Origin: Caballeronia sp. NK8
Lineage (GTDB): Bacteria; Pseudomonadota; Gammaproteobacteria; Burkholderiales; Burkholderiaceae
DNA length: 64,000 bases
Assembly: GCF_018408855.1 (NCBI RefSeq)
Contig: NZ_AP024326.1
Location: 930,001 to 994,000, forward strand
Direction: 5' to 3'
Numbering within the stretch: the first letter of the stretch is position 1; the number at the start of each line of letters is the position of its first letter. The notes beneath the pieces were generated by a model, which was not told the DNA's origin, ran no database searches, and saw only the letters and a list, made by a program, of their open reading frames with translations. The position numbers and the translations under genes are program-made. Positions 1 to 64,000 of this stretch are shown in pieces.

Positions 1-277
1 GAACGGCATTCTTAAGGTCCAGGTGCTCCACAACCGCCGAGGCATCCGCCGCGTAGTGGTCCATGTCGTGCCCCTCGCTGACCTGGGACGACCGGCCGTG
101 GCCACGGCGATCGTGCGCCACGACTCTGAAACCTTGGGAGAGGAAGAACAGCATCTGCACGTCCCAGTCATCCGCGCTTAGAGGCCAGCCATGATGAAAC
201 ACCAGCGGCTGCGCATCCTTCGGGCCCCAGTCCTTGTAGAAGATCTGAACCCCATCCTGGGTCGTAACATAGGTCAT
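1..277 (-). CDS. Alpha/beta hydrolase (chloroperoxidase-like), 3' part cut by window edge
   Basis: The 92 visible residues start [18 protein letters not shown] and contain [12 protein letters not shown] and [13 protein letters not shown]. These are the oxyanion-loop and early strand motifs of non-heme chloroperoxidase-type alpha/beta hydrolases. The nucleophile elbow and the rest of the triad lie beyond the left edge. A MerR-type promoter (390-420) lies about 110 bp upstream and reads into it, which links the gene to the regulator at 1481. The exact substrate cannot be told from this fragment. Confidence 0.85.
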
Positions 278-389
278 GGCTTCGACTCCTTGCTTAGTGG
301 CTGCAGATTGAAGTGAGGATCGGGCGGCGGTCTGCACGGCGCGAAAAGAGTCGTGCGAGGCGAATCCGCCTGATCAGGACATCATCAAA

Positions 390-420
390 ACCATAGCCTT
401 GAAGTGTAGTTCAAGGTCAA
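390..420 (-). promoter_or_regulatory. MerR-type promoter of the hydrolase gene
   Basis: On the minus strand a TTGACC -35 (420-415) and a TATGGT -10 (395-390) are separated by 19 bp. The spacer holds the dyad CTTGAA-CTACA-TTCAAG. Long 19-20 bp spacers with a central dyad are the hallmark of promoters activated by MerR proteins through DNA distortion. The half-site TTGAA is shared with the promoters at 1421-1451 and 1960-1990. Confidence 0.75.
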
Positions 421-434
421 GCGATAAGTGATGC

Positions 435-1373
435 TCACGGCACCTTACCCGGCCAATCCTTACGGATCAGTTCAAGTCCCTCCCGATAGGTCGTCACATC
501 GAACCGGGGAAAGCGGCGCTTGAACTTCGTGGAATCAAAAAGGTTGTCCTGCTCGTAGCGGGGCAGCAATTCCCTGAGCTCGCGCACCTGCTTCGAGAAC
601 AGCCCGGCAGCGGTCAATGTCCACTTGCTGATTACCGAATAGCCAGGCTTGCGCCCAAAAGCCTGGCTACCCATCGCGACGAACTCCTTGTACGTCGGCC
701 GGTCGTCGCTGCACGGCAGATGCCAGGTCTGGCCAAAGGCATCGGGAGCATTGCCCAAGGTCGCCAGCGCGCGGCTCGCGTCGGGCGTCCAGATAAGCGT
801 GCGCCGCGTATCGTCGCGCACAGGCACACGCGCTTTCTTGCCGGCCTGAAGTTTTTCAATGACCAGCGCGTTCGTGATGCTCTGCGTCTTACCCGGGCCA
901 TAGAACTCAGGCGCCCGGCCAATGAGTACGGGGATCTCGCCGCGTAACATTTCTTCGAGCACCATCGAGGCCATCGCCGCGCGCACCTTGCCCTTGCGGC
1001 CCACTGGGGCGAAAGGCGCTCGCTCGGTCAATAGCCGCGCATCCTGCGGATACATGTAGGTGTTATCGAAATAGGCGAAGCTAGCGCCCGCTACGCGGCA
1101 CGCATCCAGGGCGTTCTTCAGCATCGTGGGGAACTGCGCTTCCCATAGCGCCGTGTCTGGCGGCAGGCCGGCCGTAAAGTAGACGATGCTGCTTCCCTTA
1201 ACCGCATCCAGGGTCTGCTTCGCATCGAGCAGGTTGGCGGACACCAGGGTGTCGCTGTCGCTGACCTTGCGTGGGTTGCGGCTGACCAGCCGCACGTCAT
1301 TGGTGTATTTGCGCTGCAGCTCCCGCGCCAGTTCCACGGCTATTTGGCCGTTCGCCCCTAATATCGTTTGCAT
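435..1373 (-). CDS. NAD(P)-dependent epimerase/oxidoreductase, atypical SDR family
   Basis: A 312-residue protein starting MQTILGANGQIAVELARELQ, a Rossmann glycine motif (GANGQIA) at the very N-terminus. Later segments (YFDNTYMY, GRAPEFYGPG) resemble extended or atypical SDR epimerases; the canonical YxxxK is not obvious, so the activity is uncertain. The start at 1373 is chosen because GGAGG lies 8 nt upstream; an in-frame start at 1400 would lie before that site. It is divergent from the MerR gene and has its own MerR-type promoter. Confidence 0.85.
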   Translation of the reverse strand: MQTILGANGQIAVELARELQRKYTNDVRLVSRNPRKVSDSDTLVSANLLDAKQTLDAVKGSSIVYFTAGLPPDTALWEAQFPTMLKNALDACRVAGASFAYFDNTYMYPQDARLLTERAPFAPVGRKGKVRAAMASMVLEEMLRGEIPVLIGRAPEFYGPGKTQSITNALVIEKLQAGKKARVPVRDDTRRTLIWTPDASRALATLGNAPDAFGQTWHLPCSDDRPTYKEFVAMGSQAFGRKPGYSVISKWTLTAAGLFSKQVRELRELLPRYEQDNLFDSTKFKRRFPRFDVTTYREGLELIRKDWPGKVP

Positions 1374-1420
1374 GCAGTCCGCCTCCATGAAAAATTGCAC
1401 CTCTTAGTGCGATGGACCCA

Positions 1421-1451
1421 AGGTTAACTTTGAAGTAATGTTTAATGTCAA
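1421..1451 (-). promoter_or_regulatory. MerR-type promoter between the SDR gene and the MerR gene
   Basis: The minus strand shows TTGACA (1451-1446), a 19-bp spacer ending in CTTCAAAGT, and TAACCT (1426-1421). The dyad is less perfect (TTAAA...TTCAA) than in the two sister promoters. It directs transcription into the SDR gene and overlaps the 5' side of the MerR gene, so it could also mediate autoregulation. Confidence 0.65.
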
Positions 1452-1480
1452 ACCCTGTGAACACTCGAAGCACCTCGATC

Positions 1481-1930
1481 ATGAAAATTGGAGAACTTGC
1501 AGAGCGCACCGGCCTGACCACCTCGCGCATCCGCTTTTACGAGCGCATTGGCCTGCTCAAGTCGGTCGAGCGCCAGAACAACGGCTATCGCAGCTACCCC
1601 GACGATGCGGTATTGGTACTCAAGCTGATCGCGACCGGGCAGAGCGCGGGCTTCAGCCTGGACGAACTGCGCACGTTACTGCCTCGCGACCTCGCCAACT
1701 GGGAACATGGCACCCTGCTCGACACGCTGAGCCGCAAGGTGAAGGACATCGAGGCCTTGCAGGCACAGCTTGCGCAAAGCAAGGCTCAACTGGTTGAACT
1801 GATGTGGCAGATCGAGGCCAAGCCGCAGGACATGGATTGTGCCGCCAACGCGCGGCGTGTTCTGTCGGAAATGCGGTTGGCGGAGGCCGAAATGCCTCCG
1901 ACCAGCACGAGGGCCCGTCGCCGTCATTAG
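1481..1930 (+). CDS. MerR family transcriptional regulator
   Basis: A 149-residue protein. The N-terminal winged helix-turn-helix reads MKIGELAERTGLTTSRIRFY followed by ERIGLL, the standard MerR HTH_1 signature. A coiled-coil dimerisation helix follows (about residues 75-115). Only one cysteine (in DMDCAAN) is visible in the C-terminal part, so no metal-binding loop is evident; it is more like the organic or redox-responsive MerR subgroup. Start 1481 gives the canonical MKIGELA beginning. Three MerR-type promoters within 1.6 kb make the neighbouring genes its probable regulon. Confidence 0.9.
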   Translation: MKIGELAERTGLTTSRIRFYERIGLLKSVERQNNGYRSYPDDAVLVLKLIATGQSAGFSLDELRTLLPRDLANWEHGTLLDTLSRKVKDIEALQAQLAQSKAQLVELMWQIEAKPQDMDCAANARRVLSEMRLAEAEMPPTSTRARRRH

Positions 1931-1959
1931 AAAGGCATCGTACCCAGTTGCTTAATCGC

Positions 1960-1990
1960 TTGACATTGAAGTTATATTCAACGTTAGAGT
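1960..1990 (+). promoter_or_regulatory. MerR-type promoter, separated from its target by IS630
   Basis: TTGACA (1960-1965), then exactly 19 bp holding the perfect dyad TTGAA-GTTATA-TTCAA, then TAGAGT (1985-1990). It points rightwards. Twenty bp downstream the IS630 element begins. Removing the element and one TA would put the ATG at 3468 about 33 bp after the -10, so the DJ-1-type operon is the likely original target. Confidence 0.75.
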
Positions 1991-2037
1991 TCATCAACTG
2001 ATTCCTTACTAGTGTCGTGAGTTAGAAGTTCGTTGAA

Positions 2038-2280
2038 TCAATTTCCCGGTCTTTCTGGAATGACGAAATGTTGATTAAAGAGCCGCTCGGACTCGCGCAA
2101 TCCTTCTTCGGTAAAGATCACGGACTTCGTCTTGTTGACCGGGTCTTCGATGAAACCTCGTTCGTAGAGCCGGTTCAGTACATCCCAGTCGAAACCCTTC
2201 CATGCACGGTATCGGTCATGCAGGGTCAGGTAGAGAAGTGCCAAGGCGACTTCATCAATTGCGTCGGTGTTGATGTTCAT
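2038..2280 (-). CDS. DUF6429-like protein carried by IS630 (copy 1)
   Basis: An 80-residue protein ([20 protein letters not shown]...) overlapping the transposase stop by 4 bp (ATGA), so translation is probably coupled. Proteins of this kind commonly sit after IS630-family transposases and match DUF6429; their function is unknown. It is acidic with no membrane segment. The pair is repeated unchanged in the second copy. Confidence 0.75.
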
Positions 2281-3371
2281 GATGCTTCGCCCGCGGCCTT
2301 CGTGACCCGCATACAGAACCGTTCGAGACTGGCCAGAATTTCATCAGCCGACTTGCTCCAAGAGAACGGCTGTGGATTGGCGTTATAGATCTCCAGGTAT
2401 TGACGGATCGCGTCTTCGAGTTGACGTGTCGAGCGATGCGTAGCGCGTCGAAGGTATTTTTCAGTGAGCGAGGCGAACCATCGTTCGACCTGATTAAGCC
2501 ACGACGCCGAGGTGGGCGTGAAATGAACATGGAAGCGGGGATGACGGGCGAACCAGGCTTTGATCGAGGGCGTTTTGTGCGTGCCATAGTTGTCCATCAC
2601 CAGATGCACATCCAGGTGCGACGGCACGCTGGCTTCGATGGTGCGCAGAAAACGCACGAATTCGCTGCTGCGATGGCGCCGATGTACCTCGCCGATCACC
2701 TCGCCAGTCGCGATGTCCAGCGCCGCGAACAGCGTGGTCGTGCCGTGACGCATGTAATCGTGCGTGCGTCGTTCAGCGATGCCGGGTGCCAACGGCAACA
2801 TGGGTTGCGTGCGATCGAGCGCCTGAATCTGGCTCTTTTCGTCCACGCACAACACCATGGCCTTAAGCGGCGGATCCAAGTAAAGCCCGACGATATCTCG
2901 CACCTTGTCGACGAACATCGGATCACTGGAGAGTTTGAACGTTTCCTGCCGATGCGGCTGCAAACCAAAAGCACGCCAGATCCGCGTGACCGCCGTTTGC
3001 GACAGTTTCATCTCACGAGCCATCGTGCGCGTGCTCCAGTGAGTTGCGCCGACAGGCACGCACTCAAGCGTCTTTGCAATAACCGCATCGACGCGCGCAT
3101 CATCAATCGTTCTCGGCGCGCCGGGCCGAGGCGCATCGAGCAGTCCGTCCAGACGATTCATGACGAACCGCGCCCGCCACTTCGACACCGTTTGCTGAGT
3201 GACCCGCTGTTTCGCCGCGACACTTCTGTTGTCCAGTCCATCGGCACAGGCCAACACGATGCGGGCCCGCAATGCGAGGGCCTGTGCGGTCTTGCGTCGC
3301 AATGTCAGTGCTTGCAGTTCTTTGCGCTCCGATTCGCTCAGCACCAGTTCCCCTTTGGGCCGTCCGCTCAT
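2277..3371 (-). CDS. IS630-family DDE transposase (copy 1)
   Basis: 364 residues. An N-terminal homeodomain-like HTH region ([20 protein letters not shown], about 52-71) is followed by a second HTH ([15 protein letters not shown]) and a DDE catalytic core. In the core, [10 protein letters not shown] gives the first D and [10 protein letters not shown] the second. [10 protein letters not shown] gives the final acidic residue region of IS630/Tc1-mariner enzymes. It appears intact and the element is probably active, since an identical copy lies 19 kb away. Confidence 0.93.
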
Positions 3372-3467
3372 CCCTGCCTCCTCGCATCAAGTGCCACACA
3401 GAACACTTTAGTACGTGGTCGGCATCATTCAATGAATTTTTAACTCAGGACACTAGAAAGGTACGAG

Positions 3468-3530
3468 ATGAACAGCCATTTCACTCAGGCTTGGTTCGCG
3501 CCGCAGACGGTTCGAGGAGGCGGCGCATGA
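3468..3530 (+). CDS. Possible 20-residue leader ORF before the DJ-1 gene
   Basis: An ATG at 3468 preceded by AAAGG encodes a 20-residue peptide (MNSHFTQAWFAPQTVRGGGA) whose TGA overlaps the ATG of the next gene (ATGA). Once the IS630 insertion is removed it begins about 33 bp after the MerR-type -10, so it would be the first ORF of that transcript. It may be a translational-coupling leader or a relic; no homology is recognised. Confidence 0.35.
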   Translation: MNSHFTQAWFAPQTVRGGGA

Positions 3531-4219
3531 CCAGGCGAATACTTCACGTCGTCAGCAACGTCGCTCACTATGACGACCCGACGCAACCAACCGGCCTGTG
3601 GCTATCGGAGCTAACCCACGCGTGGCAGGTCTTTGCCGCCCATGGGTACGATCAGCGCATCGTGAGTCCGCTGGGTGGCCGTTCACCGCTCGAGCCTCGC
3701 TCGCTTAAGTGGCCGCTCGCCGATGCGTCCGTGAAGGACTGGCTGGCCGATCCTGCGCGGATGGCGCTGCTGTCGTGCACCGCGCGACCAGCCGAGATCA
3801 ATCCGGTGGAATTCGACGCGATTTACTTCACCGGCGGGCACGCTGTCATGTGGGACTTCCCGGGCTCTGATGAGTTACAGCGCATCACCCGCACCATTCA
3901 TGAGCGCGGCGGCATCGTTTCATCGGTCTGCCACGGCTATTGCGGGCTGCTGAACACGCGGTTGGATGAGGGCTCACTGCTGGTAGGCGGGCGGCGTATC
4001 ACAGGGTTTTCGTGGCGGGAAGAAGTGTTGGCAGGAGTAGCCGCGAAGATGCCCTACAACGCCGAGGAGGAGATGAAACAGCGCGGCGCGCGCTACGAAA
4101 AGGCATGGCTGCCTTTCGTTTCGAATGTCGTTGTCGATGGCAGGCTGGTAACAGGGCAGAACCCCATGTCGGCGAAGGCGACGGCTGAGCAGGTGGCAGC
4201 AATATTGAAATCTTCATGA
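3527..4219 (+). CDS. DJ-1/PfpI (type 1 glutamine amidotransferase-like) protein
   Basis: A 230-residue protein with a class I glutamine-amidotransferase fold. FDAIYFTGGHAVMWDF is the glycine-rich loop preceded by a nearby acidic residue. SSVCHGYCGLL contains the nucleophile-elbow cysteine followed by histidine (A/V-C-H-G), as in HchA/YajL-type glyoxalase or deglycase proteins. GGAGG at 3516-3520 sets the start at 3527. It is the probable third target of the MerR regulator, now cut off from its promoter by IS630. Confidence 0.88.
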   Translation: MTRRILHVVSNVAHYDDPTQPTGLWLSELTHAWQVFAAHGYDQRIVSPLGGRSPLEPRSLKWPLADASVKDWLADPARMALLSCTARPAEINPVEFDAIYFTGGHAVMWDFPGSDELQRITRTIHERGGIVSSVCHGYCGLLNTRLDEGSLLVGGRRITGFSWREEVLAGVAAKMPYNAEEEMKQRGARYEKAWLPFVSNVVVDGRLVTGQNPMSAKATAEQVAAILKSS

Positions 4220-4690
4220 GCTACTGCCAGTCATTCCCCTGTGGAGATACGCGACGGCTTTCTCAACGGGAACGCTTTCGTCACTCCACATTTCGTCAGT
4301 CGAGAGGTTACAGTCCCATCCGAGACTCACTGCTGCTTCGCGAAAGTCGGCAACTTTCGGCCAGCGTCATACATACGCGACCTGTCTATTCGGAAGCTGC
4401 CGATATTGCGGCACGGTCTGGTATTCGACCTTTCTCGTTCAAGGCATGAAGCGACTTCAAATACCGTGCGGTCATGTGTCGGATTGTGGACGACCTATGC
4501 TGCTGTGTCGAACGTCTCAAACTGGCCGATCGGGTGAGGTCGCCAACGGCCGCTTATCGGCACTCCATTTCGCGAAACCTGAATTTGGCTGACTAACCGC
4601 TTTGGAGACGGCCGTCCGACCGGAGTGGGTCGATATGCGTCCGGCGAGCAAAGCCCGGCACCTGTCTACAGCATGATTCGTCGTCATCGC
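4220..4690 (+). other. Intergenic stretch without a supported gene
   Basis: About 470 bp between the convergent DJ-1 gene and recombinase operon. Short open frames exist on both strands but lack ribosome-binding sites or family signatures. One end of the recombinase-trio element should lie in or near here, but no attachment site could be recognised. Confidence 0.5.
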
Positions 4691-5152
4691 CTACCGAAGC
4701 GGCCATCCTCTACCTCCCGAGGGCTTGTCGGCCCGATTGCCCAGCCGATTGGTAGGGGGAAGCGGCTGATCAAGAAAAGCGCCTGATAGCCCACGGGTGC
4801 TGGCGTTGTATGCCCACCGCACGAATTGGTCAAGCAGCAGATGCTCCCGCGTCTTTACCTCAGCCAGTTCCAGCTCAAGGCGCGTCACCCGGTCGAGCGC
4901 AGCCCGTAGGGCCGCTGATACTGGACGCCCACCGCCGATGGTTGCGGTGTTGTTCGCCCGGTAAGTCTCGTACGCCACCCGGATCAGCTCTTGGTTGAAG
5001 AGCGCCTGCCGTGTGTAAGTGCAGTGCATTTTCTTTTCCACGGCTTTAATGAGAGCCGGCCACGTCAGGCGCCCCTCCCAGCCGCGGATTACCTCAATCA
5101 CGGACTCAATCCGTTGAGGAGTCAGATTTGGAGATCGGCGGGCGCGGCTCAT
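4691..5152 (-). CDS. Small helper protein of the recombinase trio (TnpC-like)
   Basis: 153 residues, starting MSRARRSPNLTPQRIESVIE, 4 nt after the third recombinase, with AGGAACTG upstream of the ATG. The N-terminal half looks helix-turn-helix-like (LTWPALIKAVEKKMHCTYTR). The middle is a coiled coil (RVTRLELELAEVKTREHLLL). This matches the place and layout of TnpC in Tn554, a small protein after two large tyrosine recombinases. Assignment rests on synteny and architecture rather than clear sequence identity. Confidence 0.6.
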   Translation of the reverse strand: MSRARRSPNLTPQRIESVIEVIRGWEGRLTWPALIKAVEKKMHCTYTRQALFNQELIRVAYETYRANNTATIGGGRPVSAALRAALDRVTRLELELAEVKTREHLLLDQFVRWAYNASTRGLSGAFLDQPLPPTNRLGNRADKPSGGRGWPLR

Positions 5153-5156
5153 AACA

Positions 5157-7205
5157 TCAGTTCCTTGATGGCGAAATCGACGCAGCGGTCGAACGTGGCT
5201 CAAGTAGCGAAACGACGGATTGGTCGGGAAGCGCCCCTCGGTCACGTATGGCAGCCTCCGACAGCGAGTAAACCCCTGATTCGCGAAATTGGATGACGGC
5301 GCCGTCTGAGATATTCGGATCGAGGAGTATGGCCAATAGCTGCTCAAGGCGTTCAACCGTTGCCCCATGCGTGTCCACCCACTCATCAGCGCCATAGATC
5401 CCATCAGCAACGGCCGCAAGCGCCAAATCTTGCTGATGTCGGGCTTCGCCCAACGCCTGGCGCACTCTCTCCGCCCTTCCGGGAAGTCCCTTGATGCAGA
5501 CATGCTGACGGCAGTCGAGACACTTGCGAAACATCTCGCACGGCGACGATGTGAAATCGTGGATGCAGAACCCGTAGAGCGTTACATGCGCGGTCGGCAC
5601 TGCCATCGCTACGAATTCGGCGTGAGAGACGGGAAGATTATGGGGGATCTCGGCGAGAGAGCCGATAGCCTTACCGTGGTCACCGATCGCGTCGCGAATT
5701 CGTTGCACGATCTCGTCGCTCGATTCGTGATCGTAGGCAGCGTTCTGATGAATGCTGGCGCGGCCGCTCCACTTCGCGACGTCCACTTGAGATAGGCTCG
5801 CGCCTTGGGCGAGCGTGTTGAGCCAGTGCCGGAACTGGTGAGTCTTGATGAACAGCCGTCGATCTGGATCGAGGCCGAGACGCTGGAACACCGTCGAGCT
5901 ACCGGCGATCGCGTTCTGCCCCAGGGCGTTCGAGACGTGGTGGTAGCGCAGGGATTCGAACATTAACTTGCTACCTGCCGCCCGGAATAGCCCCAAGGGC
6001 ATGACCAGCAGGGCATCCGAAAATTTCAGCCCGGTCTTTGCGTCCGCAACGGGAAACCCTCCGGGAAGCATTGAAACGACGTGCCGTTCGAAATCGGCAA
6101 AGCGGACAACCGACTCAGGTTTCTTCTTGTGACGCGGTCTGGTCGATATTTCAATCCCTGCCGCCTTGAGTCGCCTGCTCAGGTGGGACTGATGCCCTCT
6201 TGCTTCAGAGAGCGATCCTTGCAACGACGCAATCTCCGAAGAGTCCAGAAACTCCTGCGCTCGCAAATGCTCCAAGTCAGGAGGAAGGAATAGTTGGGTC
6301 GGATGCTGCTCGTACCAAAGGGCCATTGAGCGTGCCGGCGCTGTGACCTCACGAATCTTGCGCAGCGCCTCGCGAACCACGTCAGCCATACCGGGCAGAA
6401 TCAGCTTGACGTGGTCGCCGTACCCCTTTGATCCGGGCCATCTGAGGCCGAGGTATCGTTTGCCATCTGTACCGATCTGCTCGACCTCGCAGTTCTCTGG
6501 TAGCGCCATCACCTCATTGATTCGCTCGGGAGCCGAGCACAGGATTGCAGCCACAGACGTGGGCAGTACATCTCTTGGCTCGATCGCGAGTCGAAACGCT
6601 GCAGCGAGGGCATCCAGCGCATCCTGGGATGGCATCTTGGCGAGTTTCCGCGCCTCAAACTCTTCGCCCACCCGACCAAACGTGCAGGCGCGTTGCTTTT
6701 GATACCTCCGGCTTCCCAGAGGATAGCGACAGAGGCCGCGCTCATCCATGAACCTGGCAATTTGCCCAAGCCGTGGGCCGGTCGCGTCCATCGTCGCAGC
6801 GCCGACATGCGGCAATAGCAGGGCGACCGCACTGTCGAACGTCGTCGCATCGCAATCGCAGATGGACGGAAGGCCGAGGGCGTCAAGCGCCAGATCGAGC
6901 GCCCGAAACGCTTCGATAGCCCTTTGCTGTGCAATGGATGAGAGGCAGGCGACCTCGCTGCGCACGTATGCCTTGGCGAAATCTCGCACTCGATCCGATA
7001 ACGGTTGTCCGCCATCCTTTAGCTTCCTGGAAAAGTACAGGCGGATCGTTCCGTGGTTGGCCCTGCGTTCGCCGGAGGACCGGCAATGTGCCGTGACATC
7101 CCAGCAGTCGAGGCCGAAGTCGAGATCGACTCCAAATGCCACCACGTCATTGCGCGCGTGCGCAATGTAAGCGGCTAGATTTTGCTCGGCGGATGCCTTG
7201 GACAT
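5157..7205 (-). CDS. Tyrosine recombinase 3 of the trio (TnpB-like, with Cys-rich tail)
   Basis: About 682 residues. The catalytic part contains THQFRHWLNTLAQG (the HxxR box) and KWSGRASIHQNAAYDH with the nucleophile tyrosine. The C-terminal tail has paired cysteines (YGFCIHDFTSSPCEMFRKC, then CRQHVC), probably a zinc site, as in long recombinases of Tn554-type and recombinase-in-trio elements. The ATG at 7205 is preferred over an in-frame TTG at 7256 that overlaps the preceding gene. It is third in an operon with touching genes. Confidence 0.85.
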   Translation of the reverse strand: MSKASAEQNLAAYIAHARNDVVAFGVDLDFGLDCWDVTAHCRSSGERRANHGTIRLYFSRKLKDGGQPLSDRVRDFAKAYVRSEVACLSSIAQQRAIEAFRALDLALDALGLPSICDCDATTFDSAVALLLPHVGAATMDATGPRLGQIARFMDERGLCRYPLGSRRYQKQRACTFGRVGEEFEARKLAKMPSQDALDALAAAFRLAIEPRDVLPTSVAAILCSAPERINEVMALPENCEVEQIGTDGKRYLGLRWPGSKGYGDHVKLILPGMADVVREALRKIREVTAPARSMALWYEQHPTQLFLPPDLEHLRAQEFLDSSEIASLQGSLSEARGHQSHLSRRLKAAGIEISTRPRHKKKPESVVRFADFERHVVSMLPGGFPVADAKTGLKFSDALLVMPLGLFRAAGSKLMFESLRYHHVSNALGQNAIAGSSTVFQRLGLDPDRRLFIKTHQFRHWLNTLAQGASLSQVDVAKWSGRASIHQNAAYDHESSDEIVQRIRDAIGDHGKAIGSLAEIPHNLPVSHAEFVAMAVPTAHVTLYGFCIHDFTSSPCEMFRKCLDCRQHVCIKGLPGRAERVRQALGEARHQQDLALAAVADGIYGADEWVDTHGATVERLEQLLAILLDPNISDGAVIQFRESGVYSLSEAAIRDRGALPDQSVVSLLEPRSTAASISPSRN

Positions 7206-7225
7206 TGGTTCGAAAGCGTGCGCCG

Positions 7226-8764
7226 TCAATTTTGCCCCTCGGTAGCTGCGCGGCAACGGGCGACAACATCCGCTACGGCAAGAATGGTCCGGTCGTTGAC
7301 CGAAGCGTGGCGCAGGTCGGTCATCTGCTTTAGCTCTTCCCGCTCAACAAGAAGTTGGTCAAGAAGAACTTCATGCGGAGCGTCAACCCACGGGTTGAAG
7401 TAGCTGCACGTGTAGCAAGCCAGTGGGGCGGCAAGTCCGCAATACGCGAATTTCCCGCATCCGCCCACCCGTTCCAGCGCATTTTGCGAGGCAAAGTGGA
7501 TGACTTTGCTGGTCGCGACATCATCCCGCGGGACAAGGGTGCCTGCAAACGCCTGCGCGATCGGTGCGATCTTTAGGGCCATGGCCTTGTCTATGCGCTC
7601 CATCATCGCTGGCCTTGTTTCAATATAGACGAGGCTGGAATCAACCCAACTATGGTCCATCAGGTCGGCGATAACAGGCGCACTCAGCCCCTCGGCCGCA
7701 GCACGCGTGCCGAAGGTACGGCGTAGCCGTGTCTGGAATAGATCAAGCGGGCGACCGGTGCGGTGAGAGGTTACATGCAGCTTGTTGAGCAGCCGAGACA
7801 GCTTGGCGCCAAGGTCTTTGCCAGAATAATGTCCCGCCAGCGCAATCTGTGAGAGTTGCGCGGATCGCCGTTTCGTATCAAGAGACGGAAAGAGCGGGGA
7901 CTCCTCCGGCGCTATACCGTTCTCGATAGCCCACGCCTTCGCAGCGTTGCATTGGCTTCTCACGAGTTCACCGATGCCGGACGCAAGCTTCCGCGGGCGA
8001 AATAGCGTGCGCGGACGGACGCCTTGCCCCTGTTTGAGGCGAGTGACTTGAAGAATGAAGACGGATGTGCCGTCTTGTCGTTTGCTTTCGGTCAAATCCT
8101 TGACTTTGATTGATGCGAGCTGGAGCGGGCGTGCGCCCAGCGTCAGGGCGAGGACCATCAGAGTGTAGTCGGCAAGCTGAAATTCGCCGGTCGCAAACCC
8201 CTTGCGCATCGCTGCGACAACGCCGTCGTATTCGAGGTCGGTCAGTGGGCCGGCATCGGGATCCATCGTCCGAACAGCTGCCCCGACCTCGTGCGTCTCC
8301 GTCGCAAGCTTCGGCAGCAACCGCTGTAGATCGCCAGTCAGGCCGTATGCGCCGGTGCCAGCCCACAGGATCAACTGCTCTTTTAGGCGGCGGAGCTGGT
8401 AGCGCTGCCGCTTGTTAAGAGATTCACCGAACCGTAAGAGATCGCCGACGTCGATCTCATCGATCTCGTTCCCGTCCGGGCCGTCGGCTAGAAACCGAAT
8501 AAACACGCGATATGCCGATAGCGCCTGCGTCACGCGAGAAGGCGAGATGCATTGCAGTAGCGTGGCGCAGGCACCCTTGATTCCGTCTCGGAGCTTGCCG
8601 CTGGCGCCCGGAAGGTTGCGGAAATTGAACGAGGCGGGACCGGCGGCCGTTGCAACAACCCATCGGTCGGGTGTCGGATCGAACATGTACCCATCTATAG
8701 TCTTGAGGCTCGCGGCACGGCCGTCCGAGGACGCGGCCAGAGAATGCCCAAGGTTAGCCAACAT
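7226..8764 (-). CDS. Tyrosine recombinase 2 of the trio
   Basis: About 512 residues with an N-terminal SAM-like core-binding region. The catalytic domain has TLGARPLQLASI (first arginine), FQTRLRRTFGTRAAAEGLSA (an RxxR variant of the HxxR box), LMDHSWVDSS and LVYIETRP (tyrosine). A cysteine cluster near the C-terminus (CGKFAYCG, CYTCSYF) suggests a zinc knuckle. The start at 8764 overlaps the end of the first recombinase by about 11 bp. The substitution of the usual histidine is worth noting. Confidence 0.85.
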   Translation of the reverse strand: MLANLGHSLAASSDGRAASLKTIDGYMFDPTPDRWVVATAAGPASFNFRNLPGASGKLRDGIKGACATLLQCISPSRVTQALSAYRVFIRFLADGPDGNEIDEIDVGDLLRFGESLNKRQRYQLRRLKEQLILWAGTGAYGLTGDLQRLLPKLATETHEVGAAVRTMDPDAGPLTDLEYDGVVAAMRKGFATGEFQLADYTLMVLALTLGARPLQLASIKVKDLTESKRQDGTSVFILQVTRLKQGQGVRPRTLFRPRKLASGIGELVRSQCNAAKAWAIENGIAPEESPLFPSLDTKRRSAQLSQIALAGHYSGKDLGAKLSRLLNKLHVTSHRTGRPLDLFQTRLRRTFGTRAAAEGLSAPVIADLMDHSWVDSSLVYIETRPAMMERIDKAMALKIAPIAQAFAGTLVPRDDVATSKVIHFASQNALERVGGCGKFAYCGLAAPLACYTCSYFNPWVDAPHEVLLDQLLVEREELKQMTDLRHASVNDRTILAVADVVARCRAATEGQN

Positions 8765-9722
8765 GATCGTCGTCCCCGCCGGCGTCAATCACCGCTTGTT
8801 GGATTCTTATGGACACCTCGGTGGCCACTCGCCGCGTACGCCGCTTGAGGTAGTGCTCCGCCGAAGCTGATGTTGCCGACCAACCCATGGCATGGATGCG
8901 ACCGCGGCGTTCATCCTCTTCGGACAAGCCTGCATGGTCTGCTACCTCGGAAAAGTCTTCGTTCCACGTATGCCTCAACACATGCGAGGACAGGTTCCCG
9001 CCGACGCCCGGATGTTTGTTGCGCAGCGTGCGGTAGATCTTGGACACGGCCGCCATGGAGAGCGGTGCGCCGGTGTTGGCTACGAACAGGAAATCGTGCT
9101 TCCGAGCGTCACGAATCTTCGAGCGATATTTCACGACATGCTCGTGGGTCAGGTGCGCCAACTCCTTGCTGATGCCTATGCGGCGTTCCCTCGTTTTCGG
9201 ATTGGGTTGATATTTGCGAGGGTCCTTTTTGCTGTCGTGCTGCCGAACGATATCGGCCATGCAGCGGTTAAAATCGGTCAGCTTGATCCGCAGATTGAGC
9301 AATTCGCCTCGGCGCAGGCCCGTGCCCATTCCCCACGTCACCAGCAGGCGGTTCCGGTCCCTAACGAACTCACCCGTCCACGGATTGTCCGGCGTAGCAG
9401 GATCAATAACACGCAAGAGAGTTTCGCGCTCGGGTCCCGTGAGGCTGAGCCGATCCGAACCTAACCGTGCTTTCGGCGTCCGATTGGCCAGTACGGCCAG
9501 AAATTCCCGGAGCACGGCCATATAGGTGGATTTTTCATCCAGGGTCTTGCAGACAGTCGCGGCCGCTCGCTGCCCCAGCCATTCCAAATACATTCGAGAG
9601 TAGTACAACCGGATAGCCGCAGTGCTGGTCGACACATCGGGTTCCGTAGTTACCTTCGGCGCCCGTCGGCGCGCCTGCTCAAGCGAAATGATCTCCGGAA
9701 AAACTCGATCAATCTTGGTACC

Positions 9723-10963
9723 GGCGGATTCAACCGGTCAACGCAACGCCCAACGTCTCGGCCAATTTCTCCGCTGGCGTCATAAAACCCAAGGTCTGCC
9801 GCGGCCTTTCATTGAGCCGCTTGGCAATTGCGTTCAACTCAGCCTGTGAGTAATGATCCAACGGCTGGCCTTTTGGAAAGTACTGCCGCAGCAATCCATT
9901 GGTATTCTCGTTACTCCCTCTTTGCCACGGCTTTCGCGGTTCGCAGAAGTACACCTGCATATCTGTCGCCATCGTGAACTGCGCGTGAGCTGCCATCTCC
10001 GTGCCCCGATCCCATGTCAACGAGCGCTTCAATTGCGCAGGAAGCTTGCGCACCTGCTTGATCAGCGCCTGCGTGACGCTCTGCGTGTCTTTGCCCGGCA
10101 CCTTCACCAGCACCAAATAGCGTGAATGCCGCTCCACTAGCGTAGCAACGTGCGTGTCGATTGAACCTGCAACCAAATCGCCTTCCCAATGCCCTGGCAC
10201 AGCGCGATCCTCGGCCTCGGCCGGGCGTTCGCTGATCGGCACCGCATCGATGATCGTGCCGCGATTCTGACCCCGCTTCGAGGCGCATTTCGGACGACGC
10301 ACTGCGCGCCTGGTGCGAAGCTCACTGATCAATTCCTTCTTCAGCGCTCCACGCGTCTGGATAAACAGCGTCCGATAGATCGTTTCGTGCGAAATGTGCA
10401 TCTCCTTGCGTTGCGGGTATCGCCTCTTGAGCCAGCCCGAGATCTGCGCAGGCGACCATTGTAGGCGCAGCCCTCGCGCGACCTGCCTACACAAGCGCGC
10501 ATTGCCCGCCAGCGCGCATTGTTTCGGACGCAACGCGCGCCTCCAAGCCAACTCATCGGCCGCATGCGCGCGATACTTCTCGCGCCCTCCATTGCGGCTC
10601 ACTTCACGGCTGATGGTCGATTTGCTTCGCCCCAACTGCGCTGCAATCGACCCATACGACTCATTCTGGCTCAACGCTCGCGAGATCTCTTCGCGCTCGC
10701 ATAAGCTCAAAGCACGCGCTGCGCGCTGGCGCGGCGCCGGCGCGATCCCGCCATGTTTGGCGATATGCCGGTGCGTTGAGCCGACATCCCGCTGTAACGC
10801 CCGCGCAATCGCACTGACGCTTTCCCCATTACGCCAAAGCTCCCAGAGCCGCCGCCGCTGCGCTTTGCCCAACCAAGGCTTTCTCTGTCGAGTCATCGAT
10901 GCTCCCCACCTGTATCACGATCATTAGATCAGAGGTGTTGCATCGACCGGTTGAATCCGCCCC
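9723..10963 (-). mobile_element. IS30-family insertion sequence inside recombinase 1
   Basis: A 1241-bp element with terminal inverted repeats GGCGGATTCAACCGGTC at both ends and a 2-bp CC duplication (9721-9722 and 10964-10965). It carries one IS30 transposase. Frame restoration of the host gene supports these exact borders. Confidence 0.88.
9730..10896 (-). CDS. IS30-family transposase
   Basis: 388 residues. An N-terminal HTH (LWRNGESVSAIARALQRDVG) and a second HTH (SYGSIAAQLGRSKSTISREV) are the double DNA-binding motifs of IS30. The DDE core includes GHWEGDLV, TWDRGTEMAAH and NENTNGLLRQYFPKG. The C-terminal LNERPRQTLGFMTPAE is diagnostic of the family. The gene appears full length. Confidence 0.95.
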   Translation of the reverse strand: MTRQRKPWLGKAQRRRLWELWRNGESVSAIARALQRDVGSTHRHIAKHGGIAPAPRQRAARALSLCEREEISRALSQNESYGSIAAQLGRSKSTISREVSRNGGREKYRAHAADELAWRRALRPKQCALAGNARLCRQVARGLRLQWSPAQISGWLKRRYPQRKEMHISHETIYRTLFIQTRGALKKELISELRTRRAVRRPKCASKRGQNRGTIIDAVPISERPAEAEDRAVPGHWEGDLVAGSIDTHVATLVERHSRYLVLVKVPGKDTQSVTQALIKQVRKLPAQLKRSLTWDRGTEMAAHAQFTMATDMQVYFCEPRKPWQRGSNENTNGLLRQYFPKGQPLDHYSQAELNAIAKRLNERPRQTLGFMTPAEKLAETLGVALTG

Positions 10964-11271
10964 TCCTTTCGATGAACGAGGTCCGTACGCGGCACGCACC
11001 AGTTCGTCCAGCTCGTGGACGTCTAGGAACTGCGCACTCGAAAACCGCTGATGGAGGTCAATGTGACGCTGACTGGTAAAGGTCAGCAACAGTTGCACGC
11101 CACGAAGTGCCTGCTCGATTGTCGCCGCCGACCCGCTTTTCGGACGAACCCTGCTCGTCGCGTAGACGCAGGCATCAAAAACTGGCATCCCGCCGTGCGT
11201 GCTCATCAGCAATGGCATCCGCTCCCCATTCTCGAATACAAGCGTCCGTACCGAAAACAACTTGGCAAAAG

Positions 11272-11610
11272 TCATTTTGTTCGGGAGGTGGCAAGAGCAT
11301 CTAGGCAAATCTTGACGGCCTGCACAAAGGTGCAGCCGGTCACGTGCGACACGAAGTCGATCGTGCCTCCGCCGCCACGATTCTTCGCGCCCTCCGGCAG
11401 CAACTGGTTGACGAACTTCGGCCCAGTAATGACGAAATGGAAGTCTCTCCCCTGATAGCCTACTTGTACGCGCTGACTGCGCCGGCTCGGATCAAGCGGC
11501 GCATAGCCGGGATCAAGTTTGTGAAAGGCGCCGATGTGGTCCAGCACCAGCGAGAACGGCGCCAATCGCGCCTCGTCGACTTGATCCTGACTCCACGGTC
11601 CGTAACTCAT
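11272..11610 (-). CDS. Small CHC2/DUF3991-like protein leading the recombinase operon
   Basis: 112 residues starting MSYGPWSQDQVDEARLAPFS, with GAGGAG 10 nt before the ATG. The segment LPEGAKNRGGGGTIDFVSHV followed by CTFVQAVKICLDA resembles the glycine-rich end of primase N-terminal (CHC2/DUF3991-type) modules, but the zinc cysteines are absent. Its stop overlaps the start of recombinase 1 by 4 bp, so it is cotranscribed and probably coupled. A DNA-end or single-strand-binding role is only a guess. Confidence 0.55.
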   Translation of the reverse strand: MSYGPWSQDQVDEARLAPFSLVLDHIGAFHKLDPGYAPLDPSRRSQRVQVGYQGRDFHFVITGPKFVNQLLPEGAKNRGGGGTIDFVSHVTGCTFVQAVKICLDALATSRTK

Positions 11611-12076
11611 AGCAAAGGCACTCCTCAACTGCACTACTGCATTGAAATGGAAAGCCAATTTACGGACCTCAATTAACGCTCGTCCAGAAGTCAACCATAT
11701 GACGGCGAGGTAACCGCCGCCGTCACTTAGTGACAATTCGTTGCGGTGCCCCTCAGGAAAGCGAACACTGAGATTTATTTACCGTTTGCTCTGAAGTCGC
11801 CTTAACACCTCCGAAATGAAGGAATCCTTACTAAATAGCGCACTGAATAAGCGTTTCCCGGCGCAAAACGTCGTGAACGTGACCGGCGTGCGGCGGCCAA
11901 TGCCATCTTCATGATTACAGTATTAACCACATCTTCAGTAACTAGCACCATTTTGTTACCTTGAAGGTTCTTCCATTAGCCATTTTTGGTACCGGCAGCA
12001 GCGTCGCATCGTCGCCCTCGACTTGAACACAGCGAGGCTTCTGTCGGACCCGTCGCCGTTAGAAGCCCCCGCGAGC
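11611..12076 (-). other. AT-richer intergenic region upstream of the recombinase operon
   Basis: About 460 bp between the recombinase operon start and the AhpD-like gene, clearly lower in GC than its neighbours (for example near 11765-11840 and 11910-11990). It should contain the promoter of the recombinase operon and possibly one end of the element. No repeat or coding frame could be supported. Confidence 0.45.
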
Positions 12077-12523
12077 TCAGGCCTTTGCGGCAACAGGAAG
12101 TCGGAAGGGGGCGCCGAGACGGTTGAAAGCATTCATCGCGGCAATCGTTATCGTGAGATCGACAAGATCCTTTGGCGCGAACACTGCCGAGGCCGCCGCG
12201 TAGGCGTCATCCGAAGCATGGGTTTCGCTGACGCGAGTCACTTCTTCGGCCCAAGCCAAGGCAGCGCGTTCTTGTTCGGAGAACAGGTGCGGAACCTCGA
12301 CCCAAACCGATATCAGCGTGATCTTGTCGACGGACATGGTCTTCCTAAGATCGCGACTGTGCATGTCGATGCAATGGGCGCATCCGTTGATTTGAGAAAC
12401 CCGAAGGAACACGAGATGAATCAGTTCCTCAGGCAGGTTGGTGCTCTTGGTCACATACTGATGGACACCGAAAAGCGCCTTCGCGCCGTCCGGGGCGATT
12501 TCGCTCCATTTCAAGCGGGTCAT
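12077..12523 (-). CDS. AhpD-like carboxymuconolactone decarboxylase family protein
   Basis: 148 residues. QINGCAHCIDMHSRDLRK contains the CxxC plus downstream histidine of alkylhydroperoxidase AhpD-core proteins. HLFSEQERAALAWAEEVTR is the second conserved block. The start at 12523 is supported by AGGA 6 nt upstream; the frame is open to 12730. Likely a peroxidase or thiol-based redox protein. A strong inverted repeat about 60-100 bp upstream suggests repression by a dimeric regulator not encoded in this window. Confidence 0.88.
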   Translation of the reverse strand: MTRLKWSEIAPDGAKALFGVHQYVTKSTNLPEELIHLVFLRVSQINGCAHCIDMHSRDLRKTMSVDKITLISVWVEVPHLFSEQERAALAWAEEVTRVSETHASDDAYAAASAVFAPKDLVDLTITIAAMNAFNRLGAPFRLPVAAKA

Positions 12524-12583
12524 CTGCATCCTTTGCCATTCGGCCATAAATGATGTCTCTTGCGCCACGGGCACAGGTCGGGT

Positions 12584-12622
12584 ACGTCGCGTTACTGTGC
12601 GGTCCATGACATAACGCGACGT
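12584..12622. promoter_or_regulatory. Operator-like inverted repeat upstream of the AhpD-like gene
   Basis: Perfect 11-bp arms, ACGTCGCGTTA (12584-12594) and TAACGCGACGT (12612-12622), are separated by 17 bp. Size and symmetry fit a TetR- or GntR-type dimer site. No adjacent regulator gene of those families was found, so the partner is unknown. Confidence 0.6.
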
Positions 12623-12939
12623 TACTACTCCGAGAATCCGGGCAAAAGGTCCAAGATCGGGCGAAATAACTAGGCCAAAGACTTTGCGCACGCTTCGCAT
12701 CGGGGTCGACCGTGCTGCGTCGGCACCCATTAGCCGCAGGTCTCACGAGCGTCACGCTAGCGATTGCTGAAGGAAGCCTTCGAACCTGCGTCCGGCAACG
12801 CCGGAGCGTCGACAGGGACCTCGATTCTTTTCGATCGCATGAGAATGACCTCTTTACTGAGATCGCTGCGGCCGGGCTGGCGCTGCACGAGGCGTACACC
12901 GTCTACGGTGCCTCGCGCGTCTCGCGTGCCTACTGCATC

Positions 12940-13380
12940 ATGAGTTCGTTGGACGACCTGCGCGCCGCGGCAAGCTGCGCCGACAACCACGACGTGTACC
13001 GCGAGATGGTACGGCTCGAGGCGGAATCAACCTTCGCCTTTCAAGGTCAGCGATGGCTAGCCGATGTCGCCCCTCACCTGCTCGCGCCGGAACTGACGGC
13101 CGACGTCGCGCGCGCAAAGGCAGCGGCCATCGATCGCCAAGCCATCGAGGCAGAGATACCTGCGCACCTGCTTTTCTCGTCAGGGTGGCCGACCGTGCGC
13201 CCGACGCGCGACGAAGCAGAGCTACTGGCAAGCGTGCGCCGCCGCGTCGCTCATGCAGTGGGTATCGAGATCGGCTACACGAGCGCCACCGATGTCATGC
13301 GCCGGTACGACGAGCTGCTGGCGCAGCGTTCGTTCGCGCCCGCCGCAGAAATACCCGCACAAGCAAGCTTCGCTTTCTAA
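12940..13380 (+). CDS. Hypothetical protein
   Basis: The frame is open from 12712. The ATG at 12940 (MSSLDDLRAAASCADNHDVY) gives 146 residues, but upstream residues also look protein-like, so the start is uncertain. The sequence is helical and alanine- and arginine-rich with no recognised motif or membrane segment. It ends just before the terminator that closes the convergent PRTRC operon. Function unknown. Confidence 0.5.
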   Translation: MSSLDDLRAAASCADNHDVYREMVRLEAESTFAFQGQRWLADVAPHLLAPELTADVARAKAAAIDRQAIEAEIPAHLLFSSGWPTVRPTRDEAELLASVRRRVAHAVGIEIGYTSATDVMRRYDELLAQRSFAPAAEIPAQASFAF

Positions 13381-13386
13381 CGGGCG

Positions 13387-13426
13387 AAAAAAAACGCCAC
13401 CCCCCGGAAACCGGAGCGTGGCGTCT
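13387..13426 (-). terminator. Intrinsic terminator ending the PRTRC operon
   Basis: On the minus strand GACGCCACGCTCCGG pairs with CCGG...GTGGCGT and is followed by a run of eight T. It lies 12-50 bp after the stop of the gene at 13438. Confidence 0.8.
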
Positions 13427-13437
13427 GTTGCAAGAGA

Positions 13438-14520
13438 CTAGGCAAGACAAAGAGATAGCTGTGCCTCGGCCGCGAAGAACGAAGGGTCAGGCGCAGCGCC
13501 TTCGCGTGCCGGCGCCACCTCCCACAGCACTTGTGACTCGCTGAAAGCGCGCAAACCGTATAACAATCCGTCCGTGTCCTCGCGGTCCAGCAAGTCGCCG
13601 AAGGCAAAGCTGAAGGTGGCCGGCGCCGGTTCACCATCGGACACGAGTCCGAGCAGCTGCGCAAGCTCGTCCGCACGTTTAATCCGCCAGTCGTCAGTGC
13701 CCTCAGGCGCACGCGTCACCGTGACGCGCGTCGCCGGCGGAACCGGCGACGCGTTCCTGACAGCTTCTCGGAACGCTGGCATCGCCTTCTTGGCGAAGCC
13801 GGGCGTCTCCATCTCGATCGGATAAGCGACTTCCGTGACGAACGAGCCGATCGCGTTGTACTCCCAGCCGGCGTGCCGCCACGGCGCGGAACCGATGGCA
13901 ATGAGGCGATTCTCGCGATCGATCGAGTGGCAACGGACCTGCGGCATGCGATCCATCGCCGCCTTTGATGCAGATCGCACCGGGACATCTAGTCGGGCCG
14001 TTCCGCAGTCATACTCCTTCAGAACGCGCCACGCGCTGAGTGGCCCGCTGTTCCCGTAAATCGCCAGCAGCAGGTTGATGTCCGCGTACAGTGAAACGCT
14101 CAAGCTGCCGCCGACCAACTCATCGATACGAGACTCGAAGCCAGCCCGGATCAACGACAGCCGGACATTGTCCAACTGTGATTCAGGCACCGCCGAGTAG
14201 CACGAGGAGCCGACCGACAGATCGATCGTCCGATCCCTAAGAAGCGCGGGCTTAGCGAGCTCATTTCTCCAACTGGCAATGTAGTTCTCCGGCTTAATTG
14301 ACCCATTTCGGCTTCGGAGCACTCCGCCTTCGCAATTGCTCGCGTGTGAGAACAGGCGGCGCATGACCTGCGCATAGTTGCCCAGCGCCACGGCCGACCA
14401 GGTGTCGGTGTGCGGATAGACGTTCGACTCATAGCCGCGTTCGAACAACGCGTATATCCATTCGCTGTCGGCCTTCTGCAGTGCACCTGCGCGCTTGCCC
14501 GTCAAAATAGAAGAACCCAT
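13438..14520 (-). CDS. Unknown protein at the end of the PRTRC operon
   Basis: 360 residues starting MGSSILTGKRAGALQKADSE. GGAGCAAATC places the start at 14520, although the frame extends upstream. No domain is recognised; it looks soluble, with no signal peptide or coiled coil. The gene has its own structured leader (14541-14571), the same type as found before parB, the 41442 gene and the 57425 gene, and lies downstream of the ThiF terminator, so it may be controlled separately from PRTRC. Confidence 0.75.
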   Translation of the reverse strand: MGSSILTGKRAGALQKADSEWIYALFERGYESNVYPHTDTWSAVALGNYAQVMRRLFSHASNCEGGVLRSRNGSIKPENYIASWRNELAKPALLRDRTIDLSVGSSCYSAVPESQLDNVRLSLIRAGFESRIDELVGGSLSVSLYADINLLLAIYGNSGPLSAWRVLKEYDCGTARLDVPVRSASKAAMDRMPQVRCHSIDRENRLIAIGSAPWRHAGWEYNAIGSFVTEVAYPIEMETPGFAKKAMPAFREAVRNASPVPPATRVTVTRAPEGTDDWRIKRADELAQLLGLVSDGEPAPATFSFAFGDLLDREDTDGLLYGLRAFSESQVLWEVAPAREGAAPDPSFFAAEAQLSLCLA

Positions 14521-14540
14521 GATTTGCTCCATTGGTGCGC

Positions 14541-14571
14541 GGAGCAGCCCCAGCGGGCTGCGTACCCGCTG
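14541..14571 (-). promoter_or_regulatory. Structured 5' leader (loop-complementary stem), copy 1
   Basis: The minus-strand RNA has stem CAGCGGG/CCCGCTG with loop TACGCAG, followed 3 nt later by CTGC, which is complementary to GCAG of the loop. The SD GGAG follows about 15 nt downstream. This is compatible with an H-type pseudoknot or kissing hairpin. Three other leaders in the window share the layout with different sequence. Confidence 0.5.
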
Positions 14572-14588
14572 AGGTGTGAAAAGAAAAA

Positions 14589-14613
14589 GCCGGCCCCGTT
14601 GCTGGGGTCGGCC
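14589..14613 (-). terminator. Terminator after PRTRC ThiF
   Basis: The minus strand forms GGCCGACCCCAG-CAA-CGGGGCCGGC followed by TTTTTCTTTT. It separates ThiF (stop 14631) from the gene at 14520. Confidence 0.8.
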
Positions 14614-14630
14614 GTGACAACAGCGCTTTC

Positions 14631-15462
14631 TCAAGCAGCCAGCTTCACCTTTCGGCTCCTGCTGGCCTTCTTTACGGGCGGCTTCGGGATCTCATATCCG
14701 AAGCGCGCCCACGCGGCCGGGTCCAGCGGAATCGGATTCGTGCGCCCCGTTGCGAGGTTCACGAACACGCCAGAGAAAGGCACTGCACCGGTACGAAACA
14801 TGGTCCACAGCATGTTGAACGCTTGAACGGCGATCGCCTGGTTGATGACCAGGGACCGCTTGCGCAGCGCCTCGGCCATGGAACACGACGGCGTTTCGTC
14901 TTTCGCATCGAGCTTGGCGTCGAGCAAATCCGGAAACAACTCGCCCACATGCGGCAGCCGTTCAGGATGCTTCAGCGCGTAGCTCTTGCCACAGACCTGA
15001 CCAATGACGACTTGGCCGCGATCCGTGTCGTTACCGCAGTCGAGGTAATACGCCCGGGTGTGCTGCGCCGCGCCAACAATCGCGGCCCGAGCGGCCCGCG
15101 TATCGACGCAGCCGATCACGAGATCGACGTTGTAGAGCGGCTCGCCCGGACCGAATCGCCGGGTCCGCCCGCCAGTTCGTGCCCATCAGTGCGTTTAGCC
15201 GATTGACGATGAGCGAGGCTTTGTACTCGCCTACGTCGTTCGGATAAAAGCCCTGACGGCCGACGTTGGTCGGGCTGACCGTGTCGTCGTCGAACACCGT
15301 GCAGTCGATCCCGCCGGGATGGCCAAGTTCCAGCATGGCGTGATGCAGCCGCGCGAGGCTCGGGAGCACCGCACTTCCGGTGCCGCCCGCGCCTACTACG
15401 ACCACATTCCAGCTTCGCTCGAGCATGCGTGAAGGAAGCAGATAGCGGATGGCGCCTGTCAT
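14631..15462 (-). pseudogene. PRTRC ThiF-like (E1 superfamily) protein, frameshifted
   Basis: The first frame (15462 down to about 15165) starts MTGAIRYLLPSRMLERSWNV and has the nucleotide-binding VVVGAGGTGSAV and the block VFDDDTVSPTNVGRQGF of E1-like adenylyltransferases. The second frame resumes with FGPGEPLYNVDLVIGCVDTR and runs to 14631. The two join only with a +1 shift near 15155-15170, for example one extra C in the GACCCGG run. ATGA overlap with PRTRC A. It is either a mutation, an assembly error or, less likely, programmed frameshifting. Confidence 0.82.
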
Positions 15463-16130
15463 GCCGCCTCCTTCAACTTAGCCGCCGCGTACCAACTGCT
15501 CGGCACACGCTCGACGTCTTCGAAGATCCCCTTCGCACAGAGTCGCATCGCCATGCTGGGAACCGATGATGCACAGTTCCCAACGACAAACGCGAACTTC
15601 GTCTCATGCCGATCATCTTCGTCGTCGGTCGACGAAAAGAAGGCCGGATGAGCACCATGCGAATGGCAGTCGAGCACGCGCAATTCGCCCGCGAGAAGCG
15701 TCGGTCGCTCATACTTCAGCGAACCGGTGCCCTGCGACAGCACCCTCACGGGGGCCAGACGAAACTGCTTGGTCTCGACGTTCCAGACGATCCATGCACC
15801 CGTTTCAAGCGGATGCGCGAGCCGTGCCATTGCCACGAACTCGCCGATCAGTTCCGGCGGCACCGTGCCACAGCGCAGCACCGTCGATTCGACCACTCGT
15901 CCATAGGGGATCGCAGTCGGAACCGTATAGTGCGCAACGCGGCGAACGACCGACAGCCACGGAAGATCGATTTCGATGAAGACACCGTTCTCGCCGATTA
16001 GCAACCGCTCGCCTGCCGCCTGCATGGGCGCCACCGGCTCGCGCCGGGGCACCATGACAGTGGGAAACGAGCGCTGAAGCGCAACATCACCGGCGTTCAA
16101 GCGAACTGCATTGGAATCACCAGCATTCAT
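15459..16130 (-). CDS. PRTRC system protein A (JAMM/MPN-like)
   Basis: 223 residues. LDCHSHGAHPAFFSSTDDED shows the JAMM metal motif HxH-x7-S-x2-D (HSH, then GAHPAFF, then SSTD), as in JAB1/MPN isopeptidases. Genes overlap on both sides by ATGA (protein B upstream, ThiF downstream), so it is tightly coupled. PRTRC A is one of the seven proteins always found with ParB and an E1-like ThiF on certain plasmids. Whether it cleaves a ubiquitin-like conjugate is unproven. Confidence 0.88.
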   Translation of the reverse strand: MNAGDSNAVRLNAGDVALQRSFPTVMVPRREPVAPMQAAGERLLIGENGVFIEIDLPWLSVVRRVAHYTVPTAIPYGRVVESTVLRCGTVPPELIGEFVAMARLAHPLETGAWIVWNVETKQFRLAPVRVLSQGTGSLKYERPTLLAGELRVLDCHSHGAHPAFFSSTDDEDDRHETKFAFVVGNCASSVPSMAMRLCAKGIFEDVERVPSSWYAAAKLKEAA

Positions 16131-16858
16131 TTGAGACCTCCTGTTTTGCTGGCGATCAGCTCAGCGAGAGTAATGTCCATGGAGACGAGCGCCTTTTTCG
16201 GAAACTGCTCGCCGTACTTGCCGTCGAGCATTTCCTTCCAGAATGCGAATTCCCCTTTCGGATGTGAAACACGTTTCTTGCCGTGATTGGGGTGGGTGAA
16301 GGCGGATTCGAAAAATCCGCTCTCCCATCCGGCGATCGATTCCACATCGATACGCTTGGGCACTTGCGCCGAGCCGATGCAGATCCGCCCCCAGTCCCAA
16401 GTGTTAAAGTAAGGCGGTTCGTGCAGCTTCGATGCAGGCGTTGGCCGGCTGTCTTCCTTCAGCGCGAACACGGAAAACCCGCTCGAAGCTGCACGGAACA
16501 CCAACCCTGGATGCGGGACGACCGCACTGCGCCGTCCGATCTCCTGACAATCGAAGAAGACTCTTCGCATCGCCGGTCTGCACCACCACATCACCGCTTC
16601 TTGCGACACCGCGAGCACCGTCTCAGGCAGAAATTCCGCCTTCGGCGCCGCGTTTTGAGCCAGCTCGCGCAAGCAGTCGATGAGCGCCATGCGGTCGATC
16701 GGCCTTCCGGCACCAATCGTCGCCCGGCCGCTTTTGCCCTGCATCACCGGATGAACGGTGCCGTAGACGGCGCTGCGGTCCTGACGGCCGTACAGCAAGA
16801 TGGCGCTGATCGCCGCGAGTTCGTCGACGCGGTCGGAGCCAATATCAAGCCCTTTCAT
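16127..16858 (-). CDS. PRTRC system protein B
   Basis: 243 residues starting MKGLDIGSDRVDELAAISAI, with GAGGAG 6 nt before the ATG. Characteristic blocks are YFNTWDWGRICIGSAQVPKR and GFFESAFTHPNHGK, typical of the PRTRC B family. No catalytic motif is known. It overlaps protein A by 4 bp and follows protein F by 13 bp. Confidence 0.85.
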   Translation of the reverse strand: MKGLDIGSDRVDELAAISAILLYGRQDRSAVYGTVHPVMQGKSGRATIGAGRPIDRMALIDCLRELAQNAAPKAEFLPETVLAVSQEAVMWWCRPAMRRVFFDCQEIGRRSAVVPHPGLVFRAASSGFSVFALKEDSRPTPASKLHEPPYFNTWDWGRICIGSAQVPKRIDVESIAGWESGFFESAFTHPNHGKKRVSHPKGEFAFWKEMLDGKYGEQFPKKALVSMDITLAELIASKTGGLK

Positions 16859-16871
16859 ACAAAACTCCTCG

Positions 16872-18011
16872 TTATGCCGCGAGACCCGCGATGACGCGGT
16901 CCAGTTGGCCAAGAATGGTTAGGCCCTGCGACCAGTTCGCGTACTGCTTGCGAATGGTGTCAGGCGTAGAGGCAATCGGCGTGAAGCCGAGGTAAGTCGT
17001 GCCGTCGCCGGCGCTGGCGAGGTACTCGTAGTGCGAATCGAGTACATCGCCGACGCGGCTGTCGTTTTGCACGGTGAGCGTCGCGGCTGCATATGCGCAG
17101 CGGGGCCGATACTCGCAACCGAAGAGGTCGCGATTGCCCACCCGCTGCAGCATCAACGACAGCTTTTCAAGCTCCGCGCAGATGCGGCGCGTGCGCCCGG
17201 AGGTAAAGCGCTGAAGCCGCCTAAGGGCCGCGACGCCAAGCGCCCGTTGAGGCAGATAGCGTCGGCTCTTTGCGTTCCAGCGGTAGACGTCCATGTCGTC
17301 GGGACAAAGCTGCGGACGTACAACGGAAGGGAGGTAGTGCTCGCTCTCCGTTTCGTCGTCGCCGAACCGGTCCGTCAGCATCTCGCGCGCTTCCTCATCG
17401 GTCGCGTTCGAGTCGCCGTCCCAGAACCAGGAAGCGAATTCCCCAAGGAATTCGTCCGGCGTCCGAATCCACATCGTGCGTCCGGCTGCACGATTGATCA
17501 GCACCATTGCCGTCGACACCAACCGGGGATGAACATTGCGAAGGTCGGCGGCACCTCTGCCGATCTCGAAGATGCTTTCCTCCGTTATCTCGATGCCGAG
17601 ATAGACGGGCGAGGTCGGATTGAACTCGCTGCTGTCCTCCTGATACTGGACAACGTCTTGCACCGCCTGCACGTCGCACAGCACGAAGTCAAAACCAAGG
17701 CAGTCCAGACGCGGCGTATGACGCTTGGCCCACGAAAAGAAACCGTGGGCAAGCGCGTCACCCGCGCCTTTGAACTCCTGTACGTCGCGCGGCCTCAGCA
17801 CGCCCGAGTTGAACTGGGCCGCGATGAGGCTGGCGACATCCTTTTCGGCGTTCCAACGCATCACTGCGCGCGTTTTGACGTCCGAGCCGATGGCCGGGAG
17901 GCTTAGAAAATCATTGGGAGTTCGACGTCGGGCAGAGGGAGCGCGTCGCGGTTGCCAAGGCTCTCCCGAGACAGCGACTTCTGCACCAGACGGGCGAGGA
18001 TCGAAGAGCAT
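16872..18011 (-). CDS. PRTRC system protein F
   Basis: 379 residues from ATG 18011, with AAGGAG 9 nt upstream. The conserved portion begins around LSLPAIGSDVKTRAVMRW. The first 45 residues are arginine- and proline-rich and overlap another plausible ORF (17903-18118) in a different frame, so either the true start is later or the overlap is genuine. The family is defined by gene neighbourhood; function unknown. It contains a late GCEYRPRCAYAAATL segment with two cysteines. Confidence 0.8.
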   Translation of the reverse strand: MLFDPRPSGAEVAVSGEPWQPRRAPSARRRTPNDFLSLPAIGSDVKTRAVMRWNAEKDVASLIAAQFNSGVLRPRDVQEFKGAGDALAHGFFSWAKRHTPRLDCLGFDFVLCDVQAVQDVVQYQEDSSEFNPTSPVYLGIEITEESIFEIGRGAADLRNVHPRLVSTAMVLINRAAGRTMWIRTPDEFLGEFASWFWDGDSNATDEEAREMLTDRFGDDETESEHYLPSVVRPQLCPDDMDVYRWNAKSRRYLPQRALGVAALRRLQRFTSGRTRRICAELEKLSLMLQRVGNRDLFGCEYRPRCAYAAATLTVQNDSRVGDVLDSHYEYLASAGDGTTYLGFTPIASTPDTIRKQYANWSQGLTILGQLDRVIAGLAA

Positions 18012-18118
18012 TGCTCGATCTCCTTGTCATGAAAAAAAACCGCCCTTCCGGGCGGTTGCTGATGGGAAAGCGCCAGGTCCAGGTCGGACAAGGCTTTAAG
18101 GAGGTCGCGCTTACGCAT
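17903..18118 (-). CDS. Possible 71-residue protein between PRTRC C and F
   Basis: The ATG at 18118 lies 2 nt before the end of the PRTRC C gene region, and the frame reads as an amphipathic helix (MRKRDLLKALSDLDLALSHQ). A second helical part follows (EIEQCSSILARLVQKSLSR), ending LPLPDVELPMIF. Codon choice resembles neighbouring genes. It overlaps F by about 108 bp, and a hairpin with eight T lies inside its frame, so transcription through it may be attenuated. Real gene status is likely but unproven. Confidence 0.5.
   Translation of the reverse strand: MRKRDLLKALSDLDLALSHQQPPGRAVFFHDKEIEQCSSILARLVQKSLSRESLGNRDALPLPDVELPMIF
18032..18057 (-). terminator. Terminator-like hairpin inside the PRTRC operon
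   Basis: The minus strand gives AACCGCCC-GGAA-GGGCGGTT followed by TTTTTT. It sits between PRTRC C and F and within the 71-residue ORF. It would reduce expression of F, B, A and ThiF relative to parB, E and C unless translation of the small ORF suppresses it. Confidence 0.7.
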
Positions 18119-18347
18119 CGACGCGGCAGGCCATGACTGCACCCTTGGCACCGGCCGCGCGCACAAACGCGAAGCGCATCACATCGCCTTCCGTCGTCGG
18201 CCCGTCAATCGCCGCGGTCGTCAGCTCCGGATACTGCGCGGAGTAGAGATCGCGGACATCGTCGGGCGAGAAGGTCGGGCCCGGATCGGGGAAGGTCACG
18301 CCGTTGTAGACGAACTCGCGCGTGAGCTTCGCAATTTGGATAGCCAT
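18111..18347 (-). CDS. PRTRC system protein C (small, ubiquitin-like candidate)
   Basis: 78 residues starting MAIQIAKLTREFVYNGVTFP; AAGGAG precedes the ATG. The order strand - turn - strand - helix (SPDDVRDLYSAQYPEL) - strand - strand agrees with a beta-grasp fold. Given the E1-like ThiF and JAMM-like A in the same operon, PRTRC C is the natural candidate for the ubiquitin-like partner, but it lacks a terminal GG (it ends ACRVDA), so this is inference. Confidence 0.85.
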   Translation of the reverse strand: MAIQIAKLTREFVYNGVTFPDPGPTFSPDDVRDLYSAQYPELTTAAIDGPTTEGDVMRFAFVRAAGAKGAVMACRVDA

Positions 18348-18356
18348 GTCTGCTCC

Positions 18357-18836
18357 TTAGTCGAAAAGCGATGCGAGGTTGGTCCCGGTGTTAGCCGGTT
18401 CCGCCGATGATTCCGCTGCGGTCGATGCGCTCGGGGCGGTGCTCTGCCCTTCAGCGTCGTCACTTGCGTCGTCTTCATCGTTGTCCGCGTCGGCGCTCGA
18501 TCTGCCGGGCGCAGGCAAAGCAGGCTTGCTTCCGCCCTTAGCCAGCGTCTTGGTCGCTTTGGAGACGTGCGTCGTCTTGGCGGCTTCGAGGATGGCGGTG
18601 GTCGCAGCAACCTGCTCGGCGAGCGACGCGTGCGCGCCCGTATAGGCCGCGAGCGCGTCGACGAAGCCCGCGTCGAGTTCGGCCGCCATCGCGGTGAGCG
18701 CGAGCGGCTGAAGCATGGCGGCGTCTTTTGCCGTGCCTTGCGGCATGACACAGACAACCATCTCGTCGCCCTTCATCTGCAAGGACAGCATGAGCTTCGT
18801 ACAGTGACGCAGAAGCGGTTCAATAGCTGCAAACAT
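18357..18836 (-). CDS. PRTRC system protein E
   Basis: 159 residues starting MFAAIEPLLRHCTKLMLSLQ. The conserved N-terminal domain (about 1-90, including LTAMAAELDAGFVDALAAYT) is followed by a low-complexity Ala/Ser/Asp-rich tail ending LASLFD. The family is known only by association with PRTRC ParB. It has its own SD (CAGGAG) and follows a terminator-like hairpin after parB. Confidence 0.85.
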   Translation of the reverse strand: MFAAIEPLLRHCTKLMLSLQMKGDEMVVCVMPQGTAKDAAMLQPLALTAMAAELDAGFVDALAAYTGAHASLAEQVAATTAILEAAKTTHVSKATKTLAKGGSKPALPAPGRSSADADNDEDDASDDAEGQSTAPSASTAAESSAEPANTGTNLASLFD

Positions 18837-18851
18837 GGAAAACTCCTGAGA

Positions 18852-18880
18852 AAGAAAAAGACCGCGCGGAGGCGGTCTTT
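18852..18880 (-). terminator. Terminator between parB and PRTRC E
   Basis: The minus strand reads AAAGACCGCC-TCCGC-GCGGTCTTTTTCTTTC, a stem of about 8 bp with a U-rich tail, 40 bp after the parB stop. It probably lowers read-through from parB to the rest of the cassette. Confidence 0.75.
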
Positions 18881-18920
18881 AAAGGGATGGAAACTACGAT
18901 CGATGCGGGCGAGCCGCGCG

Positions 18921-20597
18921 TTAGAACTTGAGCACCTTCGGGATCTTCCCCGCGTAGTCGAAGCCTTCGACTGCCAGAAGCGCGTCGATGACCTCGGACT
19001 TGGACTTGCCGAAGACCTTCTTGAAGTTGTCGCCGAGCGCGGCACGAATGCCCAGCTCGTCGGCAACCACCATCATTTCGGACTTCGTGATCAACTCCAG
19101 AAACTCTTTGCAGAGCTTCCAGTGCTTGGCGAGATCGAGGTGATGGTGCTTGCACAGACGCGTGAGGTGCTGGACATCGAGGCCCTGGATCGCGGCAACC
19201 GTCACACCGGTGACGGCATGCGCGAGCTTCGCGTCGTCTGCGGCAGCCGTCGAGGCTGCAGCTTTCGACACGTCACCGGACGCGACCTGCTCCTCGGTGA
19301 GCTTTTCCCAGATGCCCGAGAGCGTCTTTTGATCGACGCAGCGCATCTGGTCGGACAGTGCGATCGCAACGAGGTATCGCTGAGCTAGCGCGGGATCGGC
19401 TCCCACCTCGCGGCGCAGGGCTTTACGCCACAACGCCACGCGATACGCTTTGATCCGGTCCGACTCAGCCACCACCGTCGCCGGCGGATTGCTTGTCGTC
19501 GATGGCGTTGACGAACCGGCTGCTGCCTTCGCTGCTGCAGGCGACGCTTTCGCGCCCGCCTTGGCTGCTTCGGGCTTCGACTGCGTCGGGGCTTTGACCG
19601 CTTGCAGTTGCGCGGCCACCTTCTTCATGTTGCAGACGGTGTCGAAACACTGGCCGCGATAGACCTTGCCGATCGAGTCAGGCAGGCCGCTCACCGCCGC
19701 ACCGTAGTTCTGGCACGCGTGACACGCCTTCGCCTGCTCTTCGCCGACGCCCTTCGGGCCGTCGACGGCGAGTTGCACGCGCGTGTGGTTGTCGCCAGCA
19801 CGTACGATGCGCACGACCGGATATTCGTCGCGCAGGCCAGTGGCCGTCGCTTCGAGCATCTTTTGGGTCTTCTCGTTGTAGCAGGTGCGGTTCGCACAGT
19901 TTCCCGTACCGATGGATTCGCCGAACATCTCACCCTGCGTGGACGAGTTGTGCGGGCATCCAGCGCAGTCGGCCTTGTCGAAGATCGCGGCTGCCAACGA
20001 ACAGGCGACCTGTTCGATGGTTTTCTTGACCTCCGCCACCGCCTTACCCTCCTTGATGATCACCGGCAGCAGCTTGTCCTGCGTCTCCTTGGGGACCGCA
20101 GCGAGCAGCTCGGCGTGACCGAGGAGGATCTGGCGCGTGCTGAGCGCATCGAGCACAGGCGTGCTGCAGTTCGTCAGCGCGAGACGCTTATCCAACGTCG
20201 CACGCGACCAGCCGAAGATGCGCGCGACTTCGTCGCGATCGCCTTTGCACAGCCCGACTTGCTCGGCCGCGGCGATCGCTTCTTCAGCGGGTGACATGTC
20301 GGCTCGCTGGATGTTCTCGATGATGGCGAGTTGCTTCGCTTCGACCTCATCGATGTCTCGAACGACGACCGGGATTTCATAGTCTTCGCCGTGCGCCGCG
20401 AGCGCCGCCTTGTATCTGCGGCCACCAGCGACGAGGCTGAAGCCGCCGTCAGCGAGCGTGCGCACGATGACAGGCTGAATGACGCCCTTTTCGCGAACAG
20501 ACGCGGTCAGCTCTTCCATCTCCGCCGCATCGAAGTACTTGCGGGGATTGACGCTGACCTGAATTTGCTTGAGGGCGAGAGTAGGTTGCTGTTGCAT
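18921..20597 (-). CDS. parB: PRTRC ParB-family partition protein
   Basis: 558 residues from MQQQPTLALKQIQVSVNPRK (SD CAGGAG, 8 nt). The ParB/Srx N-terminal domain includes LVAGGRRYKAALAA (about 55-68) and ENIQRADMSPAEEAIAA (about 93-109). An HTH follows at RIFGWSRATLDKRLALTN (about 127-144). Then comes a cysteine-rich region (CADCAGCPH, CANRTCYN, CHACQNYG, CFDTVCNM), probably zinc binding and typical of the PRTRC subfamily, an Ala/Pro/Ser-rich linker and a helical C-terminus. It probably loads on a centromere and acts in plasmid maintenance. Headed by a structured leader and the shared promoter. Confidence 0.92.
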   Translation of the reverse strand: MQQQPTLALKQIQVSVNPRKYFDAAEMEELTASVREKGVIQPVIVRTLADGGFSLVAGGRRYKAALAAHGEDYEIPVVVRDIDEVEAKQLAIIENIQRADMSPAEEAIAAAEQVGLCKGDRDEVARIFGWSRATLDKRLALTNCSTPVLDALSTRQILLGHAELLAAVPKETQDKLLPVIIKEGKAVAEVKKTIEQVACSLAAAIFDKADCAGCPHNSSTQGEMFGESIGTGNCANRTCYNEKTQKMLEATATGLRDEYPVVRIVRAGDNHTRVQLAVDGPKGVGEEQAKACHACQNYGAAVSGLPDSIGKVYRGQCFDTVCNMKKVAAQLQAVKAPTQSKPEAAKAGAKASPAAAKAAAGSSTPSTTSNPPATVVAESDRIKAYRVALWRKALRREVGADPALAQRYLVAIALSDQMRCVDQKTLSGIWEKLTEEQVASGDVSKAAASTAAADDAKLAHAVTGVTVAAIQGLDVQHLTRLCKHHHLDLAKHWKLCKEFLELITKSEMMVVADELGIRAALGDNFKKVFGKSKSEVIDALLAVEGFDYAGKIPKVLKF

Positions 20598-20613
20598 GGC
20601 AGGGCTCCTGAGA

Positions 20614-20650
20614 GGGAACCTGCCCCCTTTGGGAGTGGTTCCCAAAGGGT
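20614..20650 (-). promoter_or_regulatory. Structured 5' leader of parB (copy 2)
   Basis: Minus-strand RNA: stem CCCTTTGGG / CCCAAAGGG with loop AACCACT, then GGCAGGTTCCC, whose GGTT is complementary to AACC of the loop. The SD AGGAG follows. Upstream lies a perfect small hairpin CTGACTTTCGTCAG (20664-20677). Same layout as the leaders at 14541, 41467 and 57442. Confidence 0.55.
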
Positions 20651-20685
20651 TGAACAACGTGGGCTGACGAAAGTCAGCGCGGGGT

Positions 20686-20755
20686 CGATGCGTCTATGAC
20701 GCGGGTGATAGAGCAAAGATAGCGGGTTATTTCGCGAGCTTGCCCCGCGAAAGCT
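20686..20755 (-). promoter_or_regulatory. Shared backbone promoter, parB copy
   Basis: On the minus strand: box GCTTTCGCG (20754-20746), then 40 bp ending TTGCTCTATCA, then CCCGCG (20705-20700) opening the hairpin GCGTC-ATA-GACGC and CATCGACC. Two other operons (41547-41617 and 58032-58103) match in box, spacing and hairpin. No good -35 is visible, consistent with an activator-dependent promoter. Confidence 0.55.
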
Positions 20756-21257
20756 CACGAATTTATGTCGTCTTTCATAGCCAGGCGGGGCGCGGCTCAT
20801 CTCGTCCGCGTCCAACGGCTTGCCGCGCGTCCACGCGAGGCGATGTACCGCGACGATGTCCGCCGCGAGCCGCTCTGAATCGGCCGCAGATAACGCGAGG
20901 CCGACTGACCGAACGTCGTCTGCACCGACCGCGACCTTAAAGAATAGTGTGACGTCTCGATACCCGGGCGCGTCCAGCTTGTTTTCGTACTGACACGAAT
21001 GCACGAGGCCGTCGTCCGGCAGCGGCGTGTGCGCCGGCTCATCAGCCAGCCCCCATCGTCTGATCATCGCCAGCCAGCGGGCTTCTCCATTAGGAAAGTA
21101 ACGATGCACTTCCGTCGCGTGCCGACTGTCCAGCCGCAGCAACTGCATGCAGTGCTCCAGCAAATCATCGTCGAGCCGTCGAAAGTCCCAGAGGTTGAAT
21201 GGGAAGTCGTCGCCATTGTAGAGGCCTGCTAGTGTCGTGAGTTAGAAGTTCGTTGAA

Positions 21258-21500
21258 TCAATTTCCCGGTCTTTCTGGAATGACGAAATGTTGATTAAAG
21301 AGCCGCTCGGACTCGCGCAATCCTTCTTCGGTAAAGATCACGGACTTCGTCTTGTTGACCGGGTCTTCGATGAAACCTCGTTCGTAGAGCCGGTTCAGTA
21401 CATCCCAGTCGAAACCCTTCCATGCACGGTATCGGTCATGCAGGGTCAGGTAGAGAAGTGCCAAGGCGACTTCATCAATTGCGTCGGTGTTGATGTTCAT
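21258..21500 (-). CDS. DUF6429-like protein carried by IS630 (copy 2)
   Basis: 80 residues, identical to the protein encoded at 2038-2280, overlapping the transposase gene by 4 bp. Function unknown; it travels with this IS630 type. Confidence 0.75.
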
Positions 21501-22591
21501 GATGCTTCGCCCGCGGCCTTCGTGACCCGCATACAGAACCGTTCGAGACTGGCCAGAATTTCATCAGCCGACTTGCTCCAAGAGAACGGCTGTGGATTGG
21601 CGTTATAGATCTCCAGGTATTGACGGATCGCGTCTTCGAGTTGACGTGTCGAGCGATGCGTAGCGCGTCGAAGGTATTTTTCAGTGAGCGAGGCGAACCA
21701 TCGTTCGACCTGATTAAGCCACGACGCCGAGGTGGGCGTGAAATGAACATGGAAGCGGGGATGACGGGCGAACCAGGCTTTGATCGAGGGCGTTTTGTGC
21801 GTGCCATAGTTGTCCATCACCAGATGCACATCCAGGTGCGACGGCACGCTGGCTTCGATGGTGCGCAGAAAACGCACGAATTCGCTGCTGCGATGGCGCC
21901 GATGTACCTCGCCGATCACCTCGCCAGTCGCGATGTCCAGCGCCGCGAACAGCGTGGTCGTGCCGTGACGCATGTAATCGTGCGTGCGTCGTTCAGCGAT
22001 GCCGGGTGCCAACGGCAACATGGGTTGCGTGCGATCGAGCGCCTGAATCTGGCTCTTTTCGTCCACGCACAACACCATGGCCTTAAGCGGCGGATCCAAG
22101 TAAAGCCCGACGATATCTCGCACCTTGTCGACGAACATCGGATCACTGGAGAGTTTGAACGTTTCCTGCCGATGCGGCTGCAAACCAAAAGCACGCCAGA
22201 TCCGCGTGACCGCCGTTTGCGACAGTTTCATCTCACGAGCCATCGTGCGCGTGCTCCAGTGAGTTGCGCCGACAGGCACGCACTCAAGCGTCTTTGCAAT
22301 AACCGCATCGACGCGCGCATCATCAATCGTTCTCGGCGCGCCGGGCCGAGGCGCATCGAGCAGTCCGTCCAGACGATTCATGACGAACCGCGCCCGCCAC
22401 TTCGACACCGTTTGCTGAGTGACCCGCTGTTTCGCCGCGACACTTCTGTTGTCCAGTCCATCGGCACAGGCCAACACGATGCGGGCCCGCAATGCGAGGG
22501 CCTGTGCGGTCTTGCGTCGCAATGTCAGTGCTTGCAGTTCTTTGCGCTCCGATTCGCTCAGCACCAGTTCCCCTTTGGGCCGTCCGCTCAT
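21497..22591 (-). CDS. IS630-family DDE transposase (copy 2)
   Basis: 364 residues identical to the protein at 2277-3371, with the same HTH pair and DDE motifs ([30 protein letters not shown]). Intact. The sequence identity of the two copies points to recent transposition. Confidence 0.93.
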
Positions 22592-22916
22592 CCCTGCCTC
22601 CTCGCATCAAGTGCCACACAGAACACTTTAGTACGTGGTCGGCATCATTCAATGAATTTTTAACTCAGGACACTAGGAACTGGGCAGCGACGCGCGCTTG
22701 TCCGGAGCTACCTTCCGCTACGTCAAAGAGATGGGCAAGCGAATCCAAGCTCGCGTCGCGATCCTGAGCGCGTATCTCGGCCGCCCGCTGCGCGGGTGTC
22801 GTTCCGCCCGCCGCTTTAACAAGGAAGTCGTCAACGGTCGCTTGGAGTGCTTCGGCTAAATGCGTTGGGACGGTGAAGGTGATGGATCGGCTGCGGGGTG
22901 TCGGCCAATCACTCAT

Positions 22917-23541
22917 AGCATTGTCGTGGCGTGACCGGCGCTCGAAGTGGAACCTGTTCGCATCATGCCATGAGTGAAAAAGTGCGCCGGCAGAACGCCG
23001 GCGCCCAAGACGATCGGCGCATAACCGGGGGACACCAGACCGCGAACGGAGCGTATTGGCTTTAAGGGCCAAATGATGCGGCGCAACGAACACTCGCGCT
23101 CGCGATGGCGAGAACACCCCAACGCGTGGCGCGAACGGTCACCAAATCTCGGGTGAAGGGGGGAAAAAGGTTCTTCGCTGATCCAGGGGACCGTTCGCGA
23201 TAGGCTCTATCCGGCCACATCCGGTCATTCATGTCCACGGCGACACGGACATTCGAAAGTCGGCTGCAGACAGGTAGCGGACGCTGATTCGCTCAGGCGA
23301 GTCAGCACGGGTGGAGGGGGACGGAAGTGTAGTGTTGGCACAGGCGCTTTGTCGTCTCCTTTCGATCACGCGCTTCCAGTTGAGGGCAACCTTCCCCGCA
23401 ACCATGCGTAGCCCATATGCATGAATGCACATAGCCTATACGTCGTAGTTTCGGCGAGCTCTGTCGTGTTTGCTTTTAATATCCTTGTTCGGTTGTCCCA
23501 TTGCGGGATTTTCCATCGTCAAAGCGGCAAGGAGAGAGTTC
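22917..23541. other. Intergenic region between backbone and LysR cargo
   Basis: About 620 bp with no supported gene. A strong minus-strand hairpin (GCGCCGGCG-TTCT-GCCGGCGC followed by ACTTTTTC, about 22980-23005) is terminator-like and would shield the DUF7673-like gene from upstream transcription. One boundary of the metabolic cargo may lie here; no repeat marking it was recognised. Confidence 0.45.
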
Positions 23542-24396
23542 ATGTTCGACTGGGAGGATTTACGCCACTTCGTCGCATTCAGTCAGGAACAATCGCTCGC
23601 GAAAGCCGCCCGGCATCTGAAGGTCGATCACGCGACCGTCGCGCGCAGGATCGCTTCGCTCGAACAGTCCCTCGAACTCAAGCTGGTTGACCGCCGCCCA
23701 CGCGCCTATGTGCTGACGGAAGACGGTGAACGCATCGCCGAACGGGGCAGGCGCATGCAGGAAGAGTCGTTTGCGGTGGAGCGAATGTCGGTCGGCGGAC
23801 AGGAAGTCGTTAGCGGCGAGGTGGTGATCAGCGCGCCGCCGTCGATGTCGAGCAACGTCATTGCAACTCATCTGGGCAGGCTGCGCGTGCAGCATCCGGC
23901 GCTTCGCGTCCGCCTGATCGCCGACACGCGCAATGTGTCGCTGATAAGAAGGGAAGCGGATATTGCAGTTCGTCTGAGCAGGCCCACCGAGGCCGATCTC
24001 GTCGCACGCAAGATCGGCGTGGTTCCGTTCGCGTTTTACGCGTCGCCGGACTATCTGGCGTCTCGTGCGCCCGAAGACTACGAGTTCATCGGATATGACG
24101 ACAGTCTCGAAGGATCGGCTCAGCAGATCTGGCTGGACGCGCAGACGAAGTCACGTCCCGTCGTTCTGCGCAGCAATAGTCTCGACGTGCAGGCAGCCGC
24201 CGCGCGGGCAGGTGTCGGGGTGGCAATTTTGCCCTACTTTCTCGGAGACTGGGACGAGAGCCTCAGCATCGTCGAACGGCCGGGCGAGCCAATGCAGCGC
24301 GAGATATGGCTCTCCATTCACAACGATCTGCGGCACGCTCCGGCGATCCGCAGTGTCATGCAGTTCATTGCAAGCTGCTTTCCCGGTAACGGCTGA
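23542..24396 (+). CDS. LysR family transcriptional regulator
   Basis: 284 residues. The N-terminal winged HTH reads MFDWEDLRHFVAFSQEQSLA followed by KAARHLKVDHATVARRIASL. A LysR substrate-binding domain follows (RREADIAVRLSRPTEADLVA, GVGVAILPYFLG). AAGGAGAG sets the start at 23542. It is on the same strand as the DUF4148, aldehyde dehydrogenase and FUSC genes downstream and probably controls them; the inducer is unknown, perhaps an aromatic aldehyde or acid. Confidence 0.92.
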   Translation: MFDWEDLRHFVAFSQEQSLAKAARHLKVDHATVARRIASLEQSLELKLVDRRPRAYVLTEDGERIAERGRRMQEESFAVERMSVGGQEVVSGEVVISAPPSMSSNVIATHLGRLRVQHPALRVRLIADTRNVSLIRREADIAVRLSRPTEADLVARKIGVVPFAFYASPDYLASRAPEDYEFIGYDDSLEGSAQQIWLDAQTKSRPVVLRSNSLDVQAAAARAGVGVAILPYFLGDWDESLSIVERPGEPMQREIWLSIHNDLRHAPAIRSVMQFIASCFPGNG

Positions 24397-24580
24397 CGCG
24401 GGCAGCGCGCCGCGACAGCTTGTGCATTTTCTCCAGGACGGTACGCACATTTCGGGAATTGGCGGATAGAAGGCCGGTGGCAATAATGCATTCACCGATC
24501 GACGAACAGGCACACGGCAGATCGCACACCTGCCGCCTGATCGTCGAACAGCTTCTCATCTATCCGCCAAGGAGCACGAA

Positions 24581-24904
24581 ATGAAACGCTTTTTGATCCC
24601 GGCCATCATTGCCGGCGCTATCGTATCGTCGTCTGTGTTCGCCGAGTCTGCCACGCACGGCAAGACCCGCGAAGAAGTCCGGGCCGAACTCGTTCAGGCC
24701 CGCGCAGCGGGCGTGTTCGACGCGCCCGACGCCACCTATCCCGACGCCCAACTGCGCGCAGCCGCCGCGCTCCAGAACGCCGGCACGAGCGCCGCGAATA
24801 CCGACGCCTCTTCCGTGGGCGGCACCGCCACAGGCGGCACGCAAAGCGGGCGCCGCACCGTGACCGCGCCGGAAGCACGGGACAGCATCTATTTCGGTCA
24901 ATGA
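24581..24904 (+). CDS. DUF4148 secreted protein
   Basis: 107 residues. A Sec signal peptide (MKRFLIPAIIAGAIVSSSVF-AES) precedes GKTREEVRAELVQARAAGVF, the conserved DUF4148 core seen widely and almost only in Burkholderiales. The tail is low-complexity. AAGGAG lies upstream of the ATG. Probably periplasmic; function unknown. It is a good taxonomic marker for Burkholderiaceae. Confidence 0.9.
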   Translation: MKRFLIPAIIAGAIVSSSVFAESATHGKTREEVRAELVQARAAGVFDAPDATYPDAQLRAAAALQNAGTSAANTDASSVGGTATGGTQSGRRTVTAPEARDSIYFGQ

Positions 24905-24984
24905 CCGCCAATGCGTAACAGCGCCGGCATCTGTCGCAAGTGATGCGGCTGCCGGCTCACGTCAGACAGGCAAGGAGTACCGTG

Positions 24985-26463
24985 ATGGAACAGTTCAAGA
25001 TGCGCATCGGCAGCGAGTGGCGCGGTGCGAGCGATGGCCGGACCTTCGAGAGTATCAATCCCTACAACGGCGAAGTCTGGGCGGAGGTGCCGCGCGGCAC
25101 GGCCGACGATGTCGATGCAGCCGTGCGCGCGGCGCATGCTGCATTTAGAAGCGGCCCGTGGGCCGCGATGACCGCGAGCCAGCGTGGGATGACGCTTCAC
25201 AGGATCGGCGATGCCATTGCCGCGCATGCAGAGGAACTCGCCGAGCTGGAGGTCAGGGACAACGGCAAGCTGAAAGCCGAAATGCTGAAGCAGATGCAAT
25301 ATCTGCCGCAATGGTTCTACTACTTTGGCGGTCTCGCCGACAAGATTCAGGGCGATGTTACGCCGTTCGATAAGGCGGGCATTTTTCACTACAGCACGTT
25401 CGAGCCGCTCGGTGTCGTCGCGACGATCGCACCGTGGAATTCTCCGCTGCTGCTCGCGGTGTGGAAAATCGCCCCAGCGCTCGCCGCCGGCAATACGGTC
25501 GTCATCAAGCCATCGGAATTCTCGTCGGCGTCTTCCATTCTCTTTGCGAAGCTGTGCGAAGAGGCGGGCGTGCCGGATGGCGTCGTCAATATCGTGACCG
25601 GCTTCGGTAAGGAAGTCGGCGAACCGCTGGTCGGTCATCCCCTCGTCGCGCGCGTCGCTTTCACCGGCAGCGAAGGCGGCGGTCGCCATGTCTACGAGAA
25701 CGCGGCGCGCTCGTTCAAGCGCGTTTCGCTCGAACTGGGCGGCAAGTCGGCCAACATCGTGTTCGAAGATGCCAACCTCGACGATGCCGTGAAAGGCGCC
25801 GTCACCGCCATTTTTTCGGCCACGGGCCAAAGCTGCATGGCGGGATCGCGCCTGCTCGTGCATTCGAGCATCCATGACGAGTTCGTCGAACGGCTGGTGA
25901 ATTTCATGAAGGGTGTACGGCTCGGCGATCCGATGTCGCCGGATACGAACATGGGTCCCGTATCGACTCAGCCGCAACTCGAGAAAACGCTGTACTACAT
26001 CGACGTGGCGAAACAGGAAGGCGCACGCCTCGTGTTGGGCGGTCATCGCTCGACGCGACCCGGCACGGAGAAAGGCCTGTTTGTCGAACCGACCATTTTC
26101 GTCGATGTGCGCAACGACATGCGCATCGCTCAGGAGGAAGTGTTCGGACCCGTCGTGGCGGTCATCAAGTTCGACACGGAGGAGGAAGCGATCGCCATAG
26201 CCAACGACAGCAACTATGGTCTCGCGGCCGGTGTCTGGACGCGCGACCTTCGCCGCGCCATGACGGTGCCGAAGCGGCTGGAAGCGGGCAGCGTGTGGGT
26301 CAATGCCTATCGCCTCGTCAGCTATCTCGCACCGTTCGGCGGCGTGAAGGCCTCGGGAATCGGCCGTGAAAACGGGATTCGCGCGGTCTACGAATACCTC
26401 GAAGCAAAGAGCGTGTTCATCAATCCGACGCCGGGTGTCGAAAACCCGTTCGTGCTGAGCTAG
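24985..26463 (+). CDS. Aldehyde dehydrogenase
   Basis: 492 residues, the usual ALDH length. Motifs: cofactor segment APWNSPLLLAVWKIAPALAA, FTGSEGGGRHVYE, catalytic glutamate in SLELGGKSANIVFE, catalytic cysteine in ATGQSCMAGSRL, and EEVFGPVVAVI. The start 24985 is backed by AAGGAG; an upstream in-frame ATG lacks one. NAD(P)-dependent oxidation of an aldehyde to an acid. The FUSC efflux gene follows 35 bp later, suggesting detoxification of an aromatic aldehyde and export of the acid. Confidence 0.93.
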   Translation: MEQFKMRIGSEWRGASDGRTFESINPYNGEVWAEVPRGTADDVDAAVRAAHAAFRSGPWAAMTASQRGMTLHRIGDAIAAHAEELAELEVRDNGKLKAEMLKQMQYLPQWFYYFGGLADKIQGDVTPFDKAGIFHYSTFEPLGVVATIAPWNSPLLLAVWKIAPALAAGNTVVIKPSEFSSASSILFAKLCEEAGVPDGVVNIVTGFGKEVGEPLVGHPLVARVAFTGSEGGGRHVYENAARSFKRVSLELGGKSANIVFEDANLDDAVKGAVTAIFSATGQSCMAGSRLLVHSSIHDEFVERLVNFMKGVRLGDPMSPDTNMGPVSTQPQLEKTLYYIDVAKQEGARLVLGGHRSTRPGTEKGLFVEPTIFVDVRNDMRIAQEEVFGPVVAVIKFDTEEEAIAIANDSNYGLAAGVWTRDLRRAMTVPKRLEAGSVWVNAYRLVSYLAPFGGVKASGIGRENGIRAVYEYLEAKSVFINPTPGVENPFVLS

Positions 26464-26498
26464 GCAAAAGCGGATACCCAAGCAGGCAGGTCAAGACT

Positions 26499-28544
26499 AT
26501 GCGTTCGACGTGGATACCCTCTCGCGGCCTTGTGATGTTCGCCGGCCGCACTGCGCTGGAGGCTGCGTTAGGCCTGCTCTGCGCGATGCTCGCTGGCCTT
26601 CACGAGCCGCATTGGGCCGCGTGGACCGTGGTCTCGCTGGCGATTCCGGCACGCGGAGACAGTCTGTTGAAGTCGCTCGGCCGCGCGCTCGGCACGGCTG
26701 TCGGTGCGCCCGTCGGCGTGCTGCTGGTGCTGGTTGCGCACGGCAACGCGCCGCTGCTTGTCGGCCTGCTGGCGGTGTGGCTTGCCGCGTGTGTCCATGC
26801 GGGCGCCTCATTGCGCAATTACCGCGCATACGGTGCGGTGCTGGCGGGTTACAGCGCCGTCATCATCGCGATGTCGTTGTCAGGCGAATCCGCACAGTTG
26901 TTCGAGGTCGGCAAGGATCGCTGCGCCGGGGTGCTCATCGGTATTGCATGCGCGTTGCTTGTCACCGTCTTCTCGCGCGAGCCTGTGCAGGGCGGCCATG
27001 CAGCCCGACGCATCCGCCATGCGATAAGCGCGGCATGCGCGTGGTGCGCGGCCCGGCTTGCAGGCGTGCCACGCCTGCGGGCCATCGACGGCACTGGCCC
27101 GCAACGACTGCGTCGGCAATTCAGCGATATCCTCGCGCTTGACGGCGCGGTGCTGAGCGCGGCCGCTGAGTCGCCGGCGCTGTGGACCCGCACCGGTGGT
27201 CTGCGCGGCGTCGTGCCGGCGCTTCTGAGTCTGCTCGTGGTGTCGAGAGGCATCGAGCGGAACATCGAAGCGGCCGCGTCACCAGGGAATGCAATAAGCG
27301 ACGAGATCGGGGCAGTCGTTGTCGAAGCATCGGTATTGCTCAGGTCGATCGCTCGTGAGTTGCGTGGCGATGGCGCAGCCGAATCCGACACGACAGCCGT
27401 CTTTCTCGCGCAACTGCGCTCGTTGCACGTCACGCTTTCATTGGCTCAGGCCGCAACCGTCATCGAACGCCGATGCATCGATCTCGTCTCAGCACTGCTC
27501 GGCGCCACGGAAGGAGCGCTGCGCGTGTTCGCCCGTTTGACAGGGGCCGAAGAAAGTCGAAATGACCTTGCAGAAAGCTATCCCGCGCCCCTTTATACAC
27601 GCGATCGAACTTACGCGATAGCCGCGGCGTTACGCGCTGCGGCTGCATTGCTGCTCGCCGGAGTGATCTGGATGAACACCGGCTGGCAAGGCGGGCCGCT
27701 GTTCGTTGCGTTCACGGCTATCGCGATCGCCCTCTTCGCGATCAGGCCCGACCCGCGACATACAGCAATCCATTTTCTGGCTTCGGGCGCCGTGGGAGCC
27801 GGCGCTGCGCTGGTGTTCTGCGTGACGGTTGCGCCGCACATTGCGCAACCGGTGGCAATCGCGCTCGCGGAGGGCGGCATCGTTTTTCTGGCGATTGTGT
27901 GGTCGTCGCTTCTGTCGAATAGTTTCTGGGCGTCGGGCTTCTGCCTGGTATTCCTCGTCGTGTCCGATCCGGCAGCGATAGCGCATACAACGGCAAGCGT
28001 GGTGAGCAGCAATGCAGCAGGTGTACTCGCGGGCTCGGCGCTGGCCGCGCTGGCATTTCATCTGGTTCCATCGCGCGGATTTGAGAGCCGGCGGCGCAAA
28101 CGCCGTCTGATGGGAATCGCCGGCACGGTCGGGACGTTGATTGCGTCGCGCGTCGAGCGGCGAACGGCCATCACGCATCACGCGTGGCAGAGCCGAAGCA
28201 TCGACGCGCTCGTGCGAATAGCATTGCCCGCTGCATCCGCAGAGGAAGTGGAACAATGCATGTCGTGGATCGAGATAGGTTCAGAACTGCTCGCACTGAA
28301 GAATGATTTGCGCATCGGTGCTCGAACGCTTCCACCGGTCGCGCGAAAGGTACTGGACCTGTTGCTTTCGGATCTCAGGAATATCGAGCCTCATGCGTGG
28401 CACGCACGGCTCATTGCGGCCGATGCTGAGCTTCAATCCACGTGGCACGCCGATCAAACCGTACTGGCCATCCGGGCCAGAATTGCCGAAATCATCTCGC
28501 TGCTGGAGCACGTTGCTGCGCTGCGAGTTGCGCCGGCTCGATGA
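26499..28544 (+). CDS. FUSC-family inner-membrane protein (aromatic acid efflux type)
   Basis: 681 residues. Two blocks of hydrophobic helices (about 20-175, for example LLVGLLAVWLAACVHA, and about 375-530, for example GVIWMNTGWQGGPLFVAFTA) are separated by a soluble region, the duplicated architecture of FUSC/AaeB p-hydroxybenzoate efflux proteins. It probably pumps aromatic acids out across the inner membrane. No small MFP partner (AaeA) is seen next to it. Confidence 0.85.
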   Translation: MRSTWIPSRGLVMFAGRTALEAALGLLCAMLAGLHEPHWAAWTVVSLAIPARGDSLLKSLGRALGTAVGAPVGVLLVLVAHGNAPLLVGLLAVWLAACVHAGASLRNYRAYGAVLAGYSAVIIAMSLSGESAQLFEVGKDRCAGVLIGIACALLVTVFSREPVQGGHAARRIRHAISAACAWCAARLAGVPRLRAIDGTGPQRLRRQFSDILALDGAVLSAAAESPALWTRTGGLRGVVPALLSLLVVSRGIERNIEAAASPGNAISDEIGAVVVEASVLLRSIARELRGDGAAESDTTAVFLAQLRSLHVTLSLAQAATVIERRCIDLVSALLGATEGALRVFARLTGAEESRNDLAESYPAPLYTRDRTYAIAAALRAAAALLLAGVIWMNTGWQGGPLFVAFTAIAIALFAIRPDPRHTAIHFLASGAVGAGAALVFCVTVAPHIAQPVAIALAEGGIVFLAIVWSSLLSNSFWASGFCLVFLVVSDPAAIAHTTASVVSSNAAGVLAGSALAALAFHLVPSRGFESRRRKRRLMGIAGTVGTLIASRVERRTAITHHAWQSRSIDALVRIALPAASAEEVEQCMSWIEIGSELLALKNDLRIGARTLPPVARKVLDLLLSDLRNIEPHAWHARLIAADAELQSTWHADQTVLAIRARIAEIISLLEHVAALRVAPAR

Positions 28545-28603
28545 GAGGTTTCGAAGGCGGCGGAGCGCCAAATTTTTTGTTCTGCATGAAGGAGAAAGTT
28601 GAA

Positions 28604-29065
28604 ATGGCACGGAAGAATTCAGTGCAGGTCGTCGAGAGGTTCTGGCGTGAAGTCTGGCAATTGCGCAATCCGCACGCAGCGGATCATCTGGTTACCGACG
28701 ATTTCACGGTCACCTCGGGCGGGGTGGAGATCAAGTCGCGTGACACGTTCAAGAAGTGGGTTGCTGCGTTCCTCGCCAGCATCGATGAGTTCGAGTTCGA
28801 TGTGATCGAGACGTTTCAGAACGAAATCGGCGATCGGGTGGCCAGTCGATGGCGGGTCACGGGGAAGAACAATGGTTTCATGGGTTCGGAGCCGACAGGC
28901 TTACCGATCGACATGACGGGAACGGCCGTCCTGCATGTCGGCGAGGACGGGCTGCTGCGGCACAACTGGGTGGAACGCAGTGCGCTGGAGGTGCTGCGCG
29001 GTGTGACTGCGGGAAATAGCTCCGCTGAGTTTCTCAAGCCTGCATCAAACAAGTCGGGCCTGTAA
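28604..29065 (+). CDS. SnoaL/NTF2-like protein
   Basis: 153 residues starting MARKNSVQVVERFWREVWQL, with AAGGAG 9 nt upstream. The pattern (VVERFWREVWQLRNP..., FTVTSGGVEIKSRDTFKKWV, DRVASRWRVTGKNNG, GTAVLHVGEDGLLRHNWVER) is that of cone-shaped SnoaL-like polyketide-cyclase or nuclear-transport-factor-2 folds. The reaction cannot be predicted. It closes the cluster with the FUSC and dehydrogenase genes. Confidence 0.82.
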   Translation: MARKNSVQVVERFWREVWQLRNPHAADHLVTDDFTVTSGGVEIKSRDTFKKWVAAFLASIDEFEFDVIETFQNEIGDRVASRWRVTGKNNGFMGSEPTGLPIDMTGTAVLHVGEDGLLRHNWVERSALEVLRGVTAGNSSAEFLKPASNKSGL

Positions 29066-29293
29066 GCTTTCGCGCGTTGTTGCACGCGAATGCGCCATTA
29101 GGGCAGACGGCGGCAAGGGCGCAACTTCTGTGAAGCCGAGACATTGTCCGGACCGCCGTCGCGGTCGTGTACGTCCGGAACACTTTATTAGCTGCCTGTG
29201 GACATGTGACCGAATGTCCGGCGGCAATGGGTCGAAGATCGCCCACTCCACCAAGTGCACAATCAATCTCCCTTCGTGGAAGAGGAGATTGTC

Positions 29294-29920
29294 ATGGAAA
29301 CGCTTACTTCTTCCGGCGCTCGCCGGGTGCCATGGAATAAGGGGAGGCTGACCGGCCAGAAACCTCCGTTGAAGCTTCGGGAAATATGGGCGATTCGAAC
29401 GAGGCTGCAGATGTCTTCCAACGCACGCGAGTTGGCGATGTTCAACCTTGCCATCGACAGCAAGCTTCGGGCGTGCGATTTAACGCGCTTGCAGGTTCAA
29501 GACGTCTGCATGGGAGGTCACGTGGTCTCGCGAGCGACTTTCATGCAGCAGAAGACGCAGCGACCAGTCCAGTTCGAAATCACAGAGCAAACCCGGCAGA
29601 GTGTCGCGGCCTGGATCTCGGCTCGGGGGCTGAAGCCCGCCGACTATCTGTTTCCCAGTCGACTGCACGCGTCAGCGCACGTGTCCACGCGCCAGTATGC
29701 ACGCATCGTACATCGTTGGGTCGCATCAATCGGGCTGGATGACGCCGCGTATGGCACCCACACGATGCGCCGCACGAAGGCAGCCCTGATATATCGACGC
29801 ACTAAGAACCTGCGCTCGGTTCAGTTGCTCTTGGGCCATACCAAGCTTGAGAGCACCGTTCGATACCTCGGTATCGAGGTGGATGACGCGCTTGAGATGG
29901 CCGAACAAACCGAAGTCTGA
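29294..29920 (+). CDS. Compact tyrosine recombinase/integrase
   Basis: 208 residues with only the catalytic domain. IDSKLRACDLTRLQVQDV gives the first arginine, GTHTMRRTKAALIYRRTKN the H/RxxR region, VQLLLGHTKLESTVRYLG the GH and tyrosine. GAGGAG lies before the ATG. Such short integrases lacking a core-binding domain are common as lone genes in Burkholderia and rhizobia. It may be a trace of how the surrounding cargo arrived. Confidence 0.88.
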   Translation: METLTSSGARRVPWNKGRLTGQKPPLKLREIWAIRTRLQMSSNARELAMFNLAIDSKLRACDLTRLQVQDVCMGGHVVSRATFMQQKTQRPVQFEITEQTRQSVAAWISARGLKPADYLFPSRLHASAHVSTRQYARIVHRWVASIGLDDAAYGTHTMRRTKAALIYRRTKNLRSVQLLLGHTKLESTVRYLGIEVDDALEMAEQTEV

Positions 29921-30087
29921 TAACTGTTGGCCGGTGAGCGGGCGCTTGCCGGCCATGAGCGGTCCTTAGCTCGACTCTTTTGGTGCCTCCTGAGCGGCGC
30001 CTAGTCCTATGAAAGGAGTCATCCGTCAGGATCACGATGTTGCGGCATCGCGATCGCCTGCCTGCACCGACATTCGGCAAACAAGAC

Positions 30088-31050
30088 CTACTTGCGCAGA
30101 CTCCGCTTTCTCCGTTCACGGGGTTCGGTACCCGTATCGACAGGGGTGAACGGCGCTTGGAATCGACTCACCAGAAAATCAATGAAGGCGCGCGCACGAG
30201 CCGTCTGATTTCTTTGTCGCGGGTAGTAAACAAACAGGTCGGCAGAGGGGAGAACCGTGTTCGGCAAAACAAGGCTGAGCCGACCGCTCTGCAAATACTT
30301 CGCAAGATCCCATTCCGAGCGAATCAATATTCCGTGTCCTTCCAATGCCCAGCGCAGCACGATATCGCCGTCGTTGCTTGATAACGCGCCTTTCACTTTA
30401 ATCGCCTCGGTGTGGTCGTTCACGATGTAACGCCACACCCCATAAGCATCCTCGTTCTGTCGGTGGATGATGCATCGGTGCTCAGACAAATCTTCAACTC
30501 GCACGGGCGTGCCATGTTTCTCCAGGTATTTCGGCGAGGCGCACAAAAATCGGCGATTACTCATGATGCGACGCGCGCTCAAGCGGGTGTCGGGTAATTC
30601 GCCGAACCTGATCGCCATGTCAAACGCGCCTTCCACAAGATCCACGGGACGATCTGTCACTTCAAATTGAACTTCGACGCCAGGAAATCGCTTGGCGAAC
30701 TCCGACACCAGCGGCGCAATCGTAGTGCGTCCGAACCCAAGCGTCGCATTAATGCGCAAGAGACCTTGCGGATCACCTTTGGTCCCGGAAATCGCCTCTT
30801 CCATCTCGCGTACTTGCCCGACGATCTGCAAGGCGTATCGCAGGTAGGTCTCGCCTTCAGGCGTGAGGCTCACGCTTCGAGTCGTCCGATTCACCAGACG
30901 AACGCCTAAGCGCTGCTCGATAACGCCGAGTCGTTTCGTCGCTGCGGGTGGGGACAGATCGAGCGCCCGCGCCGCACCCGACATACTTTTAAGCTTCGCT
31001 AGAAGAATGAAGAACTCGAAATCGGTAGCGGTCTGGGTTTCAGTATTCAC
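30088..31050 (-). CDS. LysR-type regulator divergent from the D-tartrate operon
   Basis: About 320 residues from a GTG at 31050 (VNTETQTATDFEFFILLAKL); longer starts up to 31152 are in frame. HTH: KSMSGAARALDLSPPAATKR. Effector domain: GAFDMAIRFGELPDTRLSAR and HRCIIHRQNEDAYGVW. The gene is back to back with tarD and shares an intergenic region with two inverted repeats, so it probably senses tartrate or a related dicarboxylate and activates the operon while repressing itself. Confidence 0.9.
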   Translation of the reverse strand: MNTETQTATDFEFFILLAKLKSMSGAARALDLSPPAATKRLGVIEQRLGVRLVNRTTRSVSLTPEGETYLRYALQIVGQVREMEEAISGTKGDPQGLLRINATLGFGRTTIAPLVSEFAKRFPGVEVQFEVTDRPVDLVEGAFDMAIRFGELPDTRLSARRIMSNRRFLCASPKYLEKHGTPVRVEDLSEHRCIIHRQNEDAYGVWRYIVNDHTEAIKVKGALSSNDGDIVLRWALEGHGILIRSEWDLAKYLQSGRLSLVLPNTVLPSADLFVYYPRQRNQTARARAFIDFLVSRFQAPFTPVDTGTEPRERRKRSLRK

Positions 31051-31145
31051 TGGACTTGAATAGTGTTGTGAACAGAAGTGCAGTTTAGCAGCGTTTTTCG
31101 CAGTTAAGCTACGTTCCATATTGCAGCCGAGGGGGTCGCAATATG
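31046..31145. promoter_or_regulatory. Divergent LysR/tarD control region with two inverted repeats
   Basis: Site 1: TTCAC (31046-31050) and GTGAA (31068-31072) 17 bp apart, overlapping the LysR start codon, so suited to autorepression. Site 2: perfect arms CATATTGC (31117-31124) and GCAATATG (31138-31145), 25 bp before the tarD start. Either may be the LysR operator. Confidence 0.55.
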
Positions 31146-31169
31146 CTTCCAAAACTCAGGAGACAAGCC

Positions 31170-32336
31170 GTGAGAATCGTTGAAATCCGCGAAAAGACCG
31201 TTCCTATCAGTTCCCCAATCCGCAATGCCTATATCGACTTCAGCAAGATGACGCTGAGTCTCGTCGCCGTCGTTACCGACGTGATTCGCGACGGCAAGCC
31301 GGTGATCGGATACGGCTTCAATTCGAACGGCCGCTATGGTCAAGGCAAGTTGATGCGCGAACGCTTTATCCCGCGTCTCCTGGAAGCAGATCCCGCTTCA
31401 CTCGTGAACGATGCTGGTGACAATCTCGACCCCCACAAAATCTGGGCAACGATGTTCACCAACGAAAAGCCCGGCGGTCATGGCGAGCGTTCGGTGGCGA
31501 TCGGCACGATCGACATGGCTGTCTGGGACGCCGTGGCGAAGATTGAAGGCAAGCCATTGTTCCAACTGCTCGCAGACCGATACGGCAACGGCACGCCCGA
31601 TCGCAAAATCTTCGTGTACGCAGCAGGCGGGTACTACTATCCGGGGCAAGATCACAATAAGCTCAAGGACGAAATGCGTAGCTACATCGACCGTGGCTAT
31701 ACGGTCGTGAAGAAGAAGATCGGCGGCGCATCGCTTGATGAAGACCTGCGTCGCATCGATTCGATTCTGAGCGTGCTCGGCGACGGCCAGAAGCTCGCCG
31801 TGGATGCCAACGGTCGCTTCGATCTCGATACCGCAATTCAATACGCGAAAGCGCTCTCGCAATACGACCTGTTCTGGTACGAGGAACCCGGCGATCCGCT
31901 CGATTACGAACTGCAAGCGACGCTGCGTAATTATTACGACAAGCCGATGGCAACCGGCGAAGACCTCTTCTCGATGCAGGATGCCCGCAACCTGATCCGC
32001 TACGGCGGCATGCGCGCCGACCGCGACTGGCTGCAATTCGATTGCGCACTGAGTTACGGCCTCGTCGAATACCTGCGCACGCTCGACATGCTGCACGAGC
32101 ACGGCTGGTCGCCGAAGCGCTGCATTCCGCACGGCGGCCATCAAATGTCGCTGAACATCGCAGCAGGTCTCGGACTCGGCGGTAACGAATCGTATCCGGA
32201 TCTGTTCCAGCCGTACGGCGGCTTCCCCGACGGCGTCAAGGTTGAGAACGGCTATATCACCATGCCGGACATCCCCGGCATCGGCTTTGAAGGAAAGGCC
32301 GATCTCTTCGCCGAGATGCAAAAGCTGTCCTCATAA
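31170..32336 (+). CDS. tarD: D(-)-tartrate dehydratase, enolase superfamily
   Basis: 388 residues, matching the length of the characterised Bradyrhizobium enzyme (389). Starts VRIVEIREKTVPISSPIRNA (GTG, with AGGAG 7 nt upstream). Catalytic features: KKKIGGASLDEDL (KxK base), DANGRFDLD, EEPGDPLDYE and ATGEDLFSMQDARNLI for metal ligands, and PHGGHQMSLNIAAG for the general histidine. It dehydrates D-tartrate to oxaloacetate. The next two genes supply uptake and further metabolism. Confidence 0.88.
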   Translation: MRIVEIREKTVPISSPIRNAYIDFSKMTLSLVAVVTDVIRDGKPVIGYGFNSNGRYGQGKLMRERFIPRLLEADPASLVNDAGDNLDPHKIWATMFTNEKPGGHGERSVAIGTIDMAVWDAVAKIEGKPLFQLLADRYGNGTPDRKIFVYAAGGYYYPGQDHNKLKDEMRSYIDRGYTVVKKKIGGASLDEDLRRIDSILSVLGDGQKLAVDANGRFDLDTAIQYAKALSQYDLFWYEEPGDPLDYELQATLRNYYDKPMATGEDLFSMQDARNLIRYGGMRADRDWLQFDCALSYGLVEYLRTLDMLHEHGWSPKRCIPHGGHQMSLNIAAGLGLGGNESYPDLFQPYGGFPDGVKVENGYITMPDIPGIGFEGKADLFAEMQKLSS

Positions 32337-32493
32337 GCCTCAGATAGGCAAAGCGCCGATACACCCCTCGGCGCTACGTTCATACAACAACAAAAGAACG
32401 CAGGAAGATCCGGCCGTGCTCACCGCAGCGCTCGACTGCGCTGCGGGCGCGCGCCCCGATTCCATTAGAAGACGCCATGCATAGGAGACAAAC

Positions 32494-33849
32494 ATGCTGG
32501 TATCAGTCAGGAAAACGCTTTCCAAGCTCTATGTTCAAGTCCTTATCGGCATCATAGCGGGGATATTACTAGGGCATTTCTATCCCGATATTGGCTCGCA
32601 ACTTAAGCCACTCGGCGACCTTTTCATCAAACTGATTCGGATGCTGCTGGCACCGATCATCTTCGCATCCGTTGTAGTCGGCATAGCCCGCATGAGTGAT
32701 CTTCATGAGGCTGGCCGTGTCGGTGTGAAGGCGGTGCTTTATTTCGAAATCGCGTCGACTGTCGCGCTTGTGGTGGGTCTCGTGGTCGTGAACGTATTTA
32801 AGCCCGGCAGCGGCATGAACATCGATCCCGCGCACATAGACAGTTCTGCGATTGCAACCTATAAGCAAGCAGCAAAGCAGCATGGCACGCTCGACTTCCT
32901 GATGAGCATCGTTCCGAACAGTATCGTCGGCGCGTTTGCCAATGGCGAAATCTTGCCGATCATCTTCTTTTCGCTGTTACTTGCCATTTCTCTCGCCAAA
33001 CTGGGCCCGCGTACGGCGCCTTTTGTCGACATGCTTGATATGTTCCTGCAAGGCATGTTTGGCATCGTTCGAATCGTAATGTATGTTGCACCAATCGGCG
33101 CCTTCGGCGGGATGGCCTTCACCATTGCCAAATACGGGATCGGTACCCTGGCTTCTTTTGGCCAACTGATGCTGTGCCTGTATCTGACATCGATCTTCTT
33201 CGTGGTGGTCGTGCTCGGCATTGTCATGCGTATGTGCGGCTTGTCGTTGTTCAAGTACCTGCGCTACATCAAGGATGAGATTTTCATCACCCTGGGCACG
33301 GCTTCGACAGAAGCAGTGTTGCCGCAAATGCTCATCAAGATGGAGAAGATGGGTTGCTCACGACCGGTCGTCGGAATGGTTTTGCCTACCGGCTATACCT
33401 TCAACGCTGACGGGACGGCGATCTACCTGACCATGGCGGCGATGTTCATCGCGCAGGCTATGAACGTGCATTTGACAATCTGGGACCAGTTGCTTGTGCT
33501 CGGCGTGCTCTTACTAACCTCAAAGGGTTCGGCTGGCGTGGCAGGCGCAGGATTCGTCGCGTTGGCTGCAACACTGGCGTCGATGCACAAGATTCCCGTT
33601 GAAGGTTTGGTGCTTCTGCTCGGCGTGGACCGTTTTCTTAACGAGGCCCGTGCAGTGACGAACCTTATCGGGAACGGGGTGGCAACGGTTGTGGTAGCTC
33701 GATGGGAAGGGGCGTTGGATATGAACGTCGCGCGAGCGATGCTCAATCGTCAAGGCGATACAAGCATCGATGCGTTGGAGCCGGTCGTACCGCTCGCAGC
33801 TGAGCCGATGACAGGCAACAAGCCAGTCGTGCGACCAAACGCCCATTAA
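32494..33849 (+). CDS. dctA: C4-dicarboxylate:cation symporter DctA
   Basis: 451 residues with about eight hydrophobic segments. Signature motifs of the DAACS/glutamate transporter fold are present: GTASTEAVLPQMLIKMEKMG (serine-rich re-entrant loop), LPTGYTFNADGTAIYLTMAA, and TSKGSAGVAGAGFVALAATL. The C-terminal RFLNEARAVTNLIGNGVATV is typical of DctA. Inner membrane. It sits between tarD and maeB, so import of tartrate or malate is its likely job here. Confidence 0.93.
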   Translation: MLVSVRKTLSKLYVQVLIGIIAGILLGHFYPDIGSQLKPLGDLFIKLIRMLLAPIIFASVVVGIARMSDLHEAGRVGVKAVLYFEIASTVALVVGLVVVNVFKPGSGMNIDPAHIDSSAIATYKQAAKQHGTLDFLMSIVPNSIVGAFANGEILPIIFFSLLLAISLAKLGPRTAPFVDMLDMFLQGMFGIVRIVMYVAPIGAFGGMAFTIAKYGIGTLASFGQLMLCLYLTSIFFVVVVLGIVMRMCGLSLFKYLRYIKDEIFITLGTASTEAVLPQMLIKMEKMGCSRPVVGMVLPTGYTFNADGTAIYLTMAAMFIAQAMNVHLTIWDQLLVLGVLLLTSKGSAGVAGAGFVALAATLASMHKIPVEGLVLLLGVDRFLNEARAVTNLIGNGVATVVVARWEGALDMNVARAMLNRQGDTSIDALEPVVPLAAEPMTGNKPVVRPNAH

Positions 33850-33922
33850 ATCGCTCGTGTTCCGCTCGCTTCGATTGCGAGCGGAACTGCCAGCGCGTCA
33901 ATCCTTTCCCATAATTGATGAC

Positions 33923-36235
<2,313 letters not shown>

Positions 36236-36485
36236 GTGTGGTCGGGAGACCCGTTAGGTTCCAAACCGCCGACTCGCGTCGATGATGCGCGGATAGCGTC
36301 GCCCCCTAACCCTCGATCTCGTAGGCAATTGGTGCCTTAAGGACGCGGGTCGACTCACATCGGCCCGGCGGCCCACCGCGGAAGTGATGCGATCGTCCAG
36401 GTGGGGATTGTCGGCGAAGGTTCACTGCGGGTCGCACTGTGAATACTCCGGTAGCACGACACAATTGCGGTCGGAGGACTAGGCC

Positions 36486-36950
36486 ATGAGTAGGAAAATG
36501 ACAGGCAGGTTAGGTGCTCCGGCCGTGCGCGCCGTCCCTGATGCGAATCGCATGAAGTTTCCCATCGAGCAGTCCATCGCGAACGAAATCTCGCTGCACT
36601 ATCACCTTACTTTGGAAGTCATGCGCAGCGGATGCGGGAGCGAGTATCACGTAGGAAGCATGGCTCAAGTTGTTCACACGGCCCTGCTCCTCCGTCGATT
36701 TTGCGGCCAAGGAGTGCGAACGGGGTTGTTTCGTGACGCGAAGGATGCCATTTTGCGTCGCCACCGATTGGGCTTCGAAAAGGGCGATTGGCTCGCCGAT
36801 GGAGAAGCATATGCGATTCTTGCGGAGATCCTTAACCTACTTGACCATCAGCTCGCCATTGTCCCCCTCAGTGAATTGCAGATCGTGAATACGCGTTTGT
36901 CGAACGGGTCAAGAGCCAACTACGCAACAAGCCAGGAGCAGCCTGTCTGA
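36486..36950 (+). CDS. Hypothetical protein
   Basis: 154 residues, with GGAGG 8 nt upstream of the ATG. The conserved-looking core is MKFPIEQSIANEISLHYHLT to GDWLADGEAYAILAEILNLL; no recognised fold, signal peptide or membrane segment. A stand-alone gene after the tartrate operon and possibly the last cargo gene before the backbone. Function unknown. Confidence 0.65.
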   Translation: MSRKMTGRLGAPAVRAVPDANRMKFPIEQSIANEISLHYHLTLEVMRSGCGSEYHVGSMAQVVHTALLLRRFCGQGVRTGLFRDAKDAILRRHRLGFEKGDWLADGEAYAILAEILNLLDHQLAIVPLSELQIVNTRLSNGSRANYATSQEQPV

Positions 36951-37142
36951 GTGAAGCAACCTTTGTGCAGAATCGATTCGATGCGCCGTTAGTCCCCGCT
37001 TGGCGGCGATGGATGGCTTCGACCTGCATCAGCTTCTTGAACGACCGTTTCACTGCTGTCAGCGGTCTTCACGGTCGCGCGAGTTCGAGCGGCGGTTCAG
37101 GGTCGCATACGGTCCGTTCCCGAAAAGCCTCGAAGAACCCAC

Positions 37143-37167
37143 AAAAAACCCGGCTCGAAAGCCGGGT
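37143..37167 (-). terminator. Terminator of the methyltransferase-helicase operon
   Basis: Minus strand AACCCGGCTT-TCG-AGCCGGGTT followed by TTTT. It lies 50 bp after the stop at 37216. Confidence 0.8.
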
Positions 37168-37215
37168 TGTGATCAAAGGCTGTTACAAGCGGCACCGCAC
37201 GGATGCCGCTGCGTC

Positions 37216-37464
37216 CTATGCGGCCGCGCCAGTCGCTGGCCGCATAGATCGAGACAACAAAGTCGTGACTGCCCCCGCCAAAGTCCACTCGCCAAACTGC
37301 TGCTCATGGCTTTCATGGATGAGACGGTCGAGGCACAGCACCTCGACGCCATCGACGTGTACCTTGCCGAGGACGTTCGCCAGCACCGCGCGGTTGGAGC
37401 CTTCTCGTTTAACCGTGACGACGCCCTCCCCGACCACCACATACACGTTCGAGTCCTTCGGCAT
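37216..37464 (-). CDS. Small unknown protein after the methyltransferase-helicase
   Basis: 82 residues starting MPKDSNVYVVVGEGVVTVKR. Its ATG directly follows the TAA of the preceding gene (TAAATG), so translation is almost certainly coupled. Mostly beta-strand-like; no known domain. Encoded on the same mRNA as the methyltransferase-helicase and a candidate accessory factor for it. Confidence 0.7.
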   Translation of the reverse strand: MPKDSNVYVVVGEGVVTVKREGSNRAVLANVLGKVHVDGVEVLCLDRLIHESHEQQFGEWTLAGAVTTLLSRSMRPATGAAA

Positions 37465-40400
37465 TTACGCTGCCTCCTTCAAAAGTTTGCGCATGTCGCC
37501 GGACGTTTCCGCCGACAGCAATGCGAGGTCATCGACGAAACGATCTAGCAGGGAGTCCATATGAAGGAAGGTCTCGTCGTCCAGTTCCGGCGTCGCCCAG
37601 TCCAGCCCCGCCTGCGTCGCATCACGTTTGTGCGCGACCATTTGGTCCTGATACTCGTCGATGCTTCCTGGTAGATGGAAATACACGACTTTCAAGACGC
37701 CCTTCCGGTTCCATCGCAGCGCGCGCCGCATCGCCTGATACTCGATGCGCCACGTCCACGAGCGGTCATAGAAGAGGATGTAGTCAGCGTTCGGCAGGTT
37801 GTAGCCGGCGCGGCCGGATGCCTTGGTGGCCATCAGCCCGGTTGCCAGTCCGCCCAAGAAGCGCTTGTCCTTATCGGCCACGCGACGCTTGATCGGGATC
37901 TCGCCATGAAACGGGACTGTCTGAACACCATGCGCATCCAGCTCGCGCGCAAGAAAATCAAGCACGCCGGGGTTCTCGGCAAACACGATTGCTTGCTTGC
38001 CTTCCGCAGCGATCGCACGCATGCGCGCCACAATCGCGCGCTGCTTGCTTGTCAGCCCGCCGATGTACTCCACGCCCTCCATCCCGAACTGCGGATAGTT
38101 GGCAGCGAAGTGAACAGCACGGATACGAGCGAGGATCGTCACCAGGTTGCACGCCTTTTTGTCATCGCGCGATGAGCAATACCAATCGGCGAACTCGTCA
38201 GCAGCGCGCAGGTACGCGGCCAGATGCCCGCGATCCCAGTCGACCGTCTCCACCTCGAACTGCGGTGGTTCGATCCGGATGTAGCGCGACACCTCAGGCT
38301 CTGCGACCAGCCGCCGCTTGATGTGCGGCGCGAGCATCGCGCGGTAGAGATGCAGGTCGCCGATCTTCGGCACCTCGCGTTTCGCCCCATCCTGCAGGCT
38401 CTCCGCGAACTGCCACGTCACCCACTCCAGCACCACGAAGTCATCCCTGAATCGATCGACGCCGCGCATCGCGTATTCCACCGAATTGATCCAGTTCTGC
38501 TCGAGATAGCCCACGCGATAGCCATAAGGCTGAGCCGCCGTTCCATCGCCACCGGAGAACGCAATCAAACCGAACGCATCTCTTGGATAGTTGGGAATCG
38601 GACTGCCTGTGAGGACAAAACGCCGTCGAGCCGAAAGCTGCCAAAGCGCGCGGCTCTGATCACTTGTCGGATTGGCGAGGCGCTCGCCTTCGTCGGCCAC
38701 CAGCAGGCCGATGCGACGCCGCAGTCGATGCGCATACGTCACGTGCGCAGATGCGGCTTTGTCCACCGGCATACGCAGGCGCTCATACGAGATGAGATTG
38801 ATGCGCCGCAGATCGCCGAGGTCCGCCGCTGACTCGATCACTTTCACGTGATCGGCCGCGATCGGCAACTGGGCAATCTCCTTCAACATCTCCTCGATGA
38901 GCCGGGACTCAACAACGATGAGGCCGTGCTTTACGCCCGAGACGAGGATCAGCGCCAATGCGAGCCGGGACTTGCCACACCCCTGCTCCCACGCGACGAT
39001 GCATCCAGTCGGCTTCAACAGCGTTTCGATCAGATCATCGACCTGAAACTCCCAATCGAGCCACTGATCGACGCCGAGCGCCTTCACGCGCGAGCGCAGC
39101 GCCGCGGCTTGGTCGGGAAAGCGCGCGCACAGACCTTCGTGCACCACTTCCCATCCCTCGTTGACGTTCTCGACCGCGAACCGCGCATTGAGCTCGTCGA
39201 CCGACAGGTGATACCCAACGCCATGCAGCGCGTATCGGTACCGCCCGTCGGTTTCACGATCAAAGTGGACTTCGTCGCCCGCCTTGATGAGCGGACTGGC
39301 CCAGCGGGTCGCATCGACCTTGTGGGTCTCTTTCGCGATGCCCGACACCTGATCTCGCGATCCAGCGCCAGTTGTCCACGCCACGTGCCGCAGCGGTATC
39401 GCCTGTCGTACGCTGCGACGCATGCGTCTGCTGAAGTGCTCCATGAAGCCGGGCGCGAGTTGCGGCTCGCCACCGACGCTGCGGATTCGATCAAGCAACT
39501 GACCAAAGGCCGCAACCGGATCGTCTTGCACCAGATACGTTTCCATATCCAGCAAGCCTTGCCCGGAGTAACGGAAGCCACGCGGCAGCCGGTGGCCGTC
39601 GCGCGAGTAAATGCGCTTCACGAGAACCGCGTTGAGCACCATCGCTTCGTTGAAGCCGCATGCGAACGACAAGCGAATGCGCCGGCCATCGTGCGAGACC
39701 TTGACAGACTTGTCGCCCGTGACCACACGCGTGATGAACGGCACGCTGTCATCGAGCTTCTGCAGCCGCAGCCGAGCTTCCCCGAAGGATCGCTCCTCGA
39801 AGTGCAGCCCGAGGTCTGGGCCTGGCTTGGCCAGATCGTCAACCAACGCACGCACGAAGTCCGAGGGACGATCGCGATAACGGTCGAACACCACCACGGC
39901 CGTGCGCACGTTCGCGCCTTCCAGCTTGAACGCGTCCGCTGGAAGTTCGAACAGGCCAGCCGCGCGGCGCTTCACGCGGTCGCCCTGCTCGCCCGCGATC
40001 ATCGACTCGGCGGTGGTGATCGGCAGGAGCGCGACGACGATATTCGCCGCCTCAAGCGCCTGGTGCACGGCGTAGTCGTGGCTCAACGCGCTGGTGTGCG
40101 CGCCGTACCGGCCCCACGTCGTGCATTCCAGCGTCTGCAGGTGCGGCGACTCAAGATGGATCGAGAACGGCGGATTGATCAGTGCGATATCAAAGCGCGT
40201 CGGATGGATGTCCTCCATGCCAGCCTGCCGGAACTCGCAATTAAATCCCCCCTCCTCGAACACCTTCTGGCACTGCTGGATGACATCGGCGTGCACGTCG
40301 ACGCCGTACACGGCATGGCGTTCCGGGTCTGCGTACTGAAGCAGCCGGCCGGAGCCGACCGAGTTATCCAGGATCCGGATATGCCGATTGAGCTTCCAGC

Positions 40401-40584
40401 CGCTGACGAAGCTCCACATGAACGCCGCAATGGCGTCCGGCGTGAAGAACTGGCCGAGGTGCTGACGCCGTGCCGCTGCCAGCTCGCCCTGATGGGCGAC
40501 CGACGGTGCCTGCGATCCCAAACTTCTGATCGCACGCAACGGCTCGTACCAGTCCCGCTCAAACGAAAACAGATCTCTCTGCAT
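37465..40584 (-). CDS. Fused adenine-specific DNA methyltransferase and SNF2-like helicase
   Basis: 1039 residues. Methyltransferase part (about 40-310): HLGQFFTPDAIAAFM as in HsdM-type enzymes, motif I LDNSVGSGRLL (72-82), motif IV INPPF (136-140). Helicase part (about 505-1010): Walker A EQGCGKSRLAL (533-543), DEGE (631-634) in place of DEAH, motif III FVLTGSPIPNYP, and late QAMRRALRW. No nuclease domain is visible, so this is not a plain restriction enzyme. Possible roles are plasmid self-marking, anti-restriction or DNA remodelling. Operon mates are the unknown proteins at 41442 and 37464. Confidence 0.85.
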   Translation of the reverse strand: MQRDLFSFERDWYEPLRAIRSLGSQAPSVAHQGELAAARRQHLGQFFTPDAIAAFMWSFVSGWKLNRHIRILDNSVGSGRLLQYADPERHAVYGVDVHADVIQQCQKVFEEGGFNCEFRQAGMEDIHPTRFDIALINPPFSIHLESPHLQTLECTTWGRYGAHTSALSHDYAVHQALEAANIVVALLPITTAESMIAGEQGDRVKRRAAGLFELPADAFKLEGANVRTAVVVFDRYRDRPSDFVRALVDDLAKPGPDLGLHFEERSFGEARLRLQKLDDSVPFITRVVTGDKSVKVSHDGRRIRLSFACGFNEAMVLNAVLVKRIYSRDGHRLPRGFRYSGQGLLDMETYLVQDDPVAAFGQLLDRIRSVGGEPQLAPGFMEHFSRRMRRSVRQAIPLRHVAWTTGAGSRDQVSGIAKETHKVDATRWASPLIKAGDEVHFDRETDGRYRYALHGVGYHLSVDELNARFAVENVNEGWEVVHEGLCARFPDQAAALRSRVKALGVDQWLDWEFQVDDLIETLLKPTGCIVAWEQGCGKSRLALALILVSGVKHGLIVVESRLIEEMLKEIAQLPIAADHVKVIESAADLGDLRRINLISYERLRMPVDKAASAHVTYAHRLRRRIGLLVADEGERLANPTSDQSRALWQLSARRRFVLTGSPIPNYPRDAFGLIAFSGGDGTAAQPYGYRVGYLEQNWINSVEYAMRGVDRFRDDFVVLEWVTWQFAESLQDGAKREVPKIGDLHLYRAMLAPHIKRRLVAEPEVSRYIRIEPPQFEVETVDWDRGHLAAYLRAADEFADWYCSSRDDKKACNLVTILARIRAVHFAANYPQFGMEGVEYIGGLTSKQRAIVARMRAIAAEGKQAIVFAENPGVLDFLARELDAHGVQTVPFHGEIPIKRRVADKDKRFLGGLATGLMATKASGRAGYNLPNADYILFYDRSWTWRIEYQAMRRALRWNRKGVLKVVYFHLPGSIDEYQDQMVAHKRDATQAGLDWATPELDDETFLHMDSLLDRFVDDLALLSAETSGDMRKLLKEAA

Positions 40585-40595
40585 GAATTCCCTCT

Positions 40596-40624
40596 AGAAA
40601 AGAAAAGACCCGCCGGAGCGGGTC
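40596..40624 (-). terminator. Terminator between the 41442 gene and the methyltransferase-helicase
   Basis: Minus strand GACCCGCTCCGGCGGGTC followed by TTTTCTTTTC. As in the parB operon, a terminator follows the first gene and would keep the large second gene at lower level. Confidence 0.75.
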
Positions 40625-40647
40625 GAAACGATCAAACGGTGGACGCT

Positions 40648-41442
40648 TTAGTACCGGTCGCGCGAGGCGAGATACTTGGCGCCGAACTCACTAATGAAGA
40701 GGGACAACGCGTCACCCACGTCGTGAGCGAACTTGAACTGCCACTTGTCGTTGAACAGCACGATCTCCAGCCCCGTGAACGACAGCTTCTCGCGGGTGGA
40801 GAACGTCAGGCGGTGAACGCTGAAGTTGCGCAGTTGCATCGCCAGCGCGCCGAAATGATGCTGCTTCGCGAAGGTCGCCAAGCCGTCGAAGGTTGTGGCG
40901 ACCGCCTGCTGAGAGGAGTAATACACCTCGCGTTGCCCCTTCGAATGGAAGCACGACTGGGAGGTGACGCGCTTTTCGAGAATCACCGCGCTGCTGGTGC
41001 GCTTGATCTCGGTATCGGGCTTCAGCCAGAAGCCGTCGACGATGGCCTTGGCTGCCTGCTCGAACGCAACGCGCTCGCCGGCTTCACCGCCGAACGTCCG
41101 CTCGAGGTGTTGCCAGAAGCCGTCCAAGTCAGGGATCTTGTTTTTCCTCAGATCCTCTTCGATATCGAGGCCGCATCGGTCGAGTTCGCGACTCTGGTCG
41201 ATCTCGATTCTGCCGCCGGCGGGCGCGAACTTGCGGCTTGCCTCCATCACAAGCCGGGACAGCACCCTACGACAGAACGTGTTGAGCTCGCGTTCGACCT
41301 TGTATTCGCTGCGCACTTCCATCGCCGAATACTCTGTCAGCCCGTCTGCGAAGACATCGCGCTCCGCCTGAACGACGGCGCGATAGGCCACTGCTGCTGC
41401 CGTTTGGGCCGTCTTGAACTGCTCGATCAGTTGTGTGTACAT
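40648..41442 (-). CDS. Unknown backbone protein with structured leader
   Basis: 264 residues from ATG 41442 (SD GGAG 6 nt upstream). No recognised domain. N-terminal half helical (YTQLIEQFKTAQTAAAVAYR), C-terminal half mixed (SSQQAVATTFDGLATFAKQH, FTGLEIVLFNDKWQFKFAHD). It heads the operon that ends with the methyltransferase-helicase and carries both the shared promoter and the looped leader, as parB does, so it is probably a core backbone function. Confidence 0.75.
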   Translation of the reverse strand: MYTQLIEQFKTAQTAAAVAYRAVVQAERDVFADGLTEYSAMEVRSEYKVERELNTFCRRVLSRLVMEASRKFAPAGGRIEIDQSRELDRCGLDIEEDLRKNKIPDLDGFWQHLERTFGGEAGERVAFEQAAKAIVDGFWLKPDTEIKRTSSAVILEKRVTSQSCFHSKGQREVYYSSQQAVATTFDGLATFAKQHHFGALAMQLRNFSVHRLTFSTREKLSFTGLEIVLFNDKWQFKFAHDVGDALSLFISEFGAKYLASRDRY

Positions 41443-41466
41443 GCGTTGCTCCAAGAAATGAGCAGG

Positions 41467-41499
41467 CGCACGCCCGCAAAGGGGACATGCCCCTGCGGG
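41467..41499 (-). promoter_or_regulatory. Structured 5' leader of the 41442 gene (copy 3)
   Basis: Minus-strand RNA: outer stem CCCGCA/TGCGGG and inner GGGG/CCCC around a CATG loop, then GCGTGCGCC. CGTG (or GTGC) downstream can pair with the loop (CATG or GCAT, one G-U). The SD GGAG follows about 20 nt later. Weaker support than copies 2 and 4. Confidence 0.45.
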
Positions 41500-41546
41500 T
41501 TGAGAAAAGAGATGGATTGCGCGGTGAGCTTGCTAAGCGCCGCATC

Positions 41547-41617
41547 GTCGATGCGCTAGAAGCGCGGGTGATAGTGCAACAGTACATGCACGAGGTTCCG
41601 CCGCTGACACGAAAGGC
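41547..41617 (-). promoter_or_regulatory. Shared backbone promoter, copy before the 41442 gene
   Basis: Minus strand: box GCCTTTCGTG (41617-41608), then 39 bp ending TTGCACTATCA, then CCCGCG (41568-41563) and the hairpin GCGC-TTCTA-GCGC with CATCGAC. The stem bases differ from the parB copy but still pair. An additional inverted repeat CGAAAGGC/GCCTTTCG (41610-41639) overlaps the box. Confidence 0.55.
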
Positions 41618-41649
41618 GATCTTTTCATGGTGCCTTTCGTGCTCAGACC

Positions 41650-41684
41650 TTATCCACAGTTTCTGTGGCTAACCTTGGGGATAA
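41650..41684. promoter_or_regulatory. Cluster of DnaA-box-like sequences
   Basis: TTATCCACA (41650-41658) is a perfect DnaA box. TGTGGCTAA and TGGGGATAA follow within 30 bp on the other strand, each one mismatch from TGTGGATAA. The region lies between divergent operons and beside the shared promoter. Three boxes could mark a replication origin or DnaA-linked control; no iterons or Rep gene were recognised nearby. Confidence 0.45.
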
Positions 41685-41860
41685 CCTCAGCCGCCTCCCG
41701 ATGTTTGCGATACATCTACGGTTGGCGGAAAACGCGCAAGCGCGCGCATCCACCTCAAAAGGCGCAACGATTTCGGTCCCTTTCGCCGGTCCGCCGCTGG
41801 CCTGCTGAGATCAGAATTTCGAGATGCACGCGCGTGCGTGCAATCCCTTCGAGCACGTCC

Positions 41861-42360
41861 ATGAAAGTAAGTCACATTGCGACCATCGCGTTCCTCAGTG
41901 CCTCAGCCATCGGCATGACCGGAGCGGTCAGCGTTGTCGCGCGCCAATTCACGATCGAACGTTCAGCCGTCCGGTCGTTGTTGATACCAGCATCGCCGCA
42001 CGACTTCAGGGCTTGACCGACGCGATGGAACACGTCTCGGCAGCAGGCCGTCCGTTGCTGCTGTCGAAATACGGCTTCAGGGACGAGACGGCGCTTGCTG
42101 CAGCCCTAGCAGCGCAGCGACGTGACCTGGCCTCAGCAGAGAGACTACGCGCTGCGGAACTCGCTTCCAACGAAAAACGCTTGGCCGCTTTGCTGGCGGC
42201 ATGTGGCCTCAGTGCGATTGTCGCCATTACGGGAGCCGTTGCGCTCTACGACGCGCACGTGGCTCGCGGCCGAGTGACGCGCGAAGCCGACACAGTTGCC
42301 GCTAGCGCCGTGCCATCCAACCTCGCTTTACCGATACAAGATGAATCTGATCGTTGTTAG
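41861..42360 (+). pseudogene. Small membrane protein gene, apparently frameshifted
   Basis: Frame 1 (41861-42016) begins MKVSHIATIAFLSASAIGMT with a hydrophobic segment. From about 41975 another frame continues as VVVDTSIAARLQGLTDAMEH to 42360, with a second hydrophobic helix (LAALLAACGLSAIVAITGAV). Together they resemble one two-TM protein broken by a single shift near 41970-41990. Alternatively the second part starts at ATG 42025 as a separate gene. Function unknown. First of the plus-strand plasmid gene run. Confidence 0.45.
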
Positions 42361-42670
42361 CTTCGAGGACTTCGCGAAGGACCCCGCCGGCGCGCGTGCT
42401 GACTCTGTACCGTCTCCGGGCTTCCCCGACAGCTGGATCGACGCGCTGGTCGGTACCGGCTCCGTCTTCTCGCGCGATGAAGCAGCGCCCGGCGCTGTAA
42501 AGACGATCGGCCTTCGCTTTCCTAGCGGCGAGCACGCCGAGCAGTTTTGCCTGAGCGTGCGCAAAGTGGCCAATCTCCTCGGGACCCGGGCACACATACA
42601 CAAGGTTCCTGCGCATCAGGCGGACCTGACACTGAGCGAGGCGTCAAAACATAGTGCAGGTGTCGTTTGA
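42341..42670 (+). CDS. Hypothetical plasmid protein
   Basis: 109 residues starting MNLIVVSFEDFAKDPAGARA. It overlaps the preceding frame by 20 bp and the DUF1173 gene by 17 bp, so it belongs to a compact run. No domain recognised. Confidence 0.6.
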   Translation: MNLIVVSFEDFAKDPAGARADSVPSPGFPDSWIDALVGTGSVFSRDEAAPGAVKTIGLRFPSGEHAEQFCLSVRKVANLLGTRAHIHKVPAHQADLTLSEASKHSAGVV

Positions 42671-43865
42671 CGGACTCACCGTCGCACTAGAAGACGTTCA
42701 AGACAACCCGGCGCGGTACGCACGCCAGCTCGAACGCGCAAAGAAGTCACCGGGTTACGCTGTATGCCGCTGCCGGGAGCGCGTCGCGGGCAAACTCCTG
42801 CGTCTCGTTGTGCGCCGCTATGGCGCGCTTTTTCATCTCGCAAGATGGCCTGACGACGGGCCAAACCACAACGAGATCTCATGTCCGTTCTATGCCGCAG
42901 CGCCCATCAAAGATGGAAGAACGCCCGACGCCCTCAGTGCGATCCAGCAAACGCCCGCAGGGCTGAACGTCAAGCTCGACGCCTCGCTATCTATTCGAAC
43001 GCTCGAACGGTCGATACGCGCTGAAGGCGGCTCCTCGCTCACCACGACAGCTCGCCGCGCCGCACCGCTCCTTGGGTTTCTGCAACGCGTTTGGCTCGAG
43101 GCCAATTTGCACGTCTGGCAAGGAGGTTTCACGCGCGGTTGGGGTCAGTGCAACGCACAGCTCGTGGCCGCTCTTGGCGATGGCAAGCTTAACGGTAAGC
43201 CCATCCACGAGGTCTTGCATGTCATGCGTCGACACGACGAAAGCCAAGCGCAATCAATAGTCGCCGAGTTCAATGCGTTTCTAGACGAGATCACGACCAC
43301 ACCCCAAGCTTCTCAACGCCGATTGGTGCTCGGCGAGCTCCGCGGCGTGGTGGCCTCGAAGTACGGCTTCGTCGTCACGCTGCGCCAGACGAAGCGCACA
43401 TTCTTTGCCTCCACATCCGTCATCGAATCCGCCGCCGCGTCGTTCAGGTCCGCCTGGGCGATGACGGGTAACGCTAGCGCGCGCGTCGTGATTCTCGCCT
43501 TGGTCGAGCGGACAAGGGACGGAAATCTTCGGATCATCGACCTTGCGCTGCAACTGTGCAGCAGCAGTTTCGTTCCCTGCGATTCGAGCTATGAGGTGGA
43601 GATGGCAAACCGGCTCGTTGCCGAGCGCCGACGTTTCATCAAGCCTTTGAGGCTCGAGGCCGGCGACGTCATGCTGCCCGACTTTCAACTGACCGATACC
43701 CGACAGCCGACGGCGATCGAAATTTATGGGATGCAAGGCAATGAGCAATACCTTGCCCGCAAGAAAGAGAAACAGGCGCTGTACGCGCGCGACGCAAAGC
43801 CGTGCGTTGAGTGGATACCGCCGGCCGACCTCGCGTCAGTACGGCTTCCTAAACCGTTGACTTGA
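42654..43865 (+). CDS. DUF1173 family plasmid protein with nuclease-like tail
   Basis: 403 residues. DUF1173 features: N-terminal CRCRERVAGKLLRLVVRRYG and HLARWPDDGPNHNEISCPFY with paired cysteines and a histidine. The C-terminal part, EVEMANRLVAERRRFIKPLR then MLPDFQLTDTRQPTAIEIYG and ARKKEKQALYA, resembles a PD-(D/E)xK-type core (PD...E...K). The family is found almost only on plasmids and ICEs; function not established. Confidence 0.82.
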   Translation: MQVSFDGLTVALEDVQDNPARYARQLERAKKSPGYAVCRCRERVAGKLLRLVVRRYGALFHLARWPDDGPNHNEISCPFYAAAPIKDGRTPDALSAIQQTPAGLNVKLDASLSIRTLERSIRAEGGSSLTTTARRAAPLLGFLQRVWLEANLHVWQGGFTRGWGQCNAQLVAALGDGKLNGKPIHEVLHVMRRHDESQAQSIVAEFNAFLDEITTTPQASQRRLVLGELRGVVASKYGFVVTLRQTKRTFFASTSVIESAAASFRSAWAMTGNASARVVILALVERTRDGNLRIIDLALQLCSSSFVPCDSSYEVEMANRLVAERRRFIKPLRLEAGDVMLPDFQLTDTRQPTAIEIYGMQGNEQYLARKKEKQALYARDAKPCVEWIPPADLASVRLPKPLT

Positions 43866-43919
43866 CGGTCGCTCCTTCCAGGATACTTTGAGCGCATCCG
43901 TAACTGTTGAGCAAATGAT

Positions 43920-44429
43920 ATGGCCTCGAACTCGTTCTTTCTGAATCGTGCAGTCGCGCGTAACGCCGACTGGCAAGTGAAATACCCGGCGCTCGCGATG
44001 GCAAGCACCATCGACGCCGTCGACGAACGACGCAAGCAGATCGTCGTTGCTGCTGCGGACGAAACGTCCCTGCGCGCGGTGTTCTTCAGTTCCCTCGGTG
44101 CAATACTCGACTTCCACGCAACTTGGGACGAACTGGAGCGCTCAGGCAAGGGATGGCTCGCTTTCACCATACGCTGGAACCGGTGGTGGTTGCCAAACGT
44201 TGATCACGTTAAATGGCTAGAGCAGCACGCGTTCGCGCCAACGGACCTTCGCTTCGCGAATCGGGACCAGGGGATCGCCGCCGGTGATACCGCGTCTTTT
44301 CGCGAATTCCTCGATGCCGTTGAACTCCACTATCGCCGCGACCCGCCCATCTCCAGCGTCCTGTTCGCGCCCAACGCCATTGCATCCGTCGAGACTTCGC
44401 CAATCAATCCGGCCATGCGCCATTCATAA
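43920..44429 (+). CDS. Hypothetical plasmid protein
   Basis: 169 residues starting MASNSFFLNRAVARNADWQV. Tryptophan-rich centre (GKGWLAFTIRWNRWWLPNVD). No known domain, signal or membrane segment. Position in the plus-strand run suggests a plasmid accessory role. Confidence 0.6.
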   Translation: MASNSFFLNRAVARNADWQVKYPALAMASTIDAVDERRKQIVVAAADETSLRAVFFSSLGAILDFHATWDELERSGKGWLAFTIRWNRWWLPNVDHVKWLEQHAFAPTDLRFANRDQGIAAGDTASFREFLDAVELHYRRDPPISSVLFAPNAIASVETSPINPAMRHS

Positions 44430-44437
44430 AACCGTCG

Positions 44438-44737
44438 ATGCGCAAGGTCATTCCCTTCGGCAGGCGAGCCGTCGCTCCCAACACGCCCTGCGACGTTGAG
44501 GCCCAGTGTGCACACCGAAATCTTCGGCTCGTCGAACAGAGCGATATCGTCATGTGCGCCATCTGTCACGTCACGCTCAGTCCTATTTGGGCGCTGTCGA
44601 TGCTGTCCGAGCAGTATGCATTTGCGATGGCTCACATCGACCGGCTCAAATCTCGAATCGAGCTCGCCGACGCTCGGATCCTAGAGTTATCGCAGGAACT
44701 CGATGCGATGTTGCCGGGCGAAAAGAAGCCTGAATAA
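44438..44737 (+). CDS. Small cysteine/histidine protein (possible zinc binder)
   Basis: 99 residues starting MRKVIPFGRRAVAPNTPCDV. C and H pairs at AQCAHRN and VMCAICHVTLSP could form a zinc site, followed by a helical coiled region (HIDRLKSRIELADARILELS). It starts 8 nt after the preceding gene. Function unknown. Confidence 0.6.
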   Translation: MRKVIPFGRRAVAPNTPCDVEAQCAHRNLRLVEQSDIVMCAICHVTLSPIWALSMLSEQYAFAMAHIDRLKSRIELADARILELSQELDAMLPGEKKPE

Positions 44738-44807
44738 GTCGTCTACCGACACTTGACCAACCGTCGAACAGTGGTGCAATAGATCACCAACGACTCAGGA
44801 ATGCAAC

Positions 44808-45203
44808 ATGAAACGAACCTTCGAATGCGGTCACAGCGGCAAGGGCAAGTACTGCCACGCGTGCGCGGCTGAAGAGAAGCAGGAGGATGAGCGCCGTCTC
44901 GCGCTCGAAGAGAAGCGCGCTGCGAAGCGAGTGTCGACCACCGACGATCCGATCGACCTCTCCATCGTGCGACACCTTTCGGCCGTACAACGAGAGGCAA
45001 GAGATCTGCTCGCAAAGGTCAGTAGCGGCGTGCATCCATTTTCGCTCGACGGAAAGTTCATCAAGTCCTCGGCCGGCAAGCTGGTTTCCGTACCGGTTGG
45101 CCGATCCTATCGCCTGCTCTTTGACGCCCCATCGCTCGCACCGCTACGCCTCGTCAGTCACGAAAACTACAATGGGATTGCGGCGAACCGCGTAGCGGCA
45201 TGA
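44808..45203 (+). CDS. Zinc-ribbon protein with RelE/ParE-like C-terminal region
   Basis: 131 residues. N-terminal MKRTFECGHSGKGKYCHACA is a treble-clef-like zinc motif (C-x-H...C-x2-C). A charged helix follows, then a C-terminal part, KLVSVPVGRSYRLLFDAPSL followed by RLVSHENYN, reminiscent of RelE/ParE toxin strands. No antitoxin gene is obvious unless the 62-residue downstream protein serves. Hypothesis only. Confidence 0.6.
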   Translation: MKRTFECGHSGKGKYCHACAAEEKQEDERRLALEEKRAAKRVSTTDDPIDLSIVRHLSAVQREARDLLAKVSSGVHPFSLDGKFIKSSAGKLVSVPVGRSYRLLFDAPSLAPLRLVSHENYNGIAANRVAA

Positions 45204-45254
45204 CGTCCCTCGACTCACGCTTCGCGCCGTTATCCTCTCAAGGAGGTACTCGCG

Positions 45255-45443
45255 ATGAAGGTCGGTCCGAATTTGGCGTTGAGAACCGCGATCAACGCAC
45301 TACGCGACATCGTCGAAAGTGAGCGCATGCCGAACGGCATCCCGCTGAGCGACGACGAACGCGAGTTGCATCGACTGTCTGCCGATGAACTGGAAAAGCA
45401 ACTGGTGGCATTGAAAAATCTAGTGGGCCGGCTGGAAAGGTGA
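45255..45443 (+). CDS. Small helical protein
   Basis: 62 residues starting MKVGPNLALRTAINALRDIV; a near-perfect SD AAGGAGGT lies 8 nt upstream, arguing that it is real. Two amphipathic helices, acidic. It follows the RelE-like zinc protein and is in a place where an antitoxin could sit, but no antitoxin motif is recognised. Confidence 0.6.
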   Translation: MKVGPNLALRTAINALRDIVESERMPNGIPLSDDERELHRLSADELEKQLVALKNLVGRLER

Positions 45444-45542
45444 CTTTCGGCCAGCGCGGTCGGTCGTCCTCACGCACGTAGCTATAATTTACGGCGGCTT
45501 ACAAAACTAGAACCGCCGGCGAGCCGGCGACAGGACAGTGCC
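45444..45542 (+). promoter_or_regulatory. Probable promoter of the Lar-like gene
   Basis: A perfect TATAAT (45483-45488) lies 55 bp before the start codon at 45543, with no clear -35 at 17 bp. The leader can fold GGCGG...CCGCC. A gene-local promoter is therefore likely. Confidence 0.5.
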
Positions 45543-46208
45543 ATGACTGACGAGCTTTTTCCCTGCGACCATTGCGGCGGAAAGTGGTCTTTCGGATTCT
45601 CCCAGCGATTAGTCGGCCGTCCGTCGGCTCCTGAGCGCGACTTCGCTCGCCTCGGCAGCAGCCTGGCGCCGCCCATGCAAGACATGGAACCGCGCTCACC
45701 GTACGACGTCCCCTACGAGAAGGTCTGCTGCATTTTCTGCGAAGAATGCGGGATGCAGACGCCTTGGATCCCGATCGGTAACGACCGCTATGCGGCACTG
45801 GATAAGGCTGGCGAGATTTGGAATGCGCGGATGCAGCGGCCGAAAGCCACCGAGGGAGATCTGCTCCAGCTCGTCAGGAAAGAAATCAGCGCAGTTGACG
45901 CTGCTTACCTAATTGATCTTCTCTCGAGGAACGAGGACGACTGGGAGAAACGCGGGCCCATTTTCCAGATGCTCGCAAAGAAAATCGCCGACAGCAAAAT
46001 CACAATGAGCGAGTTTTGGCCAGTCGACACAGTCCTTCGCGATGCGGCGCGGTATCGAAAGCTCCAGCAGCTAGCGAAGCGCATATACATTGACGGAATC
46101 GCTTCGGTCCAGTTTCCCCGGATTCCCGCGACAGGCGGTGACGAAGGCAACTTTGAGAACAGCGTCAACGAGGCGGTCGATGACCTCCCCGACCGCAACC
46201 GCTGGTGA
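45543..46208 (+). CDS. Lar-like (restriction alleviation type) zinc protein
   Basis: 221 residues. N-terminal LFPCDHCGGKW and later CIFCEECGMQTPWIPI...ALDKAGEIWNAR match the layout of Lar/restriction-alleviation zinc ribbons (CxxCGG ... CxxCG ... A...WN.R). The C-terminal 120 residues are helical and unrecognised, so the protein is longer than typical Lar. It may protect the plasmid from type I restriction on entry; this is inferred from the domain only. Confidence 0.65.
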   Translation: MTDELFPCDHCGGKWSFGFSQRLVGRPSAPERDFARLGSSLAPPMQDMEPRSPYDVPYEKVCCIFCEECGMQTPWIPIGNDRYAALDKAGEIWNARMQRPKATEGDLLQLVRKEISAVDAAYLIDLLSRNEDDWEKRGPIFQMLAKKIADSKITMSEFWPVDTVLRDAARYRKLQQLAKRIYIDGIASVQFPRIPATGGDEGNFENSVNEAVDDLPDRNRW

Positions 46209-46273
46209 CTTGACTTCATTCGGTTCCGATCATACTGAAGCGACCTACAAACTACACACAACAAGGACCGAAT

Positions 46274-46414
46274 ATGTCGCCCATTCAGTACATCGTCGCC
46301 GCCTACCGGCTTCGCTACAAACTCGCGCCGCAGCTTTTTACCTTGCTCGCCCCCGGCGTGATCCTGACGTATCACGCGATGACAAGCCCGCAGTTGGGCT
46401 GGCTCTTGGACTGA
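46274..46414 (+). CDS. 46-residue small protein
   Basis: ATG 46274 preceded by AAGGA (6 nt) and followed after the stop by the perfect palindrome at 46427. Sequence starts MSPIQYIVAAYRLRYKLAPQ and has one weak hydrophobic stretch (FTLLAPGVILTYHAM). Unknown function, but the signals around it support a real gene. Confidence 0.55.
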   Translation: MSPIQYIVAAYRLRYKLAPQLFTLLAPGVILTYHAMTSPQLGWLLD

Positions 46415-46426
46415 CAAGCGCAAAGA

Positions 46427-46446
46427 GACGCTCTCCGGAGAGCGTC
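46427..46446. terminator. Palindrome between convergent genes
   Basis: GACGCTCTCCGGAGAGCGTC is perfectly symmetric and lies between a plus-strand gene (46414) and the minus-strand integrase. No U-run, so the terminator role is uncertain; it could instead be a protein site. Confidence 0.45.
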
Positions 46447-46531
46447 CCACATCAGCGGCGCTCACAATCAAGTTGTTGAAAATAAACAGCAAAACCCCTG
46501 ATACAAAACGCGCCGAATATTCACCTCCCCC

Positions 46532-47677
46532 TTATTCGGCACACTTTTCGCATTGTAAAATCCGGTACAGGCCCGTTCTGGAGATGCCGAGCGCGCTCGC
46601 TGCTGCCTTTTTATTGCCGTCGCTTGCCGCCAGTGCCTCCTGGACCTGTTCAATTGTCGGCTTAGGCGCCTTCAGTCGCCTCTGGACAGAAAAGCTAGAC
46701 AGGTAAGCACCGGCCTTTTGCTCTTTGCTATGGCCGGCCGCCTCAACCACGGCTTGCATCGCTTCGCGGTGGAGCGCCGGGTCGGCCCTCTGATCGCTGC
46801 CTTTGATCGGCGCAGGAACGCCGGTGTACTTTTCAAACATTTGCTGCAAGAACTGATGCCTCAGGCCGTGGCACGTAACGCCCAAGCCAGACTTCGTCAC
46901 ACCATGGCGTTTGAGAACCGTATAGAAGTGGTCCTTCCACTGAGTCTTGGTATAGCCGTCGGGGATAGTCGAGCCCGTAGAGCGGTTTGTGTGTTGAGCA
47001 GCCTCAAGTAGGACATCCATCTTGAACTCCATGGGCACCACACGAACGCGACCGCCCTTTGTGCCGTGGACCACGCTGAGCTTTCCGTCTTTACGGACTG
47101 CATCTTTAGGCCTCAACAGAAGACTCTCTTCGACCCGTAGACCGAAGGCCGCCTGCAGCTTCATTTGCACCGCGACCACGGGCTCCGTCTTCGCGATTTC
47201 CTCAATGATAGCTACCGCGTCGATCCCCCTGCCTTCCCATGACTTGTCCTCAGTCGCCACAGATGTGCGCCGAAAGTCGTGGGCGGCTGGATCGATGTAC
47301 TCCGACATCTTTTTGACCAAGTTCCGCTTATTGATCCAGTTCGAGAACGCGCGGAAGTACGTCAACTTGTTCTCGATGGTCCCGGGACTCTGGCCGTCCT
47401 TGTGCCATAGGGCCACCAGCCCTTCGATGTGCTTTTCCTTGAGCGCATACGGTGTTTGTATCGCATAGCCGATCTGGCGCAGCTCAACAAAAGAACGGCA
47501 AAGCTTTTGCAGTCGGGGTTCCTGTGTCCCGACCGATATCGGCTTATTGCTAACACGGGTACGGCTGTGAACACGATTGACGTTCGGAGTGAAAATTTTC
47601 TCCAGGGCATCCCGGAACGCGGGGGGAAGCTCGGGATAGCCCGCAATGATGCCTTTCACATAGACGGTTACTGTCAT
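46532..47677 (-). CDS. Tyrosine recombinase with C-terminal Fis-type HTH
   Basis: 381 residues. Core-binding region about 60-150; catalytic domain with AAFGLRVEESLLLRP, HGTKGGRVRVVPM, GVTCHGLRHQFLQQMFEKYT (HxxR) and AAGHSKEQKAGAYLSSF (tyrosine). After it, TIEQVQEALAASDGNKKAAA then SALGISRTGLYRIL is a Fis/NtrC-type HTH, an uncommon addition. It may resolve plasmid dimers or excise DNA and bind or regulate its own site. Overlaps the preceding gene by ATGA. Confidence 0.85.
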   Translation of the reverse strand: MTVTVYVKGIIAGYPELPPAFRDALEKIFTPNVNRVHSRTRVSNKPISVGTQEPRLQKLCRSFVELRQIGYAIQTPYALKEKHIEGLVALWHKDGQSPGTIENKLTYFRAFSNWINKRNLVKKMSEYIDPAAHDFRRTSVATEDKSWEGRGIDAVAIIEEIAKTEPVVAVQMKLQAAFGLRVEESLLLRPKDAVRKDGKLSVVHGTKGGRVRVVPMEFKMDVLLEAAQHTNRSTGSTIPDGYTKTQWKDHFYTVLKRHGVTKSGLGVTCHGLRHQFLQQMFEKYTGVPAPIKGSDQRADPALHREAMQAVVEAAGHSKEQKAGAYLSSFSVQRRLKAPKPTIEQVQEALAASDGNKKAAASALGISRTGLYRILQCEKCAE

Positions 47678-48153
47678 TCGGATGCGCCTTCCTCGTTTGT
47701 TGATTGCCGCGTCTCGGCCACCGAGTACATTGCTCGGCCCCTCTCAAATGCCATTTCTAACTGGCACGACCGCGGAAACCCATTCGGGACTCCGCCACCC
47801 GCGCACGTGCCAGAAATCCATCCAGCTATCGCCGCATGCCGGAGTGCTCTTCGCCTGGATCGCGTATCGTCGAAACCGTAGGTAATCGACAGCCGCCATA
47901 GAGACCACGCAACTTCAGCCTCGAAGGCGTGATCTACCAGCGTGAAAATCCGACGTCGTTGGCTTTGCTTCGGGGCAGTTGAGAAGCGCTGTGGCTGTGC
48001 TCCATTCGCATCGCCTTCGTCTTTGTAGTGCCCCAGTGCTACGGTGGCGAAGTTCGATACCTGTTCTGCCCTAGGCGTCCACGCACACAGTAATCGCGTC
48101 AGTGCATCAGCGCCTGACGTGCGGATCAACTCAGGGCACATCAGCGCTCGCAT
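47674..48153 (-). CDS. Unknown protein coupled to the recombinase
   Basis: 159 residues from ATG 48153. Its TGA overlaps the recombinase ATG (ATGA), the best evidence that it is translated. Central part HAFEAEVAWSLWRLSITYGF then DDTRSRRRALRHAAIAGWIS. No known domain; possibly a helper or directionality factor. Confidence 0.55.
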   Translation of the reverse strand: MRALMCPELIRTSGADALTRLLCAWTPRAEQVSNFATVALGHYKDEGDANGAQPQRFSTAPKQSQRRRIFTLVDHAFEAEVAWSLWRLSITYGFDDTRSRRRALRHAAIAGWISGTCAGGGVPNGFPRSCQLEMAFERGRAMYSVAETRQSTNEEGASE

Positions 48154-49026
48154 TGGCGCGGTACCGGTTCAGCTCATACGACGCCATGGCCATGTAATTC
48201 GAGACGAGTTCTGCTCCTGAAACGTCATTTCTTAGCGGCTCTAGGAAGCGCGGCCTCCTTTATGAGACGAGTCAGTAACCGTGCTCATCTACGCGCGGTG
48301 CCTCCTGTGCAACCGCGCCGCATACCTCGGGAGCCTATCCCCAAGTCTTGCCGCACAGCTGCTGCGTATCCCCGCCGGGTCCTGCCTTCCTGTCCTTTAG
48401 CGATTCCATTCGATAGCCCCGCACGTGGAAGAAACGTGCATCGACCTCCGTACTGCTGCGTGCTGCCAGTCGTCACGCTTCGCGTGTTGACTGCCGCTGA
48501 TTTGCTGCCGGAGTACTTCCAACGCGCGCCCGCTTCGCGGAATCTCTCGTCGTTGTGTATCTCCTGCTGCTCCCTGCAGTCGAACCGCGTACAGCTAACT
48601 GTGCGGTTCGGCTATGCCGCTGCCACGGCTACCGCGCCGGCCCTAGACGCGCTGTTGCGCGCCGGTGTGCCCCGCCTTTGCGGCGGCACGACCTCGGCCA
48701 AGTGCTCGGTAATCTTTTTGCGCTGCTTTTTTCCGGGTGCGCCGCCCGTTCGTCTTCCGTACAGGGAGCAGCTTGCCGCTGGTCCCCCATCCCAAAGCGC
48801 GTTCACTCGGTCGCGGTGTGTCGGACCTCATGCAACGTACCCAGCGTCGTGTGCTGTAAGGATGCGTCCATCCTCCTTGAGCTGGAAAAAGAGCAGCCAC
48901 GGACAAGTGTCCGCGCGCTCCCAATCCGTCTCATCTCGGACACTCGGGCAAAACCGCCCGCAAACCCAATGGATATCGCGTGTCCAGCGTCCTCACTTTG
49001 GGTCGCTTTGAACTTGATTAGATTAA
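48154..49026. other. Long apparently non-coding region
   Basis: About 870 bp without a convincing gene. The plus strand is pyrimidine-rich and has an open frame of 250 codons that looks random. A strong hairpin (CGAACCGC ... GCGGTTCG around ACAG-CTAA-CTGT, about 48582-48613) is present. It could be an untranslated leader for the gene at 48153, a degraded gene or a site used by the adjacent recombinase. Confidence 0.5.
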
Positions 49027-49131
49027 GAAAAAGGCCGCTTCATTTTGCGGCCGTGACAGAGGGGGTTTTCGCTAGGCAAAGCGGTCCCCTCGATGGTCCT
49101 TTTCAGGAGGGTCGATGCGCATGCGCGCGGT
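49027..49131 (-). ncRNA. Candidate ~100-nt small RNA
   Basis: A degenerate copy of the shared backbone promoter (49111-49180) points leftwards. Only about 80-100 nt later a terminator (stem GGCCGC/GCGGCC, 49033-49052, then TTTTT) occurs with no ORF between. The transcript would carry CCCTCCTGAAAAGG, complementary to GGAGG-type ribosome sites. Existence of the RNA is inferred. Confidence 0.35.
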
Positions 49132-49180
49132 TGGTGATTAGAAGAATACCGGCACCGTGACCATGTAAAGAGTTAAAAGC
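49111..49180 (-). promoter_or_regulatory. Degenerate copy of the shared backbone promoter
   Basis: Plus strand GTCGATGCGCATGCGCGCGG then TTGGTGATTAG resembles the CATCGAC hairpin plus CTATCACC initiation region of the other three copies. A GCTTTT box (49180-49175) occurs at roughly the same distance. The match is weaker and has a small insertion. Confidence 0.35.
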
Positions 49181-49336
49181 TGCCTAAATGTTGCGAGCTT
49201 TTGCTTCCTTGACATTGCGCGCCGATCTGTAGAGTTGGACAGGCGTAACGGGGACTCTTCCACCCGATTTCGTCTTGATAAGTGACAGATTGAGGCGCTT
49301 CAGATCGTCGATTCGCCTTCTCACCGTTCATGGAGA

Positions 49337-49353
49337 GATAACTGACAGTTATC
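49337..49353. promoter_or_regulatory. Perfect 17-bp palindrome before the PRTRC D operon
   Basis: GATAACTGACAGTTATC is fully symmetric and lies 103 bp upstream of the start at 49456. Related fragments (GTGACAGA at about 49281, CTGTCAGGTAACTG at about 49403) surround it. This resembles a centromere/operator cluster bound by the small partner of an actin-type partition system. Confidence 0.6.
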
Positions 49354-49455
49354 CGGACGTTTCGACAAAAGGAATCTGCGCGTACGTCTATCTACCACTT
49401 TTCTGTCAGGTAACTGGAAGATGGGTTGAACCTATCGAATTGCTCTGGAGAGAGA

Positions 49456-50487
49456 ATGAACACCATGAAAGTACATGCACCCGTCCTTGCTGTTGACGTC
49501 GGATATGGCAACACTAAGATCGCCTTCCGCAACGGCTCCGACGTGTCGACCTTTATGTTTCCGTCGCTGACCCCGCCGTACAAGGCGCACACGATCGCCA
49601 AAGAGAGCGCGGGTTTGATCACGACGCCCAAGACTGTCGCGGTGGACGTCGAGGGAAAGCGCTATCAGGTCGGTCCCGGCGTGCTGTTGAGCTCGCGTAA
49701 CGGCGACGCGGGAGCGACACTTAACGACGACTATTGCACGACTGCAAGCTATGCCGCGCTGCTCGCCGGCGCGTTTCACTTCGCGAACATCGCATCGGTC
49801 GACCGCCTAGTTCTCGGCCTACCGATGAGGAACTTCCACACCCACGTTGCTCATTTGCGCAGTGCATTCGCCGGTAAGAATGCATACGGCGATGTTGAGT
49901 TCGATGTCGGCAGCGTCATCGTGCTTCCGCAGCCTCTCGGCGCACTGGTCAACTTCTCGCGCTACCACGAGTTCGACAAGGAGGACCCGCACCTCATCAT
50001 TGACGTCGGCTACTTCACAACTGATTGGGTGGTGGCAACCGGGTTGACTATCGACGAAGAGCGCAGCGGAGGTCACCACAGCGGCGCGTCTCACTATTAC
50101 GAAGCCATCGCCGCTGTCATTAAGGAGAAACTGCATATCGACACGCAGGGAATTGAGCGGATCGATAAGGCGCTGCGCACGGGATCGACTCTCCTGCTTA
50201 ACGGGAACGACTATGACCTGCAGGAGTTTCTGCCAGCGGCGCAGACGGTTATCGACGCAGCGGTTAAAGCTATCCAAGCGGGCGTGAAGAACACAGTCGA
50301 TATTCGCTCCATCGTCCTCACTGGTGGCGGTGCGGCTCTCTACAGGTCCGAGATTCAAGCGCGGTTTCCCCATTTGAGGATCGACCATATGGCAGAACCA
50401 TGCTTCACGAATGTCAGGGGGTTCCTCGCCGCTGGTGAGGCAACGCTGCTGCGCGACAAGAAGCACAAGGAAGCGGTGCCCGCATGA
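49456..50487 (+). CDS. PRTRC system protein D (ParM/StbA-like actin ATPase)
   Basis: 343 residues. Actin-fold motifs: phosphate 1 VLAVDVGYGNTKIAF, connect/phosphate 2 HLIIDVGYFTTDWVVA, adenosine SIVLTGGGAALYRSEIQ. GGAGAG precedes the ATG at 49456. PRTRC D is the actin-like member of the set and probably forms filaments that move plasmid copies. It is 29 kb from the other PRTRC genes and overlaps its partner gene by ATGA. Confidence 0.9.
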   Translation: MNTMKVHAPVLAVDVGYGNTKIAFRNGSDVSTFMFPSLTPPYKAHTIAKESAGLITTPKTVAVDVEGKRYQVGPGVLLSSRNGDAGATLNDDYCTTASYAALLAGAFHFANIASVDRLVLGLPMRNFHTHVAHLRSAFAGKNAYGDVEFDVGSVIVLPQPLGALVNFSRYHEFDKEDPHLIIDVGYFTTDWVVATGLTIDEERSGGHHSGASHYYEAIAAVIKEKLHIDTQGIERIDKALRTGSTLLLNGNDYDLQEFLPAAQTVIDAAVKAIQAGVKNTVDIRSIVLTGGGAALYRSEIQARFPHLRIDHMAEPCFTNVRGFLAAGEATLLRDKKHKEAVPA

Positions 50488-50813
50488 CAGGCGCTTTGGA
50501 GATCAAGGTAACAATCAGCGAGATCGCGACGCCAACGTTGTTTGATGCTCTAGTTGCGGTCTCCAATCCGAGGCAACGCGCAGCGCTGCTCAAGCGCTTA
50601 GCAGAAGATGCTTTGCGGGGCAGTGTCCAGGTTCCGCGTGCAGGAGTGACTAGCACGCCAAGGTCGGCCAACGCATCCGCAACGACGAAAGCTGCAGGGG
50701 GTCCTGCGCCCAGCGAGGCAACTCCCGTCGCTGCTAAGCAAATCGCGCCAGTGCAGGATGATCAGCCAGATTTCGACTACGCGTTCCTGGCCGAAAACTT
50801 GAACGTAGGGTGA
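50484..50813 (+). CDS. Small partner of the actin-like protein (ParR/StbB-like candidate)
   Basis: 109 residues overlapping the D gene by 4 bp. An N-terminal segment (TISEIATPTLFDALVAVSNP and QRAALLKRLAEDALRG) could form a DNA-binding or dimer fold; the rest is a low-complexity linker ending in DFDYAFLAENLNVG, a tail that might contact the filament as ParR tails do. Assigned by position and architecture. Confidence 0.6.
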   Translation: MTGALEIKVTISEIATPTLFDALVAVSNPRQRAALLKRLAEDALRGSVQVPRAGVTSTPRSANASATTKAAGGPAPSEATPVAAKQIAPVQDDQPDFDYAFLAENLNVG

Positions 50814-50970
50814 GCCTGAGCTAGATCGAGGAGGCACATGCCGCTTCGCAGATCGGCGTTTAGCGCCAACAGAAGCGCAGCGGCGTGGGCTTTCGTCGAC
50901 GGCTAGACTTCGCCTAGTTGTTGGCAGAATAGGGACATATAGTGCAATCTGCAAACGCAACGGAGGGATA

Positions 50971-51123
50971 ATGAGCTTCATCGAAAACTTGGCACAGCTT
51001 GACTGGACTCGCGGCGTTCGCATGTGGATTTTCGTGGCCGCCGCGCTGGCTGCTTGGGAGGCGGCTTATTTGTTTCATCGCGCTCTGTTCCGCCAAGCCA
51101 ACGGAGCCGATGATGTACGCTAA
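50971..51123 (+). CDS. 50-residue single-span membrane protein
   Basis: ATG 50971 preceded by CGGAGGGATA, a strong SD. One transmembrane helix (MWIFVAAALAAWEAAYLF). A -10-like TATAGT lies just upstream (about 50938). A following ATG (51113) opens another frame that is cut after about 10 codons by the IS21 element, so the next gene of this unit has been lost. Confidence 0.65.
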   Translation: MSFIENLAQLDWTRGVRMWIFVAAALAAWEAAYLFHRALFRQANGADDVR

Positions 51124-51293
51124 ATTCATGGCACTAGAGAACGACAATTATCTTGGCCGGTCCTTTGACAGTTACCTTGGCCGGTGGTGAGGAGTCGAAG
51201 GCGGCGTAGCCGCCGGAGACGACGAACTACCGGCGGCGCCGGAGTAACGGGGTTTTACGATGGCTGATCGCGTCGAACAAGAAGCGAACAGCC

Positions 51294-52793
51294 ATGCCTG
51301 GAACCTACGTGACGGACCAGCAGGTCCGACTCTATATGAGTAAGCGCAAACATCACACTCAGGAAGTCGCCGCGGCGATGGCGGGCATGAGCGTTCGCAC
51401 GGCCCGGCGCATCGAGCATGAGGGCCGTCTGCCGTCGCAGAAGCCATCACGCGCGTGGCGTACACGTCACGATCCGTTCGCGGAAGTTTGGGAGAGCGAG
51501 GTCGTGCCATTGCTGCGCCACGCGCCCCGGCTCAAGGCCATCACGTTGCTGTGCAAGCTGCAGGAGGCGCATCCGGGCCTCTTCCCTGACAGCATGCGGC
51601 GTACGCTCGAGCGGCGCGTCAGCCAATGGCGCGCACTCGAGGGCCCTGGCAAGGAGATCTTCTTCCCGCAGCAGCACTTGCCCGGCGTGCAGGGGCTCTC
51701 GGACTTTACCGACATGCGGGATCTGCGCGTGACGGTCGCCGGTGCGCCCCTCGATCACCGGCTCTATCACTTCGTGCTCGCGTTCTCGCACTGGGAATAT
51801 GCCTATGTCGTCGAAGGTGGCGAGAGCTTCGAGGCCCTCTCCACCGGATTACAGAACGCGCTGTGGCAAGCCGGCGGCTGCCCGCATGAGCATCGCACCG
51901 ACAGCCTATCGGCAGCGTTCAAGAATTTGCAGACTGAAGAGGACTTCACGGCTCGCTATGACGCACTGCTGGTGCATTACGGCATGGCCGGCACGCGCAA
52001 TAACGTCGGCGTGGCCCATGAGAACGGTAGTGTGGAATCCTCGCACCGCCATCTGAAGGAGGCGATCGACCAAGCGCTGATGCTGCGTGGCCATCGCGAC
52101 TTCGACGATCGGGCTGCCTATGACGCGTTTGTTCGCGACGTCGTCATGCGCCGTAACCGCCGTAACGCAGCGGCGTTTAACGCTGAGCGCGAACATTTGC
52201 AGGATTTGCCCGCACATCGCACGACCGACTTCATCGAAGAGGAAGCACGCGTGACACGCTGTGGCACCTTCACCGTGCGGGGCATTCTCTACAGCGCGCC
52301 GTCGCGCCTGATTGGTCACCGTCTGAAGGTGCGCGTCTATGCCGATCACCTCGACTGCTATCTGTCCGGCGCGCTCGTGCACAGCACAGCACGGGGCTCG
52401 CATGCGGCCAATAGCCGCCGTCGCAAGCTCGACTACCGGCACTTCATTGAGGCGCTCAAGCGCAAGCCCCAGGCGTTCAAGGGGCTAGCGTTTCGCGACG
52501 ACTTGTTTCCGCGCGAGGCGTACCGCCGGACGTGGGAGCGGCTTGAGGCTCGGCTCACGCAGCGCGAAGCCTGCAAGACCATGGTCGGCTTACTGGAACT
52601 GGCCGCGAATCACGGAGTCGAGGCCGTTCTTGCTGAGCGGCTCGAGGCGTTGCTCGCCGCTGGCGAGCTGCCCGATCTCGAGCAACTACAGAATGAATTT
52701 GCGCCGCGGCAGGCGCAATGCCCAGACGTGGCTGTGGACATGCCGACGGCCGCTCTCTATGACACGCTGCTTGGCGAGGAGGCATCGGTATGA
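51294..52793 (+). CDS. istA: IS21 transposase IstA
   Basis: 499 residues. N-terminal HTH (QEVAAAMAGMSVRTARRIEH), DDE core: GVQGLSDFTDMRDLRV for the first D, HRTDSLSAAFKN for the second, and NNVGVAHENGSVESSHRHLK for the E. C-terminal YSAPSRLIGHRLKVRVYADH is the domain common to IstA. Overlaps istB by 4 bp. Confidence 0.95.
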   Translation: MPGTYVTDQQVRLYMSKRKHHTQEVAAAMAGMSVRTARRIEHEGRLPSQKPSRAWRTRHDPFAEVWESEVVPLLRHAPRLKAITLLCKLQEAHPGLFPDSMRRTLERRVSQWRALEGPGKEIFFPQQHLPGVQGLSDFTDMRDLRVTVAGAPLDHRLYHFVLAFSHWEYAYVVEGGESFEALSTGLQNALWQAGGCPHEHRTDSLSAAFKNLQTEEDFTARYDALLVHYGMAGTRNNVGVAHENGSVESSHRHLKEAIDQALMLRGHRDFDDRAAYDAFVRDVVMRRNRRNAAAFNAEREHLQDLPAHRTTDFIEEEARVTRCGTFTVRGILYSAPSRLIGHRLKVRVYADHLDCYLSGALVHSTARGSHAANSRRRKLDYRHFIEALKRKPQAFKGLAFRDDLFPREAYRRTWERLEARLTQREACKTMVGLLELAANHGVEAVLAERLEALLAAGELPDLEQLQNEFAPRQAQCPDVAVDMPTAALYDTLLGEEASV

Positions 52794-53611
52794 ACGCGCC
52801 CGCAATTTACGATGCCGCCCGTATGGGGCTGATGCTCACCGAGTTGCGCTTGCCGACGATCGCGCGGCTATGGTCCGAGTTCACACAGCGCTCCGACAAG
52901 GAAGGCTGGCCATCGACGCGCCTGCTCGGCGCGCTGCTCGAGCACGAACTGGCCGAGCGCGCGAAACGGCGCATCGAGCGGCATCGCGTCGAATCGCATT
53001 TGGACCCAAGCAAGACGCTCGAGGCCTTCGACTTCGGCTTGGTACCAATGGTGTCCAAGGCACATGTAATGGCGCTCGCGAGCGGCGACTCGTGGCTCGA
53101 GAAAGGCGCCACGATCCTGCTGTTTGGGCCACCGGGTGCCGGGAAGAGCCATTTAGGCTCCGGCATTGGTCATGCGCTGATCGACGCCGGGTACCGGGTG
53201 CTGTTCACACGCACCGGCGAAATCGTGCAGAAGCTGCAGGCGGCACGCCAAAGCCTGCAGTTGCCATCGATGCTCGCCAAGCTCGATCACTTCGATCTGA
53301 TCATCCTCGATGACCTGTCGTACGTCAGAAAGGACCAGGCCGAAACGAGCGTGCTGTTCGAATTGATTGCGGAAAGATACGAGCGTCGAAGCCTTCTCAT
53401 CACGGCCAACGCCGCGTTCTCCGGCTGGAATGATGTCTTCCCCGATCCCTCAATGACGGTCGCCGCCATCGACCGACTGGTGCATCACTCGACGATCTTC
53501 GAGCTGAACGTGGAGAGCTACCGGCGTCGCAGTGCCGATGACAACAAGCGCGCGCGGCGGCGTCAATTACCCCACCCCGAATCGGAAGGAGCGACAACTA
53601 TGCCGAGCTGA
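52790..53611 (+). CDS. istB: IS21 helper ATPase IstB
   Basis: 273 residues, AAA+ DnaA-like. Walker A LFGPPGAGKSHLGSGIGHAL, Walker B DLIILDDLSYV. It assembles on DNA and activates IstA at the target. Full length and overlapping istA as expected. Confidence 0.95.
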   Translation: MNAPAIYDAARMGLMLTELRLPTIARLWSEFTQRSDKEGWPSTRLLGALLEHELAERAKRRIERHRVESHLDPSKTLEAFDFGLVPMVSKAHVMALASGDSWLEKGATILLFGPPGAGKSHLGSGIGHALIDAGYRVLFTRTGEIVQKLQAARQSLQLPSMLAKLDHFDLIILDDLSYVRKDQAETSVLFELIAERYERRSLLITANAAFSGWNDVFPDPSMTVAAIDRLVHHSTIFELNVESYRRRSADDNKRARRRQLPHPESEGATTMPS

Positions 53612-53683
53612 GCAGCGACAACTAACCCCGTCGACCGGCCAAGATAGTTGTCGCCCGGGCGGCCATCGTAATTGACAATCTAC

Positions 53684-53902
53684 ATGGCACTGCCCTTTTT
53701 TGCGCGACGCCTCATCATCGCCATGGCGTCTCTCTTCGTGATGTGGGTCTGTGCCTATCTGCCAAAGAGCGGGTTGACTCAAGTGCTGATCGGCTCAGGC
53801 GCGTTCATTATTTTTTGGGCGACCGGCCTCCTCGTGCCTTTCCTCAAGGTCACGTTTTTCGTCCTGAGGTGGCGTTTGTGGTACGTCGTGCGCTACAAGT
53901 AG
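53684..53902 (+). CDS. Small two-span membrane protein
   Basis: 72 residues from ATG 53684 (MALPFFARRLIIAMASLFVM), with helices at about 8-28 and 35-58 and a basic tail (WRLWYVVRYK). It lies between the IS21 end and a strong terminator. It may be the remnant or neighbour of the gene whose start lies left of IS21. No SD of note. Confidence 0.5.
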   Translation: MALPFFARRLIIAMASLFVMWVCAYLPKSGLTQVLIGSGAFIIFWATGLLVPFLKVTFFVLRWRLWYVVRYK

Positions 53903-53927
53903 CCTCTGAACCGCGAGCCACAAATTG

Positions 53928-53956
53928 AAAAGCCCCGACCAATGGTCGGGGCTTTT
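53928..53956. terminator. Bidirectional terminator
   Basis: AAAAGCCCCGACC-AAT-GGTCGGGGCTTTT, a 13-bp perfect stem with A and T runs on both sides, between convergent genes at 53902 and 53972. Confidence 0.9.
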
Positions 53957-53971
53957 GTCTTCAGGGGGTAA

Positions 53972-54196
53972 TCAATGCAGCAGAGATACACCTTGTGCGC
54001 TCGCCTGTCGACGAATGCAGTAAAACCAAGCAGTGTCCAGCGTGACGCCTTGTTTCTCCAGTCGGGCATGACCGCCTCGCTTCCGGTCGATGACGTCATA
54101 GGCTTCAGCCTGCGACTTTCCTACCCTGACCGAGCCGTTCTCAACACCGGAAGTCGCCACGATTTCATACCGGCCAACAATCATGCTGAAGCTCAT
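53972..54196 (-). CDS. Small unknown protein
   Basis: 74 residues from ATG 54196 (MSFSMIVGRYEIVATSGVEN); GGAG and AAGGAA precede it. Mixed alpha/beta, no known motif. Last gene of the minus-strand replication-gene run. Confidence 0.6.
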   Translation of the reverse strand: MSFSMIVGRYEIVATSGVENGSVRVGKSQAEAYDVIDRKRGGHARLEKQGVTLDTAWFYCIRRQASAQGVSLLH

Positions 54197-54305
54197 TTCC
54201 TTTTCTCCATTGGATATAAGCTCGGGCGGATTGCGGCCCCAGCGGGGACGAATCCCCACCGGGCAGAAAGTTACTGTTAGCGGCCAGACGGCCGCGGAAT
54301 CAAAA

Positions 54306-55388
54306 TCAAACGTGCAGTGCTTCGCGTTCGTCGCGGCGCACCACCAATGCCACTGCAGGCCGATGCGCTGCCTGAAACGCACACCACTCGTCGGCAAAAT
54401 CGGTTTCCCGCTTTTTGGGCCGGTGAACCATAGCCGTGTAGCCTTCAGCTCGCAGCCGCTTCGCCAGCTTCAGCGCAGCATCGACGCCCGGCGATTTGCT
54501 GGTGCGGGGATCGACCGCATCGAAGTCCGCGAAGATATGAACGACGCGGATTCCGAGGCCGTTCGGCACAACGAAATCGGCGAGAAGGATTCGGTTCAGG
54601 CAATACCAGACCGGCACACCGAAGAGCATGTGCGCGGCATACGCCGTCTCAAGACCTTCGGCGACGCCAATTTCACCGTCGACCGGATCCATCAGCCGGA
54701 CTGCGCCGCCGTTGAGCTTATGCAACGTCACGTCGTTCAGCTTGGCCGGAAGGATCTCGCCATCGTTAGTGACGATCGACGCCTTCGCCGGTTTCGAGCG
54801 TTCAAGGAACGTGCGGTGCAGCGTTCCGAGACGGCCGTCCGGCAGCGTGAAGCGGGCGAGAATGCCCGGCCACTGACCGATAACTTTCTTCTCGTGGCGG
54901 TAATCGAGCATCGCCATGCGCAACGCTGAGGACGGTGCGACTATCAAACCCGGCACCCGTTCGCGCAGGTATCGCGGAACGAGGCCATCGGAACCGACCA
55001 GCGTCGCTCGATCCCACATCGAGTCGAGGCGCTTGCGCGCCCACTCGGGATCGATCTTTCGGCCAGGCGCCGGGGCCGACGGTTGCGCTCGGTTTTGCCG
55101 TGCATCGGCCAGACTGCCGCCTTCAAGTTCCATCATGAGTTCGCGGAAGGTCATTCCGGCGGACCTGCAGATGAGCTCGAAGCCGTCGCCGGCTTTTCGG
55201 TCGCCGTCGTTGCACTTGCGGCAGACCCAGTCGCCGCGACCGCGGTTGTTGTCGTAGGTGAAGCGGTCGTTTCCGCCGCAGATGGGACAGGGGGCGCCCT
55301 TCCCAGTCAGTGAGCTTGCGGGCACTCCATACTTCTGGAGTAACGCAATCCACTGTTCCGGGGACAGCTTGACGTCCTTTACATTCAT
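54306..55388 (-). CDS. Plasmid primase (CHC2-type zinc finger plus TOPRIM)
   Basis: 360 residues. Zinc finger with C34, C37, C56 and C59 (PCPICGGNDRFTYD, WVCRKCNDG) as in phage P4 alpha/plasmid primases. TOPRIM domain: IGVAEGLETAYAAHM with the conserved glutamate and VVHIFADFDAVD for the DxD. No helicase domain, so it needs a partner. It makes RNA primers for plasmid replication or for the transferred strand. Confidence 0.88.
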   Translation of the reverse strand: MNVKDVKLSPEQWIALLQKYGVPASSLTGKGAPCPICGGNDRFTYDNNRGRGDWVCRKCNDGDRKAGDGFELICRSAGMTFRELMMELEGGSLADARQNRAQPSAPAPGRKIDPEWARKRLDSMWDRATLVGSDGLVPRYLRERVPGLIVAPSSALRMAMLDYRHEKKVIGQWPGILARFTLPDGRLGTLHRTFLERSKPAKASIVTNDGEILPAKLNDVTLHKLNGGAVRLMDPVDGEIGVAEGLETAYAAHMLFGVPVWYCLNRILLADFVVPNGLGIRVVHIFADFDAVDPRTSKSPGVDAALKLAKRLRAEGYTAMVHRPKKRETDFADEWCAFQAAHRPAVALVVRRDEREALHV

Positions 55389-55448
55389 TGTCACTCCAGT
55401 TGTGGTGTGGTTGAGGTCGATGCCTGAACAGGCGGTGAAACCGTGCTC

Positions 55449-55498
55449 AAAAAAGCCGCCCGACTCGCGCGAGGCGAGCACGGCGGGCGGCTTTTTTC
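55449..55498. terminator. Terminator/hairpin between ssb and primase
   Basis: AAAAAAGCCGCCCG...CGGGCGGCTTTTTT with a long inner imperfect stem, U-runs on both strands. Confidence 0.85.
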
Positions 55499-55643
55499 AG
55501 CAGGGAAAGCGAAACGTAGGTGTAGCGACGAATGAGTCCGTGTCGCGTAAGAAAGAGACGCTTCGCGGCTTCGCCGACCGTTTCCGGTTCGACGAAGCAA
55601 CGAAGGTGAGGAAAAACAGGAGGTGAGGTGAGCCGTTACGGGA

Positions 55644-56186
55644 TCAGATCGCAGCCCACTCGCGGCCCATCAGATGCGACCTGAAGGGTATGTCGTCGTC
55701 CATATCTGCGAAGCCTCCGCCTCCACCATACGATGTCGATTGCGGTTCGCGACTCGCCGGCGCCGGGTTGCTCGATCGCGGCTGCTGCGAACGTTCTTGA
55801 CGTGTAGGGCGTTGGCTCTCGAAGCCGTCATTGGATGAGCGATCGCCCGTAGAGCGGCCGCCGAGCATTTGCATCTGGTCTGCGACGATTTCCGTCGAGT
55901 ACCGCTCCTGCCCGGCTTGATCCGTGTACTTGCGCGTGCGGATTCTGCCTTCGATGTACACCGACGAGCCCTTCTTCAGATACTCGTTGACGATCTCAGC
56001 CAGCCGACCGAAGAACGACACTCGATGCCACTCGGTCTGCTCCTTCATTTCGCCCGAGGCCTTGTCTTTGTAGCGGTCGGTCGTTGCGAGGCGGATATTG
56101 GCGACCGCATCGCCGCTTGGCAGGTATCGCGTCTCAGGATCAGCCCCGAGGTTGCCGACGAGGATGACTTTGTTTACTGATGCCAT
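55644..56186 (-). CDS. ssb: Single-stranded DNA-binding protein
   Basis: 180 residues, OB-fold domain [20 protein letters not shown] to about residue 110 ([20 protein letters not shown]), a Gln/Ser/Arg/Pro-rich linker, then MDDDIPF. Unusually the acidic tip is not terminal but followed by 12 residues ([12 protein letters not shown]). AAAGGAG precedes the start, 12 nt after the preceding gene. Confidence 0.95.
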
Positions 56187-56197
56187 AACTAACTCCT

Positions 56198-56980
56198 TTA
56201 AGATTTTTTGGAAATAGACCAAAGCCACTTGTCCCACAGCACTTGCTCGCCGCGGGCATCTAGCTTGGGCCGTCCCTGTCCATCGACTGCCGGCACTTTA
56301 GTTTTGCCAATCCGCTTGACTTCAACGCGGTCGCCAATGCGGCAGGCCGACTCTGCGATCGCGTCGCGCAGGCCCTCACCTTGGAGAACGTGCGTCTCGC
56401 TGCGATGCTCGAGCGTCAAGCAAAACGATTCATACGTCTTGCCAGGGCGCTTGCCATCGGGGAATCGTTTCTCCCCCCACTCTCTCAAGACCCCGTACCT
56501 CGCGCGCTCGGTCCGCCGATGTGACGACTCAGCGGGTCGAGGCGGCGCTGACGTGACGGCGTCCGTAACCTCTGGCCGGGGTCGCGCGTCGCTGACATTG
56601 ACTGGTCGAACGGGTTTGGCGTCGGGCGAAGGCGTGTCTTGCGCATGAGCGCCCTTGAGTGCAGCCGCGATGGCGTCGGTCAACGTGCCCTTGTACTCGT
56701 GCAGCACTTCCCAGTGCGGCGCGAGCGCCGGTATCAGCTTCATGCCGACAGCCGTTGGTCGCAGCTCGTAGTCGAACGCCGGACGAAACTGCACGACGAC
56801 TCCACCTTCATCGCGGAACAACATCGGTTGCCCTGCGATGGCGATGTGCCGTTCGTTGGCACCGCCCTTACCGACCTCAATCGGGGATGAATGGCTTGTG
56901 GGATTGTCGCTGCGACGCTGCGGCTGCGGCGTCACTCCGAAAAGCGTCCCGATCAGCCGGCCGAATGTTGATGTGCTCAT
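56198..56980 (-). CDS. Plasmid protein with relaxase/primase-type C-terminal module
   Basis: 260 residues. The N-terminal half ([20 protein letters not shown]) is unrecognised. The C-terminal part, [20 protein letters not shown] followed by [20 protein letters not shown], resembles the small beta module found at the ends of plasmid primases and relaxase-associated proteins. Upstream neighbour of ssb in the same operon. Confidence 0.55.
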
Positions 56981-56990
56981 CGTCGGCCTC

Positions 56991-57425
56991 CTACACCAGC
57001 GTGCCGAAGCACTCGCGACGCACTTCTTCCATGTCGCGCTTGAGCAGCGGGTTGCTCAGGATGACGTCTTGCAAGAACTCGGGATCGACGCCGTTGATCT
57101 GGCAGACGAACCGATACGGCAGCGCCCCGCTCCAGAACTCCATGACCCAGCCGAGCGTTGCTCGGTAGTCTTCGAGGTCCATCTTCTTTCTGTTTCTGAG
57201 TCGCTCGCTAAACAGTACAGCGCAGTCCATCAACGACTCGGGCATGTTGTCGCCGCGTCTGCTGTCAGTCGCAAGACTGATCAACGCGTCGACCATTTTG
57301 TCTTTTACCGCGTCGCTCCACAGATGCGGATCGGGCAGAGGATCAGGCTTGGCTCGGGCACGCGTGATCGGCGCTGGAGGAGCGTCGAACATGTCCAGTT
57401 GCCATGCTGCTACTTCTGCTTGCAT
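56991..57425 (-). CDS. Unknown backbone protein with structured leader
   Basis: 144 residues from ATG 57425 (MQAEVAAWQLDMFDAPPAPI), with CGGAGA 6 nt upstream. Contains DKMVDALISLATDSRRGDNM and MEFWSGALPYRFVCQINGVD. No recognised domain. First gene after leader copy 4 and followed by the OB-like gene and ssb. Confidence 0.65.
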   Translation of the reverse strand: MQAEVAAWQLDMFDAPPAPITRARAKPDPLPDPHLWSDAVKDKMVDALISLATDSRRGDNMPESLMDCAVLFSERLRNRKKMDLEDYRATLGWVMEFWSGALPYRFVCQINGVDPEFLQDVILSNPLLKRDMEEVRRECFGTLV

Positions 57426-57441
57426 GGGAATCTCCGATAAA

Positions 57442-57477
57442 CGGGAACCCATGCCCGCAACGGGATGGTTTCCCGTT
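57442..57477 (-). promoter_or_regulatory. Structured 5' leader (copy 4)
   Basis: Minus-strand RNA: stem AACGGG/CCCGTT with loop AAACCAT, then GCGGGCATGGGTTCCC, in which GGTT or ATGG is complementary to the loop. SD CGGAG follows 8-12 nt later. The best-preserved partner of the parB leader. Confidence 0.55.
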
Positions 57478-57487
57478 GGGGTGAGGG

Positions 57488-57517
57488 GTCAAGACCGCCC
57501 GCGCGGGCAGTCTTGAC
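57488..57517. terminator. Strong hairpin between two backbone genes
   Basis: GTCAAGAC-c-GCCCGC / GCGGGC-a-GTCTTGAC, a nearly perfect 15-bp stem without a U-run. It lies after the stop at 57533 and before leader copy 4. Confidence 0.55.
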
Positions 57518-57532
57518 ATTCAGGCGTAGCGA

Positions 57533-57832
57533 CTAGTCGTCGGTGCCTGTCTTAAGTGGAACGACCACTGCGGACTTGGCGTACTGACGTTTGATGGGCG
57601 TGACGCTGGCCTCGGCGGTAGCCGGAGCGACAACGGCGTGCGCTGGCGCCATCGGATCCTCAGCTTTCTCCTCTTTCAGCGCCGCCTTGATGGATCTCTT
57701 GATCCATACAGCGACGGCGGCAGAAACAAACAGAAAGGCGAAGAACGAGTGCGCAGCAAGCCACAACGCAAAGCAAACAGCGACCAACCAGCCGGGCGAT
57801 TTCATCGCCTTCATGACCAACTGCTTCGGCAT
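57533..57832 (-). CDS. Small single-span membrane protein
   Basis: 99 residues from ATG 57832 (GGAG upstream). One hydrophobic stretch (WLVAVCFALWLAAHSFFAFL) followed by a basic then Ala/Glu-rich tail. Head of the operon driven by the shared promoter at 58032-58103. Confidence 0.65.
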   Translation of the reverse strand: MPKQLVMKAMKSPGWLVAVCFALWLAAHSFFAFLFVSAAVAVWIKRSIKAALKEEKAEDPMAPAHAVVAPATAEASVTPIKRQYAKSAVVVPLKTGTDD

Positions 57833-58031
57833 TTTTCTCTCCAGAAAAAGACGCACTAGGGGATGTCCAGCCAGTACAGCGCTGGATGGTTTTCGATGCT
57901 CGGGTGAGCAGGGAAAAACGGGCGCGCGGAGAGACGCTTTCGTCACGGCTCGATGAAGGCGTGGCGGAAGCAACTCACTGCGGATGGAAGAAGAGATCGC
58001 AAGCGCGCGCACTCATGCTCAGCGGCGGCTT

Positions 58032-58103
58032 GGGTCGATGCGTCGGTGACGCGGGGATAACAGGCAATTTACGCGTGGGCCGCGAGCGCGTGCGCGCGAA
58101 AGC
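58032..58103 (-). promoter_or_regulatory. Shared backbone promoter, copy before the 57832 gene
   Basis: Minus strand: box GCTTTCGCG (58103-58095), 39 bp ending TTGCCTGTTATC, then CCCGCG (58055-58050), hairpin GCGTC-ACC-GACGC and CATCGACC. The sequence around the box (AATT...GAGCTTTCGCG) also matches the parB copy. Confidence 0.55.
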
Positions 58104-58218
58104 TCCCAATTTCACACCGCCTTTCGATTTTCGGCTTGGAACGTGGCAGCGCCGCGGTGCTCACTTGACTTCCATTTGCCCTTGGCATGCTAGTTACATG
58201 CTCAACAGGAGGCAGCGA

Positions 58219-58905
58219 ATGTTCTTCGAAATGCTTGTCGCAGTCGGCGGCTATCACGTATTCAAAGCCATCAAGCGGCGGAGCCGATCTCGTTCGCGCA
58301 GCGCCCATCGCGCAAAACGCTCGTCGGACGATATCGGTGCGGCCGGCGAGGCTCTGGCTCAAGCAAAGCTTCGAACGACCCTCAGGTGGCTGTGCGGCGA
58401 TAACTTCTACCTGCACGAAGGGACGTTGCTCATAGAACATGCTCCCGGGACTGCGTTCCCTACCGCAGAGATCGATCACCTCGCGATTACGCCGTTCGGC
58501 GTCTTCGTTTTCGAGACGAAGAATTGGTCCGGCCGCATCGCGCCGTCGAGTTGCACCGCGATGCTGACACGCATTGCGCCCGACGGAAAGGCGGACGAGC
58601 CCCGCTCGCCTATAGAACAAAACCGCAGCAAGATCCGCTTCCTCCGAGAGCAGCTTCCTGCGATATGGCCGGTTGCTGGCGCGGGTCTCTTCATGTCGCC
58701 AGAAGTCGCCCTCCATCCGGAACTATCGACCGATCTATTGGCACTGGACGACCTCCCCGCTGGTTGCGTTCGAAGCGTGCAGAGTACACCGGCAGGTCGG
58801 CGGTGGACGTCGCCAAGGCCCGCGAAGCGATACTCATCTAAGCGGACGCCTCGATCGAAGGTTTCATGGCGCACAAGGTCCGCGCGAAGCGCGAGATACC
58901 GGTAA
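58219..58905 (+). pseudogene. NERD-domain protein with damaged C-terminus
   Basis: ATG 58219 with CAGGAGG 7 nt upstream. N-terminal hydrophobic start MFFEMLVAVGGYHVFKAIKR, then the NERD core: SSDDIGAAGEALAQAKLRTT, AEIDHLAITPFGVFVFETKN, nuclease-related. After LLALDDLP the expected WLRSKRAEYTGRSAVDVAKA appears only in another frame, so one C is missing in the run at 58752-58758. That frame also has a stop (58839). The protein made ends in a random basic tail. Confidence 0.75.
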
Positions 58906-58935
58906 TTCAGGAAAGTTTCAAGCTTTTCCGCTAGG

Positions 58936-59297
58936 TAATCGCTTCCACGTCAGAGCTCAGAAGCTGCTTAAGTGTTTCATTAACGAACCGTTAAACGTTT
59001 GGATAGGTGGACAAAAACGCGACCTTTCACTCGCGGCAGGCGAAAGACGGGGTAAAAACGGCGTCTTTCGGTGCGAGACGTGCTCGGGACCGCCGTTACG
59101 ATCCCTTACATCTGTGAGAAAGAACGTCCTCAGACGGCAAAAGGTTGCACGGGATGAGAACTGCCGCTGTGGCGAGTGAATGCGTTCACCCGCGGGTGCG
59201 GCTAGTTGTGTACCGACACCATTTTCTATCCGCGAGCGAAGTCCTCGCGGGGTTTGAACGCAGCGCGCCGGGGCGCTGCAAAATCTGGAGAGAAGTT
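58936..59297 (+). promoter_or_regulatory. Control region upstream of the coiled-coil/FlhDC-like operon
   Basis: About 360 bp with no gene. It contains the inverted repeat CGAAAGACG (59041-59049) and CGTCTTTCG (59062-59070), similar to the CTTTCG box of the shared promoter, and TACGAT (59097-59102) as a possible -10. Autoregulation by the downstream activator is an attractive but untested idea. Confidence 0.45.
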
Positions 59298-60539
59298 ATG
59301 TCCTCAAGTAGTGACGATTCTAAGAAGAACCTGCAATTGCGAAAAACGGAACTTCACGATCCGTTGGACGACATTTTTGGCCCAGTTTCGGCCGGCGGTG
59401 CCGAACGCTCGAAGATCGAAACGGTTGCCCGGCAGCTTTTCGGAGACGGCCCCGAGTTCACCGATCTCATCGCTCAGCTCGTCGAGAACATGGTAACGAT
59501 CGCTGAGGCGAGAGCGCGAGTTTCAACCGACCTTAAAACGATAGGCGGCCTGTTGATCAACTCCATGCACCTGATCAAAAACGCGCTGCTCACGACGTCG
59601 GGCAACAAGACAACTGCCCTGCGACGGGCCGCGACGTTGGGATATTCATTCTTCGACTTGGCTCTCGGCGTGAAGATGCCGGCAGCACGCAAGTACATGC
59701 GTTGCTATGAGGCGTTCCTCGACAACACCGAGGCTATCCGGGTATTCAACGTCGGCGAACTGGACATCCTCGCTGCCGACCACGTGACCGACGAACAGGT
59801 TGCGGCCATTCTCGCGGCGAAGCAGGCGAACGAGCATATGACCCGCGAAGACGTTCGCAAAATGCTGGCGACGCTGCAGAAGCAGGAAGAGGCTCTCGCT
59901 GATCGCAAAGTGGAGATAGACAACTACGAGGCCCTGCTCGAGGACAGCAAAACCGCTCAGCGGGTCGCGGAGGACGAAGCGAACCGGCTTCAGCAACAGC
60001 TCGACGCCACTGCGAAACTGATCGCCGAAAAAGAGGCCCAGCTACAGCGCATGGACAGCTATTACACCGGTCGGCAGGCGGGCCTAGCCAACCTTGAAAA
60101 GGACCTTGCGGACAAAGACAAGGAAATTGCAAGACTGAACGAGGAAAGAAACGCGCTGCTCAACCGGAAGCCGGAAGTCCAGATCAAGGAAGTTGAGACG
60201 ACTCCCGCTGGATATAAGAGCATTTCCGAATCACTGGAAAAGCGCAACGCTGAACTCAAACAGCTAGAAGAGCAGCTGGTCGAGAGGCGCGCCGAGTTGG
60301 AACGACTTGAGGCCGACAGGAAAAAAGAGGCCGGCGCCATTGAAGCTGCTAACCGCGTTCAAGCAGCGATGCAAGAAGCGCTATCCGCATTTGAGCAATT
60401 CGCGGGCAAGCTCACGCTGGCTCAGGTAGCAGTTCAAGCTTCCGATGGGCTTGGGCAGCATGAACCGTTGGTCCAAACGCTGGCCGCAATGATGCGCAAG
60501 CACCTCATCGAGATTGAGACGGGTTTGCGAAAGCTGTAA
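59298..60539 (+). CDS. Coiled-coil DNA-binding-like protein
   Basis: 413 residues from ATG 59298 (GGAGAG 5 nt upstream). N-terminal 170 residues are globular, including PAARKYMRCYEAFLDNTEAI and LDILAADHVTDEQVAAILAA, which recall the HTH-like region of DUF3102/ParB-type proteins. Then a long coiled coil (about 195-370, for example EEALADRKVEIDNYEALLED, KQLEEQLVERRAELERLEAD). Similar in design to KfrA-type plasmid proteins. Upstream of the FlhDC-like gene. Confidence 0.65.
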   Translation: MSSSSDDSKKNLQLRKTELHDPLDDIFGPVSAGGAERSKIETVARQLFGDGPEFTDLIAQLVENMVTIAEARARVSTDLKTIGGLLINSMHLIKNALLTTSGNKTTALRRAATLGYSFFDLALGVKMPAARKYMRCYEAFLDNTEAIRVFNVGELDILAADHVTDEQVAAILAAKQANEHMTREDVRKMLATLQKQEEALADRKVEIDNYEALLEDSKTAQRVAEDEANRLQQQLDATAKLIAEKEAQLQRMDSYYTGRQAGLANLEKDLADKDKEIARLNEERNALLNRKPEVQIKEVETTPAGYKSISESLEKRNAELKQLEEQLVERRAELERLEADRKKEAGAIEAANRVQAAMQEALSAFEQFAGKLTLAQVAVQASDGLGQHEPLVQTLAAMMRKHLIEIETGLRKL

Positions 60540-60561
60540 GACGTACCTGCCATAACGATAA

Positions 60562-60588
60562 GGCGGACGCGACGGGGTCGCATCCGCC
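60562..60588 (+). terminator. Hairpin between the coiled-coil and FlhDC-like genes
   Basis: GGCGGA-CGCGAC-GGG-GTCGCA-TCCGCC, about 11 paired bases, with no U-run. It ends 18 nt before the ATG at 60607 and could attenuate or control translation. Confidence 0.5.
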
Positions 60589-60606
60589 AGCAAAAATACA
60601 AATAAT

Positions 60607-61797
60607 ATGTCGACCACCACGCTTGATGCCGTTGAGACCAACATTGCCCTTCGGCAGTATCTCGCTGAGAAAATACAAAGGACCAACTTTTCGCTGACGG
60701 CGGTTATCCATAAGATACTCGCGCGGTACAGCAGCGCCGAAGCATTCTTTGGCGTCTCGTTTGACAACATGGAAACGTTCAAGGCGCACGCCGTACCGAT
60801 GGCCAAGCTTATGAACATGCCGTTCCTGGCGCTGTCGCCGGCGCTGCAGGATCCTCGCGATTGGGCGACCTTTGTCGACGGGATAATGTTTTCGACAGCA
60901 GTGTCGAAGCTTTCTTCATCGATGCCTTTCGTCGACGACGTGACGGCGCGCGATATTTTCCATTACAACTGCGCCTATGTCTCGCTGCTCAAAGACGTGC
61001 TGCACCAGAGTGTGCTCGCAGCGCCGCTCCTAGGTATCTCGTTCGAGTTAGCCGAATACCTGATGGGCTTGCCAATCGGACGGCTGGAAGCAGCAATCGG
61101 CGGAATCCGCTTCCCACTGTTTAGATGGCGGTTCGACGACGAGCGCTTCTGGCGACAATACGGCGCTGACTCGCTTACCGAAGAGGCCGTCGCTCACTAT
61201 GTCATGCGCACCTCGAACCTCAAGCCGAGTGGACTACCTTTCAAGAATCTCTGGTCCGACCTGCGGCTCGACCGCGCTAGACGCGAGATCTACGCGAGAT
61301 TGTTGATGACCCAGGGTTGTCGCGCTTCCACCGCCACAAACCTGTTTAGCGTGACTTCGGCGGTCACTCGAAATACTTATCGAGAGATCCACGGCGTCAG
61401 CTCGCCATGCGGAAATAGTGCAAGCTCGTTGACGTGGTACGTCGAGCGTCCCACGCATCGACTCCAAGCAACCATGCTCGTATGGCTCTATCGATGTGCT
61501 CTCAAAAACGGAGCGAACATTCCGGAAGCGCTGATTGCCTCCAACGACGTTCTCGACAAGATGTTCGGTAGTCGGCTCGCCGTTTCTGCTGACCGCGCGA
61601 ACCATCTCACCCGCTCTATGGCGATCGATTCGAGGTTGAATGTCGCACCGTGCAGAACTTGCGCGACGGAATACATCTTGGCGAACGACGAAGGGAAGAT
61701 CGAATTGGCGAAGGACTTCGTTTGTCCCGGTTGCACTGGCGATCTCAAGCCGCGCCTGACCGAGCCTAAGCGCAAAGGTCGCAAGGCCAAGAAATAG
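60607..61797 (+). CDS. FlhD-FlhC-like fusion transcription activator
   Basis: 396 residues. Residues about 117-186 (NCAYVSLLKDVLHQSVLAAP, LLGISFELAEYLMGLPIGRL, then FRWRFDDERFW) follow the FlhD pattern. Residues about 10-95 look like a second, more diverged FlhD-like repeat. Residues 220-380 follow FlhC: RARREIYARLLMTQGCRAST, TRNTYREIHGVSSP, and a C349-x2-C352 ... C373-x2-C376 zinc site (CRTC...CPGC). Relatives SetCD/AcaCD activate conjugation genes of SXT and IncC elements. Here D and C are one chain, so it is a probable master activator. Confidence 0.75.
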   Translation: MSTTTLDAVETNIALRQYLAEKIQRTNFSLTAVIHKILARYSSAEAFFGVSFDNMETFKAHAVPMAKLMNMPFLALSPALQDPRDWATFVDGIMFSTAVSKLSSSMPFVDDVTARDIFHYNCAYVSLLKDVLHQSVLAAPLLGISFELAEYLMGLPIGRLEAAIGGIRFPLFRWRFDDERFWRQYGADSLTEEAVAHYVMRTSNLKPSGLPFKNLWSDLRLDRARREIYARLLMTQGCRASTATNLFSVTSAVTRNTYREIHGVSSPCGNSASSLTWYVERPTHRLQATMLVWLYRCALKNGANIPEALIASNDVLDKMFGSRLAVSADRANHLTRSMAIDSRLNVAPCRTCATEYILANDEGKIELAKDFVCPGCTGDLKPRLTEPKRKGRKAKK

Positions 61798-61818
61798 TCA
61801 CAGATAAAGGAGTTGTTG

Positions 61819-61989
61819 ATGCCGCATGAATTCAACGTCGAGGCCGGTCTAGTGGTCTTCTCCCGCGACGGCCGCCCTCAGTTCGGCTGGCTCGACTTAG
61901 TGACCGGCGAGTATCACGCCGAGTCCGACGGACGCTGCATTCCCGACGCAATCGGTGCAATCGAATTTCACTCCGACGTGACGCATTGA
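61819..61989 (+). CDS. 56-residue small protein
   Basis: ATG 61819 with AAGGAG upstream. MPHEFNVEAGLVVFSRDGRP... reads as a small beta-rich domain. The stop lies 4 nt before the next start. Unknown function. Confidence 0.65.
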   Translation: MPHEFNVEAGLVVFSRDGRPQFGWLDLVTGEYHAESDGRCIPDAIGAIEFHSDVTH

Positions 61990-61992
61990 GCC

Positions 61993-62367
61993 ATGCAGGA
62001 CTTCGCTTACCTGTTTTCAGACAGCGCCGCCGCGTGGCTTGAGGGCCGCGGCGACGCGCGATTCCAACGGTACGAGAGGCACTACCGCGCCGATCGGGCG
62101 ACGGCACAACCAAACGAAGCATTCGACCTTGAGCGAAGCAATGTTCGTTTCGCCCAGCAATTCGGTTCAGGCCGGCGGCAGTTCGCGGCTGTGTCGAAAA
62201 GCAAAGCTTTTGGCGCGCTCGCGACTTTTCTCATTCTCCTTTGGGGCGGCACCGCACTCCTCTCTTCGGTCGGCGCGACACAGCCTGTCGCCGTCGCTGC
62301 GGTGCTCGGCGTCGTCTTCGTCGCCTTGAGGGTGAAGAACTTCCGCGCTCGCGGGCAGAAGCGATAG
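61993..62367 (+). CDS. Small two-span membrane protein
   Basis: 124 residues. A soluble N-terminal half with many Arg/Gln, then two hydrophobic helices (ALATFLILLWGGTALLSSVG and PVAVAAVLGVVFVALRV) and a basic end. Cotranscribed with the FlhDC-like gene by spacing. Unknown function. Confidence 0.6.
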   Translation: MQDFAYLFSDSAAAWLEGRGDARFQRYERHYRADRATAQPNEAFDLERSNVRFAQQFGSGRRQFAAVSKSKAFGALATFLILLWGGTALLSSVGATQPVAVAAVLGVVFVALRVKNFRARGQKR

Positions 62368-62577
62368 CAAACGGTTGCGATCAAACAACGGTGCGGAATT
62401 TCGAAGCCTTACCGGGTATTACAATGCCTGCGCCGCCGTTTGGCCAACGGCAATTTGCCAACGAGGAAAGCGGTTTCGCGGCGGACTTCCGAGTCGCCTT
62501 GACTTCGAACACCGCTCGATAAGATGAAAGTAAGCAGATCGCGGGGGCGACTGCAACAACTAGATCGGAAACAACAA

Positions 62578-63576
62578 ATGACGATTCAGAAAAACTTCAA
62601 ACTTTCGATGGCCGCGATCGCTGCATCGCTTTTGGTCGCTGCTTGCGGCGGTGGCGGTGGTGGCGGCAGCAGCGATGCATCGCCTGCGGCCCCGGCGAGC
62701 GGTGCCAGCACGCCCGCGACAACGACTCCGGCGAATCTAACTACGCCTCAGTACCCGGCTGACAGCTTCCATCTGGCAGCGTTCAATCTGCTCAACCAGC
62801 AGCGCCAGCAATGCGGCTTCCCTGCCCTTCAGGAAAACACGGTGCTCGATCAGTCGGTGGCTGCTCATGCGCAGTATCAGGCCACGAACAATATCGTGTC
62901 CGATACTGAAACGGCGGGTGCTCCCGGGTTCACAGGCGTCTCGTATGCTGATCGGGCGGTACACTTCGGTTACCCGCAGAACGTGCCGATCGGCGGTGTA
63001 TCGGGCGGCTTATACACGAATGCGACGTGGACGGAAGCGCACTACGGACAGCAAGCTATCTATGGCCTGATCTCCGGCGTGTATCACAGCATGATTGCCG
63101 TTGCACCGATGAACACGGTCGGTATCGGCAAGGTCGCGACGACCTACAACGGTTTCCCGCAGGAGTGGTATGCACTGGCACTCGCCAACTATCAGCAGGT
63201 CACGACGAACGCGCCATTGACGTTCCCGTGCCAAGGCACTACCGGCGTCGCAAACGACTCTTTTGGAGAAATGCCGACGCCCCCTGCAACGTCCGGCCAT
63301 TGGGGTACGCCGGTCGCGGTCGCGGGCAACCCGAATGACACCATCGTCATGCAGACCGGCACGATGACCGATTCGGCGTCGCACGTGATCGCCTTGCAAG
63401 TGCTGGACTCGGCCACGGACCCGAATAAGATTCTGCCGAAGTGGATGGGCGTCGCTTACCCCGCCACGCCGTTGTCGCCGAACGCGCAATATACGGTCTC
63501 GCTCACCGGTACGATTAACGGCGTAGCGTTCTCGCGTACCTTCACCTTCACGACTGGAAGCATCCTCGCCGGCTAA
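62578..63576 (+). CDS. CAP/SCP-like extracellular lipoprotein
   Basis: 332 residues. Lipoprotein signal MTIQKNFKLSMAAIAASLLV-AAC with lipobox LVAAC and a Gly/Ser/Ala linker. CAP domain: HLAAFNLLNQQRQQCGFPAL, QSVAAHAQYQATNNIV, WTEAHYGQQAIYGLISGVYH. A C-terminal beta domain (QYTVSLTGTINGVAFSRTFT) follows. CAP proteins may act on peptidoglycan or host surfaces. The frame is open from 62524, but the lipobox spacing supports 62578. Confidence 0.85.
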   Translation: MTIQKNFKLSMAAIAASLLVAACGGGGGGGSSDASPAAPASGASTPATTTPANLTTPQYPADSFHLAAFNLLNQQRQQCGFPALQENTVLDQSVAAHAQYQATNNIVSDTETAGAPGFTGVSYADRAVHFGYPQNVPIGGVSGGLYTNATWTEAHYGQQAIYGLISGVYHSMIAVAPMNTVGIGKVATTYNGFPQEWYALALANYQQVTTNAPLTFPCQGTTGVANDSFGEMPTPPATSGHWGTPVAVAGNPNDTIVMQTGTMTDSASHVIALQVLDSATDPNKILPKWMGVAYPATPLSPNAQYTVSLTGTINGVAFSRTFTFTTGSILAG

Positions 63577-63602
63577 CGAAGGCTGTGTCACAGAACGACC
63601 AA

Positions 63603-63635
63603 GCCGCCAGTCGATCTGGCGGCTTTTTTATTTTT
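63603..63635 (+). terminator. Terminator after the CAP lipoprotein
   Basis: AGCCGCCAG-TCGAT-CTGGCGGCT followed by TTTTTATTTTT, 27 nt after the stop. Confidence 0.9.
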
Positions 63636-63643
63636 GCAAGAGT

Positions 63644-63680
63644 GAAAAAACGCCTTGGAGTGAAGCTCCGACGCGTTTTC
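63644..63680 (-). terminator. Terminator of the minus-strand gene at 63696
   Basis: Minus strand AAAACGC-gtc-GGAG-cttca-CTCC-aag-GCGTTTT, then TTCACTC, 15-50 bp after the stop at 63696. It is convergent with the terminator at 63603. Confidence 0.65.
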
Positions 63681-63695
63681 TTGCGGACAATTGCC

Positions 63696-64000
63696 TCAGC
63701 CGCCTGAGCCGGCGGTGTCGCCATAACCCTGCACATCGTAGCCAGTCACGGCGCCCGTGCTATCGCTCGCACTGCACATCGCGTACTCGTAAGTGTTCCC
63801 GGATGTGTTCCAAGTATTTGTAATATAGGTAGTGTTTGTGCCGTCGTTAAAAACTGAATTCTGCTGGCCCCACCCAGGCCAAAATCCGAGTTTCTGAGTC
63901 ACGTAGGTTCGGCAGGCTTCCTCGGGATTCCCCTTCGGTTGCGTGGGTGCGTTTGGTTGGCATACCTGTCCGACCCAGGCCGAGCCATTCCACGAGGGCG
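63696..64000 (-). CDS. C-terminus of a secreted or pilus-tip-like protein (PilV/shufflon-like), cut by window edge
   Basis: About 100 residues are visible, entering at the right edge in frame: PSWNGSAWVGQVCQPNAPTQ, then EEACRTYVTQKLGFWPGWGQ, ending DVQGYGDTAGSGG. The WNGSAWV motif and Thr/Asn/Gly-rich, cysteine-bearing tail resemble the exchangeable tips of type IVb pilin PilV in shufflons. The upstream part with the pilin domain is outside the window, so the call is tentative. Confidence 0.5.
   Translation of the reverse strand, partial: PSWNGSAWVGQVCQPNAPTQPKGNPEEACRTYVTQKLGFWPGWGQQNSVFNDGTNTTYITNTWNTSGNTYEYAMCSASDSTGAVTGYDVQGYGDTAGSGG

Follow-up and report, generated by a model that had tools for sequence, protein, structure and literature searches.

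A plasmid gene of Caballeronia sp. NK8 encodes, in a single reading frame, two FlhD-like repeats followed by an FlhC part. Its product, for which we coin the name FlhDDC, is likely to be a single-chain FlhDC-type activator that acts on its own operon and on plasmid transfer and maintenance genes through the inverted repeat CGAAAG-N18-CTTTCG. Computation gave the order of the domains and how well it is conserved, the dyad with the genes lying downstream, and the constant distance that separates dyad and -10-like hexamer; dimerisation, binding and activation are what we infer. The gene lies in the window, that is, the whole 64,000-nucleotide stretch analysed, on replicon C5 (1.015 Mb) of a 9.2 Mb genome in seven contigs (Table 1).

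Domain order, conservation and distribution of the fused protein

The preliminary description had proposed that one or two FlhD repeats and an FlhC part are joined in one chain, and this architecture was borne out: the reading frame is present from ATG to stop, and D and C are not two separate subunit proteins but one open reading frame, in the window and in relatives. The FlhC part, located earlier at about residues 220-380, matches its family (PF05280) in both sequence and fold, with E-values of 2.2e-5 in Pfam (24.7 bits, the cut-off being 27) and 5.5e-6 in NCBIfam. A family profile, built from the window protein and 59 relatives, places it with the solved FlhC chains of C. necator (8j56_C, 3e-8) and E. 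coli (2avu_E, 2.5e-6). The four putative zinc-binding cysteines are there, and they are invariant, along with 26 other columns, in 84 of 84 aligned sequences. The FlhD pattern recognised at about residues 117-186 was recovered by the same profile as a match of residues 112-186 to the FlhD of C. necator (8j56_A, 2.7e-4), the single sequence giving a weak 0.11, and in this second repeat (D2) sequence and fold both match FlhD (PF05247). Used alone, the fused sequence retrieved nothing relevant among solved chains with phmmer and no PHROGs match up to E 0.1.

The suggestion that the first 95 or so residues are a degenerate FlhD repeat finds its support in the predicted fold, the sequence agreeing weakly. 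Structure prediction gives this repeat (D1) a fold that matches FlhD (PF05247), with low confidence when D1 is modelled alone (pLDDT 66.6). A Foldseek search with D1 alone returned FlhD chains in four of ten rows, all E-values being above 1, and the two FlhD rows that extend beyond residue 77 superpose loosely (rmsd 4.2 and 6.1). By profile, D1 scores 18.1 against D2, where 40 column shuffles reach at most 14.2, and 12.6 against FlhD, which falls short of significance (shuffles up to 18.4).

We found 87 relatives, 80 of them at least 380 aa long; where the sources give a name or an organism, they are FlhC-type regulators or hypothetical proteins of Burkholderiaceae. The fused gene occurs in 46 plasmid records, from Cupriavidus (18), Burkholderia (15), Paraburkholderia (9), Caballeronia (2) and Robbsia (2). 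With a presence cut-off of our own choice (E under 1e-100) it is found in 41 of 299 Burkholderiaceae genomes, and among 369 genomes sampled across the class a match at 1e-20 appears only in the source genome. There, C7 (0.435 Mb) carries another fused gene with 85% identity, and four ordinary flhDC pairs accompany the fused genes, two of which share these replicons (C5 and C7) with them. Ordinary but divergent pairs lie at C5:459758-460572 and C7:317000-317814, and identical exact dyads are found at C5:491662 and C7:331416, 14-32 kb from those replicons' ordinary pairs. On plasmid p3 a separate flhDC pair adjoins an imuA-like cassette.

The gene ending 67 bases upstream of flhDDC, which probably shares one operon with it, encodes a long coiled-coil protein. 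It is present in 41 of the 41 genomes with flhDDC, and as a fragment in two more. Its N-terminal 170 residues are conserved and gave no convincing family match. The neighbourhoods on p3, pATCC31433 and pHG1 are alike, comprising PRTRC-D, a primase, ssb, the coiled-coil partner, flhDDC, a CAP-domain protein, VirB genes and those of a type IVb pilus; the annotations of two of these three plasmids also include a nuclease-related gene. One ORF pair also occurs twice in the window, within identical stretches of 1334 bases (2038-3371 and 21258-22591) that are probably an insertion element, the right copy lying inside a split homologue of the p3 gene LDZ27_RS27265.

Table 1. Features of the window, numbered from its first letter
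Feature	Position	Strand	Remarks
Coiled-coil partner gene	59298..60539	+	413 aa; start judged from reading frame and relatives
flhDDC (FlhD-FlhD-FlhC)	60607..61797	+	ATG to stop, 396 aa; name coined here
D1, first FlhD-like repeat	60646..60930	+	About residues 14-108; predicted fold, weak sequence support
D2, second FlhD repeat	60931..61206	+	About residues 109-200; profile match
FlhC part	61264..61743	+	About residues 220-379; Cys349, 352, 373, 376
Dyad CGAAAG-N18-CTTTCG	59041..59070	+	Precedes coiled-coil/flhDDC operon
-10-like TACGAT	59097..59102	+	Offset 26 from 59041 dyad
Dyad	58097..58126	-	Leftward to ssb operon (about 57.8-54.3 kb)
-10-like TAAATT	58066..58071	-	Offset 25 from 58097 dyad
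Dyad	41610..41639	-	Leftward to SNF2-helicase/methyltransferase operon (41454-37465)
-10-like TACTGT	41579..41584	-	Offset 25 from 41610 dyad
Dyad (1 mismatch)	20748..20777	-	Leftward to PRTRC ParB operon (ParB ORF 18921-20657)
-10-like TATCTT	20716..20721	-	Offset 26 from 20748 dyad
Dyad, weaker half-sites	49174..49203	.	Between divergent promoters; rightward to PRTRC-D actin-like gene 49426
-10-like hexamer of 49174 dyad	49230..49235	+	
-10-like hexamer of 49174 dyad	49143..49148	-	

The dyad and its promoters

The fused protein had also been put forward as a candidate activator of shared promoters through sites of the form GCYTTTCGYG. The word as written did not stand: as a single motif it occurs in the window about as often as chance predicts (2 exact copies against 1.93 expected, 33 against 34.5 when one mismatch is allowed). 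What carries meaning is the pairing of its half-sites in the dyad CGAAAG-N18-CTTTCG, and the idea of a candidate activator survives with it, the dyad standing at activator distance and ahead of conjugation genes as well. In 51 related loci, the pair CGAAAGRC/GYCTTTCG, with at most two mismatches, gave 37 matches at a spacing of 14 and one to seven at each of 17 other spacings. Likewise, 50 regions upstream of the coiled-coil/flhDDC operon contain the spacing of 18 in 29 cases with at most one mismatch and in 37 with at most two (the dyad is absent at this level from the other 13), against 0-2 and 1-12, respectively, for the other 20 spacings.

The dyad keeps company with the gene. All six exact dyads of the source genome lie on C5 (four) and C7 (two), the gene-bearing replicons, which total 1.45 Mb; the remaining five contigs (7.8 Mb) have none, and the reversed-pattern control gives none in the genome. 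Such a placement would arise at random with a chance of about 1.5e-5, a figure to be read with the six sites not being fully independent, because two of them are identical copies that lie one on each replicon. At least one exact dyad is found in 36 of the 41 genomes with flhDDC (93 sites, reversed control 25), the other five having none, and in 74 of the 258 without it, where 90 sites stand against 117 in the reversed control and there is therefore no excess over chance. Two or more are present in 25/41 genomes with the gene versus 13/258 without. Three complete plasmids have 7, 5 and 9 dyads at no more than one mismatch, with reversed controls of 0, 1 and 1.

The distance from dyad to promoter is fixed. 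Taking 89 dyads with at most one mismatch, removing near-identical flanks and counting both directions, we obtained 121 flanks, and TAnnnT stands at offset 25 in 34 and at offset 26 in 25 of them (59/121), with at most two at any other offset. Just 17 of these 59 have a -35 match of at least 4/6. The offset-25 set is hardly above chance (mean match 2.74 versus 2.57 in shuffles; at least 4/6 in 6/34), and the -35 signal of the offset-26 set (3.6 versus 2.67; 11/25) is owed mostly to the PRTRC-D promoter that reads rightward and has TTGACTT.

A weight matrix trained without the source genome found sites in the window at 58097, 20748, 49174 (in both directions), 59041, 41610 and 41756, and none in shuffled sequence. 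The last of these, a second dyad (41756-41785) next to that at 41610, has no -10-like hexamer at the expected distance. Beside the 41610 dyad lies TTATCCACA (41650-41658), which we take to be a DnaA-box-like word. A third half-site, CTTTC(G/A), is found 11 bases before the dyad of the flhDDC operon (59024-59070) and in close relatives (L036, L042-L044), and the operator there may therefore be longer. At or near PRTRC-D, the symmetric dyad at 49174 appears to be shared by two divergent promoters, as does a dyad near 0.4-1.4 kb in the related loci L061, L063, L070, L072, L073 and L081.

Conjugation genes are preceded by the dyad too. The source genome gave no match to family PF19044, and its conjugation genes were located instead by protein comparison, the identities on C5 and C7 coming from tblastn with annotated plasmid proteins; "VirB11" is our label for genes annotated as T2SS/T4P/T4SS family ATPases. 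The promoter of the VirB11-TraI-TraD operon has a dyad in five of the five plasmids examined, with one mismatch on C5, none on C7, three on p3, none on pATCC31433 and two on pHG1, and in all five the hexamer at offset 25 or 26 is AACAAT, not TAnnnT. The C5 operon, ATPase (906519) to TraD (897287), has its dyad at 906584-906613; on pATCC31433 an exact dyad lies 37 bases upstream of the corresponding ATPase gene, and on pHG1 the space that separates the VirB11-TraI-TraD operon from the VirB8-pilus operon is filled by dyads at 372809, 372963 (one mismatch) and 373058 (two). For the VirB8/type IVb pilus operon, C5, C7 and p3 show at best a dyad with three mismatches, and pATCC31433 one with two mismatches and no aligned -10.

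The binder of the dyad

We favour the fused protein as the binder on account of the geometry of the sites, of its family, in which FlhC contacts DNA, and of the analogy with AcaCD. The main rival, which we hold to be unlikely, is that the dyad serves as operator for the coiled-coil partner, the fused protein being a co-regulator or active elsewhere. The best-conserved dyad is followed first by the partner gene, which is found wherever flhDDC is, so co-occurrence cannot tell which of the two binds. We liken it, presumptively, to KfrA-like or ParB-like plasmid DNA-binding proteins, for which autoregulation is known. However, a fixed distance from dyad to -10, mostly without a -35, fits an activator better than a repressor. 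Neither family nor solved-structure searches assigned the partner a DNA-binding domain, which is absence of evidence only, and no match to the KfrA family was found, the likeness being that of long coiled-coil plasmid proteins.

Much less probable is that the dyad belongs to another FlhDC, plasmid-borne or chromosomal, with the fused protein as a decoy or antagonist: the ordinary pairs of the source genome and the pair on p3 would supply such a regulator, but the other five contigs hold none of the six exact dyads, and pHG1 and pATCC31433, two of the three complete plasmids searched for a separate FlhD, have dyads and no such FlhD. That the protein is a worn or non-binding relic, kept only structurally, is the least credible reading, since internal stops (G015, G294) and a split match (G321) among the 41 genomes and fragments at two of 48 GTDB loci (L082, L083) are set against 46 loci where the match spans nearly the whole chain and against the invariant cysteines and columns.

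If the fused protein is the activator, two D-D-C chains would probably pair into a D4C2-like ring, whose FlhC parts, with their predicted zinc sites, would hold the inverted repeat. The inner edge of the dyad would then sit just upstream of the would-be -35 contact of RNA polymerase, and the protein could bring polymerase to promoters most of which have no -35. In this way it would switch on its own operon, VirB11-VirB4-TraI-TraD, the PRTRC genes, the ssb operon and the helicase/methyltransferase operon, and it may be the trigger of plasmid transfer.

Relation to known FlhDC-type regulators

The folds of both subunits, the four-cysteine site and the order of D before C are shared by the fused protein and FlhD4C2 (E. 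coli 2AVU; Cupriavidus necator 8J56), but FlhD4C2 is made of two proteins, whereas here there is one chain with two D repeats, on plasmids. An inverted-repeat site is common to both, the one here being a candidate dyad read from sequence; the FlhDC site consists of two repeats of 17 or 18 bp, separated by a spacer of 10 or 11 bp (PMC3510510), from which CGAAAG-N18-CTTTCG differs. Similar in role, going by their description, would be AcaCD of IncC plasmids and SetCD of SXT/R391, FlhC/FlhD-related conjugation activators encoded by the elements themselves (PMC4207636; PMC4344509). They too differ in being two separate subunits; the candidate sites ahead of the VirB11-TraI-TraD operon may be a counterpart of theirs. 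The AcaCD study describes a class 2 activator profile for its sites and a motif unrelated to that of FlhDC (PMC4207636). FlhDC-type conjugation activators are known as two-subunit complexes, and no single-chain D-D-C form stands among the papers listed. Neither an FlhD-FlhC fusion nor such a regulator on these plasmids appears among the titles and abstracts listed, a set outside which most subscription journals lie.

We lean, with somewhat less assurance than for the activator itself, towards the fused chain being the covalent half of an FlhD4C2 ring, two identical chains rebuilding the hexamer at a fixed 2:1 ratio, and towards a master activator encoded by one gene, which would tie its own synthesis to conjugation, PRTRC and the handling of single-stranded DNA across a class of Burkholderiaceae megaplasmids that includes pHG1 of Cupriavidus necator. 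If this is true, a natural single-chain FlhDC would be useful for asking how the ring holds DNA, because one polypeptide fixes the stoichiometry. The PRTRC genes, whose role is to our knowledge regarded as unclear, would gain a regulatory link to conjugation. And a large, little-studied group of megaplasmids, recorded from Caballeronia, Paraburkholderia, Burkholderia, Cupriavidus and Robbsia, would have the control of its transfer linked to a gene with a name and to a DNA code that can be read.
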